The notes under the pieces: model-generated
What the model was told of the DNA's origin: nothing
What the model saw: only the letters and a program-made list of their open reading frames with translations
The model's database searches: none
Made by a program: the position numbers and the translations under genes
In this document: piece by piece, positions 1 through 64,000 of the stretch
How the letters are laid out: the number at the start of each line of letters is the position of its first letter
Position numbering within the stretch: position 1 is the stretch's first letter
Assembly (NCBI GenBank): GCA_009733575.1
Contig: ML769558.1
Location: 1 to 64,000 of the forward strand
Length of the DNA: 64,000 nt
Source: Gymnopus androsaceus JB14
Taxonomy: Eukaryota > Basidiomycota > Agaricomycetes > Agaricales > Omphalotaceae
Direction: 5' to 3'

Positions 1-307
1 GCACCCACCTCATAAATTCTCAGACAGTCCCTTCAAAACCAGGGCCGACACCTCTATCTTCAATTTATCTTCCACTACTTCCATACCCTGTGGCGACTTG
101 AATGTGCTACGTGATTATCACTTCTAAAGGATTCCAATGCGGAGCATCTACAGGCCAGATGGATGCAGACGGGGCCTTAGCTCAGATGGCAGTAAGGCCA
201 GCTGCTGGCTCCACCAATGCGCGCAAATACTGCCGCTACAAGAACCAACTCCAATGTCTGTACAGACAATATGTTGAAGCAACTCAGCAGAATCTCCAGG
301 CCATGGG
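1..307. other. No confident gene left of the hAT element
   Basis: An open frame on the plus strand crosses this stretch, reads into the GC-rich end of the adjoining transposon and then stops. It shows no recognisable domain, so I do not call a gene here. A 3' exon of something that begins outside the window cannot be excluded. Confidence 0.3.
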
Positions 308-3300
308 TAGTGATGGTTTTGGGTCGGGTTCAGGTCAAAAAATCTTGACCCGACCCGGACCCGGCCTCTCACCCGATTCCGACAAGTCGGGTCCGGGTTT
401 CCCGCCCCAATCGGGTACGGGTCATCCCGAAATTTTTGTATGGTAAATCTCAACAAGTATTTCAATGCCAAATAATGTATATAGCTTGTAATAACATCAT
501 ACAGTAAGAAAAACCATCTACATACAGAAATACACTTCATCTGATATTAAAAAAACCTGTACAATAAAAAGCCCATCACTACACTAAGATCAATTCATTG
601 TCAACAAACAGCTTGCTTTCTTGAGCATCATCATCCTCTTCCTTCAGCATAGCTTCAAGTTCCACTGGCATGAAAAGGTCAAACCTGGACCAATCTCCAA
701 AACACATGAGGGCACAAATTGTATTTGAATGAAGCCGATTACAAAGGTGGGAAATGAGAATTTGACCTCAAGAAAATGAGCACCAACAAGCTGTGGGTCC
801 GTTGGTTCAAGTAGTGCAGAGTAATCAACACTAAGCGACTGGAACACAGGGGGTTTGGTTATCAATTTAAATAGCGAGGGTGCATTGTCAAAGGTTCCGC
901 AAAGAAAATACTCTATTTGTCTCTCAAAAGTGACTGGTGTTTCTCGAAGTGATGCTGGTAGACGATTGAAGGATAGGATCTCCTTTTCTAATCAATCTAT
1001 ACTGATTCGGGGCAATGATAGGGGCAACAATATAACAATGACAACAAAAAGAACCACCAACAATATGGCTTGGTTCAACAAAGTGATTCCCAACAGTAGG
1101 GCAAAACCACTCAGGACAACAGACAGTTTGCTTCCTGTACACCTGAGCTCAGTCGCAACAGATGGTTGTTTCTCAGTGGTCACACTAGACTCCTCAAAAC
1201 TAAAACAACAATTTGACTTGGTTTAAGTCGGGGTTTTCACAGTCGTTAGGATTATAAGTCTCTAACACTGGGCGCAATAAACAACTCATTTCCGTACCAC
1301 ATGAAGTATTACTTTGGTTCACAAGGGAGTGGTATCTTTCCTGTCTCAGCTGTAGCTACGTCAACGAGGATTCACACTAGCAACAAATGAGGTCCAAAGG
1401 TAACTTGTTTTGCAAAGGAAATATAGCTAGGCTTTTATACTACTCTCGGCCAGATGCTGGTAAAATAATAAAGTACTTCAAGAATCCGGAGAAATGGTAC
1501 AACTTGTTCAGAAAAGGAGAAATTATAATAAAATAGTCCGTATATGCATATATCTGCAACCCTAATGTCCGTTTGTCTGCTTCTTATGGGTATTACACCC
1601 TATTTCTGTCTGGGTTATGCACCTTTGGTCCTTTCCTGGGCGACGCATACTGCTATGTAGCTGATGCATGCCCAGTGCCATGCTCACTAATCCCATCATA
1701 GTTCTGTTTCTCATCGTAACTTATTGTATCCTTCTTTCCTTCCTTCGTATTATCATTCTCCATCCTCGTAGCTCCCCAACCATATCCATATCTCTATATC
1801 CCTGGAGTATATTCATGCGGGAAAACACCAACTAATGTACAGTGTTATTCTCCTAGCTTGAATCTCTGTCTATTACGTGTCATTTCTTCCGTTTCTTGGC
1901 AGACATGTATGCCTTCCAATCCTGGTACATGTCACTTTGAGGGCCTATGTATGCTCTCTTGGCTTTGTCAATCCTTCTGCTCTTGTTTCATTCTTTTTGG
2001 CATACGCCGTTTATCCGTTGTTCGGCGCCAAACAAATTATTAGCGCTTCCTTGGTATCAAGCTTCAAAGTACCCTTTGGCTATCATGACAATCTTGACAT
2101 CAGCCCACTTGAATTGGTTCTGTCCCGTTTCTCAAAGTCCATATCCTTTCCATAATTCCCTGAGTTACTTGTCTTCAGAGTGTATCCTTTTGAGCTCGAG
2201 TCTATGTGGGCGATGTGCCTCTTTCACATGAGTGCTGGCGTTGACATGCCAGTGAGACTCTGCTACCGGACTATGGATTCCTACAAACTACTCAGAGCTG
2301 ATATCCAATTCAATACCGTGGCTCTGTTGGTCCGAGTACTTCCACACTTATTAGACTCGTTACAGCTATCAGCTCAGGCTCACTATAGCTCTCTTATACC
2401 GTCTCTAGAAGCAAACTTGTCAAGAATTGTGTTCTTGAGGTCTTGCCGAAAATTTGGCATATTAGCACTCCACAGATACAGTAGATGCTGTGATAGATAT
2501 CAGAGAAAATAATGTGTATTGGGCAAAGCACTTACCCATGACAAGATGGACAGAGATCACAAGCTTCAATAAGTTAGGATAAACCTTCCGGTTTATCAAC
2601 CACCAATTGAGAGGGTTTTCCGTTTCTATGACACTGTCTTTGAGGTAGCGGTCCAATCCGTCCACTGAAACATTGGGTACTGCCATGTTAACCTGTGTAC
2701 AGATGTGCTTTGCAAATGAATTGGTGGATGTGGAAGTTGATGGAGTCTAGAGAACACTAAGTAAAGGTGAATCAGAAAGGGGAATTGTTACTCACCAAAG
2801 AACCTGAAGTACAATCCTCATCTGTAAGAACATTCCCAGATGGTTTGTAATGTGTCCAAGCTTCACAAGTGATCCGTAGAGCTTCATCAATCCAGCTCTC
2901 ACTCCAGTTGAGTTGTGCAAAATATGTGGTTTTATAGGAAGGGTGTAGCACTGGTAGATGAATGTTGAGAGCTTGATAAAGCAAAAGTGACATTTGACAT
3001 ACCCATTGAGATTTGATAAATATTGGAGCTGTCCAATAATTCATAACACTTGTTTATTGTTTGTTTACCAATTGTAACTGCACGTCATAGAGGTGCTGAG
3101 AGAGCTTGGTCATCAAGTATCCCAATAGCAAAGCTCTCATCAAGTTTATCCATTGCTGGAATAACTGCTGAGATATTTGGGGAGTTAGACAAGAAGAATT
3201 TGGTTGCATCCTTCAAAGACTGTTAAGAATAATAAGTCACATAGATATATGAAAAGAGTTAGTGGACATACCTTCAGAATGTATACCAAATCTTCAATAG

Positions 3301-5724
3301 CATCCCATTCAGTATTGGTGAGCTAGTATTTAATCAAGCCATTAGAAGAAGAGTCCAGAAATTTGTTGACGCAGTCCTTCATCTCGATGAAGGCTGCAAG
3401 CATATCATAAGTTGAATTCCAGCGCATTGCAATGTCCCTTGGCAGAGTATGATTTTCAAAAGGTAATCCAGCCACAGTTTTATGCCAGGCAGGCAGGAGA
3501 ATGGTGGGCGAATTGATAACCTTGAAGGATACATGGCAAGTCTACAAATGCACCCAATTGGTAAGCCAATTATACAGTTGAATTGCTTTCCACCTAGATT
3601 AAAGATTTCCCAAAAAGGCAATTCATAAAAGGAAATTCTTAACCTAGGTGGAAAGCAATACAATTGGTATGACTCTGTTGACTCATTACTTACTTTGACA
3701 AGTGCATTGCAGAGAGGCACCACTGCCTCAGCCCACTGGGTCTTCTCTACAACTGTCATCTCCCTGAACATATCAATAAAGCCATCATCATCATTGTGCT
3801 CATGAACCCTGTTCTCCTCAAGATCCCGAAGCTCAGCCTGGAGTTGCTTGGACTCAAGTCCATTGATGAGACTCCAAAAGCCATGGTCATCATCATTGTC
3901 ATCATCATCACCACCGTTATTGTTTCCATTACCGTTCTTACCTTTCTTCACCTCGGATGAAAGAAGGATATGTTTGGCAGCCAGATTAACTGTGTGGGCC
4001 ATGCAACAGACATGACCTTGTTGTCCCAAAAAATTCGGAAGGAGCCTTTTCAACTTGTCGATCATGGTATTGTTTGCAGAGGCATTGTCAACTGTGATGC
4101 TCAGTACCTAAATGATTTGTATGTATCAGTTGACCTCTCTACTGCAAGACTTGGACTCACCTTATCCACAATGCCATATTCTTTCAGCACACCCACTACA
4201 CATTTGGCCATGTTCAAACTGGAGTGTGAGCAAGGAAGTTTGATGAAGTCCAGGAGGTGAGTCATTGGTTCCTCCTTACCATTTTCATTCTTTTGCAAAT
4301 GCGAAATGTTGATTGACATCCAAGGGCAATGATTCGGGGAAGTCCAGCAGTCAAGACCAAGACAGTTCTCACCGTCATAGGCCTCAAAATAATTCAGGTC
4401 AGTATTCATTTCAGTTCTAAATCATATTGCATACCTGGAGCTCTGATGCAAGCTTTTGTTTTGATTTTTCATATAGCTTCTTCATATCCTTTGAGACCTG
4501 CTGCCTAGGTGGTACATAGCGGTCTGGTTGCCCTTGGCGTTGAAGCCATTTATAGCAGCAACTGGCAACGGTGTTAAATGGATGACCTTCTTCAGTGCAC
4601 ATCCGTGCAGTTCTGACACTATGTACTCATCTGTCTTTAGTCAACCAAATAAAACTCATCAATGGACGTACTGAATAGATTCTTTCAATGGTCATAACAT
4701 GGAACAAAGTTTATCCCAGGTTTTTTCGAGGGGCTGGTATAACAAGGTGAGTTTTGATTGCTTGCCTTGCTTCTCTTTCTTGAACTCCTGACACAGCTCA
4801 TCATTAGTGGTTTTTTTTGTCCATTGCCATTACTTGGTCAACTGTCTCTTTCCCCCAGCATTTCCGAGCATGCAGGAGGAGGACACCTTTGTAATGTGTG
4901 AGTGCTATATATGGCAATGTAGACATCAAGCACTGACCAGTTGATGCAGCATCAGTCCCGCTAGCACCCTGTTTGACAACCACACAACAGAGGGTGCAAT
5001 TAAACACTACAAATTTGGCCTTGCCATCAGCATTGAACTCGACATCTGGATCACGGCCAAAGAAGGAATATGCACTTGACCAGTGTTTTACAACAACCTC
5101 ACCTACATTTATTTTCTGAAGTAAGTTTAAGTTTGCTACAAGTCTGATGTATTCACGAATTCATTTATTGTCATCACTTGGTTCTTTGTCAGAGGCTTTA
5201 GTGAGATCAATGGTGGGGTCATTGCCAAGAGGATCAAAGGAGGGATCAATTGAAGAATGGACAGAGGCTCTCTCACTATCAGTGATGCTGCTGCTGTGAG
5301 CACTGTTGGTATCTGGGTGGTGTCAAACAATGCCAGTATTGAATATCTTACTTTACTCACCAGTCTCGTGCCAGGACTTTTTACCTTTTCGTCCACCTCA
5401 AAATGTATTGAGAGCTTGTTTAACAGTTTCAATGGGAGAAGTGTTCTGTTTTTGTTTGCCTTTGCTTTTGTCAGACATGGTGGTGCGATAACAGTAGAAA
5501 AAAATAATTTGTTATGCTTTTATACCTACGAAAATACTATATAGTTCTTGATAATACGGAAGCAAAGTTGCAAAGGTATGACTTGTGATCAGTAAGGGGG
5601 CGGGAGAGGGGGGTGCGGAGGCACTTGGGCTGTGTCGGGTTGTGAGAGTTCATCCCGTCCCGGACCCGGACTAGCTTCCCGACCCGGAACCCGAAAAAAC
5701 CCGGCCAACCCGGTAACATCACTA
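308..5724 (-). mobile_element. Decayed hAT-superfamily DNA transposon
   Basis: The left end starts tagtgatg and the right end finishes catcacta, a short terminal inverted repeat. About 120 bp inside each end is dense in cgggtcgggt/acccgacccg motifs, the subterminal style of fungal hAT elements. Between the ends the minus strand carries pieces of an hAT transposase in the right order. The 8-bp flanks (gccatggg and ctcacggc) do not match, so either a boundary is off or one end has been replaced. The pairing of these two ends is inferred from composition and orientation. Confidence 0.5.
2440..5478 (-). pseudogene. hAT transposase (broken; BED-like N-terminus to dimerisation domain)
   Basis: This is the remains of a cut-and-paste transposase that would bind its own element ends in the nucleus. 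Read leftwards, the pieces appear in family order: a lysine-rich N-terminus starting at 5478, a BED-like segment with KHWSSAYSFFGRDPDVEF near 5070, DCWTSPNH near 4345, CMAHTVNLAAKHIL near 3980 with the insertion-domain cysteine, LHPSYKTTYFAQLNW near 2920, and the C-terminal dimerisation block with DRYLKDSVIETENPLNWW near 2650. It is dead: an in-frame TGA lies about 24 codons after the start, further stops occur near 4800 and 4730, and frames change between blocks beyond what introns explain. hAT identity is secure; exact exon ends are not. Confidence 0.8.
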
Positions 5725-5725
5725 C

Positions 5726-5841
5726 TCACGGCTTCACAAAACTCAGGCCGGGCCAAAAGCCGCCTCAGGCCAAAGGTCACGGCTTGGCTTGGCTCGGCTT
5801 GACCCGGCCTGGGGCTTTCAGGCCGAGCCGGCACATCACTA
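5726..5841. mobile_element. Solo hAT-type terminus (GC-rich subterminal repeat)
   Basis: Read on the minus strand this begins tagtgatgtgccggct, nearly the same terminus as the complete hAT MITE at 17755-18312, and continues in ggccgag/ccgggcc repeats. No matching opposite end was found nearby. It is probably a truncated second element abutting the decayed 5.4-kb hAT. Confidence 0.4.
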
Positions 5842-7120
5842 ATTAGCCTTGATTGACCAATGGTTTTAAATAACCTTTGATTGATAATGTGTGGTGTAGC
5901 CACTTATATTGATATTTTGAGGACATTTACTTGAAAACCAGCTTGAGGTAAGTTATTCACACACGAAAACAGTTGAAATTTCAAAAATGGAGCCTATTCT
6001 CCATTTCTGTAAATGTTCTGGGCTTGAGCCTTGAGCCAGCCCCAGCCCAGTCTTATCCCGGTAGGTAAATCTGAGCTAGCTGCGGCCTCCCAGGCCGCAT
6101 ATCAATAGTAAGGATAAGGTAGCAATACGGTGGCAGAGTTTGAAAAAAATAACTCAATTTAGTAGCCACCTCATGTAAGTACTAACAAACGGCATAAATG
6201 GCGCTTCTTGTCATTGAACTTGGAATGAGGAATGAGTATATGACATGAGCTAGCATGTGAATGCTGTATTAACTTGAAAACACACGGTTTGCTGAATTGG
6301 AGAACATGCACAACTGCGGGTGCCATAAAACGCCATATATACATCATGGAATGGCGCTTTCGTCCGATAAATATAGAGCAAGTAAGTACATGACACGCTT
6401 GTGAATGCCATGATGCTCACTCAGGTTCATGGTTGCTTAAAACTGGTTAGAACACTGCATGAAAATTCCCGTAAGTTCGTGGTATTTTTGGGAGGTTTAT
6501 GGTGAAGTTTGAACTTCAAGTTACAAAATCAAGGGCCAACACGGTTTAATTGGTTCTGTGCCAGTCCTCATTAAGTCCTTTGTATAATGTACTCAATCTA
6601 TACTTATTAGGCAGCAGCTTTATGGTGAAGTTCAGCATCTGTCAGACGAACTCATGGAAATGTACTTGTAGTGGATTTGGAGCTTTTCTCTGACATGCAT
6701 AGCATATCCTTAGCGCCACTGCCGTGGCAATCCCCGACTGGCCGCATTATCCGAAAAAAACACTAAGAACGTATCACTACAAGTATAAGTATAACGACCC
6801 AAGGTATACACAATATCTCAACAATATGTGTAACAGGATTCATCTGTAGCGCGAATGCCTTTAGGTTCTAAAAGGAGGCCATCCAAAGAATCATGTAAGT
6901 ATCTGAACCGCGAAAGAGGTGTATGCTCCAGAATGTAATTGTTAGTCATGCGAAGATTGTCCAGCGGAGGTAGCGCTGCAAGGGGAATAAATGAACCACT
7001 TCTCAGTCGATCCTCCGCACCACATGAGGCGCAAACTGATAGAGGTTTATATTGAATTGAATTCCGGTAGGATGCAAAACATTCTTTGATCGTAGAGTCA
7101 GGTACAGGCTGTGGCGGTAT
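5842..7120. other. Intergenic DNA, no gene seen
   Basis: There is AT-rich sequence with no long coding frame. A short cagcccc/gggcttgag-rich patch at 6010-6100 resembles the GC-rich subterminal DNA of the local hAT families, but no boundary can be drawn. Confidence 0.4.
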
Positions 7121-8001
7121 CTATTTCGCTGCTTCTAAAGCATGAATCTCATTTGTGACTCGTTGAATGCGTGCTTGTTTTCTTTCAAGGCGTTTGCGAT
7201 CGTTGAGAGAGCCTGGAATAGGGAGACCGAGATTATAATTAGTTGCAAAAGTAGAGAACGCAGATAAAATGGCACTGAGAATAGACGGAGGATAACCGCG
7301 ACCTTCCATAATAGCGAATATCAAACTGCAAACGTCATACGAAGTATCGTGCTCGATGTTATCAAAGTTCTCACTAAGGTAATACTCAATAAGTGTCTGA
7401 TTGGAGACAATATACAAACTGAGAAATTGCCATTGGAAAACCTTGCTCAACAGTGTAAAACGTCATTAGATTCAATATTAGCTTTAGTACTGGGTGATCT
7501 GAATCGGTAAAACAAGGTGCCTGCGCGAGATGTAGATTTGACTGATAACGAAGTCAATAATTGATCAATGTCACAGGAAGGGCACGTTTGCTTGCTTCAA
7601 GGAAGGCAGAAACTCCACCTGATGGTACTTAGGGATGTGGTTCACGGTCGGCAGCATCCTCAGGTAAAGCTTTGACAAGAGACCGATAAATAACTGATCC
7701 AAATTTTGCATAAAACTGGGAACAAATGGTTCCATAAGCATTAGAACCAGTTTTGGATGGCAGGCTGTAAACCGCCACACTGTTCCAATACAAAATTCAC
7801 CAACGACGGTTTATTTCTTTGATTAGCCGGGATGGAGTGGGACAGAGTACTGAAATCAGATATTAGCAAGCAATTCAATTGTTCACGGCGAAGTTCTTCG
7901 GATTCAATGACGGCCCAACGCGGCACAGAACTTGAAGCAAAGACATAAAGTTCTTTTATAGACATCTTATGAGTTTTATTCAAGGTCAAAATCCAACGCA
8001 A
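7121..8001 (-). other. Possible degenerate hypothetical gene
   Basis: Three minus-strand frames (8001-7741, 7780-7571, 7450-7121) follow one another. The first two overlap, as across a frameshift, and several stops lie between the second and third. A lysine/arginine-rich helix ends the last frame. I recognise no family. It could be a decayed gene or chance open frames. Confidence 0.2.
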
Positions 8002-8650
8002 ATGGAGGCGGTGGGGGTAGACAAAAGACCGGAAAAATTGTCATTGTTTCATGTATAAGCAGAAACGTGGCTAACGTGGAGCGCGGGAAAAAATTACCTA
8101 GAGTGGTCTTTTTGGTGGATTTTTGTCCGATCGCTGCAGACAGGACCCTCCCTTCCCTTCGGTCAGAGTCGGGGACTCATGGGACACAGTGGATATTTTT
8201 GATCTGGGGTCCTGTCAAAGATTTCAGATAACATTCAGCGTATCGATTGATTGTGCTCTACCAGCAGATGCGTACAACGTCCACGGTTTGTACACTGATT
8301 GATCATCATTTGAATTGCCATAGAATCAAGAGAGATCAAGAGAAGCGCAATGAAGTGAGTAAGTATGCTCCACTGACCTTGTTATAGCGAAAGCGTTTTC
8401 GCACCTTTTAGAGCTAAAGTGCTGATCAACTCTTTCAATTAACCTTGAGGCAGTCTCGAGGAAGACAGGAAGCATAAAGGCTCGATTGTCACTATTTGAC
8501 CTCGAGACAATAGGAAGACGGGAACTTTCCATAATCCTCCGTTTCATGGAGGATATAAGTATAAGTAAAGGCTGAATTGTCACTCTTCGTTTGTCTTCAT
8601 TCGCGCTAGAACGTTTACAAAGCTTCCACCTATTCGACATTATACCCAGC

Positions 8651-9481
8651 ATGGTAAGTATACTACGAAGTTCATAGACAAGACTCACATTATATTAGCA
8701 TGGCTCCATCCCAGACTCTCATGACCATCGAGACCATATTTACAAACATAAACCCATTTCACCACACCCTGATGGCGTTGATCTTCGCGATCGATGTCCC
8801 GCTATCTATGACCAAGGCCATATGATGAGCTGCACCCCTCATGCCGTTGCAGCTGCCTTTGAGTTCGAGGTTAACAGGCAATGTCTTAGTCCATTTTCTC
8901 CATCGCGACTCTTCATCTGGTACAACGCGCGCGCGATGTCGGGAGCCCACGATGCCGTTCATAAGAACATTGGTTGTCAGATCAGGAATGCCATCAAGTC
9001 TCTCGCTCGAAATGCCCAAGGTGTTTGCAGTGAGAAAGACTGGCCATATGTTGTCTGTCATTACAACGAGAAAACTCTATATTTCGACAAGGGCTCAAAG
9101 GCTCGCACCAGGCCTCCTGCTGTGGCTTATGCACATGCGCACCATCATTATGCCGCCAGATATTTTCGTATCCAACTCAAAGTCCATGATATGACCAATT
9201 GCCTCGACCACGGATATCCTTTTATTATTGGACTGCCCACATATGGTTTACTGAAAAGCACAACTATTAACATTCCAGACCCAAAACCCAAGGATAAGAA
9301 AAATGCCCCCCATCGTCATTCCCTCTTGGTCGTGGGCTACATTCCTTCCCGAAAACATTTCATTGTCAGGAACTCTTGGGGAGAGAGGGCGGGTGACAGC
9401 GGGTACTTTTACATGTCTTACACCTTTGCCATAAAAGAGGGATATGATGCTTGGACTCTTCGGCTAGTATCGAAATCTTGA
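8651..9481 (+). CDS. Papain-family (C1A) cysteine peptidase, propeptide-less
   Basis: It hydrolyses peptide bonds with a Cys-His-Asn triad. I model exon 1 as the bare ATG (8651-8653) followed by GTAAGT, and exon 2 as 8699-9481, giving 261 aa. The mature-domain start is recognisable: IPDSHDHRDHIY, then VDLRDRCPAIYDQGHMMSCT, where Gln of the oxyanion hole and catalytic Cys keep the Q-x5-C spacing. The catalytic His lies in RHSLLVVGY and the Asn in VRNSWGERAGDSGYFYMSY. There is no signal peptide or inhibitory propeptide, so it resembles the compact, bacterial-like C1 peptidases found in some fungi rather than secreted cathepsins. The start is the weakest point: a longer first exon upstream is possible. 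The frame is open with all active-site residues present. Confidence 0.85.
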
Positions 9482-9775
9482 AGCCACTTGGTGAGTTTTG
9501 CATTAATTGAGCCAGCGAGTTTGACTCGGAGGAGACTAATTCAATGACAGGAGATTGTAATCTACATTACAAGTTGTAGTCTATTTCAATTGACGTGATG
9601 CGCGTCTCAATTCCCGTGTCTTTACAAAAGAACTGTCGAGCCCGGTTCGGTTGTTTACTATGTGATTCGTACATATTTCATCTAGAAGAGTGGAATCGAC
9701 ACGCGCCGTCGCCTCAGGCTCCCTGATCTTGTGATTTGCGGAATTGCTCTCGAGACATATACTGTGACTTTTAAT

Positions 9776-10590
9776 AGGACCCCGGAAGCTCCTACTCCCC
9801 GCCCGAATTAGCGTATTTCAGGCCGCGATTTTGACGATTTCTCTCTCCTAAATTAGCGTAAATTATGCCTCGAATGATAGGTCCTTCTCCGGAGTTAGCG
9901 TAAATCGAGGGTGACCGAACCGAAATTTTGATGCTCTTATACCAAGTTAGTATTCAGAAAAACCGAAAAAGTCAGCCCTCTCAATCAAAATACTAACTAG
10001 GTTAGCATAGGACCCCAGAATCTCCTATGGAACCTCCCTCGAAATAGCGTCATTTAGGACCACATTTGAGCAAAATCCCTCTCCAAATATAGCGTCAATC
10101 GAGGTGTAAAATCATAGTCCTTGTCCGCTATAGCGTCATTTGAGCCGGCGCATCAGCGCCGAACCGAAAATTTTGACTATGGTACCAGAACAAAGCGTCA
10201 GCGTTCAACTTTTAATACGTATAGATAAAATTTATTAGCTACTACGAGCCATGTAGATGTACGTAGAACTGGTTGACCAATTTTTTGGAATTTTTTTGAA
10301 AAATTTCGGTGATTTTTTTTCGATTCACGTGATGATCCTTGTCCGAAATAGCGTCTTTTAGCCCGAAATCATAGCGTCATTTAGGGCCTCTGGCCGAGGG
10401 AGGTTCCATAGGAGATTATGGGGTCCTGTTAGCATAACGGGACACTGTGCAACGTTCGTTGTATTTTCTTTAGAGAAAAATCGGAATTTTTGACCTTTAC
10501 GCGATTATTCCTCTCCGAATTAGCGTAAATTAGGCCAAAAAGTTAAGCCCTCCAGCCCGGGCGGGGGTCAGTAGGAGCTTCCGGGGTCCT
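9776..10590. mobile_element. Outer MITE, TIR aggaccccggaagctcctact, 8-bp TSD
   Basis: The terminal inverted repeat is about 21 bp (starting aggaccccggaagctcct) and is flanked by a perfect 8-bp duplication, cttttaat, at 9768-9775 and 10591-10598. Subterminal DNA carries repeated attagcgtaaatt-like words in both halves. The element has no coding capacity and is interrupted by the second MITE at 10009-10427. Superfamily is unassigned; the 8-bp duplication suits hAT or a related group. Confidence 0.9.
10009..10427. mobile_element. Inner MITE of the same family, nested, 8-bp TSD
   Basis: The ends read aggaccccagaatctcctat and its near-perfect complement and continue into ggaacctccctcg on both sides. 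A perfect 8-bp duplication, gttagcat, flanks it at 10001-10008 and 10428-10435. Its interior is punctuated by about six copies of atagcgtcattt-type words. The shared AGGACCCC terminus and AGCGT subterminal words show it is a relative of the element it landed in. Confidence 0.9.
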
Positions 10591-10598
10591 CTTTTAAT

Positions 10599-11457
10599 TA
10601 TATGCTTGCTCAACCATCATTAAACGCGGTTCAAGCATGCGGACGTCTCAGAGCGACACGTCTACACTACATCACGGGTTAACGATCCCTTGGTTCTCCT
10701 CTCGTCCGCGGCAGCCTCAATAAATTTCCTCTCTCTTCCCTCTTTCGATATCCGAATTGTTAGTCTTCGAAATGGCTTGAGTCTCTTCCCCAACCTATAG
10801 TCACTTGCTGGAGTGGTTTAACGAGGGTTTAACGATTGTTGCCTGCGAGTGTTCGAATCTTACAGGTGACGTGGCTGTGTTTCCGCATTATTCCTTTTTG
10901 TTTTGTTCTTTTTTTTAAATCGATACAAGGTATGAACCTCCCAACGTCTTCACAGCGACCAAATAGCAGAAATAATTGAAAATCCAAATCTGCAGCCTCA
11001 AGCTCGGCGCTTATCCGGCTGCTTCAAGCGCTCAGGTTCTTTCTTCTTTTGGACATCACACATCTCATGTGTTCCGCCTTCCTCCGACTTTCTCCTATTA
11101 CTACGATCTCGAGGACCTGTTAAGACATTGCAACACCTTCTGCGACCGCAGAGGGTACACATAATCACTATGTTTCCTAAGTAAATTCGGGGCATTCCTT
11201 GTAAACACTATGTAGGCAAATTATAGTGGGTATTTAGGATGTACGATGGTCCAGAATACTAAGTGGAGGTATTTAATCCATATCAGGTCTGTATTCTTGA
11301 CAGAGCCTTAGTATTTTATATATATACTTATATTTCTCAGGTATTTCCTTGGCTCTTGCAACTGTTAGAAACCGGGTTTAACTTTTAAGGGATTGAGAAC
11401 AGTGAGTAATGGTGTTGATTCAACAAGGTAAAACAAAGGAATACAATGGTATTTAAG
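10599..11457. other. Intergenic DNA, no gene seen
   Basis: No coding frame, intron signal or repeat boundary could be supported in this stretch. Confidence 0.4.
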
Positions 11458-12546
11458 TAGGGATAATTCTACTCAACAACCCTGTTGAAGGGGTTGTTGG
11501 GATCTAACAACCCTCAAAATTCCGGCATAACGGTGGCAGTGACACCGGTGTTGCAATGGGTCACAGCAGAATTGAACTCTAAGTGTATTGGAGTATAGCT
11601 ATTGAGAATGTAGAGTGACTAGCTATTAAGAATGTGAATGGTCTACTGAAAATAAGATGGCCACAGGCATCCAGGACCAAGTGTCATGGACTGCGCAATG
11701 CTGTGAACACACTGAGTCATGCGCGCACCACCCTGGCAGTGGGTTTGCTGTCATCCTAGGATTATTTGAGTGATGAATTGGTGATTCAATTCAAGGGACT
11801 ATGTTCCGTGGCAATGTTGAGTGGAGCAGTATCTGGCATATAGAAAAGCTGGTGAGTCCAAGGGTATCTTGCAAGAAAGAAAAGCACACCTATTACCTAT
11901 ACCAACCTCCATTGTTGAACAGCAAGGTGAGACCAAATAGTGAAATCATGTTACTAACCAAGTGTAAGGCTTGAGGAGTGAAACAGTTGTAGAGGAGTTC
12001 AGTATTGTCTGTGGGACAGTAAAGCAGTAGTATGCAGAGCAATAGGGACTACAGGTAAACTACTACAGCTTATATACTAAATATCTGTAAAACTATACAG
12101 TACCCTAAATCTCATAATAGGTACAGTATTGGTAAGTGTCCATGCATACAATGGTCCCTACAATGTGATGTATGTATATACATCAGCAGTTGATATTATA
12201 GCTATAATCACATGTACGTAACTAGTGAATGACATCAATACATAGGAATGTGATTTCACCATTTGGTCTCACCTTGCTGTTCAACATCCACTGCTACTCT
12301 TCTTTGTCAATACCTCTCCCAAGTACTTGCTGAGTACAACTGAAAAGGTTCCGGCTTCATGAGCATGTTGGTAGGTTGAAGAGGAGGGTGAAGGATGGCA
12401 TGGCATGGGTCATCATAGTGGACTGTTGATGCATTGGACACAGACAGCATACATGTCAAAGTTGCACCTTGATCAAAATACAGCGTGACCGGCAATCACA
12501 AGATACAAAGAGGTTGCCAGAAGGGTTGTTCAGTAGAATAATCCTT
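11458..12546. mobile_element. Probable non-autonomous element with long imperfect inverted repeats
   Basis: The ends agggataattctactcaaca (left) and the complement of the right end match at about 22 of 25 positions. A second, internal inverted pair (ttgttgaacagcaaggtgag near 11915 and its complement near 12265) lies symmetrically inside. Possible target duplication ttaagt on both sides is only 6 bp and its exact limits are uncertain. No protein is encoded. Confidence 0.5.
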
Positions 12547-12654
12547 TAAGTAGTAAAGTAAGGAGCTAAAATAAGGAGATGCAAGATGAGTTAATCTGGA
12601 ATGAGATAAAATCTTTGTATATGTGTATGTAAAGGTTAATCCTTTGGGATCCAA

Positions 12655-12843
12655 CATCAGCAAAACCTGTATTTTTGCTTAAGGTCTCCAGAGAGCTCCA
12701 GAGAGCTCCAGAGCTTGACAGCTGTCAATCAAGCTGTCAAACTTCTCCAGAGAGCTCTGGAGCTCTCTGGAATTGGTACCCTTGCTCCAGAGATGCTCCA
12801 AATGTATTGGTTTTCTCCAGCGGAAATACAGGTTTTGCTGATG
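12655..12843. mobile_element. CATCAGC-family MITE, copy 1 (complete)
   Basis: This 189-bp element begins catcagcaaaacctgtattt and ends with the exact complement. Its interior is built of gctccagagagctccagag words forming further palindromes. Both flanks carry AA, which may be the target duplication. Confidence 0.75.
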
Positions 12844-12908
12844 AAGAGTCTAATGCAGGGTGAGGGAATGGGACAGAGTGAGCAGAACATTGGCAGAGGC
12901 AAGGGTAA

Positions 12909-13077
12909 CATCAGCAGAACCTGGGTGATCCCACAGCAAGGTCCCCCTCTGTACAGAACTGGACAGCTCTGTGGCTTCTGTGGATTGTATTAGGGCTTCT
13001 GTACAGTGCTGTACAGTATCCCACAGCAACCCACAGCAATCCACAGCAATCCACAGTTCACCCAGGTTCTGCTGATG
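12909..13077. mobile_element. CATCAGC-family MITE, copy 2 (complete)
   Basis: This 169-bp element begins catcagcagaacctgggtga and ends with its complement. The interior holds repeated ccacagcaa words. As in copy 1 the flanks are AA on both sides. It lies 65 bp from copy 1. Confidence 0.75.
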
Positions 13078-15688
13078 AAGGATGAAATCCTTACCTTATT
13101 CTTGCTTCTAGATGAGAGTTTGTCAAACTGAAAAAGTATGGTTTCAAGGCTAGCAGATAGAGTAAGGTGATAGGATTAAAGAAGCCAAGGAGGGAGTCAT
13201 GATTATGGCAGAAGGCACACAGCTGGAGATCAAAGGTGGGGGTATGGAGACTGGGTACAAGAATTTCCTAAAAAGGTACATGGAGCAGTGGCACTCAGAT
13301 TGGACCAGGAACACAGGCAAGACAAGAAGTCAAGAGTAAAAGATTTAAAAATGGACAAGGACAGGACAATGAGCTAATGAGACCAGGGCCTTTTTCACTT
13401 AGGTTGGGCAGGCTACAATGCATTGGACTAGGGACCATTGCAGGTACCTTGGGAAGTAACACATGTAACTGAATATTAATGTTTAGTCAATCATTCAATG
13501 TGTGAACTGTGAAACCAAGAGAGGGGAATATTGCACTCAGCAACATCATGGAAGTTGATGGGAAAGTCTAGGGATTTGATGGACAGGTGCTTAAATTGAA
13601 AGTGGTCATGACAGTGGTACAGATTTGAGGATGGAGTGCTAAAAGTGCAGGGATGAAGTAAGGGTCCATGGGTTATCCCGCTCCAGTTCTGGATTGCAAT
13701 CAGTGGCTTGTTGTTACCCATAGAATGGAGTGCAATATTTTGAATTACTATTATGCATTCCAGCAATATGAGTTTGACTGTGAATTTGATGACTATGGAA
13801 ATACACAATGTCCCACCATCCGTGGTATGCCTCACAAATATTGCGGAGCACCTGGAGGCGAACCTATGCCTGTCAGACATCTTAGAGTAAGCTTTCATAA
13901 CAGTATGTCTTGTTAATCAAGTATCTAAACAAGATCTAGCATCTGTATTCAGATGCTCAATACTGGCATGTGCCACTGGGCAGGCAGTAATGATACTGTG
14001 GAAGCTGTTGTAAATTAATCTTTTGCATCCTCTCTGTGCATTTTCTCACAACCATCCACTTTGTTTGTATAGGTATACTTGTGGCTTGGCTGGATGCGAT
14101 TGGCATTTCTCCACTGTTGTTCTGTTCACAAATTTGAATTTGTCATTGAATGCCCCAGCCTTGTATGCATTTTTTTCATTATGTACTCTATCTATCTATG
14201 TCCATTAATGTACTCGTGGTTGACCTGCCTGACATTGGTGGGAAGTCCACCTCCAAGGTTCACATTGATAATGTCACTGTGTTTGATCAAAGGATGCCTG
14301 ATAATATTTCTGGTAGGTTTCGTAGACAGGATATACTTTGCTTGTTGACACAACACTGAACCATGAAGAACTGAACGTACACACACTTTAGTAATGGTAC
14401 GCACAAGTGTTTAGCTAAAACAGATGTTAGCTTTAATATCTTGCTATAGATATTTGCAGGATTTGAAGTAATGAGGGCTGAAAGGCTGATCAGACCTTGA
14501 AAAGCTAAATTATGGTATTGATAGATCCTACTCTTTGCTCCATGGGGACTTGCGGTTGATTTTCCAGTCAGCCTCCACGTCACACTTGTAAATATTGTCT
14601 TGGGATGAGAGCTCAACTATGTTGTTCTTGATAGAGAATATTTTGAGCACTTTCTTGGAAATTGTAGTAAGAAAGAAAGAAGTGAATGAGTGGCTATTTT
14701 AGCGCCCTCTATCTTTTGACTTCCAGTTGTCTAATAACCCCATAACATGAACCTATGATTGCAGGACGTGCCAAACTTGAGATTCTCAATCTCAATCGCA
14801 GCACCTGGATGGTTTGATCTGTTTAGTGCCCATCCTTTCCATGTTCTTCTTCCATGAACATGTTTCTCATATCTGTTCTTCTCTTTCACCTGCCAAATAT
14901 GCTATTAGGCCTACTTTGGTTTCTTTGTTTGCATTCAGGAAACTAGCAACAACATTACGGTTTGTATACCTGGGTAACCTGCTCGTTTGGAGATAGAGGC
15001 CATTAAGGAAAAGGCAAATGGGTTTGGTCGCTCTATTGATATTGGCAAACCTCTTTTGTCGAGTCCTGTCTTTTTTGCCTATATAATAGCTGCTGTTTGC
15101 AGTGAATGGCAGAGCAGGTTGCCCAATTGGCTTTGTCAATGTTGAATTCTCAGATGCTCAGAACTTTTACAGGCAGCAGTCCGGGCCTGCCTTGTCCTTT
15201 TACAGCAAGTTGAGCTAGTAGAAGTGCCTTAAAGACACAGAATGGAAAGGAAGAGCAAGACCTTCAAAGAGCTCTCTAACCCTTCTTCTACTATATACTG
15301 TACACTGGGAGCCTATTTTTTCAAGCAAACATGCAAGAGATACGGGGCCTCTTTTCTCTCTTTGATACAGTCATAGGTGTGTTTCTCTGGCTTATCATTC
15401 ATTCCTTACCATGACCTCACTATAGGTGGGGACCTTGCAGACTGCAAGTTCCTGATAGCAAAACGCCAATCCCAGAATCAAAGATTATTTTGCATTGAAT
15501 ATGCTAGGTTTGATGTCAATGCTACAGCAACTGAAAGGGCCTTCCTGAGACAGTCTTCAATCAAGTAGCCATTCTGTTCTAATCATATTCAATAGTAAAA
15601 TTGAACACAGAATATCACCTAAGCTTGGCCTGTTCAAGCAAGTTCCCTGCCCAGGCCTACCCCACCAGCCTCACCATCTGAATCTTCC
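13078..15688. other. No confident gene; scattered coding-like fragments
   Basis: Short plus-strand pieces look protein-like, for example DIGGKSTSKVHIDNVTVFD near 14240, GRAKLEILNLNRSTWM near 14765 and PIGFVNVEFSDAQNFYRQQ near 15125, but I could not join them with convincing splice sites. They may be remnants of a decayed gene. The last ~150 bp resembles the DNA upstream of the second secreted-protein gene (19040-19195) and belongs to that duplication. Confidence 0.3.
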
Positions 15689-16414
15689 ATGTCTTTCGCA
15701 AAGATTTTTCTGCTATATCCAGTATTATTTTGGGCAACTGGAGGTAAACTAGGAATGGGACCATAATATTCAATATGAACTTATTCTATCTTTCTAGTTG
15801 GTGCTGTTGCTGCACCCACTTTGACTGTGACCATTTATGGTGCAGCTCCCACACAGGGTGCAACACCCAGTGTTACAGGAGAGATCAATGTTAGTGTTCT
15901 AGGAGTCAGCACAGGCTCTGATAGTACAGAAACAATGTATTCCATCAGAGAATACATCAGTATTCCAACAATTACCTCTGTTGCTACCCTCACAAAAGGG
16001 GTGGGTCAAACAGAGACTACTACTCTCTTCTGTCCTGCTTATGGTTTTACATTGAATTGTGAGATAAACAGTCTCGATAATGCATAGTCTAACACCCCAT
16101 CTCCAGATACCTTGGTTGAATCTTCAGGAGGCTTTTGGATGACCTTCTCATCTTCCAATGTTAGAAATGGATTCTATAGGACCTGCATGTTTGATGCCAA
16201 CGGAGGCTCAAGCATATCATGCAAGGATATTGACTCTTTTGCAATATCTTCTGGGTTGCTTCAAACCGCTACCCACAGCTTTGAAGTGTTCAAAATGCCG
16301 CTGGTGATTCTGCCAACCAGTTCCTCAAACACTGTGATATTGACCTTGAAAGGCTCTTACTGGAAGATGGGTTTCTATACTTCAATGTTCTGTGTGGTTG
16401 TTTTGCTGGTTTGA
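15689..16414 (+). CDS. Small secreted / membrane-anchored protein, copy A
   Basis: The 207-aa model has three exons: 15689-15743, 15798-16058 and 16107-16414. Intron 2 (48 nt, GTGAGA donor, CTAAC branch point) removes an in-frame TAG. The N-terminus MSFAKIFLLYPVLFWATG reads as a signal peptide. The middle is Thr/Ser-rich and the last residues (MGFYTSMFCVVVLLV) are hydrophobic, as in a GPI-anchor signal or tail anchor. No known domain is recognised, so the cell-surface role is inferred only from topology. Copy B at 19196 has the same exon structure; intron lengths (54 and 48 nt) are identical in the two copies. Confidence 0.8.
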
Positions 16415-16713
16415 TGATGATGAGACTATTCGACATGCTTATAATGGGAACATGCAATTACAACACAATTTTCTGTTATTCCTGCAGTTACTACTTCTGT
16501 GGGCGAAATAATGATGAGGACAGTGCATTTTCCTGGGCCATTCTCCTCTTCTTTGAAGAGCAGTTGATTTGAAGAATCAATGAAAGACACTTGGACTGCA
16601 CAAGAGTTCCATGAAACTAGCTTTTTTTAAAGGTGCACTTTGCTGAAAATATTGTGGTTCTTTGGCAGAGTTCCTCAACCTTGAATTTATGTTCAACTTT
16701 CCGCAAGCCAACA

Positions 16714-18907
16714 CACTCCGGTGGATCTGATAAATCAAGGCTGAAATTAGTTTAGAAAAACATCACGTAAACAATAATATATTTTGCCACAGATTTCCAC
16801 CAAAAATGAGCAAAGATTTCTCTTGAAAAATAAATAGAAAAATATAATCTTTTTCATATATAATCCTGGCTGCAAAACCCTGTGAAATCTAATCAATATT
16901 CCAATGGGAAAAAAGAGTCAATTTTGCTTGGCAAATTGCCATGATTTCCTCTGTAAAAGGATTCGAGATAAAAGAAGTTTAGCACTGGTAAATCATGTTC
17001 TATTGCACACATGAAAGGTCTTGTAATGTCTGGTCTTTCCCAATCAAAATCTTTTAACTATTTTGCCATCAACCATGCGTTATCCAGTGACTGCCTGTTA
17101 CTACCCAGGTTGCTGCCAGTCTCCTGGGCTTAACCACTCAAAATGCTGAATAAGCAATGGGCATCCAGCACACAGAGTACTATTGTGCCTGCCAGCTTTA
17201 TAATGCCTCCAGAGTTTATAAAAGCAATCTCCAGGCAGGCATTGAGCACACAGAAAAATAATACATTCCTAAAGACTGCTTCTGTCATGTGTGGCAAAAT
17301 TTCTCTGAGACCTTCCGGGGCAAAATTTGAGAGTTAAGAGGTCAAGGAGAAGGAACGTGACTTTTTGTGACATCCCGATGCATCAATTTCAGTGGCCGAC
17401 CATGACATTTGATGTGATTTTTAAAAAATAAACACTAGTGATTCAAGGGTCCTCAACAGCGGCATCAATATTGCACTCAGATATAAGGTACATTGGCCAT
17501 TCTAAGTAAGTAGTCAGCTTAAATACATCTTATGCTATCTATATCTAAAATCCGAAGTCAATTGAATGACATTGAAGGTGTTTCTGAGGCGGTTTATAAA
17601 ATTTTTACATAATAATCACCTGTACTGTATATTCCATATGGTTTCCATGGGATTGGGATCTACAGCAAGCTGTGAGCTTGTCCTGTTTCATCATGGATAC
17701 CCTGGAGTGCCCTTGCTAGTGCCTCATTGGGTAATTACCTGGATCACCCACTCCTAGTGATGTGCCGGCTGGGGCTCAGAGCCCTTGTGCCCTCTGAGCC
17801 GGGCCTGATTGAGCCGGAACTGGCCCCAGCCATCTCTAGGGCTCAGGAGGGCTCAAGGCCCGGCTCAGATTTTTGAAAGCCCTGAGCCGGGGTTATGAGC
17901 CGGGGCTCAGAGCACTTTATTTTACCAACAGAATGCATGGAATTTTACTTAAAATTTACTACATTTTGTGAAACACAGAATTTTACACCATTTTATAACA
18001 CTATTCTAAGGAAGGAGAAGCTTTATCCTGTTGTCAAATGTCATGTAAGTGGTTGTAAATGGACATAAATCTTACTATATTGCATTCTCTGGCTGCATTT
18101 GAGGTTGTACTGATGTTCACAATGGACTTCATCCTTGGTTGTATGATTTACACTAAATTAATATTGAATGTGATTTCATATATGTACCTTGAGCCGGGGC
18201 CTGAGCCTGAGCCGGGCCCTAGCCGAGCCCCAGCCGCCATGTAGGGCCCGGCTCAACATTTTGATCAGCCGTGGCCGGGGCTTTTGAGCCGGCCCCAGCC
18301 GGCACATCACTACCCACTCCAGTCACTCCCTTTCAGCTCATAATTCCCTCAGCCATTTTCCTCTTACTCATCCCGGTTCTCATTGGAAGTGTGGCTTGTT
18401 GAGTAGCAGAAGAAGAAAGAACACCCATTGGCTTAGTAAGCGCTGGGTGCCCGTCGCTTATTCAGCATTTTGAGTGGCTAAGCCCGACTGGGCAGTCCCA
18501 ACTGGGCAGTCCCTAGGCAGTAACAGGCAATAAATGGGTACCACGTGTTTGATGGCGGAATAGTTAAAATATTTCAATCAGGAAAGACCAGACATTACAA
18601 GACCTTTCACATGTGCAATAGGACATGATTTACCAGTGCTAAACTTCTTTTATCTCAAATCCTTTTACGGAGGAAATCGTGGCAATTTGCCAAGCAAAAT
18701 TGACTTTTTTTTCCCATTGGAATATTGATTAGATTTCACAGAATTTTGAGGCCGGGATTATATATGAAAAAGATTATACTTTTCTATTTATTTTTCGAGA
18801 GAAATCTTTGCTCATTTTCAGTGGAAATCTGTGGTGAAATATATTATTATTTACCTGATGTTTTTCTAAACTAATTTCAGCCTTGATTTATCAGATCCGC
18901 CGGAGTG
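16714..18907. mobile_element. Non-autonomous element with ~450-bp terminal inverted repeats
   Basis: The ends are CACTCCGG..., flanked by ACA on both sides (16711-16713 and 18908-18910). Inverted repeats run from 16714 to about 17165 and from about 18440 to 18907 with scattered differences. The CACTCC end plus a 3-bp duplication points to the CACTA (CMC) superfamily; this is an inference. No transposase is encoded. A hAT MITE is inserted in the loop. The element sits between the two copies of the secreted-protein gene. Confidence 0.82.
17755..18312. mobile_element. hAT-type MITE with perfect 8-bp TSD
   Basis: Both ends read tagtgatgtgccggctgggg and the element is flanked by cccactcc at 17747-17754 and 18313-18320. 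The subterminal ~130 bp on each side is rich in gagccggggctcag words, while the centre is AT-rich. It has no coding capacity. The terminus matches the solo end at 5834-5841. Confidence 0.92.
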
Positions 18908-19195
18908 ACAACTCCTGGAACTTGCGCACATGTAGACTCTTTCCAAACTGAATAGTGAGTATGCCGGTTGATTAGGCACAATCTTTGTACTTCAGATTGG
19001 ATTCTGATCCATAATAGATCCTCTATTGCCAGTGCGTCGGTCAACGGTTTTCAACCAAGTAGCCGTTCCGTTTTAACCCAGTCTTATCATGTTGAATGAC
19101 AAAGATGAACGCTGGAGATAATATAAAGCCTGGCATGTTTAAGCAAATTCCCCACCCTCTCTTTACTCCCACGAGCCTCATCATCTAAATCTTCC

Positions 19196-19939
19196 ATGTC
19201 TTTTGCAAAGATTTTTCTGCTATCTCCAGTATTGTTCCGGACTGCTGGAGGTAAACTAGGAATGGGAATATAATAATCAATATGAACTGATTATATCTTT
19301 CCAGTTGGTGCTGTTCCTGCGCCCGCTTTGAGTGTGACCTTCTACGATGCATTTCCCACAGAATTCGCCCCCACTCTTACTATTAGTGCAACGCCTGTCA
19401 GCGGCTTTACAGCAGAGAACAATATTAGTATTCTAGGAGTAAGCACGGGCTCTAAAGATACAGAAATAACGTATTCCATCAGAATCTATATCAGTATCCC
19501 AGTAGAAACCGTGACTGCGCTCACAGATGGGGCTACATCCCCCCTTCCTGCTGAGGTTATCAGAGAAAATTGTGAGATGAACAGTCTCGATAGTGCATAG
19601 CCTAACAACCCATCTCTAGATACCTTGGTTGAATCTTCAGGTGGCTTTTGGGCTTCCTTCTCATCATTCGCTTCTGGTACCAGAAACGGATTCCATGAGA
19701 CCTGCATGTTTGATGCCAATGGAGGCGCCAGCGCATTCTGCATGGAGATCATTTACTCGGCCACATCTTCTGGGTCACTTCAAACCGTTACCGAAAGCTT
19801 TGAAGCATCCAAAACGCTGCTAGTGGTCCTGCCAGTACCAACCAGCTCCTCGAACACTGCGATATCGACCTCGCAAGGCCCTTATTGGAAGATGGGTCTC
19901 TACGTTTCAATGTTCTGTGTGGTTGTTTTGGTCGTTTGA
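19196..19939 (+). CDS. Small secreted / membrane-anchored protein, copy B
   Basis: This is a paralogue of the gene at 15689, with exons 19196-19250, 19305-19571 and 19620-19939 (213 aa). The signal peptide, the motif ISILGVSTGSKDTEITYSI, the conserved TLVESSGGFW at the start of exon 3, the CMFDANGG motif and the hydrophobic C-terminus (MGLYVSMFCVVVLVV) are all shared. Intron 2 again hides an in-frame TAG and carries CTAAC. Both copies are open, so both may be expressed. The function is unknown. Confidence 0.8.
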
Positions 19940-20668
19940 TGACGGATTTGACATGCTTATAACGTTACAATTGTGTAGTTGTCTGTTTATAAGAGACTAC
20001 ATCTTCTGCGGCAATGATGTTGTGGGTTAAGATTCTCGTACAAAAGAATAAGCAGCTCCCCATCATCAAACCTCTGACCGGTCCCATCCGACACCTATCG
20101 TTGAAGAAGGTAGACAACTCCGTATGCGACGTGAAGGGTCCATGCAGTCCAGTCCAAGTCCAGTCTGTATAGTAACTTGAATGCGATATAGTATCGAAAA
20201 AAATCATCCAAAAAAGGTACAGTACTAGAAACGTTGTGTATTATGGTTATGGCTAGTCAAAGAGGTTAATTGTTGAGCTGCTTGTTATCCAATGCGACGA
20301 TTTTGAGCAGTTTAGCGTGCGCCTTCCCGATTTGGGAGGTTCATCATTTTTGGCCGCCAGTGTAGGTCCTTTTCCGGAATGCATTTTGCGCTCATGCAAA
20401 ATGCATTTCTTCCATTATGCCATGGAGCTCTTCGCGTTATCCCGCCTGCCCTCACTGCATCAGAACAATGCTTCCTTATCTAGGCACTTCTTCCAAAAAT
20501 GGAGCATCCACTCTCTCCTTTCCGTAATGTCATCCAACTTCGGAAACACTCTCAATCTTCAAGTTAGCACTTCGAGGGCGGATAACTGAGCACTTCTCAA
20601 GCAAGCTGCAAGCAATTTAGGCGGTATCGAAAGACCATACAGTATGACCTTCATTCCATCCTCCAGTA
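19940..20668. other. Intergenic DNA, no gene seen
   Basis: Short frames exist on both strands but none shows a domain, a signal peptide or a spliced continuation. Confidence 0.4.
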
Positions 20669-20812
20669 CATCAGCAAAACCTGGGTGAGCTGGACAGAGC
20701 TGGACAGCTCTGTGCAGCGCTCATAGCACCCATAGCACCCATAGCAAGGTCCCCATCTGTCCAGAGCTATGGATTGCTATGGACTGCTATGGATTGCTAT
20801 GGATTGTATATT
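20669..20812. repeat. CATCAGC-family MITE, truncated copy 3
   Basis: It begins catcagcaaaacctgggtga like copies 1 and 2, followed by repeated catagcaccc and ctatggattg words of the same kind as the interior of copy 2. The opposite terminus is missing. Confidence 0.5.
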
Positions 20813-21440
20813 TTACGGCATGTTGTCTGTCAGCCGTTCAATTCAAAACTGAATATATTCTTGTTTCGAAATCACTTCCCTCACTTGGCGGCGGCGACAC
20901 TTGCTGAACCAAAATAATCATAATCTTATAATGTTATATTGGCATGTTCATGGTAGTACAAATAGTACAATAGTGTGGCAAAACTAGCATAACTAAAATA
21001 CTAATTCTTACATATATTACAGTAAGCGGTAGCCCTCACCAAAATATTGGAGACATCAAATGAACCGAGAATGTCCAAAAACCAAAGTTGCAACTCAGTG
21101 TTGACTTGGAAAAAAATTGGGGAAGTTGCGAGAACGCATCCTGGATGTGTTGACTCTTATATATGGTTGGCGGGAGAGAATGACAGCTGTCAAATGCTTG
21201 ACAGTTGGTTTGAACACTCAGAAATCCCACAGGAACTCACAGTACTGTACTCTTCCGACCAAGTGTTCAGTCACACATCACATCACCCCAAAATGAACAG
21301 TTCACAGAAGGGTGTCACTGGTCACTTGGGGTTGTGAACACTGTGACAACCAAAACAAAACAAAAATCTTGAAAAAATACTCTAAAAAACTCAAATTTTC
21401 CTCAGTCTACATATAAACAAGCCAGAAATTGTTTCAAATA
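20813..21440. other. Intergenic DNA, no gene seen
   Basis: No supported feature. Small frames are present without recognisable content. Confidence 0.35.
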
Positions 21441-21445
21441 AGGTA

Positions 21446-21624
21446 TGTTGGATAAGCACTTAGCCGTTGGTTGTCCGCTCCACACATCATATTACCCCTA
21501 TCCGTTCCTGTATATAAAGTATGTAGGTACAATTTGCTAATCAATTGTTCTTTCCCCCGTCCATCGATGCTCGATTCCCTCCTCTGTTGAGGTTGTACCA
21601 ACTGAGCCCGCTCGTTTCTCAACA
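21446..21624 (+). repeat. Left LTR (179 bp)
   Basis: Starts tgttggataagcacttagcc and ends ctcgtttctcaaca. It matches the right LTR at both ends; the middle differs where the right LTR carries captured DNA. Confidence 0.9.
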
Positions 21625-21739
21625 GATTATGAGACTGGATGCTCACTGATCCTGTTTGCCCTCATCACCATTGTTGCTGCTCGCTTGTCACCCCCATTGC
21701 CGTACTTGTCGTGATCATTTCCATTGACACTCGTTGTAC

Positions 21740-21915
21740 CCGTTCGTCACTGCGTTTCTACGCCCGTTGTTTGTCTGCACGTTGTGTGCCCATTACTGCG
21801 TTTCTATGCCCGTTATTTGTCTGCACTTGGTGTGCCTGTTGTCGCGTTTCTACGCCCATTGTTTGTCTGCACTCGTTGTGCTTGTTGCTGCATTTCTATG
21901 CCCATTGTTTATCAC
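21740..21915 (+). repeat. Degenerate tandem repeat inside the TRIM
   Basis: About three copies of a ~57-bp unit containing cgtttctacgcccattgttt and gtctgcactcgttgtg variants. The open frames across it are repeat translations. Confidence 0.7.
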
Positions 21916-22122
21916 GGCACTCATTGTCCCCATTACTGGTTCCAGTGGGAGCTCTGGATGTTGTTTACCCTGTTGCTGGCTCCAGTGGGAGCCCCGCAAT
22001 GCTTTATCATTTCATTGCGCGTATGTGCCCCGACTTCACCTGATCCATTCGAAACCCTCCATCCTGTGAACTCAGCTCCCAATATGTCTATTCCCTGTGC
22101 TACGCAACCGTACAAGTGGGAG

Positions 22123-22427
22123 TGTTGGATAAGCACTTAGCCGTTGGTTGTCCGGCCGCTCCGCACAGGGAATAGACATATTGGGAGCTGAGTTCACAGG
22201 ATGGAGGGTTTCGAATGGATCAGGTGAAGTCGGGGCACATACGCGCAATGAAATGATAAAGCATCGCGGGGCTCCCACTGGAGCCAGCAACAGGATAAAC
22301 AACATCCAGAGCTCCATAAAGTATGTAGGTACAATTTGCTAATCAATCGTTCTTTCCCCCCGTCCATCGATGCTCGATTCCCTCCTCTGTCGAGGTTGTA
22401 CCGACTGAGCCCGCTCGTTTCTCAACA
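22123..22427 (+). repeat. Right LTR (305 bp) with inverted internal capture
   Basis: The first ~32 bp and the last ~110 bp match the left LTR. The part at 22163-22315 is a near-exact reverse complement of internal DNA at 21948-22100, both 153 bp, and replaces ~45 bp of LTR sequence. Confidence 0.9.
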
Positions 22428-22544
22428 AGGTAGAATGAAGATCATATTGTGAAATAAGTACACCAGAATCCACTCCCAGTGAACAGTTCACAGCTTGGTC
22501 ACAGGTCACTTTGATCTGTGAGCACTTAGAATTCTGCAGATATC

Positions 22545-22628
22545 CTACAAATGACATGTCTGTAAAATAGACACGCGGAACACATAAATTATATCCGCCG
22601 GTCGTCAGGAACCGTTACGCCTGCGTAA
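22545..22628 (+). repeat. Left terminal inverted repeat of the giant element
   Basis: It begins ctacaaatgacatgtctgta and ends gcctgcgtaa. It matches the complement of 41706-41789 at 82 of 84 positions; the differences are at positions 10 and 47. Confidence 0.95.
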
Positions 22629-22723
22629 CATACATTACATTGTGGTAATACTAAGTAGTGTATATTCCCTGCAATGTACGAATATATAGCAAATACAAAA
22701 GCAAAAGTTCCCTTCAGTGGATC

Positions 22724-23642
22724 TGGGGAGATAGTAATTATTTACTACCTCCCGAGCATTGTTTCCATCTGGGGAGGTAGTGATTATCTACTACCTCCCC
22801 TCTGTGCGCTTTTACTGGGGAGGTAGTAACTATTTACTACCTCCCTTCCTTGAGCTTCATATGCCAACTCGGGAGGTAGTAAATAATTACTACCTCCCGA
22901 GCTTCGTTTGATATCTGGGGAGGTAGTAAATAATTACTGCCTCCCAAGCTTCGTTTGATATCTGGGGAGGTAGTAAATAACTACTACCTCCCGTTCATAT
23001 TGCCAACTCGGGAGGTAGTAAATAATTACTACCTCCCGAGCTTCGTTTGATATATGGGGAAGTAGTAATTATTTACTACCTCCCGAGCTTCGTTTGATAT
23101 CTGGGGAGGTAGTAAATAATTACTACCTCCCGTTCATATTGCCAACTCGGGAGGTAGTAAATAATTACTACCTCCCGTTCATATTGCCAACTCGGGAGGT
23201 AGTAATTATTTACTACCTCCCGAGCTTCGTTTGATATCTGGGGAGGTAGTAAATAACTACTACCTCCCGTTCATATTGCCAACTCGGGAGGTAGTAAATA
23301 ATTACTACCTCCCGAGCTTCGTTTGATATCTGGGGAGGTAGTAAATAACTACTACCTCCCGTTCATATTGCCAACTCGGGAGGTAGTAAATAATTACTAC
23401 CTCCCGAGCTTCGTTTGATATCTGGGGAGGTAGTAATTATTTACTACCTCCCGTTCGTATTGCCAACGCAGGAGGTAGTATTATTTACTACCTCCCGAGC
23501 TTCGTTTGATATCTGGGGAGGTAGTAAATATTTACTACCTCCCGAGCCCCGAGCTTCGTTTTGCCGTTGAAAGTAGTAAATAATTACTACAAACCTCCGT
23601 GTGCTTTTTTTGGGGAGGTAGTAATTATTTACTACCTCCCCT
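22724..23642. repeat. Left subterminal hairpin array (~20 units)
   Basis: Each ~28-bp unit is an inverted repeat with arms gggaggtagtaa / ttactacctccc around a 4-nt core, usually ataa or ttat (the same unit in either orientation). Units are separated by two alternating spacers of ~17-20 bp, gagcttcgtttgatatctgg and gttcatattgccaact. A few units have degenerate arms at the outer and inner edges of the array. The array is probably a transposase-binding region; this is inferred from its position just inside the TIR. Confidence 0.93.
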
Positions 23643-23746
23643 ACTTATTTTGAACTTTTAATACAAGATTTACACAATAATTTAAAGGTTCCCGATATAC
23701 AATTAGCAGCGTACAATTGATTTTACTATATTAACTAAACCCGTAT

Positions 23747-24236
23747 TCACATCGAAATAGCCCTAAGAAGAACGCGTCGAACGCGTCTCAAAATCTCCTG
23801 TCGCGTTCCGTTGAACGTGAATTTTTCGCGATGGCGCTTGCCACCTGAGATAATTGGGTTAAAAAACGAAACCCAAAATGAAAACACTTACAAGTCAAAC
23901 AAGCTCGTTTTGGTCTATCGAGGCAGCGCATCTCTAATAGGATATGCGCGATCGCCTCTGTTGCCCGTTAAGTAAAAAATGAGATAGATATAAGGGAAAC
24001 TCACCGGCGCGATGAGAATTCGGACACGGTATCGGATCGTACCACACCCTAAGTGGATTGTAGCAATCCGTGTTCCACTGCCGTTTACGCTGACAAGGAT
24101 TCACCGTTGTCCCGACCTTCACCATGTAATCCGTCTCGAAAAACGGATACAGGAATCCGGGACCGTCTGCAGCAGATATCGGCCTTGCCTTGAGTACCTC
24201 CAGGCGTCGCTTAAGAAATTCGCGGCTGCGCTTCAT
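23747..24236 (-). CDS. GIY-YIG / T5orf172-like nuclease-domain protein
   Basis: Three exons (24236-24005, 23933-23892, 23844-23747) give an exact 123-aa frame. After a short basic N-terminus the domain reads GFLYPFFETDYMVKVGTTVN, then QRKRQWNTDC and HRAGE/EMRC, and ends in CLTCGKRHREKFTFNG with a Cys pair and HRE. This matches the order seen in small agaricomycete T5orf172 proteins: a GIY-YIG-like GF-Y...KVG strand, the R..QW..DC block, the acidic helix and the C-x2-C...H motif. GIY-YIG enzymes cut DNA. Whether this short version is active is unclear, since the first motif is GFLY rather than GIY. The gene lies just inside the left hairpin array and reads towards the end. Confidence 0.78.
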
Positions 24237-24248
24237 CGAAGGTCGTAA

Positions 24249-24545
24249 GGATCGAGTTGGATTGGAGTTGGAGAGAAATGGGTGAATCGGAAGGGGAAAT
24301 GGAGGTAAAGAACTCGGCAATGGAATAAGTTGAGTGGTGTGGCGTGAATCGACGGTAAGAAAACGGAGCTACCACGATGAATAAGAGGGAAGATCGAGTT
24401 GGAGAGAGAGAAATGGGGAAATCGGAAGGCGAAGGATTCGGCGGTGAAATGAGTTGAGTGGTGTGGCGTGAATTGACGGTATGCAAGGAAAGCTACCGTG
24501 ACGAATAAGATGGAAGGAAGGATCGAGTTGGAGAGTGAAGAATGA
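24249..24545. repeat. Direct repeat of ~130 bp upstream of the GIY-YIG gene
   Basis: Two diverged copies share ggatcgagttggagag, gttgagtggtgtggcgtgaa and gacggta in the same order and a third partial start follows. The repeat occupies what should be the promoter of the minus-strand gene at 23747-24236. Confidence 0.65.
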
Positions 24546-24779
24546 GCAGGAGAGAGATCAGAGGCAGACGACTTTAACTCAAGAGTGCGAGAACATTAAC
24601 TTCATCATCAATCAGTGTCTCAACCATCGATTCCTGGACACACAACGACTCATACTCTCAATTCATTAGTGCGAGAACATCTTTAGTAGTGAAAAAGCCT
24701 CATGCATCACATCATTACGATTCGACGCTTTGACATGTCTATATTAAGCATAAGTATCATTAGTAATGTGAATTGCAGA

Positions 24780-24965
24780 ATTCAGTAGCAGGCAGTAGCA
24801 GGCAGTAAATAAACACTATCTCCCTAAGCTTCATCTAGGGAGGTTAGCAATTAATTACTACCGGAACGTACCTTCACTCCTTGGGAGGTCGTAACTCCGA
24901 GATTTTCGCCTCGGCAAGCTACTACCTGGATTTCATCAGGCAGAGGTAGTAATACAGTGAGCCCT
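24780..24965. repeat. Degenerate hairpin units, left side
   Basis: Scattered remnants such as gggaggttagcaattaatta and gcagaggtagtaata resemble the units at 22724-23642 with poor arm pairing. These look like old copies outside the main array. Confidence 0.5.
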
Positions 24966-25620
24966 CTCAACGATCTCAACTCTCAAAAGGTCGTCCCGTA
25001 GAGCAAAAGCGAAAGTTATGGGCGCTAAACAAAAAACGGAAACCTAAGTCTGGTCACATGGCAATTACCCACTATGCTGCTGTCAAAGCGCTTGAACGCT
25101 GGCACCAACTTTTTTAAACTGGGGCTCAATTGGACCCAGAATCTATCCTATCATAACGAGGCTCAGTTTAAAAAAAGCGGACCCCGGTTTAAAATTCCCG
25201 GGGTTAAACTAAGTTTAATAGATTGGGTCGCCTGTGTAGGCGAGAGCTGTGGGCTTCAAGGACATCCGTCCCGAATGTCAGGGCCATGTGACGCGTCTCG
25301 ATACGACAGCATTCGCGTCTATTCGCGTTTATTGATTCAAACCGACACCACAACAGCCTCAAACAGCGGCCTTTACTTCCTTCTAGTAATTCCTCCAAAT
25401 CCATTCGGTACAGTTTCCAAGCGATTCGACTGGTTGGTTAAATCATTTTAGGCAACCCGTTGCTGATGCTGGCAAAGAGCAAGATCATTTCCATTACATA
25501 TTTCTGTTTCAAATTCATCGCGTCGCAGATCGATATCGCCCACGCCCTCCCAGGCCCTGGCAAATACTACTCTCGAACTAAATTTTCGCCCCTTGCCTTC
25601 ACCTTGCCAGCCAAACCACA
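24966..25620. other. No supported gene
   Basis: A 125-codon plus frame at 25074-25451 has no domain, and it crosses a local inverted repeat (gtttaaaa/ttttaaac type near 25105-25215). I see no splice or domain evidence for a gene. Confidence 0.35.
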
Positions 25621-26111
25621 ATGACCTTAATTGTAACCAACTTCCGGGTACAACCATCCAATCTCCTCGCATTCATTCCACTTACAGCCAGTGAGATCAT
25701 CCAGCTCCTCGCCAGTAACCCCCGTACTGGTCTCCAATGCTTTCTTGATCAGTTCTGCGTTGACCATGGGTTTGAACCGCAGGACCAGATTTTTTTTCTC
25801 ATTTCTGGGATGAAAGCTCTGCGTGAAGTCGACGAGGCTCAGTACCATAACAATAATGATGCTTTGGTCAGCCTCCAGTATGCCCGTCACACGCATGAAA
25901 TCGACCTGGATCATCCGAGCGAAGACGTACAGAAACTACTGTATACCCACTTTGAGGTCTTAGGTGTGTTTTAAATGACAGCATGCCTGCACTGTCCACT
26001 GAAATGCTTAAATATCTAGGTCTATATGGTGACTACCCCCAATGGACTGCCCAAGCGATGTCTGTGGATGTCTATACAGTTCACAATTCCAATGGCCCCA
26101 TGTATAAATAG
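25621..26111 (+). CDS. Hypothetical 144-aa protein of the giant element
   Basis: Exon 1 (25621-25963) and exon 2 (26020-26111) are joined by a 56-nt intron with GTGTGT donor and CTAG acceptor, and the joined frame ends in PMYK. The protein is mixed alpha/beta-like, mildly acidic (EDVQKL, HEIDLDHPSED), with no transmembrane segment or known motif. It is transcribed rightwards, convergent with the long minus-strand gene that ends at 26193. I do not recognise a family. Confidence 0.6.
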
Positions 26112-26192
26112 TCGCACTCAACTAGTAGGGCGGCCCTTGTACAATCTTTATACCACGTTGTATCGTAAGAACATCAATAAATATAAAGATAA

Positions 26193-29100
26193 CTACTTCT
26201 CCTTCCCCATACTCTTGTCATTGTCCGATGTTTTATTTTGCACTTTGCGTCTCGGCTTAGAGTCTTTCATCGCCTCCTTCTCTTCTTTCCGCTGTTGCTT
26301 CTCCTGCCGTTTCCTCTCCGATTCCGCCTTCTCTGCTAATTTTGCCTCCCACTCCTGCTGGCCCCGTTTCGCTTCTTCCATGATCGCTTCCAATTCCTCT
26401 CCCACCTTTCGCTCGTGCTCCTCTTCATCTCTCGCTGCCTTGGTGGCTGCCTGCTTCTCCCTCTCCTCAATCTCTGCTAATCTTTGCGTCTGTCGTTCGA
26501 GCATAATCCTCAAACGCTTGCTCTCCGGAATAAAAACTGTAAATTCTCCCGTATCAGCCGCCATCGTGTAGCACCAAATATTGTCTAAATTCCAAAGGGT
26601 TTCTGATTTTATCTGCGTCAAGACTAGTTCCCGTACACGAGGATGAACTCTCTGGGATCGCCAGTCTTCTGTTTGCAACTTCGTTGGCGACCACAGCCGA
26701 CCCGTTTTAAAAAGGTAAAAATCAAGCAGTGAGTTCTCAATCTGGCACCCACATGTCAATAAACCTCCCGCCAGCGAAACAACTCTCGCGCTGTCGGTTT
26801 CATACGGTGTTCCTGTCAGACTCCACTCTCTGGGAGATGCTGTGAGATCGTTTTGCACCTTCGCAACGCTTCGATTCATACTGTGATGAAGACATCGCAC
26901 GATCCCGGTATCGGTGGTGAGGATGTGCAGTGTCAACTCCGGAGCGACGTTTCCACATTCTGGGACAAAACCAGGCACCGACCGCAAAACGTTTCGAATA
27001 CGAATTGGAATGACATAGTTCTTGTGGTGAAATTTTTTCCAAGCCTCGATCGCAATACGAGCTTTTTCTTTGCATTCAATTGGAGTTTAACTCGCTAATC
27101 TTATGATGATACGAAACACTCACTTTCCAGTCCTTCTTCCTTGCTTTGTTCAACGTATTTGAGAAATTGGGATCCTTTTTTCGTGCCTCCAGCGTTGCCT
27201 CCTGTATCGTCATCTTCGTCTACTTTTGCAAATTTAACATCGCCTTGAACAATTCCGGAGCCTGCTTCTTTCTCCCCCTCATCATCCCTCTTGACCTCAT
27301 CCATCCGGATATCATCAACATGGGCCTTCTTCGAAGCTTCATCTGTTTCCTCTCCCTCGCCGTCACCCTTGGCTCGGTGGACTCACTGTCGCCCTTGGCT
27401 CATCCATCCGGATATCATCAACATGGGCCTTCTTCGAAGCTTCATCTGTTTCCTCTCCCTCGCCGTCGCCCTTGGGTTCGGCGGACTCACTGTCGTTCTG
27501 GATATCATCGGCCCTGAGCTTGTGTGAAGTCCCGTTTATCTCGATGTTGATCTGGGTGCCATCAGCCTTGAGCTTCTTTGACGCTCCGTCCACGTCCAAT
27601 CCTTCAGTCTCTTTTCGCTTGCCTAAACAATGATTCGAGCAATAAATAATAATACTGATAAAATATTTCTTACCGCTGCTAATCCTGGAGCTCTCTATGT
27701 CAAAATTTACTGGCGAGTGTGGTGCGTGAAATGAATATACAGGCAAATCATTTTCTGCGACGAAACGTTCAAAGTCTGTTTAATTTATTTATTAAGTGTT
27801 TGAAAAGACGCAGTGCTCACATACCGTTAACTGGAACCGGTCTACCGTTCTCCCCAAAACGGTAACTGAGCTGCGGTGACGTGGGGGTGGCCCAATAGCG
27901 CGGACCTTCCTCTTTGTCCTTTCGAGGCAAGCTGAAGTTAACCGGACCGCCGTTCTGGTTGAGGAGAAGTCCAGGGCTTCCTGCAGGAGCTTCGCCCGAT
28001 GCAGAGCGGCTGTCTGCCAGTCGGTGGGACCACCCCGTCAACATAGTTCTGCAATCAGGGCTCAGATTAGCAATGAGACGGGCGCGAATCCAGGCCATGC
28101 GCCTCTCCTTGACATACTGAGAACTCGGGGCAACATTGTTATACGGCTGATTCCAATTATAGTGTAAACCCTCCTCTACTGCTTCCTGGCTCCCTCCCAC
28201 GCTAGCTGCTTGGGTATGCCCACTCGTGGACGTCGAGTGCAGAACGGAAGACAAGAAGTCAGCTGCAGCGGTTGGTTGCGGATTGTGGCGAGTAGACTGA
28301 CTGTCGAGACACGATTGCTGGAAGTCTTCGTATTCATCAGAGAAATGTATTCCTAATGATGAACGTAAACAAACTTACAGCTAAACGCCTCCCTACCCTC
28401 AGAAGAGGTCATCACTTGTCCCTGAGGGGTTTCCGGTATTTCTGTCGATCGGGGTACTCAGAAAGACATTTACAGACAATGTTAAGCAGACTTACCGCCT
28501 TGGTTTACACCTATCTCCGTCTGAAGCTGCGAGGAATTGAACTCGATGCCTTGGGACACTCTGGAAGACTGGTTTTGAGCACAATTATTATCCGCGTTCG
28601 CGTTTGGAACTGGAGGAGTGGGAGATTCCGTGATATCTTGGAGGGGCGACAAAGACACTTTATTCTGTCCCTCAGGAAGATTTTGCGAGAACGCCATAAT
28701 GTCAGGTATAGATGCTGGAGGAGCACTCAGCAACACTATGAGGAACGTTGAACGTTGAATGGACTTACCACCTATTTTCACAGCTGTTTCCGCGGGTTTA
28801 ACTGGCGGAGCAGGAGGGGACACAATAGAGTGCAAACGAGACTCCTGCGCGCCGTGTGCTGGAGGGGCACTCAGTAACACCAGTGCGAATGACATTAAAT
28901 AAACTTACGCTCTTTGACAACTTTCTCCATTCGAGCTGGAGGAGAAAGAGATGCTATATTCGCAGCAATCTCGTCTGTATGTCCAATCTTAGTTACCCAT
29001 TGACGTCGATGCTGAACTTACTCACCGCCAGGATCTGTTAATGGTGAAGATACATCACGAACTAATATGCAGAGGCACAGTCGTCAATCTAAGGATATAA

Positions 29101-29318
29101 TTAAATTCACCGTAGACTTACTTTGCCGCATTTCTGCTTCCAGCCTTGATATTTCCCTTTTCAAGGATACACCATCTTTACGACGCTTATCCTTCAGACC
29201 TTTATATTTTTCCCGCGCGTTTTCTAAAGCCGCTGTGAAGTCCATTAGACAAGCCCGACTGCAACAAAAGCAGTAAATATCTACCGGAGAGCGTAGAGGT
29301 GTCATTCGTCGTGGACAT
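26193..29318 (-). pseudogene. Eleven-exon coiled-coil protein, broken by a tandem duplication
   Basis: By splice sites the exons are 29318-29285, 29232-29122, 29061-29026, 28974-28909, 28858-28769, 28714-28496, 28441-28397, 28352-27825, 27775-27674, 27622-27124 and 27067-26193. All ten introns are phase 1. Without the 103-bp duplication in exon 10 the sum is exactly 834 codons (833 aa); with it the frame shifts and stops. The N-terminus is a coiled coil (LENAREKYKGLKDKRRKDG). The middle is Pro/Ser-rich and acidic. A folded block follows (IAIEAWKKFHHKNYVIP to LLTCGCQIENSLLDFYLF), and the C-terminus is a long charged coiled coil ending in a Lys-rich tail. No known domain is recognised. It could still be functional if the duplication is an assembly error. 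Confidence 0.72.
27307..27512 (-). repeat. 103-bp tandem duplication inside exon 10
   Basis: Two adjacent units start ggatatcatcaacatgggcc at 27307 and 27410. They share ~60 bp almost perfectly and then a similar cttggctcggtggactcact stretch. 103 is not a multiple of three, so the second copy breaks the reading frame of the host gene. Confidence 0.9.
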
Positions 29319-29676
29319 TGTTATGGGTGTGGAAGTAGTAGAAAATAAATCCTTTGGACTTGCAGCAAACACTTACCACTCTCTTACAAAAGTTTCAAAT
29401 GGCGGAGCGTCGAATCGAGATCATCAGTGAAATTAAGATTCAGCTTCGAATCAAGATCAACAATCAAATTTACTAATATTCCTGTTCCGAGCTCCTTAGG
29501 GTAAACGATCCTACCACCTTACTCGAATATGGTCGTGCAAAGGCCCTCGGATGGATTCGAATAGACTTTTTCTTTGGTAGCACGCAAGAGCCACCACCTC
29601 CATCTCACTATCTATAGTGCAACTACAGAGATGGATTGTCACTGAGTAGGTATGGATGTTTGAAAAGATGGAATCC

Positions 29677-30879
29677 TTACATTGTTTCATCCTCTACTTC
29701 ACTGTCTGAATCATCGCTGTCTGAATCTGACTCCCTGTGATCCGGTGATAATCCCACATGGTTTGTCGCTGCGCTGTTAGATGAAATCAGATTATTGTCT
29801 CTTCGAGTCCAGTTTTGGGTACTTACCACAAAGCCATTCGCCTGTAGCTAGTGAGGATAATTTCAAGCCAGTGCGGCATACAGTACTTGCGTCGAAGATC
29901 AACACACTGGGATACTCAGGTAAAGGAGAAGAACTTCATCTTCAACTCCACTAGTATTGCTTCGCATCACCCAGCTGTGCAGGGCAGTTGGGAACTGCCT
30001 CCCTGAGCGATCCGACAAGACGGGCAGACTAACAGGGGGGTTCAAACGGAATCTCCATGTGGACCGGTCACCTAAGAAACGGAAGGGACCTTGGAATTCT
30101 CGCCCTATTCCACCAGAGAGCGCGACCATTCCCTGATGTTTGCCATCTGCACGCTTGTACGCACTCTGCGCATTATCACCAATCGGCTCTCTCTCACTGA
30201 ACGTTGAGAAGGGAAAAATGGAATACGCTTCAGTTCCAGTGACAATATTGAATAACGACGCTAGAAAGAATTCAGCATAGAATGACCGCTCAAAACCACA
30301 ACACCTACATGATTCCTGCTCCAATACCGCATCCAAAATACCTCGAGTCGTTCCACGGATATAGATAAGCGATTTTACGCCTCGGAACCTGTATATGAAA
30401 GATCCAAGTGCGGAACCCTCGGAGATTCGTTGTCTACGGTATGCCCAATCGTCAAGCAAGCGAGCACAACTGGAATCACCAAATTCATCCTCAGAGATGT
30501 AATGGAATCCGTTTTTAATGAGTAATAGGCCCATGAAAATGGATAACTTGTGGTCCACATAGAGTTCCAGAGGAATGACCAAATCTGGTGCCTCCCTCGC
30601 CAAAAAAGCGAGTACCGCATGTCCAGATAGAACAGCACCGCAAAACTCCATGCACACTCGAAAGAACTCGACCGTTTCGTGTGACTCCAAATACGCTGAG
30701 AGGGTGTCCTCTATGGAGTAGGTTCGGTAGAGATAGGCATCGACATACGCGTAAGTTGATTGGGATAGAGACCGAATGCATATCAAGTCGCGTAGTGGGA
30801 GGAAATGGAAGACAGTAGCCACCACTGTTTTTGCGGCTTCGTCGTCCAAGCAGCCATGGCGAAGAAGCAGAAAAAGCAT
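29677..30879 (-). CDS. F-box-like protein with degenerate nucleotidyltransferase-like domain
   Basis: Exon 1 alone (30879-29971) is open and reads on to a stop at 29899. Splicing a 64-nt intron (GTGATG...CAG) to 29906-29827 and then 29773-29677 gives an exact 361-aa frame ending in an acidic Asp/Ser tail, which I prefer. Residues ~20-55 (VFHFLPLRDLICIRSLSQ) look like an F-box. Next comes GAVLSGHAVLAFLAREA...PLELYVDH, which aligns with the SGS..L.F...SDLDLYV block of a basidiomycete nucleotidyltransferase-like family, but the catalytic Asp residues are replaced (PLELYV). Later FFLASLFNIVTGTEAYSIFP matches the conserved end of that family. I infer a non-catalytic binding role. Confidence 0.68.
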
Positions 30880-31069
30880 GAGCCTTAGGTGTGCAAGAAG
30901 GAAAACAGATCAGCGCAATAAAAATCTGGAGCGGACTTGATCATGCGGGATCCGGAAAATATTTATCGAGATTGCATGTGCTGGCGCTCCCGCCCGCCAC
31001 TCTCTGTTTTTTCTTAATTCATAAAATCGAACATCATTTGATAGTAGTAGGTACAAAGTAATACTTGCT

Positions 31070-31786
31070 TCAAAGGCCACGCAATTGGAATCGAAGCTTG
31101 CGGTTCTTGTAAGCCCACTCCAAGTCACCCTCCAAGTGCCGCAACTGCAACTCTTCGATTGCTGAAGTTGTCGCCCTCAATGTGTGCAAAAAGGCCTGGC
31201 TTTCGGCCAGTTGGTCGCTAACCGTGACCCCGGCCACATTGAGAATACCATGATGAACTTTGCGATCGACAAAAGTGTTTATGTCGGAAAACCACTCGAC
31301 AAGTGAATCCAGGAAATGGAATGACTGTCCCGCTGCGAGTGCTTCCACAAAGTGTCCATACAGCAAGTGGACATATTCTCGAAATGTAGACCCACTCCCA
31401 GCCTCTGCGAATTTATTTGCAACGAGAGTCTTCACACGTTTGAGGCGGCTCATATAGAAGCTCAAAGGCTTTTCAGCTCGGGTATATCTCCAAAAGAAAA
31501 AGAATTAAATGAAGGACTGAATGTGAGAGGAAAGCTATCGCACTGCATGTCTAGACCCTTCTTCCTAGGTTTCAACACGACGAGAGGTGGACTTGTGCAG
31601 CGGGACTCTTGCTGAGGAACACGTCGTTGTGCGTTTATGGCGTCCTTGTTTCTGTGAGTAAAGGTGTCACTCAAGTACGCTAAGTAAATTATGATAGCAA
31701 GATTACCGATGATAATGCCGAAGGCTTTTAAGGCGGTTGGCCTCGAGCTTAGCTGCAGCGGAGCGATGTATTCTTGGTCGTGGCAT
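31070..31786 (-). CDS. Basic N-terminal MPRPR-type hypothetical protein (201 aa)
   Basis: Three exons (31786-31707, 31651-31544, 31487-31070) sum to an exact 201-aa frame. The N-terminus MPRPRIHRSAAAKLEANRLK is followed by SLRHYHRNKDAINAQRR, a strongly basic helical segment also found at the start of other agaricomycete hypothetical proteins. This looks DNA-binding, possibly a leucine-zipper-like basic region. The rest is alpha-helical (YVHLLYGHFVEALAAGQSF, TTSAIEELQLRHLEGDLEWA). Function is unknown; a regulator or co-factor of transposition is a guess. Confidence 0.72.
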
Positions 31787-31789
31787 CGG

Positions 31790-32670
31790 GTTAAGGTAAG
31801 TGATACAGATCAATTACCTTTTTCGGGACATCAGTCCTCAGCGAGGAAGACCATTTCTTGAATAACTTCACACCTGTTGCACCATTTTCTAAAAGAAATT
31901 CACGAATGTGGTCGAAAAACTCAGCAGATTGATTTTAGCCCAACGAAGTTTGATTTGAAAAGGTCAAGCGAACTTATATTTCGGAGAATCCAAACCGATG
32001 TTCGTTAATGACTTTAATACTAGTAACATGTATTTACAATCTCATAACGAGAATGTTTGACTGGTATTCAATTGAGACGCATAACTCGAACCATTTTACA
32101 GAATACAACAAAAATACAATTGCATGTTCATCCTCGAGCTCGCTGTTATGTACAATAAACTCAGGTTTTGATACCTGGATGCACGTTACGAGGCCATTAA
32201 CAGCTCATTTAGGCTCGATTAGATACCAATTTTGGCTTGGGATATCCTGAAGCTACTCAAAGCTATTTCCGATGGGTCCGAAGCATATCAAGTAACATCT
32301 ACGCTCATGTCGTCGTCGTTTTGAACAATGAGCTCGCAACAAGCGCCCAACGGACCGCGTTTCCGAAAACTAGCAAATGGGTCCTTGGTCCATGATGTCG
32401 TCAAAGAATGCGATAAGTATGGTGCGGAACGCAAAGCAATTATAATTAAACCGGCCTAGCACCCACCCGAGGATGATTCAGAAACATTCAGACACTCGAG
32501 CTCACTATTTTGTACAATGAGGTCAGGATACTTAGGCAAATGCTTGAATATATACAGTTAGTGCTTCCAGATATGTGAATCCAGCTCCGAATAGTCCGAA
32601 GGATATCCATTCGGAAAAATGGCAAATAAGAGAGCGATCTAAATTCGTATGCATCCTTCGAGCTCGGTAC
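31790..32670. other. Gene-free spacer with short direct repeats
   Basis: No gene is supported. Words such as tcgagctcgctgttatgtac (near 32132) and tcgagctcactattttgtac (near 32498) recur with drift, and a third partial copy lies near 32658. They may be remains of a local segmental duplication. Confidence 0.4.
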
Positions 32671-32674
32671 GTAA

Positions 32675-33552
32675 TTAATCGCGCCATCCACACCGTGCAA
32701 GATCATCTTCAGCATTCCCATCCAAAGTTCCAAGCAATGCCGCGAACTGTATAGTATCAGTCTTAGACCACCATACCAGCAATTCGCCATCCTGGGCCAG
32801 AACCTGGATTACCGTAGCAAAACCGAACGTCGTAAGAGTGTTATGTGAAGCGATGAATGCTTCTCGGACAGCTGTGGGACTGTATAGGATGGTGGGAGCG
32901 ACTATTGCAGAATTCTTCACATAATAGAAGTCTCGATGATGATATTCGGGGGCACTCCCTTGGCAGACATGAGTTCAATACAGGAGATAATCGCGCGCAA
33001 TTCATCTACCTTGTTTAATTCGGACATTAATCGACACCACATTAGCCCGAGAGAATTCATGCACCCGTTTGATATATGACTGCATAGTTTCGCTTTTTCT
33101 AGGTATGCCTATGGCTGCCGACAGAAGACTGAGCGTTCGAGCAAGAACCCTGGCATAATATTGGACAGTATATTTCTTTGACCCAGTCAAAGCTGCCTCT
33201 TGCATCAATCCTAAATTCGCGCGAGTTGAATTTCCCAAGCGGCAAATAGGTTTGTGGTCGCCCCAGGCCGCAACTTGGCATTGTTTGGACTGGGGAATGA
33301 CATGTTATCCTTGAACATAACACGACGGAATAAAAAAAGCATGGGCTCACGCAGTAAACAGATACTTTGCAACCAAGGCAACGTTTCAAGCGTTTGACCG
33401 GGAATAGTTGTTTACAGAATCCACAAGCCTGTGACGAAATCAGTACGGTTGAATCAAAACTAGGGAAGCAGGAAACTTACATTTCGTTGTTCGAGTGTGA
33501 ACAGAGCTTCATTGACCGAAGGATTTAGTTGAGAGCGAGGATTGTTCGACAT
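32675..33552 (-). CDS. MYND-type zinc finger protein
   Basis: Exons 33552-33481, 33428-33351 and 33289-33065 join in phase and give CGFCKQLFPVKRLKRCLGC, then VYCSKQCQVAAWGDHKPIC, a perfect C-x2-C, C-x2-C, C-x3-C, H-x3-C MYND pattern. MYND fingers mediate protein-protein contacts. A further exon from 33009 (VDELRAIISCIELMSAKG) is joined by a 55-nt intron. The last block (APTILYSPTAVREAFIASHN to LARCGWRD, stop at 32675) is in a different frame from 33009 and I found no convincing intron, so either a splice site was missed or a frameshift exists near 32960. Gene identity is secure; the 3' half is not. Confidence 0.72.
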
Positions 33553-33877
33553 GAGAGTTGCAAAGAGAAGAATTTGATTCTTTTTTCACTGCGACACGTG
33601 AGAAACTATCTATTGAGTGATATGAGATGAGAGCCGGAGGCGTTGTACGGATTTAGATCACCGAACTTCCTTCCTTCCTTCCAGCCTTGCTGAGAGAAAT
33701 ATCATATGTATTTAATCTGACGTTTTTCCGATATCAATATAGAACCTTTTGCCTGGATTGTCCCGCGGATGGATGACACGATAAGTACTTTCGGATGGCA
33801 CTGAATTTGATTTACAAAGCAATATTCATTTGATGCGATCATGCGTTTGATACGATCATGTAATGTAGATAGGGACC

Positions 33878-35310
33878 CTAATTCGCTGATTGTTCTAATT
33901 GGGCCATAAGTGAAGCCCTTTCCACGTCTAGTCGTGCTTTCGCTTCGATGTCTTTGCGATATTCGGCCAATTCCCTTTCCAGCTCGATCTGTTTTTTCTG
34001 AGAGTCTACCAATTGGGCTTGGGTGTTGAGCAGGTCAGCACTGAGCTGTGCGGCTTCCTGAACACGGGCAAGCTTTAACCCATGGAATGTTGCTTTCGCA
34101 GCTTTGTGCATAGTCTCCGCCTGCTCCGGCCCTTCCGTCAGTAGTCGAGGGGAGGCATAATGAACGAAGCCACCAGATACATTGGGATGATGAGCAGCCA
34201 GATAGAGCCAACAACCGGTTTGATGACTGATTTCTTCGCACTGCGTGTAACAAGTGAACAAGGAGAGAGTATTAATATAATATTAGATACTTACTCTTCG
34301 AACCATATCGCTTATTTTTCGGTTATATGTCTGGGTCGAGCGACCCAAGCTAGACTCAGCGTCAGGTAACGGATGCGATCTGTGTGGCTCTAAAAGCAAA
34401 ATTAAAGGAAATTGAGTTTAAAAAATGTTTTAACATAAATTCAATCATACCCCAGTCTTGTCCTCCTTTACCAGCGCCACAGACACGTCCAAACAAAGGT
34501 TTGCTGTCACTAGCACGAATGCGGTCAGGTCTAGAGGGTGTAACCAGAGGACTGGATGATGGCAATGATTCAGGTCCGAACGAAAATGGTAGCATATTCT
34601 GGAGAAATGTCAGTATATAGGTCGCTAGTAAGAAAGCTCAGAACCTGATTGAATGAATACAATTGGGGATGAGCGAGAGGATCACCATGCATCGCCATTG
34701 CGGTTGGAGAAGAGAAATCAGAAAAGCCATGAGCAAAGGGCGTCGAGGGACTTGGCTGAGCAGCAGGCAGACCCCCACTCGGAGCTACCGCTTCCTGCAG
34801 CTGGAAATGCGACGGCATGCCAGTGGCATGCTCGAGAGCTACCTGTGGTTGAGAAACAGGCTGGCTCTCACTCTGAGTCACTGCTTCCTGCAGTTGGAAA
34901 TACGACGGCATGCCAGTGGCATTATCGAGAACTAATTGAGGAAAGATTGGCTGAGAACTGCTGCTGCCAGATGGAGCCGGAGCTGCGACGCTTGCGGTAC
35001 GTGGCTCAGGTAAAGGCACTGGCCCGGGGTGATGAGGCGCGTTCTTGAGCGATTCATGGTCTTGTTGTTTTTTCTACAGAAGAGTAAGTCGAAGAAGCAG
35101 ATCCAAAGAAAGAATTGCAAGAATATATACCCATTTTTTATAGGCGGCGCTGTGCTGACACTCGATCGTACCTCGCCGAGGCCGTGTGGGGCATTTTGTG
35201 CAGTAACGTGGTCCCCCAGCTACTTTTGCTGGTGGTTGTGCAGCTCGTTTAGCCGGGGATTTTCGTGGAGAGGTGGAGTTTCTCTGAGACTTCCTAGGAG
35301 AGCTAGTCAT
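33878..35310 (-). CDS. Cys-rich N-terminal, coiled-coil C-terminal protein (404 aa)
   Basis: Five exons (35310-35131, 35073-34645, 34598-34451, 34389-34295, 34240-33878) sum to exactly 405 codons. The N-terminus is Lys/Arg/Ser-Pro rich (SPRKSQRNSTSPRKSPAKR) and then CTKCPTRPRRGTIECQHS gives a possible zinc knuckle. The middle has two near-identical Gln/Ser-Pro repeats (ATGMPSYFQLQEAV, ATGMPSHFQLQEAV). The C-terminal ~70 residues (AAQLSADLLNTQAQLVDSQ onward) form a coiled coil. It is divergent from the transposase gene with an 88-bp gap, so the two are likely co-expressed, and it may be an accessory DNA-binding factor. That role is inferred. Confidence 0.72.
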
Positions 35311-35398
35311 GGAAGAGAAAAAGAAAGGACCAAAATGCAATACCCCACTTATATAATATAAGCGATTTACCAGGCCGACAACGCGCTCAGTCTCCTTC
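35311..35398. promoter_or_regulatory. Shared divergent promoter of the transposase and the Cys-rich gene
   Basis: Only 88 bp separate the start codons at 35310 (minus) and 35399 (plus). The gap contains an AT-rich core (ttatataatataag, 35350-35363) that could serve both directions. No binding site is recognised. Confidence 0.55.
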
Positions 35399-38300
35399 AT
35401 GAATTCTCGCAGAAAACATGCATCTGTTTCACCCCCACCCAGTTTACGTCGAGCTCCCGTTGAAGAGGATGGTTGGACTCCATTACGATCTGGAACAGAG
35501 GTAGTTAGTCCTACCAAGAAGAAAACTGCCCGGCGCACACGACAGCGGAGATCGGATACGCGTCAATCCCGTACTGGGCCAGCACTGCTCGGACAATCTG
35601 CTCCTGCAACATCACTTGGAACTTCAGTAGCGTGGCCGGCTCAAATGCCTCGCCCTGCAGAGGCTTCGGCAGTGCTTGTTGAGGAAGTATTGCCATTGAA
35701 TACCGACCAAGTGATGGACGATCCTTGGCAGGAGCAAAGTGATGAGCGGTACATGGGTATAGTCGAAGATGTCGATTACACGGAGGGAACAGCGGTGAAC
35801 AGTTTTGAGCAGTATGTGGACGCGGTGCTGACGCTGATGGTCGGATTCGTCCACCTCAGCCACAACCTATTTGCCGTACAAGGTTGGTCAAGAGATAAAG
35901 GCGAGGGACAGGTATAGTGTTCAAATCTCTTCAATTCTTGAGTACAATTATTGAAAATTATCACAGATGCAATGGTTTCATTTTGATGCAACACGGAAAA
36001 AACTAGGAACGGGTCCAACAGTATGCGCTTGCCCTAATTGTGACTTGGACTGTTTCCATAAGAGGTTCTTTTCATTGTATGAGACGAGATTATACCCTGC
36101 TAGTGACGATGGTATGCCTAATATAGATGCCAAAATGGGGTACTGATAAATATACCTAGAACAACGTCCGATACCCAAAGCAATCTTGTTTTCGAAAGAG
36201 CGTTTCGGGGATAGTGGTGATGCAACTCACCGCTTTTCAGTTGCCCCGCTGGAGAGAGCAACTGGGATTTCAACGCGTGTAATGGTCCAGCATTTTGGGT
36301 CAGATAAAGGCGATGGAGAATGGAAATGTGTCAAAGACAGTTCGCAATTCTGTGTGCATATAAACGCAGCTAGGAAGCTAATGAAGCAGGTCTCGGTGTC
36401 GGAGGATAGTGACGATGACCCAGTAGAGGCAAGTGATGAGAACGTAGGGCTTGACATCTGTGTGTGCTTTGCTGCGATATTTGTTGTTGGTGCAAGTCTG
36501 ATTATCGTATTAGCATCAAGGAGGCTGACAAGTTACCAGACAAGAGAGCAATTTCTCACCTAGCGATACTTCCACCCCACTGGGCGATGCTTCCAAGCGA
36601 CCTGGCTCTGTACAGTCGACCACTCCCTATGCGAACACCGCCCAATCTTATTAAATTGACCAAAGATGCTTCCTGCAGATGTGTCGATGGCGAACGGACG
36701 TTCTACAACCCGGATCTAGCCGTCGAGGTCAAAAAGTGTACAGTTTACACTTTGATTGGAGCATTCCCTGTAGAAATCGAGACCCAGAAGTGCCCGCGTT
36801 GTCCTTCGGTGCATAAGCGGCGCATTGGACCAGAGCCGCGAGCTCTAGGCTTGTTTAACTACAACAACTGGAGGCTATTCAGCCACGAGCTTCTCGATGA
36901 TTACACTTGTTCTTTCACCTCATCGGAAACCCCATTCGAGTCTTGGGTTCACCAAGTTGACCGCAGATATGCAGCCACAGAAAATCCGATACGCTTTTTA
37001 GGGTCAGATACGTTCCGACTGATATGGTTTGCATACGCGAGGCTGATGAAGTTGGAGGGTGATAAGCAGTGCACGAGATGTGGGGTATATCCAAAAAATG
37101 TCATTTGGGATGGAGTATCGATAGCGTTTGCACGAAAGCACGTTAAGATGGATCTGGAGCCACCCACGTTCATTCCCTCCAATGCTTCCTCCCGGAGTAG
37201 TCCCAAAGCACCAGCAAAGCAAGAGTGGATCCAGGAGCCGCGTTTACGACGACAGCTACGGGCATGGCTGAGCAGTGGGGGGCTGAGACCATTGATCAAG
37301 GGGGAGAATGCGGCAAAGGAAGAGGTATTACGTGCGAGATTGCAAAGCCTGGATATCTTCACGGAGGTGGAGGAGGGTCTGAAAAAGATCGACTTGAATC
37401 TTGCAAGGATATTCAACAGAGAATTTGGTATGACTACCGTCTCTGAGAAGAACGAATGGAAGCCCGCTCGTCAATACTTGCAGCTGTTTGAGTTGGTGAG
37501 TCTAACAACTAAATGGCTGAAGAAGAAAACTAACCATATAAGCCAGATATGTGCGGATGAGTCCACAATGCAAGCATTGAATCGAATATCAATAGAGTCG
37601 TTGAAGGACTTTGTCAATAATTCCTCACGCGAGAATGGTCAGCGAATGACTGCCATTCCGAGCATTTACCATGTACTCGAAAGGGAATACTGGGCCAACC
37701 GTTCATACAGAGAGGATGTGATAGGATTATGTAGGTGGATGTTGCAACGAGGCGCTGATACGTTGGCGCGAGTTTTGAGTGGAAACCGGGAGACTCTACC
37801 AGAGTGTGATGTCGAGGAGAAAGATTGGGAAAGAGTGAGTACTTCCAATGCTATTGAACTGAATACTGATACCTGTGTCGCCAGACTGGATGTTGCTACG
37901 CGATGCCTCAGATTCGGCAACGGCCTCGGTATCCCAATCTGAAGTACGACGGAAAGGCTGATGTTAATAAAGAGCAAGCGAACTGTAGGAAATATTACGA
38001 GACCTACTCCCAGAAGCGCCAAACCGGTGGTATTATGGCGTGCTGGTGCACACACAGCATTTGTTACGGTTTTCATATCATACCAGTTGGCGAGGGAAGG
38101 AACGATGTATTTTCAGCGTTAATAACGCGCTGGCCTAAAGCACCTGAACGCGTGGTCTACGACTTCGCATGCGCTCTGGGACCATACTGCTGGGCACGCG
38201 AACCAGATTTTTTTGCAGATACGCAGTTTGTCATTGACGGGTTTCACGCAGCTGGGCACACCAAATGCTCGAAAGCGGCGTTCTTGAAAACATACTCTGA

Positions 38301-38490
38301 AGTTGATTCGTCTCTGAACAGTATCAATACCAGTGCTGCCGAGTGTGGTAACAGCGGCCTCACTAGAATTAGGAAGCCGGTCAGCTATATGACCCAAGAG
38401 CATGCGATTTTATATTCTTGGGTGTTTATTTCGGTATGGAACCGATGTCAACTACGGAAGCTGGAGGGGCGAAAGGACAGGTTAGGATAA
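35399..38490 (+). CDS. KDZ-family transposase with cysteine clusters (944 aa)
   Basis: Six exons (35399-35911, 35967-36111, 36160-36443, 36497-37495, 37547-37834, 37885-38490) sum to exactly 945 codons with no internal stop. The N-terminus is basic. Cysteine clusters typical of KDZ transposases follow: CACPNCDLDC with nearby His, CVDGERTFYNPD, CPRCPSVHKRR, and CTRCGVYPKN. The C-terminal catalytic part reads TGCCYAMPQIRQRPRYPNL, GGIMACWCTHSICYGFH, ERVVYDFACALGPYCWAREP, FVIDGFHAAGHTKCS and INTSAAECGNSGLTRIRKPV. Asp in YDFAC and Glu in AECGN fit the integrase-fold acidic residues; the first Asp is not obvious and this subfamily seems to use a WCTHS motif there. It would excise and insert the element using its ends. 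Confidence 0.92.
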
Positions 38491-39174
38491 CTACGTTGTA
38501 TAGTAAAGTGTTAGACGAACATCTAATGCATAAATAAGTGGCAATTCCAACCGCTAAAACCGCTACCCACATCCTACTGTTCAAAAAACACAAAGGTGTT
38601 GAACACCGTGGTGTTGTGGTGAGAAGAGAGCGGAGAGCACGTTGATCGACCACCGGTCCGGCTCAAGACGTCTCTGCTGGCGCCTAATTTCCGATCGTGC
38701 GATCGCGATCGAAAATTCTCGACGGGATCTGATTTGCGTTATTTACCAAAGTACATAGCAAGAGAGGCAGTAAATAGTCACGAAGGAAAGGTAGTAGTAG
38801 TACCCTTCGGAGAACTGGGGTAGTGGTGAAAACTATCTGTCAAAGTAGGATCAAACGGAGGTGGTAGATAATTACTACCTCCCAACTTACTGGAAAGGGA
38901 GGTAATATTTGTTTACTAACCGTTATTGTACAATTGAAATCGAGGGAGTAACTATTTACCACCTTCAAGAATGGAAGCAGAAAATATTTACCAGCTCACC
39001 AAAATCGTACGTCGGATTGCTTACGCTGTTCTGCATTCAATAACTATATAAGAGAGTAAATAAATACCACTCCGGATGGAAAGGAAGTAGTAAATATATA
39101 CTACCTTGCCTTTAGTCAATAGAAGAATAGTAATTATTGACTAGAACGTAGTAAATAGCTACTACGATTATCAT
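38491..39174. repeat. Degenerate hairpin units, right side inner edge
   Basis: From about 38770 scattered units such as ggtggtagataattactacctccc-like inverted repeats occur with decayed arms. There is no gene. The stretch grades into the coiled-coil gene at 39175 and the regular array beyond. Confidence 0.55.
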
Positions 39175-39735
39175 TCAAAGGGAAACTCCCCGCGCCTTGG
39201 ACTCTTCCTCCCGTTCCTGCTCCTCATTTAACTCCTGTTCTTCCTTCAATTCCTGCTCCTCCTTCAGCTCCTGTTCCTCCTTACGCTCCCGGCGGTTCCA
39301 GCGCTCGATTTCCTTCCGCTTGATCACCCTGAGCTTTTCATTTGCACGGGCCCGGGCCACGATACGCAAATTTTCTCTGACCTCCAGAGTTATGGCCTTG
39401 TGATGTCGCCTTTCGTATTCTGTAACGAGTTCTTTCCTGTGCTTTCAAGAATAAATGTAGTCATTGAGGAACAAAAAAAAAACTGACATAATGGACTCCT
39501 CGATGGGAGCACGCTCCAAGTCCAAAAGGGACCTCTGGGAATCACGGACGTCAATACACCATTGAATAAAAGCCTCCTTTCTGGCTTCGTCCTCGTCGCA
39601 ATCAATGCTGTCCAGAATAAACTTTCGCTCCTCTGGACCTGTGATGTGCAGATTGCCGACATGAAAAGGATCGGAATTCGAAGCGCGTTTGGCAGTGAGC
39701 TGATGAGCTAAAGCTCGTGCAACGTCGGTGGGCAT
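39175..39735 (-). CDS. Charged coiled-coil protein (169 aa)
   Basis: Exons 39735-39488 and 39436-39175 are joined by a 51-nt intron with donor GTCAGT and acceptor CACAG, giving an exact 169-aa frame. The N-terminal half is helical and acidic (FILDSIDCDEDEARKEAF). The C-terminal half is a long Arg/Lys/Glu helix ending in a short repeat (EEQELKEEQELKEEQEL). No domain is known. It is the gene nearest the right end and lies between two hairpin zones. Confidence 0.68.
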
Positions 39736-39804
39736 ACTGAATGGGAGAGAATAAGAATGAGGGGGAAAAGGGAGGACCCGATTTGATGACCCACGTGGGT
39801 ATGT

Positions 39805-41600
39805 GCGCAAGGTAGGTAGTAAATAACTACTACCTCTCAAAGTGTCAAGTGACGAGAGGTAGTAAATAATTACTCCAGATGGAGCGCATGGAGGGGAGGT
39901 AGTAATTATTTGCTACCTCCCACAGCATCATGGGGAGAGACAGTAACGTAGCCAAGGAAGGAACGTAGTAAATATTTACTACCTTTCAGATGGAACGCAT
40001 GGAGGGGAAGTAGCAAATAATTACTATTTCCTCAGTCAAAGGCAAGTAAGTAGTTTTTAATTACTCCCTCCCTTCATGCGCTTCATCTGGACAGGTAGTA
40101 AATAATTACTACATCTCCAGACGTGGAAGGAAGGTGGTAACTATTTACCACCTTCCCCGGATTGCGCGAGGAGTGATGGGGAGAGGTAGTAAATAATTGC
40201 TACCTCTCCAAAAGTAGCTCAAGGAAGGGAGGTGGTAAATAGTTACCACCTCCCCGGATTGCGCGAGGAGTGACGGGGAGAGGTAGTAATTATTTACTAC
40301 CTCTCCAAAAGTAGCTCAAGGAAGGGAGGTGGTGACTATTTACCACCTCCCCCGGATTGCGCGAGGAGTGACGGGGAGAGGTAGTAATTATTTACTACCT
40401 CTCCAAAAGTAGCTCAAGGAAGGGAGGTGGTGACTATTTACCACCTCCCCCGGATTGCGCGAGGAGTGACGGGAGAGGTAGTAATTATTTACTACCTCTC
40501 CAAAAGTAGCTCAAGGAAGGGAGGTGGTAACTATTTACCACCTCCCCGGATTGCGCGAGGAGTGACGGGAGAGGTAGTAATTATTTACTACCTCTCCAAA
40601 AGTAGCTCAAGGAAGGGAGGTGGTAACTATTTACCACCTCCCCGGATTGCGCGAGGAGTGACGGGGAGAGGTAGTAATTATTTACTACCTCTCCAAAAGT
40701 AGCTCAAGGAAGGGAGGTGGTAGCTATTTACCACCTTCCCCGGATTGCGCGAGGAGTGATGGGGAGAGGTAGTAAATAATTGCTACCTCTCCAAAAGTAG
40801 CTCAAGGAAGGGAGATGGTAACTATTTACCACCTCCCCGGATTGCGCGAGGAGTGACGGGGAGAGGTAGTAATTATTTACTACCTCTCCAAAAGTAGCTC
40901 AAGGAAGGGAGGGGGTAACTATTTACCACCTCCCCCGGATTGCGCGAGGAGTGACGGGGAGAGGTAGTAATTATTTACTACCTCTCCAAAAGTAGCTCAA
41001 GGAAGGGAGGTGGTAACTATTTACCACCTTCCCCGGATTGCGCGAGGAGTGATGGGGAGAGGTAGTAAATAATTGCTACCTCTCCAAAAGTAGCTCAAGG
41101 AAGGGAGATGGTAACTATTTACCACCTCCCCGGATTGCGCGAGGAGTGACGGGGAGAGGTAGTAATTATTTACTACCTCTCCAAAAGTAGCTCAAGGAAG
41201 GGAGGTGGTGACTATTTACCACCTCCCCCGGATTGCGCGAGGAGTGACGGGGAGAGGTAGTAAATAATTGCTACCTCTCCAAAAGTAGCTCAAGGAAGGG
41301 AGGTGGTAACTATTTACCACCTCCCCGGATAAGCTCATCGAAGGGAGGTAGTAATTATTTACTGCTTCCCGAGCATAATAAATAATTACTAGTCATCCTT
41401 GAAGGGAGGTAGTAATTATTTACTTACTACCTAAGAGTGACGGGACAATAATTACTACCTCTCCCAGGGAGGGAAGGTAGTAACTATTTACTACTACCTC
41501 ACGCCCAGATGGGATGGAACACATGGTGGGAGGTAGTAATTAATTACTACCTCCCAGACAAAGCGACGTAGTAACAGAGTAGTAGGTCATAGTATTTATT
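39805..41600. repeat. Right subterminal hairpin array
   Basis: The outer and inner edges have irregular units. The core (about 40157-41330) is a tandem array of ~97-bp units, about 12 copies, each with two different hairpins: gagaggtagtaa/ttactacctctc with a ttat core, and gggaggtggtaa/ttaccacctccc with a ctat core. Spacers are aaaagtagctcaaggaa and ggattgcgcgaggagtgacg. Hairpin stems resemble those of the left array, but the spacers do not. Confidence 0.93.
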
Positions 41601-41705
41601 TACTACCATACACGGTTGAAGAAATTTGATTGTAGTGGATATGCGCTCAGTAGAAAATATCCACTACTATTAGCTATCAGGCATGACTCAAGTAACCTTA
41701 GGTCT

Positions 41706-41789
41706 TTACGCAGGCGTAACGGTTCCTGACGACCGGCGGATACAATTTATGTGTTCCGCGTGTCTATTTTACAGACATGACATTTGTAG
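41706..41789 (-). repeat. Right terminal inverted repeat of the giant element
   Basis: Complement of the left 84-bp repeat with two substitutions. Its outer 9 bp (catttgtag) also pair with the left end, so the inverted repeat reaches at least to 41789. Confidence 0.95.
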
Positions 41790-42438
41790 CATAGGCCGCC
41801 TTTGCTATGCCTCCTTTGATAGACTTATTCCGTGTAAGTGCTTCATCTATATTATTTCATTTATAATTTACTGACTCTTATTATTTTCTTGCGACCGCCT
41901 AATCTATAATAATTACTACGTGCTGACAGTGCTCATCGTGACCACTCTCGTCCCCTGTGAGTACGCGTACGTGCGAAACTTTTTTTGTATCTGCCCTGCT
42001 CGCGTTTTCGAAAAGGTACCTTTTTATTTGGCTTTGTCCACTGGTATTGGATCACAACTCGAAGCTGTTGTCAGATCTGCCACGAAGACGCGTCATTCCC
42101 TTGGACCATGCCGTGTAATAAACCTTCCTTCTCTTGTGACACGGCCGACTTCAGTCTTTCCTTACTGCAGTAAGGTGAATCATTAAGCTCCCTTCGCTTA
42201 TCCATTTATTTGGAAGGTAAATCTTCTGCCGCTTACTTTCAAAGCTGAACGAAAGACGAGGACGAATCATTGAGCTCCCTCGCTCACCTACTGTTTTTCG
42301 GCGAAGGAAAATCTTGCGATTCGACAAACCACTGTTGGCAAGTCCAACCCTCACAGAGGTATAAATGAGTATCGACATTTGTACTACCAACGCAACAAAC
42401 CCCGCTCACAACATCACTATCAGTCTACTACCAGCCAC
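41790..42438. other. Flanking host DNA, no gene seen
   Basis: Short frames only. It includes the likely promoter region of the decayed reductase that starts at 42439. Confidence 0.4.
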
Positions 42439-43790
42439 ATGTCCATCTTCCAACCTGCGCCTCCTCCCCCACCAAACTCGGCGTCCTTCGAGTACTCTCT
42501 CCTAATGCAGGGGTTCACGTATCACCTTTCTGTCTTGGAGCAATGAGCATCGGAGAGACATGGTTTCTATGGATAAAGAATCAAGTTTTACATAAGCTTC
42601 TCGATGCGTATTTCGATATGGAAGCAACTTTATCGACACAGAAAATAACTAATGATTATTCAGATCATTCATTCCAGATTATGCTTTACTCCACTAATTG
42701 ATCTCAATGATTTCTTCCAGCCAAGACGAAACCTCCGAGCAATTCATCGGCGAATGGATGGAGAAACGTGGTATAAGAGATCAAATCGTAGTTGCAACGA
42801 AGGTGCACGATTATCTTTCTCTCTTAGTTTCAAATACTTACTTTCCTGTCATTTCCCTTCAGTACACTTCAAACTCAAACGTGACAACGACTCCATTGTA
42901 CAAAAACTGAGTTGAAAAAGCCAACTAACGCTAGATCGATGCATATCAGTGTGGAGGCTAGCTTGAAGAAGCTCCGCACGTCCTACATCGACAGAGGTAT
43001 CATAGTCCTACCAATGTACGTACAACAAGTCAAAGAAGCCATGGACTCGTTCCATACGCTTGTGATGCAAGGAAAGGACCTCTATTTAGTAAGTAGTGAC
43101 AAGTCGACTTCCGTTCAGTAGTTTTACAACATTATGTTTAATAGGGAATCTCTGACACTCCTCCATGGGTGGTGGCTCAAGCCAATGAGTACGCTCGAGA
43201 CGCTGGTAAAACACCCTTTGTTGTTTATCAAGGGCTTTGGAAGGAATGACCGCGATCGTTCATTCGAACGCGATATCATCCCTATGACTCGTTCTTTAGG
43301 TATACATCCACAAGCTGAGTATTACATGCACTAATAAAAATTTCTGCTACCAGGTTTGGCTCTGGCCCCGTGGGCTGTTCTCGGAGAGGAAGTTTCGCAC
43401 TGATACGGAGGAGCAACGACGCAAGGAGAGTGAGGAGAACGGACGCACCGTTTTGGGAGATTGGCATAGAAGCGAGGCAGAGGTAAAGGTATCCCGTGCT
43501 TTGGAGAAAGTCACTGGCGAGGTTGGATTGGGTGACAATATTACTGCTGGTGAGACTTCTTTTTCAGACCATCCTCTTGCTACGCAATGATGAATATTTT
43601 CGATACTTGGTGGCGATTGCCTATGTCATGTACAAAACTCCCTACGTCTTCCCCATCATCGGAGGCAGAAAAATCGAACATCTCGAGAAAAATATGCAGG
43701 CGCTGGCTATTGTACTCACCGAGGAACAGATCAAGTTTCTCGAAAGTGCCGTTCCGTTCGATAAAGGATTCCCTTATACTCCAGTTTGTA
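42439..43790 (+). pseudogene. Aryl-alcohol dehydrogenase-type aldo/keto reductase (decayed)
   Basis: Intact members reduce aromatic aldehydes with NADPH in the cytosol, a common activity in wood and litter fungi. The pieces in order are a start MSIFQPAPPPPTKLG, VHVSPFCLGAMSIGETW, SEQFIGEWMEKRGIRDQIVVATK near 42745, ISVEASLKKLRTSYID near 42945, [19 protein letters not shown] near 43146, SFERDIIPMTR near 43260, [11 protein letters not shown] near 43500, and [20 protein letters not shown] near 43616. Frames change between several blocks and an in-frame TGA follows LWKE near 43245; not all breaks coincide with splice sites. It is best called a pseudogene. Confidence 0.75.
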
Positions 43791-45439
43791 AGTATAGTTC
43801 TCTATGCTGGACATGCGACGCTTCGTGCTGACGGCTGCTGCTTTTTCGTATCCTTTCGCATGAAAGGGTAGAACGAAGCCATTTTGGGCAATGTTGACGG
43901 CGATGTCGTATAAGAAGGTCCCGCCATCATAACCAACCACGGCCACAGATTGAACTGGTCGATTGTGCTAGTAATTGGGGATGAGACATTTCAGCGCGTG
44001 AAGGGGATGCAAGTTCAGAAGCTACACATATGCAAGTTAGTGACTTATAAACAGACAACTACACGATCGTAAATATCATCACCTTAACGCCGGTCAAGTC
44101 CGCCAAGTCCCCGACTCGAAGATGGCAGGAAAACTGATTCTCATCACGATATAGTAGGTACTGTGCATAGATTCAGTGCATTGCGGCTTACCATTGTCGA
44201 AAATCGAAGAACGGAGCACCTCGATCCTCGCCTCGGAATTTGCTTGCTCAGACTAACTCAGACTGGTCTGTTTGCTTCATTTCTTCAAGCCGCCTAGAGC
44301 GCGAAATATGCGAAAAGACGGTCAAGGTCAAGGAGTAGGATGGTCATTGGACACATATAGCCTAAAGGGCTTTACCTTAGGGAGAGGCAGCGAAAACACA
44401 CTTATTAATAATGGGTAATGAGCACCTTGGAGCGAGGCATGCGTTGTCTCCAAGTCCAAGTCCTCACCAATCCAACTCTTCCTTCGCCTTTTATACCAGA
44501 TATGAACAATCACCATCTTCCGCATTCGAGTCTCACTCCATATCCGTATGAGGGTGGTATACAAAGAGATATGCATGGGAAGCACAGATGTCTGTCAGAA
44601 GACTCCAAGGTTGCTGCAAGACAGAAGCCACAGAACAATACAGTTCAAAAAAAGTTGACATTTTGTGCTGGCGAAACGGGACAAGAGCGGTTGGCCGATG
44701 GTACCTTTTTCGTGTTTACGCTGCACCTACTTATAATGTACGTTTTCAATAGCATGAACACACTGGGCACTAATAATGTATGTTTTCTAATAGGAAAATA
44801 TGTTTCCACCAATAACCCCGTGCCAAGTAGATGTCGCCCTCCTTCCATAGGAGAAATTGGAACTGCAGTATTTGGGATCAACCCTAAGACCGAGGCTCGA
44901 CATTTCTCCTGTATAGAAAGCCAGATGGCTTTGCGGTCGTTATTCTTCGATCCGTTAGGCTAGACGATCTCACCATTTCTGCGCATCCAGACGAGAATTA
45001 ATCCCACTCTATTCCCGCTCATCGGCTCGATCTTTACGTGACCGTTATTCTAATTCTCACCTCAAGAAATCAGAAATGCACTAATTGGTCTCTGCAGCAG
45101 CGCGTTTGCGTTCACCGCGATCAGGAACCTTTTTTCTTCACTTGGGCCTTGCGAATCCTTTTCTACATTGGCATGTAGCAAGAGAAGGGACCTTACATTG
45201 TTCTTTGAACCGGAAATGAGGCTGCTACTCGGAGGCTCGCGCAAGGGGTCCGTGGTATTCGATCCCATGCGGCGTAAAGTTTCAACTTTTGCGCCGCGTG
45301 TAATCTATGTTTGTTACTCATGATTTCGTGCATGCTAAGGTCGGTAAATTATAAAAGGGTTCTAAATCTTATGATATTTTCTTACCGCCCCACTCCGAGC
45401 CCTTCTATTTCTTACATTTTCACTGACCCATTTCTCCAC
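43791..45439. other. Intergenic DNA, no confident gene
   Basis: Open frames on both strands, the longest plus one at 44418-44963, show no domain or convincing intron. A short minus-strand piece (VAVVGYDGGTFLYDIAVNIAQ near 43930) looks coding but has no recognisable context. Confidence 0.35.
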
Positions 45440-46899
45440 TATGGCTCCTGCTCTTCGACTATCACACTGCTGTTGAAAAGGCTCTCAGTGCCAGCTTGAG
45501 GGCTGACTTCACTGAACAAGCTGCAGCTCCGCAGGACCCCCCGAAACTACTATAATGCAAGGCTCGACCCAAAGAACTACCTCGAAGGTCCTTTGTCCCC
45601 AAACCCTGCCACAAGGCTCCGGCAGATGCTTGCTCGTCCGGGTATTGTCACAGCACCTGGAATCTGTGACGGGATTTCAGCTCGATGTGCACTTGAGGCC
45701 GGTTTCGATTGCTTGTATCAAAGGTCAAATAGTTTTCTGGTGCTGCATTTTCGTTTGTTTAATCTTCATCTCATGTCTAGTGGTGCCGCCACTACCGCCT
45801 CGCGAATGGGACAGCCTGATCTGGCCATTGCCACCTTGAATGATTTTGTCGAGGTATGTTTGTTTTGTTTAATATTGATCGTTGGTTTCGGCACTAAACT
45901 GATCAACCGTTCTGCTAGGCTGGCCAAATGGTGTCCAGCTTGAATCCCAGCGTCCCGGTTATCGCTGACGCAGATACAGGGTAAATTCTTTCCAGCCAGC
46001 CTCGGTATAATTTCTTGCTGAAAAATAATCAGATTCGGAGGCACGGCAATGGTTGCTCGCACTGTCAGACAGTATGCTAGAGCAGGTATTGCTGCTATGC
46101 ACATCGAAGACCAAGTTCAAACCAAACGTTGTGGCCATTTGATGGGCAAACAGGTCGTCTCCAGGGAAGAATTCTTGACTCGCATCAGGGCCGCCGTTAT
46201 TGCTCGAGATTCGATTCCAGGTGGCTCCGATTTTGTGAGGATTCCCTTCCGGCTTTTATCATGTTGATCCTGTACTAATACTCTTTGCTTTACTAGGTCA
46301 TCATTGGTAGGACCGACTCCGCCCAGGTTCTGGGTATGGAGGAGGCTATAACTCGTTTAAAATTGGCTGCAGCTGCGGGTGCCGATGTTTGCTTCATCGA
46401 GGGAGTAAAGACCAAAGAACTTCTTGAAAAAACAGTCAAAGAGCTAGCTCCGACTCCGGTATGCGCAACCCCAAAATATGGATTCCTTGCATTAATCAAA
46501 TCTCATATTAGGTCCTTGTGAACGTAATCTCTGGCGGACTAACCCCGTCGTTTACCTATTTTGAAGCAGAACAAATGGGTGCCAAAATTATCAGTGGGTT
46601 TTCATCTTCCATTTGAAACATTTCCACATGTTGAATCATTTGAAAAGTCTTTTCCCTTGTTTCTTGTGTCGCAATGGTTCATGCACTACGGGATGCCATG
46701 CATTCGCTCAAGAAAACTGGAACAGACTGGGTGTCTGCTAAGGGAATGGATCCGAAGTCATTTTTCGAAGTCATGGGTGAGAAGTTTTTTGTATCTTTTA
46801 ACATGGAGCAGCTATTGAAACGAACACATTCCTGGAGGTTTGAACGAGATCGTGGAACTTGACACTAGAGCCGGTGGCTCTTCCTTTGCTGTTGTATAA
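45440..46899 (+). CDS. PEP-mutase / isocitrate-lyase superfamily lyase
   Basis: Members cleave or hydrolyse C-C bonds of 2-hydroxy- or 2-oxo-dicarboxylates such as 2,3-dimethylmalate, 2-methylisocitrate or oxaloacetate. Exon ends are clear: 45781-45853, 45919-45980, 46033-46234, 46297-46458, 46512-46593, 46648-46776 and 46838-46899, after a first exon ending at 45723. Motifs: GICDGISARCALEAGFDCLYQSGAA, VIADADTGFGG with metal-binding Asp, the catalytic-loop signature KRCGHLMGK, IIGRTDS, and a final NEIVELDTRAGG. The 5' end is odd: from the ATG at 45440 the frame hits TGA after 11 codons, and another 1-nt shift occurs at the C-run near 45540. The rest is open, so the N-terminus is damaged or the real start is an unrecognised exon. 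Substrate cannot be read from sequence. Confidence 0.82.
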
Positions 46900-47238
46900 A
46901 TCAATCCTGGGTCTCTGCGGTTAGAAGAGAGCACATAAAATTCCGCGTCCAGTGCTGTTTATTATCTGTATGACTACTATGGACTAGCATTTATTTAATA
47001 TGTTCGGCTTCTTGGGTCTGAAATTCTGAATACACTGTAACTACCTACATAGATGTCACTGCAATGATGTTGGGAATTGTTATGCATCGCAACTGGGCTC
47101 TTTCAATGCCGGATGTCGGATGTCGGATGTCGGATGGATACACTCAAGATTCATAGCTTTGACAATTTTGCTGACCAACTCGAATTGCAGGGTACTTTGG
47201 GAACTTGGGATATCAATCTTGTGTGGTGGTAAGCACTT

Positions 47239-47320
47239 CATCAGCAAAACCTGGGTGTTCGCCACAGAGGTTATAGAAGCTCACAGGAGCCTACAGCACT
47301 TCCTGTATCAAAAAGGAAGG
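47239..47320. repeat. CATCAGC-family MITE, truncated copy 4
   Basis: Begins catcagcaaaacctgggtgt like the others, then ccacagaggttatagaagct with the same word style. The opposite end is missing. Confidence 0.45.
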
Positions 47321-47612
47321 AGTTTAGACAAGGCCGGAGCGCTAAAGCTCTGAATTAATGGTCGGTAATGTCGAAAGACCATGTTCTGGACTCTTTTTTG
47401 ATATCCCCGTGAGACTATATATATCACGCAATCTTCGTCTCCTCTTGTAGCGCCAGCACCCGCAACCACTGATTCACCAACTATTTACTGACTTCCCTTC
47501 CTCGAACTGAATCAAGGTTCACTGCTCTGTACGTTCTCTAGGACTCTAATACTAATAGCGCAGTTGCAGTGCCGTTCCAATAATCTCCGTGTCGAGTGGC
47601 GTCGCAGTGGAA

Positions 47613-48962
47613 ATGGAGCTTTCCGCTTCTATTTCCGATAAAACAGATTCTTCTCTTGCAGACCAGACTGGCTACGTCTGGAATAGCTACGAAGAGCTTC
47701 TTGCCAAAAGTAGATCCAATGATATCCCGAAATCAGCTATCGAGCGATCCAAGTTGCACGCTCAAATAGAGATCCTCCGGCGCGAGCCCTATGAAGTGGA
47801 ATCAGCCAAAATCCTGGAACTCGCGAAATCACTACTCTCTCCTATCCGCAGACTTCCTCCAGAAATCATGAGCTTGATTTTCCAGTTCGAGGCCGATGAA
47901 TTAATCCTAATTTGTCGTACCACTACAACTAGGAACCCATCCAATTTTTCTGGCTTCATTTTCTTGTTGACGTGGGTCTGCACTTGGTGGCGAGAGATAA
48001 TACTCTCTCAACCCTCATTCTGGACCTCCATGAAGATTTCATCTTCATCATTATCAGCCAATGATCAATTCGAAACCACCAACAGTCTTCTGAGGGAGTG
48101 TTTACTACGTGCAGGGAGTACTATGCCTCTTCGTTTTCACATATTCTTAGGCCTCGGGGTGCGACTATCTGCACCTGGGCTGTCTGGTGTTCTGGACGCT
48201 TTAGCAGAAGTTGCTAGCAGGTGGAAGGAATTCAGGGTTGGGGTTCCTTCTAAGCTGGTATACTACATGCTTGACCAGATTCATCCAGGGACCTTCCCTG
48301 TCCTTGAATTGCTGCACTTCGGGGTGTATGCACCACCCAGTGGAACTGCTATCATGCCAAAACATTTTGAATTCCCATTCATTCACTGCCCTCGGCTTCA
48401 TACTTTCAGTACGAGAAATGCCAGTCTTACCCACGACACCATAGATCTCAAGCACTTGGTCACGCTGAAGCTTTCCGTGTACGTTTGTAGCTTCTTCGCG
48501 GTATTACTAGAGAAGTGTCCACTCTTGCAGACTTTCTCAGTGGGCTACTGCTTAGAACCGGAAAATAGTGAAGCGCCAATCAGTCCCTCCAGGCCCATCC
48601 ATCATACCCAGCTCAAGAGCCTCAACTTTGGACTCTTTCATATACCGAATGAGATTGATCCATGGGAGTCTGTGTATTTGCCCAAATTGACCTGTCTGGA
48701 GATTGAAGCTGAGGATGTTGTCGGTGCCGACATGGTGAACCGACTCTATGAGTTAAAAGCTCTGGCGACCCGGTCGAAATGCGTTTTGGATAGGATTCTA
48801 TTGGAGGGTGATATCCCAGATGATGTCCTGGCGTCGTTCTTCTGGGTATACCTGTCAGTTCGGAGACAGCCTCTCGGATTGTCAACGAAACTCCTTACAC
48901 TCCTGCTCCTCCATCCTCTTCTTAGGATATGCATTTTCTCTGATACACGCTATTTTCAGTAA
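47613..48962 (+). CDS. F-box protein, plus-strand copy
   Basis: The 449-aa frame is open in one exon. LLSPIRRLPPEIMSLIFQFE at residues ~70-90 is an F-box that would bind Skp1 in an SCF ubiquitin ligase. The remainder is Leu-rich, as in agaricomycete F-box substrate adaptors. I start at the ATG 47613 because the paralogue conserves MEL/MEH there. Compared with the inverted paralogue at 56492-57789, this copy has lost one base and gained a short insertion near 48840, so its last ~40 residues are read in another frame; the alternative frame would end in the same PPSS tail as the paralogue. Confidence 0.8.
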   Translation: MELSASISDKTDSSLADQTGYVWNSYEELLAKSRSNDIPKSAIERSKLHAQIEILRREPYEVESAKILELAKSLLSPIRRLPPEIMSLIFQFEADELILICRTTTTRNPSNFSGFIFLLTWVCTWWREIILSQPSFWTSMKISSSSLSANDQFETTNSLLRECLLRAGSTMPLRFHIFLGLGVRLSAPGLSGVLDALAEVASRWKEFRVGVPSKLVYYMLDQIHPGTFPVLELLHFGVYAPPSGTAIMPKHFEFPFIHCPRLHTFSTRNASLTHDTIDLKHLVTLKLSVYVCSFFAVLLEKCPLLQTFSVGYCLEPENSEAPISPSRPIHHTQLKSLNFGLFHIPNEIDPWESVYLPKLTCLEIEAEDVVGADMVNRLYELKALATRSKCVLDRILLEGDIPDDVLASFFWVYLSVRRQPLGLSTKLLTLLLLHPLLRICIFSDTRYFQ

Positions 48963-49382
48963 AAGCATTCAGACCTCTGCGAATATAATCCATACCTCAG
49001 AACGCGATCGTGACTAGACGTGACTACACATATTGTTACGACTTGCGGCAACCTCGAAATATCCAGCTTTGACATCCATATTTGGAAAATGCGTATATAC
49101 TCGTAGATGTAGGAAGCACTTCTTTTCCTATTCAAAATAGATGATAACAAGGATACAAGCTTTTTTTGCGCGATAACAAAACACATAATACTAGAGAGAC
49201 GTAATGTACAGACATTGGTTTAAATTTCTGTTGATGTCAAACGAAGAACAAAAGGAAGACGAAGAGAAACAAAAGCTTAAAGCATTAAGATGATGTATAC
49301 GTAGATCAGATAGAATCCAAGCTGAGAGATATCAGTACTAATTGAACCCGAATTGGAATAGCGAAACTTGTATACTGTATAC
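48963..49382. other. Intergenic DNA, no gene seen
   Basis: A short gap between convergent genes, with no supported feature. Confidence 0.5.
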
Positions 49383-52300
49383 TTATATCAAAACAATGGC
49401 GGTCAAGACGGGAGACAAAATCAATACAGAGGCACTTGCTGTGTGGCATGGAAGATCCCATACGCCGAGTTGTTCATTAGCGGAGCAGAGGGATGGTGTG
49501 ACATGTGCATGTGCATTGTGCGTATGGTTATTGGGGCTGTAAGGTGAGGGTGTAGGAGAGCTGGAGTTGGATACATTGGAACCGCTTGAGGGAGATGAAG
49601 GGTCAGGCCAGGAGAATCTATAGAAACGAGGCAAAGTCAGTTCGGCTGCGTGCGCATGGCTCCTCGAAGACCAATTTACCCAGGCATCATCATGTTTTGC
49701 CACCAAGCAGGGTTCTTCAACGCCTGCATCGTCGCGAGCATTTCCTCCTCACCCACAGCATTCCCATCCAACCCCAACATATTCGAATCCCCAAATTGAA
49801 TCGCACCAGCCCCAGCGGCGTACGTGATCTCGGGAAGATACACAGGTGTTGTGGAGTTTTGGTTCTGACCACCGTGCACAACAGCAAAGTTGTTGTTGGT
49901 ATTGTTACTATCGGAAGCCATGTAACCAGCGGAGGAGCCCTGCGTGGTTTGACTATGTCCGCCCACTCCAAGATGGGAGGTGGGCGACTGCGCCACGGAA
50001 AAGGTCGACATAGACGAAGCTGCGTTTGGATAGGCGAGCTGAGTAGCATGTTGGGATGGAGGTGCTTGCGGCTGAAGACGACCCATAGTCGCTCCATCTC
50101 GACGATGCTTGGACAGCAGACCGGCGAGGAACCTAGCATAAAGCTTCGGAGTGTGTCGGTCATCGATAGCAATGGCTGAGGAGCTAAGAGTTTGGATTAA
50201 GCGACCGATGAGATTGAAAATGTCGTTTTCTTCCTCTTTGGGGAGGAGATGCGAGAATTCCGGTCGAAGGAGCTGGAAGGAAAGGGTCAGAAGCTAATCA
50301 AGTAACCGTCGAAAAGAAAAACACACCTTCATCAAAAACGCCGACGCAAAAGAGGCAAAGATAAAGTGGCCTGACGCTCAAAGTTAGCCCAGATCCTCAG
50401 ATCACCAATGAATGGGATCCGTACCATCTGCAGAAAATCGCATGTAACCGCTAGGTGCCAACTTCTCAATCATATTGCGTATAACGGACTTTGCAGCTTC
50501 CAGACACTGGCAAATCAACGTTTGAGCACACCTTGAGGAGAAACCAGAGCAGAAGCGAAGCGAACCTTGGTAAAGAATATATCATCCCCAGACCGAATCC
50601 CGCGTTGATAAGCTTGCTGGAACCCAAACGAAAACATTACGAGGCGCGAGTATGCGATAAGGCTGGAAGGAAAAATGTGCATGAGGTTCCATGGCAAGAG
50701 TATTGTGACATAGAGATGACCTACAACGGGAGTAGGAGACACCGGAAAGCAGCACCATGATCTGGAAAGAACGCATATCAGCCTCATAAAAAAGAACACA
50801 TACGCAATCCGAAACTAACCTCCCGGTTTCAGTGCATCATTGAATCGCTTCGTCCACTCTTCTTGGTGAGCGGTGAGGTAGGCATCGTGTTCTAAAGTGA
50901 CCTTGCGAAAGTCAACGCGCTATACAGAGGGTAAGTCGATGAGTGTCATAACGTAGGCGATACGACCAAAGAACACACCTTGTTCAACCCAGTCGGTGAA
51001 GAAGCGTCTGAGAAGATCTCGTCGTGGAACCGAGCAACGATCCGCAGGAGGGCACTGTATCCACATAGATGTACATCGTACTGGAAGGGAAAGCAACATG
51101 AGTACAATATCAAACCGAACTGAGTGACAATAACTGACAGAGTGATTATATTTGGACTTCTTGTACCAATCCTGCGAGTTACGCATGATACTAGCGTGCA
51201 AATTTCATTGAGCACCAAAGTAGGACATCAAAAGCGAGAAACTCACTAATCCTCCTTAATAGTCGAAGGTTTCCCAAACTGCGTCGCCGTCGAGCGATCC
51301 AAGTTGAAACAAATCATCCAAACCCGTGTCCGATTCAACATCTCCCTTTCTTGCTTCTCGTTCTGGGGTTTTGTCGTTGAGGCTTGATGTAAATTCAAGT
51401 CGGTCGCGATTCTAAGAGGAATAAGCATAACATAAGTCCAGTAAAGGGCTGAAATTTACCTGATAGCAAGCCCCGTATAAAGCCAACTCCGATCCTCCTC
51501 CCATCGCTTCGCAGGAACAGCGTAGATGCTCATCAAAATATACGCTTGACATAGTTCCACCGTCTTCCATCCGTCAATGAGTGCATTCGCAGCAGAATGC
51601 TTGGCAAAGTGCATTGCAATGGGGTATATCTCTGATTTTTCGGTGTAGTACCGAGAAGAGATACCACAGACTATGTCAAGTAAGTCATTCGCGCCACGGT
51701 AAAAAGTAGTATGAAGACACGTACCAACAGTAAACAAGAAAGGACACCTAGCAAATGTCGAAGCGGGAGTGTGTAGTACGGGATCTAAAAGAGAGATAAA
51801 GGGCTACAATCTGGGATAAGCTTCAAGGTAAAGTATCAATGATGAGCACTTGCATTGATACGCTCGTAGAATCTGGCGAAAAGGTTCATCAACATCTAAA
51901 GCAGGAAATACGAGGATAGACCAACATTTCGAACAACGTGTCAACATCGTCAGGCGTAACCAGGCCATGAACCAAAATCTCAGGAGGACTGTGTTGTTCG
52001 ATCAAGGTCGCTCGAATGTCGAGGTCTGTGGCAGGCCCTAGTATAAAAGTTCAAGCACCAAGCTTAATGGATAACCGCACGGCTTACCAGGCATAAAGTA
52101 TGTTTCGTTCGCAACTCCCTAAACACATTCAGACGGAGATCTCGAACACGAAACAGAATATGAATACTCACGACATTATCATCGTCTAAATTATCCTCAT
52201 CCAAAACCTCCGTCAAATCCTTACCCTCCTCTCTATTCTTCTTCGACGCCCTAGCCTTCTTGTTATTGCTCAAACTCAAGTTGGCAATCAACCCCAAAGG

Positions 52301-53804
52301 GACATGTGAGTCTGGTAAACTCGACTGGAGCGCGTCGTCGTCTACAGCACCGCCGCTATCATCATGTTCTCCGTTCCCTTGCCCAAGGTCGTCATCATCG
52401 CCCAAGCCATCAACAGGTGCCAATCCGTATCTTTGCGCATGAGTCAGGCGGCGCCCACTATGAGTCTGATACTCTCCTTCCGAGTCATCGTCGTCGTCGC
52501 CTCCCGCATTATTATCGCGGGGAAACCGTCCATCAAGAGCAAATGCTCCTGGTCCTCCTTTGCCGCCTGCATGCTGTACAGAGGTTTGGAGCCGATCAAG
52601 CCAGGCGAGGACATTGTGGTTACTAGAGTCGGATGGAGATGTAGCCATGCGGTAGGAGGCGATAGAGAGGGGAGTTGCTACATATGGATTGTGAAGCTAA
52701 AGATAGAAGTTGAATACGCGATGAGGATAGGATGTACAAGGAACGGACCTGCTTGAGGAGACTTTCGATGATAGCATCCTTTTGTCGGATTTGAGCGAGT
52801 AGGTATTCGCGTTTACTGCGAGATGTCGATGGTCAATACAAGCCATCGAAGGAAAAATGAAACGGGAACTTACTTTGGTGCCGTCCGCGGTTTCCGACCC
52901 TCGACTATACATACATGACCGCCCGCTTTACACCTTTTGCATGTATTATCGTTGGCTGGGAAATCACACTTCATCTATGGAAATACTGTTGAATTGTGAA
53001 ACAAGAAACTAAAATAGCATGCTTACCTTGAGTTTCTTGCAGTGAGTGCAAGCCCCAGGTCTGGGACCGCGTCAGATGAGATGAATTATAGTCACAATTA
53101 ACTTACAGTCTCCCAGTAGACTTGCGACCGCCATTTGAGCCAGTAACACCACCGGTACCGACGCTGATGCCGCCTTCGAACATCCAATCATTGTCATCGT
53201 CTTCACTGTCCTCTTCACTGTCCTGTCTCGGTCTCGCACGCTTTTCAGAGGCTGCTTGCTTTGGAGGAGCGCGTTTACGTTTAGCAGGAGCTTTGGCTGT
53301 CGGAGGAGGCTCGCTGCGACCGCTGGTAGGAGAAGCCGATGTTCTCGGAGTTATTGTAGGTTTGGACATGCCACTATCCGTTCGCGAGGGACCGCTCTCA
53401 GCAGGCTGAGGAAGAGCAGCAGCGATCGCTGAGCCAGTGAGCTGATCCTGGAATATCCAAGAATCGTAGTATTGTTGCTGCTGCTGTTGTTGTTGCGGGG
53501 GCTGCCATGGATTACTGGCAAAAGTAAAGGCATGCTGCTGCTGGTTCTGCTGTTGCTGTTGTTGTTGATTCTGATATTCGTCCAGCCAATCCTGGTACCG
53601 TTTGGCCTGAAGCGCCTCTGCCTGCTCTATAGAAAGTGATCCTGAAGACTGATTATCGAAAAAAGTCGCAGAAGGCGGAATCATCTCTGAGGTGAGATGG
53701 TGAGGGTTCAAGTGAAAGCCGTGTCGCCCCCCAGCAATATTACTCGCATCCCCACCGGGGGTATCATCTTGCGGAGAACCAGTAGCACGCGAATTCGGAT
53801 GCAT
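49383..53804 (-). CDS. Zn2Cys6 fungal-specific transcription factor
   Basis: A nuclear DNA-binding regulator. The first exon (53804 to ~53108) encodes a poly-Gln-rich, Ser/Pro-rich N-terminus and a basic stretch (AKRKRAPPKQAASEKRARPR). The binuclear zinc cluster is split by an intron: CTHCKKLK then MKCDFPANDNTCKRCKAGGHVC, C-x2-C-x6-C...C-x2-C-x6-C, followed by a basic linker and a coiled-coil start (YLLAQIRQKDAIIESLLKQ). An acidic linker and the fungal-specific regulatory domain come next, with FARCPFLFTVVCGISSRYY, WLYTGLAIRIATDLNLHQ and MLNRTRVWMICFNLDRS as in PF04082-type domains. The C-terminus ends in PAWWQNMMMPGFSWPDPSSPSS and stops at 49383. Exons in 50180-52640 are only partly resolved. 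The pathway it controls is unknown. Confidence 0.88.
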
Positions 53805-56491
53805 CGGTAAGGAAAAAAGAGAGTTGGAATTGCCGGGCCTCTCGGTCAGATTGCTGAAAGAAAGTAAGTTAAAACTGGTTGAAATTCCGCATTGGATCCA
53901 CTGAGGAACGAAGAATGAACAACGTACCGTATTAACCGGTTCGAAGCTTCTAGCACAAAGCCAACAATTCTACAAGTGATCAAACACGTGCGCTCGCTCA
54001 ATTCCCTTCTCCTTCAGGTCCTTCTACTTAGACCAAAAAATGCTGCAGCAATCGACGTTGGGGTTCGGTTGCAAAGAATCGATTCCCCTTGACCCCGGTG
54101 AAAGAAATTGTGAAAGTTCGGTCTTTATCTGCCTCCGATAGACCTTGGAGTTGGACAGGAGGTCGATTGTACAGGTAAAAGAATCTTGCCTTCGAATTCT
54201 CTGCACGAGGCTAGTAGGAACAAATTTAGGAGAAGGCGCAGCAGGGGTAGCACTTGGCACTCTTATATCTCTTGTGTACATTTTATACCGCACTAGAAAT
54301 CGTAATCCTGTGGTAAGTTGTAGTGCTAGCCCTGGTTCTATCAAGTCGTCAGTGATAGAAACTATCACCAGGATCTTCTTGCACCACAACCAATGTCAAT
54401 GCTGTCCCGTCGACCGATATTTATTACCCGCGTGGTAGACTGAATGCGCAAATGCGAAAATCCCCATCCGCTCGCGGCACTGCTGTGCCGTACCTTGTTC
54501 TACTTTCATGGCACTCCAAAATCTAACATAATTGTCTGCACAGCAATAGTCTGCGCGATTTCTCCTGCAACTATTTCTTTCGTATATGCAAACGGTGAAT
54601 ATTTGCGTGCGTCGCGCGACGCGTCTTCCCTTACCTACGTTGAATCGCGAATCGCGATTGGTTTGAGAGCAGTGCTTCATCACAAACTGCGGGAAAATCT
54701 CTGGGAGCCACTGGTCTTTGTACTCGAAGGGGAACGAAATAGGTGTTAAACTTCGTTTGTGTCTTTCTTGAATTCTGGATCAAGTACCTGCCTCGTCTTG
54801 CTTACCGAAATATATATAAAAATAAAATTTCAACACGTACTTCACAGAACAACAGATCTCGATGTCTCAAACAACACCAGGCTGAGGCGGCACTCAACGA
54901 AGATTTTGAACGGAGATTTTTTCGAGGTGACGGTCAGTTGAGGTATGTCTGTGAGTTGCGTTTGCATATTTCTGTTGAGCAGAGCTGTTAACAAAAAGCT
55001 CAAGTCGGACACGTATGTGGAAGACTACATCTTATCGACATCATGATATTTTGGAATCTGTTACTCCTACTTGAACTGGAGTTAGAAGCAGACACGTCCG
55101 GCATTAGATATTCATCCAGATGCTTCTTCCTCAACACTTATACATCGTGAACGGCGCTGCTGAACCAGCCTAAATGTCCTAGTTTAAGGTCGAGCATTGC
55201 TCCCATCTCTCCTCCCACTCATTGGTTCTTTGCCGACCCTTCCATTGTAACCAGCTCAAACCCTCATCCGACGTAAACTCTCTAACGATATATTTGTGAC
55301 AGCTATCTTGTCCACATAACTAATTCCCCCATCGTCCTGAGGAGGAAGATGAGACTCAGACATTGACTGACTATGAAATTTGTAGTGCTCATTGCATTTA
55401 CTTTCTCTGCATTGGCCTCGTCGCCTACCCATTCCATCGAGTCCGGTGCTGGTTTACTTGTGCTAGAGTATCCCGGCGGATAACCTCTCTCAGATGCGAC
55501 GTCCCATCTATCTGTCTATCCGCATTAGCTGATTACGAGATTACGAGCAGCGTTAACTTTCTGGATCTCTCTGGCCTCCCAGTCTTTCATCTCATCTTGA
55601 GATCGAAATCGATTTGGACCTGTTCTAGTCATGATCTCAAAAGGCACTTGCATGTAGATGACGTGTCTCCGATTCTAATTCCAAGCCTAAGCTCCCATTC
55701 CATTTCCCCTCGTCCCATGAGCTCAGGCTTGAACTCATGCTCAAAGTCAACGTTGTACCCCGGAACTACCTTGAGTGAATCGTTATTTGTGAGTACCCTC
55801 TCCTTCTTCCGTTCCAAGATGGCAAAAAGCAAGCCGAGTCAGTCTTGGACAACGAAGAAAGAAGGAATTTTTTATATCCTATGCGGCATCGTTCAAAACT
55901 CATATACTGAAGGAATTTGCATTACTTATTGCGCAGAGGTGAGTCCAGTGATCATCGATATCTAGGCTGTGAGTCGGGGACGTCTGATAGACTAATGATT
56001 GACGTCAGCTGCAGACAATACGGACCCCCTTTCTATGCGTCTATGAGCCCTAGGATGCCAAGATGGAAGAATGGAATCGCAATTTTGCAACTCCAAAGAG
56101 AAGTATTGCTTTTTTAATTTAATACCAGTACTAGTACAATACTTACAGGAAGGTATGTAATACCACGTATAACCCCAAGTATGAGATAATTACAGCACAG
56201 ATCTGCGGACAGTCGATTATGGCATCGGTCGATGTGTCAAGAGGCGGTCAAAGCTGGATATATCTTCGGGCTAGCGCTCCAGGTACCGAGGTTCCGGATT
56301 AGAAATGGTCTCGTCAACAAAGCCATTGTGTCGCTGTAGTGATCAAGTAGTGATATTGTCTCATGGAGCGCAATTTCTCTAGCGAACCTTCGAAAAGCTG
56401 CTTGTCTGCATAGAACCAACTAATATAACCTTTATGTTGAGTAGAGATTGTCAAAAAAAAGTGATGTGTACGTATCAAAAAAAAGTATATC
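53805..56491. other. No confident gene; possible small secreted-protein remnant
   Basis: Mostly gene-poor. At 55372 a plus frame MKFVVLIAFTFSALASSPTH looks like a signal peptide and stops ~35 codons later; further coding-like text (KPKLPFHFPSSHELRLELML near 55685) follows in other frames. I could not build an intact gene. Confidence 0.35.
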
Positions 56492-57789
56492 CTAATCGGA
56501 GGATGGAAGCGTAAGAGTGTAAGGAGTTCTAATGACAATCCGAGAGGCTATACCCTGGAAGAACGATGCCACGACATCATCTGGGATATCACCATCCAAT
56601 GTAATCCTATCCAAAACGCATTTCGACCGGGTCGCCAGAGCTTTCAACTCGTGAAGTCGATTCACCACGGTGGCATCATCGACATCCTCAGCTTCAATCT
56701 CCAGACAGGTCAATTTGGGCAAATACACAGACTCCCATGGATCCATCTCATTCGGTATACGAAAGAGTCTATAGTTGAGGCTCTTGAGCTGGGTATGATG
56801 GATGGGCCTGGAGGGTCTGACTGCCAGTGGTGCTTCGTCATTTTCCGGTACTAAGCAGTGAGCTACTGAGAAAGTCTGCAAGAGTGGACACTTCTCTAGT
56901 AATACCGCGAAGAAGCTACAAAGGTACACGGAAAGCTCCAGCGTGACCAAGTGCTTGAGATCTATGGTGTCGTGGGTGAAAGTGGCATTTCTCGTAGTTG
57001 AGAGTATGAAGCCGAGGGCAATGAATGAATGGCGTTTTGAATGGCGGGATAGCACTTCTGTCAAGTGGTGCATCCACATCCACCGCAAAGTCCAGACATT
57101 CAAGGACAGGGAGGATCCCTGGATGAATCTGGTCATGCATGTAGTGAAGCAGCTCAGGAGGGACCATAACCCTGAATTCCTTCCATCTGCTGGCAACTCC
57201 TGCTAAAGCATCTAGAACATCAGACAGCCCAGGCGCAGATAGTTGCACGTCGAATAAGAATACGCCAAAACAAAAAGGCATAGTACTCCCTGCATGTAGT
57301 AAACACTCCCTCAGAAGACTGTTGGCGGTTTCGAAGTTATCAATGGCCAAGTATGATGAAGATGAAATCATCATAGAGGTCCAGAATGATGGCTGAGAGA
57401 GGATTATCTCTCGCCACCAAGCGCAGACCCACGTCAACAAGAAAATGAAGCCAGAGAAATTGGATTTGTCCGATGCAGATGTAGCGATACGTCGAATTAG
57501 GATTGTTTCGTCGGTCTCGAACCAGAAAATCAAGCTCATGATTTCTGGAGGAAGTCTGCGGATAGGAGAGAGTAGTGATTTCGCGAGTTCCAGGATTTTG
57601 GCTGATTCCACTTCATAGGGCTCGCAGCCGTAGGATCTCTATGTGAGCGTGCAGCTTGGATCGCTCGATAGCTGATTTCGGGATATCATTTGATCGGCTT
57701 TTGGCCAGAAGTTCTTCGTAGCTGTTCCAGATGTACTGGCCTGCAAGAGAAGAATCTGTTTTATCGGAAACAGAAGCGCAATGCTCCAT
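56492..57789 (-). pseudogene. F-box protein, minus-strand paralogue with frameshifts
   Basis: It is the inverted paralogue of the gene at 47613-48962. It keeps the ATG (MEHCASVSDKTDSSLAGQ), the F-box (SPIRRLPPEIMSLIFWFE) and the Leu-rich part through to PYTLTLPSSD. The frame breaks near 57615 (the ...EILRLRAL stop versus the ESAKILELAK frame) and again near 57010, where the open frame moves. These are indels, not introns, so the gene is a pseudogene unless it is read through. Confidence 0.8.
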
Positions 57790-58104
57790 TTCCAGTGCGC
57801 GACACTCGACACTGAGGTTATTGAAACAGCACTGCAAATACGCTATTAGTATAGAGTCTAAGAGTAATGACCAGGCGCTAATTTTAAAAGTGGGAAGTGA
57901 TGAGTCAGAGCAAGCGCTCCTCTTTACCATCATTGCGTCACCGTTTATTGTTCTTTCTCACTTGCTTATTTCTCACTTGCTTATTTGCTATGCACTACCA
58001 GTGCATCGTCCTTGATAGCTAAAACACCGATTGCGGTTGAATCTGAGGTTGCAAGTCGTAATTCTAGAAAGCAAAGTCATAGATTGGCTTTTGAACGCGT
58101 ATTA

Positions 58105-59679
58105 ATGTCTGAAAATATCCCAGGTGCGAGAATATAATGACTTTTTATCAAGTTCCCTTTTTGAATCTTGTCTCTAGTGTCCAATAAGGTTCGACTGGGC
58201 CCAAAACCGACCCTCTCGACGCTGCTCGCGTCCGAGTCCCTTTCCTCCTTGATTCTTTCTTCCCCAATCTTACAGTCATTGGATCTCGCTTCTATCTGCC
58301 TGGTATCAAAGACCTTTCGGTTGGCAGCCACACCATTCCTGTACTCCCGTATCGTTCTATACACCCCCACCGCAGCCCGAAAGATGATTAACACCATCCT
58401 TTACAAACCAGACACTTACGCGCCTTTCGTCAATACCCTCTACTTTGCATTTCATCGGGGGATATCATTCCCACCGAGCCACTCAATCTCTCGCGAAATG
58501 TCGATCGGACTCGCCAACATCTTGCCTCTTCTTACCAATCTCGATTACTTGTCCGCCAGCGAGTTTTGGGGATTATCTGCTGCGATATTCGCGCGCCATG
58601 AACAGATTACATTCCAGTTGAGCGAGTTCCGCTTGACTGGAATCACCTTTTCTAGCCAGGAAAGGATCATGGAGTTTTATCATTTTCTTTCCAAACAGAA
58701 AAATCTCCGCTTCTTAAGACTTGGGCTGAGTCCTGAGCCGGTACCGGAGGTCGATTACGATGCTTTACCAGCTATAGAACAGGATCTCATCTTGCCGTCC
58801 TCACTTCCTGTGCTAACGCACTATGATGGGCCCTTCTTCTTGGCCACAAAAGTCATCGAGGCATGGGCTCCTCTGGAATACCTTCGTGTACGTCTCTCTT
58901 CGGAATACAACGCTGCACGGGACAGTCTTGAGATCATCATCGCGGGTTTGCTAGATCTGAAATCACTATGTGAAAGTATGGTTCTGGCAAATTCAGGCAA
59001 GACGGTAAAGGCCTTGACCGTGATTGGAATCCCCGACGAGCTTGAGTTGCAGGACTTGCAACATGCAAAGGATGTGCCGCGTATGGACTCTGACGATGTC
59101 CCAGGGAAACTGATGCATTTACTTGCAATGAAGTTTCCGCTCTTGCGACATATTGCAGTTCTTCCATTGTCGTGCCATGATGTGAGTGTTGTTTGAGTTT
59201 GTTCTGTGCTTTGAATTGATGTCTATTTGAACAGCGCACTTCGATCCACTCAGCTCTCATGGAGATGCACGCCCTTCGGAGTATCGAGTTTTCCCTGGTT
59301 CCATGGCCTGTGGGAATGCCGACCTTGGGAGGACATGCATCGTTCCCTACGGCCTTGACCTTGAAGGCAATCAGTCTGGAGCTGAGGATGTATTGCCCGA
59401 CGTTAAGGTGTTTCGACCTTTTACATACTTGCCTTATTCTGTTCTAACCCTTCTCGATTCTCCACTCATAGATACTTCATATACACACTTCATTATCCTC
59501 AAACCCAGTCACGGTATAACCGTGTCGAGCGCATTGTATGGATATACAGCCCCGTCAGTCGAAACCAGAATCACACCGAGGTGAACAACGGTGCAAAACA
59601 TACGGGTTGGGAGGGCGAGTGGAATATGGGTGACTCGAGGTACAATTGGGATGACTTGTGGTGCATGGAACAAGGTTGA
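58105..59679 (+). CDS. F-box-like / Leu-rich repeat-like protein
   Basis: Four exons (58105-58123, 58178-59181, 59235-59407, 59472-59679) sum to exactly 467 aa. The tiny first exon encodes MSENIP and its intron has a GTGCGA donor and CTCTAG acceptor. SLSSLILSSPILQSLDLASICLVSKTFRLAATPFLYSRIVLY is an F-box-like start, followed by Leu-rich blocks (LRFLRLGLSPEP, LEYLRVRLSSEY, LKSLCESMVLA). It is likely a ubiquitin-ligase adaptor, but the substrate is unknown. The last exon ends in NWDDLWCMEQG. Confidence 0.82.
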
Positions 59680-60023
59680 AACCTTGGGCCTAGATGTGTA
59701 CGATTGTGTATAATATGTCTGTGTTTCTTGTACTAATTTTACTAATTTTCTCTTCCTCGAGTCGGGAAAGGCACCAGGGCGCCGCCGCCACACAAGCGCT
59801 CCGCACCGCGTGGGTTATTCGTCTCCCGCACGTTACACCGCCGCAAAGTATCTTTTTTCGAATTCATTCGTTATCCTCCAACGAAAAGGCGTCATATCGA
59901 ATGAATTTCATTAGCATAAATCCATCCGCGTGAATGTATCCATCCATCAAAACCTTTCCGTTTACCCTGATCTTCAAGTTGGATAAAAACTCCAACTTTC
60001 GTTGCCACTTTCCTGCAGCGACC

Positions 60024-62148
60024 ATGTCCGATTCTGTTCCCAAGGACGTGACTTATGACCCAGAAATAGGCGCCACCAAGAAAGATTCTTCATTGCTCAG
60101 TGTTGACAGCTCCGCGGAGTCCCTTTCTGTTGGTATACAGATAGCGCAGGAAAGCGAGAATGAAATCAGGTATAGGACTTGCTCGTGGCAGAAGGTGCGT
60201 ATCGATAACATAGATGGATTACTAGCTAGCTGATCTATCCAGCGGGAACTCTCTTTAGACGGCAGCTTTGTTGTTCTCCGAATACATCTGTCTCGCAATG
60301 GTCTCTTTTCCCTGGTACGCGTTTAGACGTCTTCCTGTACTCTTTCGTTGACTTTTCGCGCATCTAAAGGTCTTTCTCTGTACTCGGAATGGTTCCTGGT
60401 GTTATCGTCACGTTAGCCGTCGCTTCGACGTGTTTATACACATCCCTCATACTTGGAAGATTCTGCCTAAAGCACCCAGAGATGCGCGATATTTGCGACA
60501 TAGGAAGATATCTGTTTGGTGGATCAGAGCTGGCGTATAACCTCACGGCTATAATGTTCATTCTGAATAATGTCTTCATTCAAGGTATGATATCATACCC
60601 TGTACAACTGATGATATCCCAACGCTGATGACCCCTTAATCCGACTCTCTTTTCAGGATTGCACGTCTTGACAGGGGCTAAATACTTGAACACGCTTTCC
60701 AACTCGGCTGAATGTACTATAGTTTTTGGGGTGTGTACCGACTTTCTTTTTCGTTCCAACTTGCTCACTGGCTTCCAAATCACAGGTTATTACCTCCATC
60801 ATCTGTTTCATTATCTCCCTCCCCCGTACGCTTAACCAAATGTCTTGGCTGGGAACATTCAGTGCAGTCACAATGGGTCTTGCTGTCCTCCTCACAATGA
60901 TCTTCTCTGGCATTCAAAGCCATCCAGCTGGTTACATTGCTGGTGAAGAACCATTGGTAACGGCGATCCCTGTTGCTGGAACTACGTTTATCTCAGGTAA
61001 GCCTCATCCTGTTGTCTTTCGTCTTTATTTTATGTTGTCTGTAGGGATGTCAGCGTTCTTGAACATCACGTACACTCTAGTCGGCCAAGCTGCTATTCCT
61101 TCGGTATGATTTGTTAACAAGGCGCACTCAATACCTTGTACTCACGTTTTTCCTTCAGTTCATTGCGGAAATGAAGAATCCAAAAGACTTCCCTAAAAGG
61201 TATGCTTACTCTTGCGTTTCTCAGAACTGGAACTTATCTTATTTTCACCCTTAGCTCTCTGGGCCGTTACCATCGCAGAAATCATCACCTATACGATCTG
61301 CGGAGCTGTCGTGTATCACTTTTGTTGGTGCGTAAAGCTATAGCGTGCTGTTTACTTACTGATACTAACTCGCAATGAATCGACTAGGAAACCAATACAT
61401 CACTGCGCCCGCGTTCGGTTCGCTGCAGCCCATGTTCGAGAAAATCGCGTTTTCTTTCGCGTTACCGACAATCTTCTTCTTGGGAGCTTTGTATTCCGGT
61501 GAGTGCTCTGTCGTTTTGTATGCGACTCGGACTCACATCTCCATCCTGCCAGTCCATCAGTGCGCGTTTCATATTCTTCAGACTCTTCCGTGAATCTCGC
61601 CATCGACATTCCAATACCGTTCTCGGATGGGGAGTCTGGATTGGAATCGTGGCTACTACATGGGTCTTTGCATGGATCATCGCTGAAATCATCCCATTCT
61701 TTTCTGATATGCTGAGCTTGATGAGCTCATTGTTTGGTGCGTACTTTGGCTTGAGACTTGTCCGTGTACTCATTCCTCTCGCACAGACGGCTGGTTCGGG
61801 TAAGCTAGTTTCGTTTAGCATGTGTATTATTCCAGTGATACCAAGCGTTCGTCTCCAGCTTCATCTTCTGGGCAATGGCATACCTCACGATGTATCCTGG
61901 CCAGCAAAAATGGGCTGGACCTCTGCGTTCAGCGGAGACTTTGCTCAATTATTTCTTCATCCTTTTGGGAGCGTATATCACCGTTGCGGGGACTTATGTG
62001 CGTACTTATCTTTCCTCACTTTGAATTCTTTCAGTTGATTTTGTTTTCGTAATTTTGCCTTGCGCAGACAAGCGTGGAATCTATTATAGAGTCTTATCAA
62101 GCACAAGAAGTTGGAGGTGTATTCACATGTGCAAGCAATGCTCTGTAG
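60024..62148 (+). CDS. Neutral amino-acid transporter (AAAP/Aa_trans family)
   Basis: A membrane permease that moves amino acids, driven by protons, across the plasma or vacuolar membrane. The soluble N-terminus (60024-60194) is followed by ~10 membrane segments, for example VLGMVPGVIVTLAVASTCLY, VITSIICFIISLPRTLNQMS, MSAFLNITYTLVGQAAIPSF, AEIITYTICGAVVY and GVWIGIVATTWVFAWIIAEI. The blocks FIAEMKNPKDFP and AFSFALPTIFFLGALYS are hallmarks of fungal neutral amino-acid permeases. Many short introns interrupt the gene; splice sites at 60195-60258 and around 60590, 60790, 61000, 61120, 61200 and 61330 keep the frame. Stop codon at 62146-62148. Substrate specificity is not readable. Confidence 0.86.
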
Positions 62149-62580
62149 AGACAAACGATGTACATTATCTCTCGATAGAGATGATCTAGATGCTGAGGAC
62201 CCTTGTTTAGTGGGGTTCAGACTGTCTTACAAGCCCAACTATGGCCGTACATACGTGTTTTAACTTTTGGAGTAAGAACCGCGTCCTTCCGCGTTTCTAC
62301 TGGACTAGTCATAGGTTGCGATTTCTTTGATCATACGACAGACCAAGCACGGCATTTTTACTGCATCTCTAGTCACGAAGCAATCAAGGCGTTCATTTAC
62401 CTATCGCGTGCTTATCGCGAAATCTTCTAAAATTGAAAATATTCCATTACCGCGATCTACCGGAAATCCATCCCCTCATATAAATAGCAACGTGGTCGGT
62501 CCTGTGCTTTTCTCCCTCGCTTGTTTTTGCGAAGTTCATACCAATTCATCCAACCCTACATTTAGAACTAAACGATCATC
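62149..62580. other. Intergenic DNA and putative promoter of the dioxygenase
   Basis: No gene is seen. A TATA-like ctcatataaatag lies about 105 bp upstream of the start codon at 62581. Confidence 0.5.
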
Positions 62581-64000
62581 ATGGTTGCAGCACCCGGTTC
62601 CCCTACCCCCCAGGTATCTCCCAGCGCTATCATTGGTTCTTTGGCACAATTCCCCCATATTGAATGTGAACCTCACATCGGTACCCACTTCAATGATGCT
62701 TCCACTCAGCTCTCCGATATCCTCAAAGCTCCAAACTCTGACGAGCTTATCAAAGACCTCGCCACTCTCGTCTCGCACCGTTGCGTGGTATTCTTTTCGG
62801 CCCAGAATTTGACGGTTGAGGAGCAGTTGGCGCTTGGAAGCAGGCTTGGGGAGCTTTCGGGAAAACCGAAGACGTCGACATTGCATAGGCATCCCATTTC
62901 GGAGGAGACGCCTGAGCTGGGCGCGGAGATTTCAGTCATTTCCTCGATGGGGTAGGTATCTTTCTCCTCTCTTTATTGATACTCAAGACTGATCTAAATT
63001 TATTATTATCAAGAGGAATTGCCAAGGCGGGATTCAAGGACAAAAGGCGTGCAAGTAGGTCTTTGCTGTCCTTAATGCTCTTCTGCCCATGTCTGACATT
63101 ATTGGTACATAGGCGATGGTTGGCACGCAGATATTACCTTTGAAACAATTCCATCCGATTACGCAGTAAGCGGCTAACGATCCTTGTACATCCGTCCTTG
63201 GAGTTGATTTTCTTTCAGCTGCTCAAAATGCACACTCTTCCTCCGAGTAAGTATCACCGTATTCCTGATTTCTACACTGCATGCTAATTTGTTGCTAATT
63301 TTATAGCTGGCGGTGACACATTGGTGAGCATTACTCAGGCGTACTTAGACCACTTCCTGACCTTGTCTCTCAATGCTACGATTTCTAGTGGGCAAGGTGT
63401 GTTGTATTTGTGGTAACTATATTCTAAGATTACTTACCAAGTTCAATCCATAGCGCGTACGAAGCATACGACAAGTTTTCCCCTGCATTCCAGAAGTTCC
63501 TGGAGGGCTTGACTGCTTTGCATAGCGGGGAGACGTTTATTGAGGTTAGTCTGGCTCACTTGGTTCTGGAGATATTCTTTATATCTGATTCGTGCTTCTA
63601 TCATACAGTACGCAAATAAATTCGACCTAAAGATCAACGATCCCCGTGGCTCTCCAGAAAACTCTGGTACTCATTTGACTGCTATTCAGTGAGTTTTTAA
63701 GTGCTAATCTCGCCTTCGTATCCTATGCTCAGCAACTTTTCGCATAGCCCCGTCATTCGAACCAACCCCGTTACAGGGTTCAAGGGTTTGTTCGTGAACA
63801 AAGGGTGAGAGCTATCATCGTGCATATTTGGATCCAGCCATCCTAATGATTATGATTCGAATTCCTTTGCGCTTAGATTCACGAGACGAATCCTGGAACT
63901 AGGACCGGACGAGTCGGACAATCTTCTTGAGTACTTGTTCAGGCATATCGCGGAGAATCATGATATGCATGTGCGATACAAGTGGAAGTTGAATGACCTT
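62581..64000 (+). CDS. TauD/TfdA-family 2-oxoglutarate-dependent dioxygenase (3' truncated by window)
   Basis: It would use Fe(II), O2 and 2-oxoglutarate to hydroxylate a substrate such as a sulfonate, with sulfite release in taurine dioxygenases. The first exon (62581-62953) gives LVSHRCVVFFSAQNLTVEEQ and LGSRLGELSGKPKTSTLHRHP. After short introns come GWHADITFETIPSDYALLKMH, with the H-x-D iron motif, GGDTLWASAYEAYDKFSP, THLTAIHPVIRTNPVTGFKG, and LELGPDESDNLLEYLFRHI. The distal His and the C-terminus lie beyond 64000. Fungal JLP1-type sulfonate dioxygenase is the best guess; substrate is unproven. Confidence 0.88.

What the first reader, a model, noticed from the sequence alone, without database searches (positions are those of the whole stretch)
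22545..41789. A 19.2-kb KDZ transposon with matched ends, hairpin arrays and eight passenger genes
The two 84-bp ends match at 82 positions, a full-length 944-aa KDZ transposase with an open frame lies inside, and eight further genes are confined to the element. KDZ transposons are known to be large, but this passenger set and the paired hairpin arrays are not a described arrangement that I recognise. It could be a cargo-carrying giant transposon comparable in concept to fungal Starships but with a different transposase.
Basis: partly seen in the sequence, partly recalled or inferred. Interest (0 to 1): 0.93.

Follow-up and report, generated by a model that had tools for sequence, protein, structure and literature searches.

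The report
Giant multi-gene KDZ transposon in mushroom
This is a real 19.3-kb jumping gene in a mushroom that carries its own transposase plus eight other genes, several of which look like working parts of the element rather than random passengers, so it is a striking new variety of an already known kind of large fungal transposon.

Summary
The element is real. Its ends lie slightly further out than claimed: 22537-41797 (19,261 bp). It has a 944-aa CxC4-KDZ transposase with an open frame (58 of 58 family-invariant residues kept), eight other predicted genes, and palindrome arrays inside both ends. Two relatives in the genome (C241, C176) carry, between them, homologues of all nine genes. Codon changes indicate purifying selection on the transposase, a T5orf172 (GIY-YIG-like) gene and a MYND gene, and more weakly on three others. 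Two genes lie in a recently homogenised stretch (one shows no constraint) and one was not measured. Several genes therefore look like the element's own set rather than Starship-like host cargo. The left flank shares an 8-bp duplication (GAATTCTG) with the tip of contig C108, not with the right flank in this window; joined, these flanks give the uninterrupted repeat present at C136 and C393. So a second copy of the right end exists, and this contig joins flanks of two insertions (assembly collapse or recombination). A 16.6-kb element with the same ends (C173) has a different interior. Giant KDZ elements and accessory genes in KDZ are known; this gene set with palindrome arrays was not found described. 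New variant of a known kind.

The parts
22529..22536 (.). GAATTCTG, left copy of the 8-bp target-site duplication; its partner is on contig C108, not in the window
22537..22628 (+). left terminal inverted repeat (L-type end, CAGATATCCTAC...)
22725..23640 (.). left subterminal array of 28-bp palindromes (GGGAGGTAGTAA-centre-TTACTACCTCCC), 20 units at <=6 mismatches
23750..24236 (-). G1: T5orf172 (GIY-YIG superfamily) protein, 3 exons, about 130 aa
   Evidence: Pfam T5orf172 8.9e-10 (typed model with one extra glycine); dN/dS 0.16-0.22 against C241/C176, 0.13-0.63 in ten rows
25621..26105 (+). G9: small gene of unknown function (main exon 25621-25965; the rest approximate)
   Evidence: dN/dS 0.53
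26196..29245 (-). G2: long multi-exon gene, unknown function, charged coiled C-terminus (could be two genes)
   Evidence: dN/dS 0.46, no stop, on six located exons; a cruder merged model gave 5 stops
29902..30867 (-). G3: orphan protein; predicted structure unreliable (pLDDT 35); the three hits are two from G. androsaceus and one unnamed row
31073..31786 (-). G4: three-exon gene starting MPRPRI..., unknown function; no sign of selection, stops in both relatives
   Evidence: dN/dS 1.28-1.45 from few changes; 2 stops each in C241 and C176
32678..33552 (-). G5: MYND zinc-finger protein
   Evidence: Pfam zf-MYND 1.7e-10; dN/dS 0.18-0.21
33881..35310 (-). G6: ~404-aa protein of unknown function with coiled C-terminus
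   Evidence: (dN/dS 0.42-0.43; 2 stops in C241, none in C176)
35399..38490 (+). CxC4-KDZ transposase, 944 aa, 6 exons
39178..39735 (-). G8: two-exon, charged coiled protein with a relative on C176; selection not measured
   Evidence: tblastx 7e-75
38857..41555 (.). right subterminal palindrome array, 38 units at <=6 mismatches, partly in ~97-bp tandem units; it surrounds G8
41706..41797 (-). right terminal inverted repeat (R-type end, GGCCTATGCTAC... read inwards)
41798..41852 (.). flank of a different insertion: 55 bp identical to C158:3595-3649, where no element interrupts them

Best explanation
A giant autonomous DNA transposon of the KDZ superfamily (CxC4 lineage) in Gymnopus androsaceus. 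A DDE-type transposase recognises the two slightly different TIR ends, probably helped by the palindrome arrays beside them as multi-copy binding sites, and integrates with an 8-bp target-site duplication (duplication and empty sites shown; recognition, binding and cut-and-paste inferred). Several of the other genes are resident accessory genes of the element. T5orf172 and MYND are the best candidates for transposition or regulation helpers (inferred). The same transposase probably also moves relatives that kept the ends but lost or replaced the interior, such as C173 (inferred). Exchange between copies swaps end modules and homogenises segments (inferred from discordant divergence).
Against: The window's own two flanks show no duplication. 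G4 shows no purifying selection and has stops in both relatives; G3 and G4 are too recently homogenised to test; G8 has no dN/dS. G1 is broken or only partly matched in several relatives (stops or short matches in C173, C453, C245, C652, C268, C335, C224). The C241 transposase has 2 stops under the window's exon model, with 201 codons missing. Palindromes are not at every end: a later scan found none in the C3 end stretch, the left 10 kb of C173, C641, or second stretches of C455 and C169, and one in C165; C108 ends too early to tell. No expression data; binding and helper roles untested. Foldseek alone gave nothing at E <= 0.001.
Confidence: 0.77

Rival explanations
1. True cargo element: the interior genes are passengers picked up from the host and exchanged freely, as in Starships, with no role in movement.
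For: C173 has the same ends and T5orf172 module but an otherwise unrelated interior by tblastx, including an ORF weakly like a TET/JBP dioxygenase (E 0.019, under the cut-off). G3 has only three hits, two in this species and one unnamed. G4 shows no constraint. Fragments of the G4 region match C584, C194 and C385, not examined further.
Against: G2, G5, G6 and G9 persist between copies at dS 0.26-0.48 with dN/dS 0.18-0.53. A G6 relative in Coprinellus micaceus is listed on a contig of the same length as a CxC4 transposase there.
Confidence: 0.22
2. The 19-kb unit as assembled is chimeric: two or more near-identical copies collapsed, so left part, interior and right part may come from different copies. 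(Compatible with the best explanation.)
For: Left flank and C108 flank belong to one insertion, the right flank to another. C108 ends 102 bp inside an identical end. Protein P0122, matching the window copy by eye except at modelled introns, is listed on a contig of 148,096 bp, not C176's 143,605.
Against: Interior order largely agrees with C241 and, with rearrangement, C176; no N in the window. Ectopic recombination between two true copies would give the same pattern.
Confidence: 0.55
3. The palindrome arrays are ordinary minisatellites that expanded near the ends and have no function.
For: The right array has regular ~97-bp tandem units, typical of slippage or unequal exchange. Some family stretches have no unit.
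Against: Units in 16 of 16 family stretches and 0 of 16 controls. Two-sided complementary changes exceed all 1000 column shuffles (15 versus mean 5.0, max 11 in the window at <=6 mismatches; 39 versus mean 15.7, max 30 elsewhere), though shared ancestry and choice by likeness can inflate this, and two of five measures were not clearly above shuffles.
Confidence: 0.33

Closest known systems
KDZ (Kyakuja-Dileera-Zisupton) transposons of fungi
   Same: KDZ transposase with a cysteine cluster, TIRs, 8-bp duplication as for Zisupton and Cryptococcus KDZ1 (PMC12730594, PMC12810828, passages seen)
   Different: KDZ1-3 are about 9-11 kb with CxC1 domains; here 19.3 kb, CxC4, nine genes and palindrome arrays
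Giant KDZ elements of algae (Ectocarpus up to 30.3 kb; 31.7 kb active in Chlamydomonas)
   Same: giant size, extra genes (PMC12477816, passages seen)
   Different: gene content could not be compared here; those passages do not describe this gene set or paired palindrome arrays
Starship giant transposons
   Same: large fungal element with many genes
   Different: tyrosine recombinase captain, 42-606 kb in the basidiomycete Tremella (PMC13066641, passages seen); here a KDZ transposase and a largely persistent gene set
CACTA/EnSpm elements with subterminal repeats, e.g. the 20.5-kb soybean element (PMC2613891, search listing only)
   Same: large element with repeats just inside the TIRs (recalled)
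   Different: different superfamily and duplication length (recalled)

Membership tests
KDZ superfamily | KDZ transposase domain with associated cysteine cluster | tested here: met
   CxC4 9.7e-42; KDZ 1.5e-5 on exon 6 alone, 1.4 bits under the gathering score; 195 homologues, of which several listed rows carry both Pfam domains
KDZ superfamily | RNase H-like transposase fold | tested here: met
KDZ superfamily | DDE catalytic triad | tested here: inconclusive
   five invariant acidic residues kept, among them D802, D827, E862; not superposed on a known active site
KDZ superfamily (Zisupton/Dileera type) | 8-bp target-site duplication | tested here: met
   GAATTCTG between window left and C108, 8 of 8; C173 7 of 8; the window's own flank pair does not match
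KDZ superfamily | terminal inverted repeats (Zisupton; Kyakuja lacks them) | tested here: met
Starship | tyrosine recombinase captain gene | tested here: not met
   no such domain in six-frame Pfam scans or in nine window gene pieces; six-frame scans missed spliced domains, so modest sensitivity
TET/JBP-carrying transposons | TET/JBP dioxygenase gene inside the element | tested here: not met
   none for the window element (divergent types could be missed); a sub-threshold match in C173 only

The most novel reading that the evidence does not exclude
A KDZ lineage that has become a small self-contained genome: a co-evolving set of about nine genes, in which a GIY-YIG-like nuclease and palindrome arrays at the ends take part in excision, end recognition or copying, and in which the ends with their nuclease module are exchanged between elements with different interiors.
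Probability: 0.23. Interest if true: 0.8.

Novelty: new variant of a known kind. Interest (0 to 1): 0.56.

Why it matters
It gives a testable case of a eukaryotic DNA transposon with many genes, several of whose conservation argues for roles in its own life cycle. It offers defined ends, an 8-bp duplication, an apparently intact transposase and matched palindrome arrays, so the question of what giant transposons carry extra genes for can be tested directly. It also warns that contigs through such elements can join flanks of two insertions.

Tried and rejected
Full Starship analogy: set aside for a KDZ transposase and a persistent gene set. Window right flank as the true partner of the left: rejected, no duplication. 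A left partner for the right flank: the pattern search found no exact junction; of its one-mismatch places with CAGATATC, the stretch on C20 gave no TIR match and C220 was not examined; C158's upstream DNA is unique; unresolved. Rfam: no match at gathering scores for 22000-42500. Structure of G3: pLDDT 35, unusable. The PF10544 search found 4 other loci but none of the known G1 copies, so it says nothing about G1. PDB sequence searches gave no useful relatives. Foldseek gave nothing at E <= 0.001; families absent from the VIA list are not excluded. G3 and G6 searches reach few species (in one search only the 7989 candidates sharing most words were scored), so spread of the gene set outside Gymnopus is essentially untested. 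Searches for print on KDZ with accessory genes, GIY-YIG, T5orf172 or subterminal palindromes: with capped listings; only open-licence papers are held; Iyer et al. 2014 is not held, recalled.

Full report
1. Observation. The two ends match as stated: 84 bp at 98%, and the inverted pair extends to 22541-22628 and 41706-41793 at 97%. The query found 16 places in the own assembly of 83.27 Mb, two of them the window's own ends. Reading outward across the copies held gives two sharp boundary types, CAGATATC (L) and GGCCTATG (R; GGCCTATC on C241), after which flanks differ, except within two groups that share flanks (C229/C245/C453 and C173-right/C335/C224). The element is therefore 22537-41797, 19,261 bp.

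2. Host. The C241 relatives of the transposase (P0007) and of G3 (P0123) are recorded as Gymnopus androsaceus JB14 on a contig of 104,511 bp, the length of C241. The window is taken to come from that strain (Agaricales, Omphalotaceae).

3. Insertion history. The 8 bp left of the element are GAATTCTG; the 8 bp right of it are GCCTTTGC (3 of 8 alike), so the window shows no duplication. Contig C108 ends 102 bp inside an end identical to the window's right end, and the 8 bp outside it are GAATTCTG. The window-left and C108 flanks, joined with one GAATTCTG, align to about C136:107429-107610, and C393 shows the same uninterrupted junction. These are paralogous empty sites in a dispersed repeat with more than 20 listed copies. 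The simplest reading is one insertion with an 8-bp duplication, whose right flank the window contig lacks. The window's right flank begins with 55 bp identical to C158, where no element interrupts them, and then diverges; this suggests a second insertion but is not proved. C173 carries an element of about 16.6 kb with flanks TCAATAAT and TCAAGAAT (7 of 8); C335 and C224, which share its right flank, read TCAATAAT.

5. Are the passengers part of the element? A DNA search with the interior finds relatives on C241 (inverted, same order, with insertions) and on C176 (rearranged), mostly at 74-90% identity and 65-66% in the G1 part. It did not list the window itself, so its counts are lower bounds. 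It also lists fragments elsewhere; those of the G4 region on C584, C194 and C385 I did not examine. G2 and G9 are matched on C241 only, G8 on C176 only. dN/dS: transposase 0.26 (C176) and 0.37 (C241), KDZ exon 0.07; G5 0.18-0.21, G6 0.42-0.43, G2 0.46, G9 0.53, G1 0.16-0.22. In ten rows from nine loci G1's first two exons give 0.13-0.63; five rows (four loci: C652, C245, C268, C241) have stops there, and exon 3 has stops in C453, C173 and C245 while C335 and C224 match only 47 residues of exon 1. G1 without stop is thus shown for the window and C176; its constraint is that of the lineage, not of every copy. Against the reading: G4 is above 1 with two stops in each relative; C241 has stops in the transposase (2) and G6 (2) under the window's exon model. 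The stretch 29.65-32.15 kb is 95.6-99.6% like C241 per 250 bp, while nearby windows are mostly at 75-91%. That suggests recent conversion or exchange and makes G3 and G4 hard to test. G1 is far more diverged (dS 1.5-1.9) than the transposase (0.25-0.27) between the same elements, so the end module has its own history. CxC4 was found at only four loci genome-wide (a lower bound), so many ends may depend on few transposases.

6. Palindromes. All 58 units (<=6 mismatches) of the window lie in the element. The genome-wide pattern search gives 141 forward and 132 reverse hits at up to 3 mismatches, against 0 for the reversed control. Sixteen of 16 other family stretches, on 15 contigs, have 1-17 units, and 0 of 16 control stretches have any. 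A later scan of further family stretches found one unit in C165 and none in C3, C641, the left 10 kb of C173, second stretches of C455 and C169, or C108, which ends inside the TIR. So most, not all, ends looked at have them. As single-stranded DNA five chosen units fold at -11 to -14 kcal/mol with z -6 to -9. Two-sided complementary changes exceed column shuffles; three of five measures exceeded all 500 shuffles, one was reached by 25 and one by 393. Units were chosen for likeness to a palindrome and share ancestry, so this is suggestive only.

7. Variants. C173 shares ends and the G1 module (inverted) but nothing else found by tblastx at 1e-6; its first 10 kb gave no Pfam match in six frames (the remaining 6.9 kb was not scanned), and one ORF resembles TET/JBP at E 0.019, below the cut-off. 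CpG: in the G1 module 48 of 74 window CpGs are TG/CA in C173 and 2 the other way, but only 7 of 69 in C335; in the transposase region 51 of 231 versus 49 for C176, and 90 of 190 versus 22 for C241. Observed/expected CpG is 0.92 in the element, 0.96 in the C176 locus and 0.44-0.51 in C173. The window copy is thus among the least decayed of those compared.

8. Verdict. A giant KDZ transposon with a largely persistent gene set: the kind is known (PMC12477816, PMC12810828, PMC12730594, PMC7641404; passages or one section seen), this composition was not found described in the searches named. Helper roles of G1 and G5 and binding to the palindromes are inference. One hint beyond Gymnopus: the Coprinellus micaceus G6 relative (31% over 37% of the query) and a CxC4 transposase are listed on contigs of the same length, 324,984 bp.

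Noticed in passing
22000-22263: Long inverted repeat: 116-nt arms, 95% complementary, 32 nt apart, just outside the element.
   Followed up: no
22424-22536: The left flank is part of a dispersed repeat with more than 20 listed copies in the genome; the element inserted into one.
   Followed up: yes
C176:132298-143605 (same contig, outside the window): A second, rearranged relative whose transposase shows no stop against the window's exon model; it runs into the contig end.
   Followed up: partly
41798-41852 and C158:3595-3649: 55 bp identical right up to the element boundary, then unrelated sequence; origin unexplained.
   Followed up: partly
32127-32366: A 240-bp stretch inside the element also matches five other contigs at 78-81% identity.
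   Followed up: no
L042:5760-6371 (C173): ORF weakly like a TET/JBP dioxygenase inside an element with the same ends and no transposase found.
   Followed up: partly
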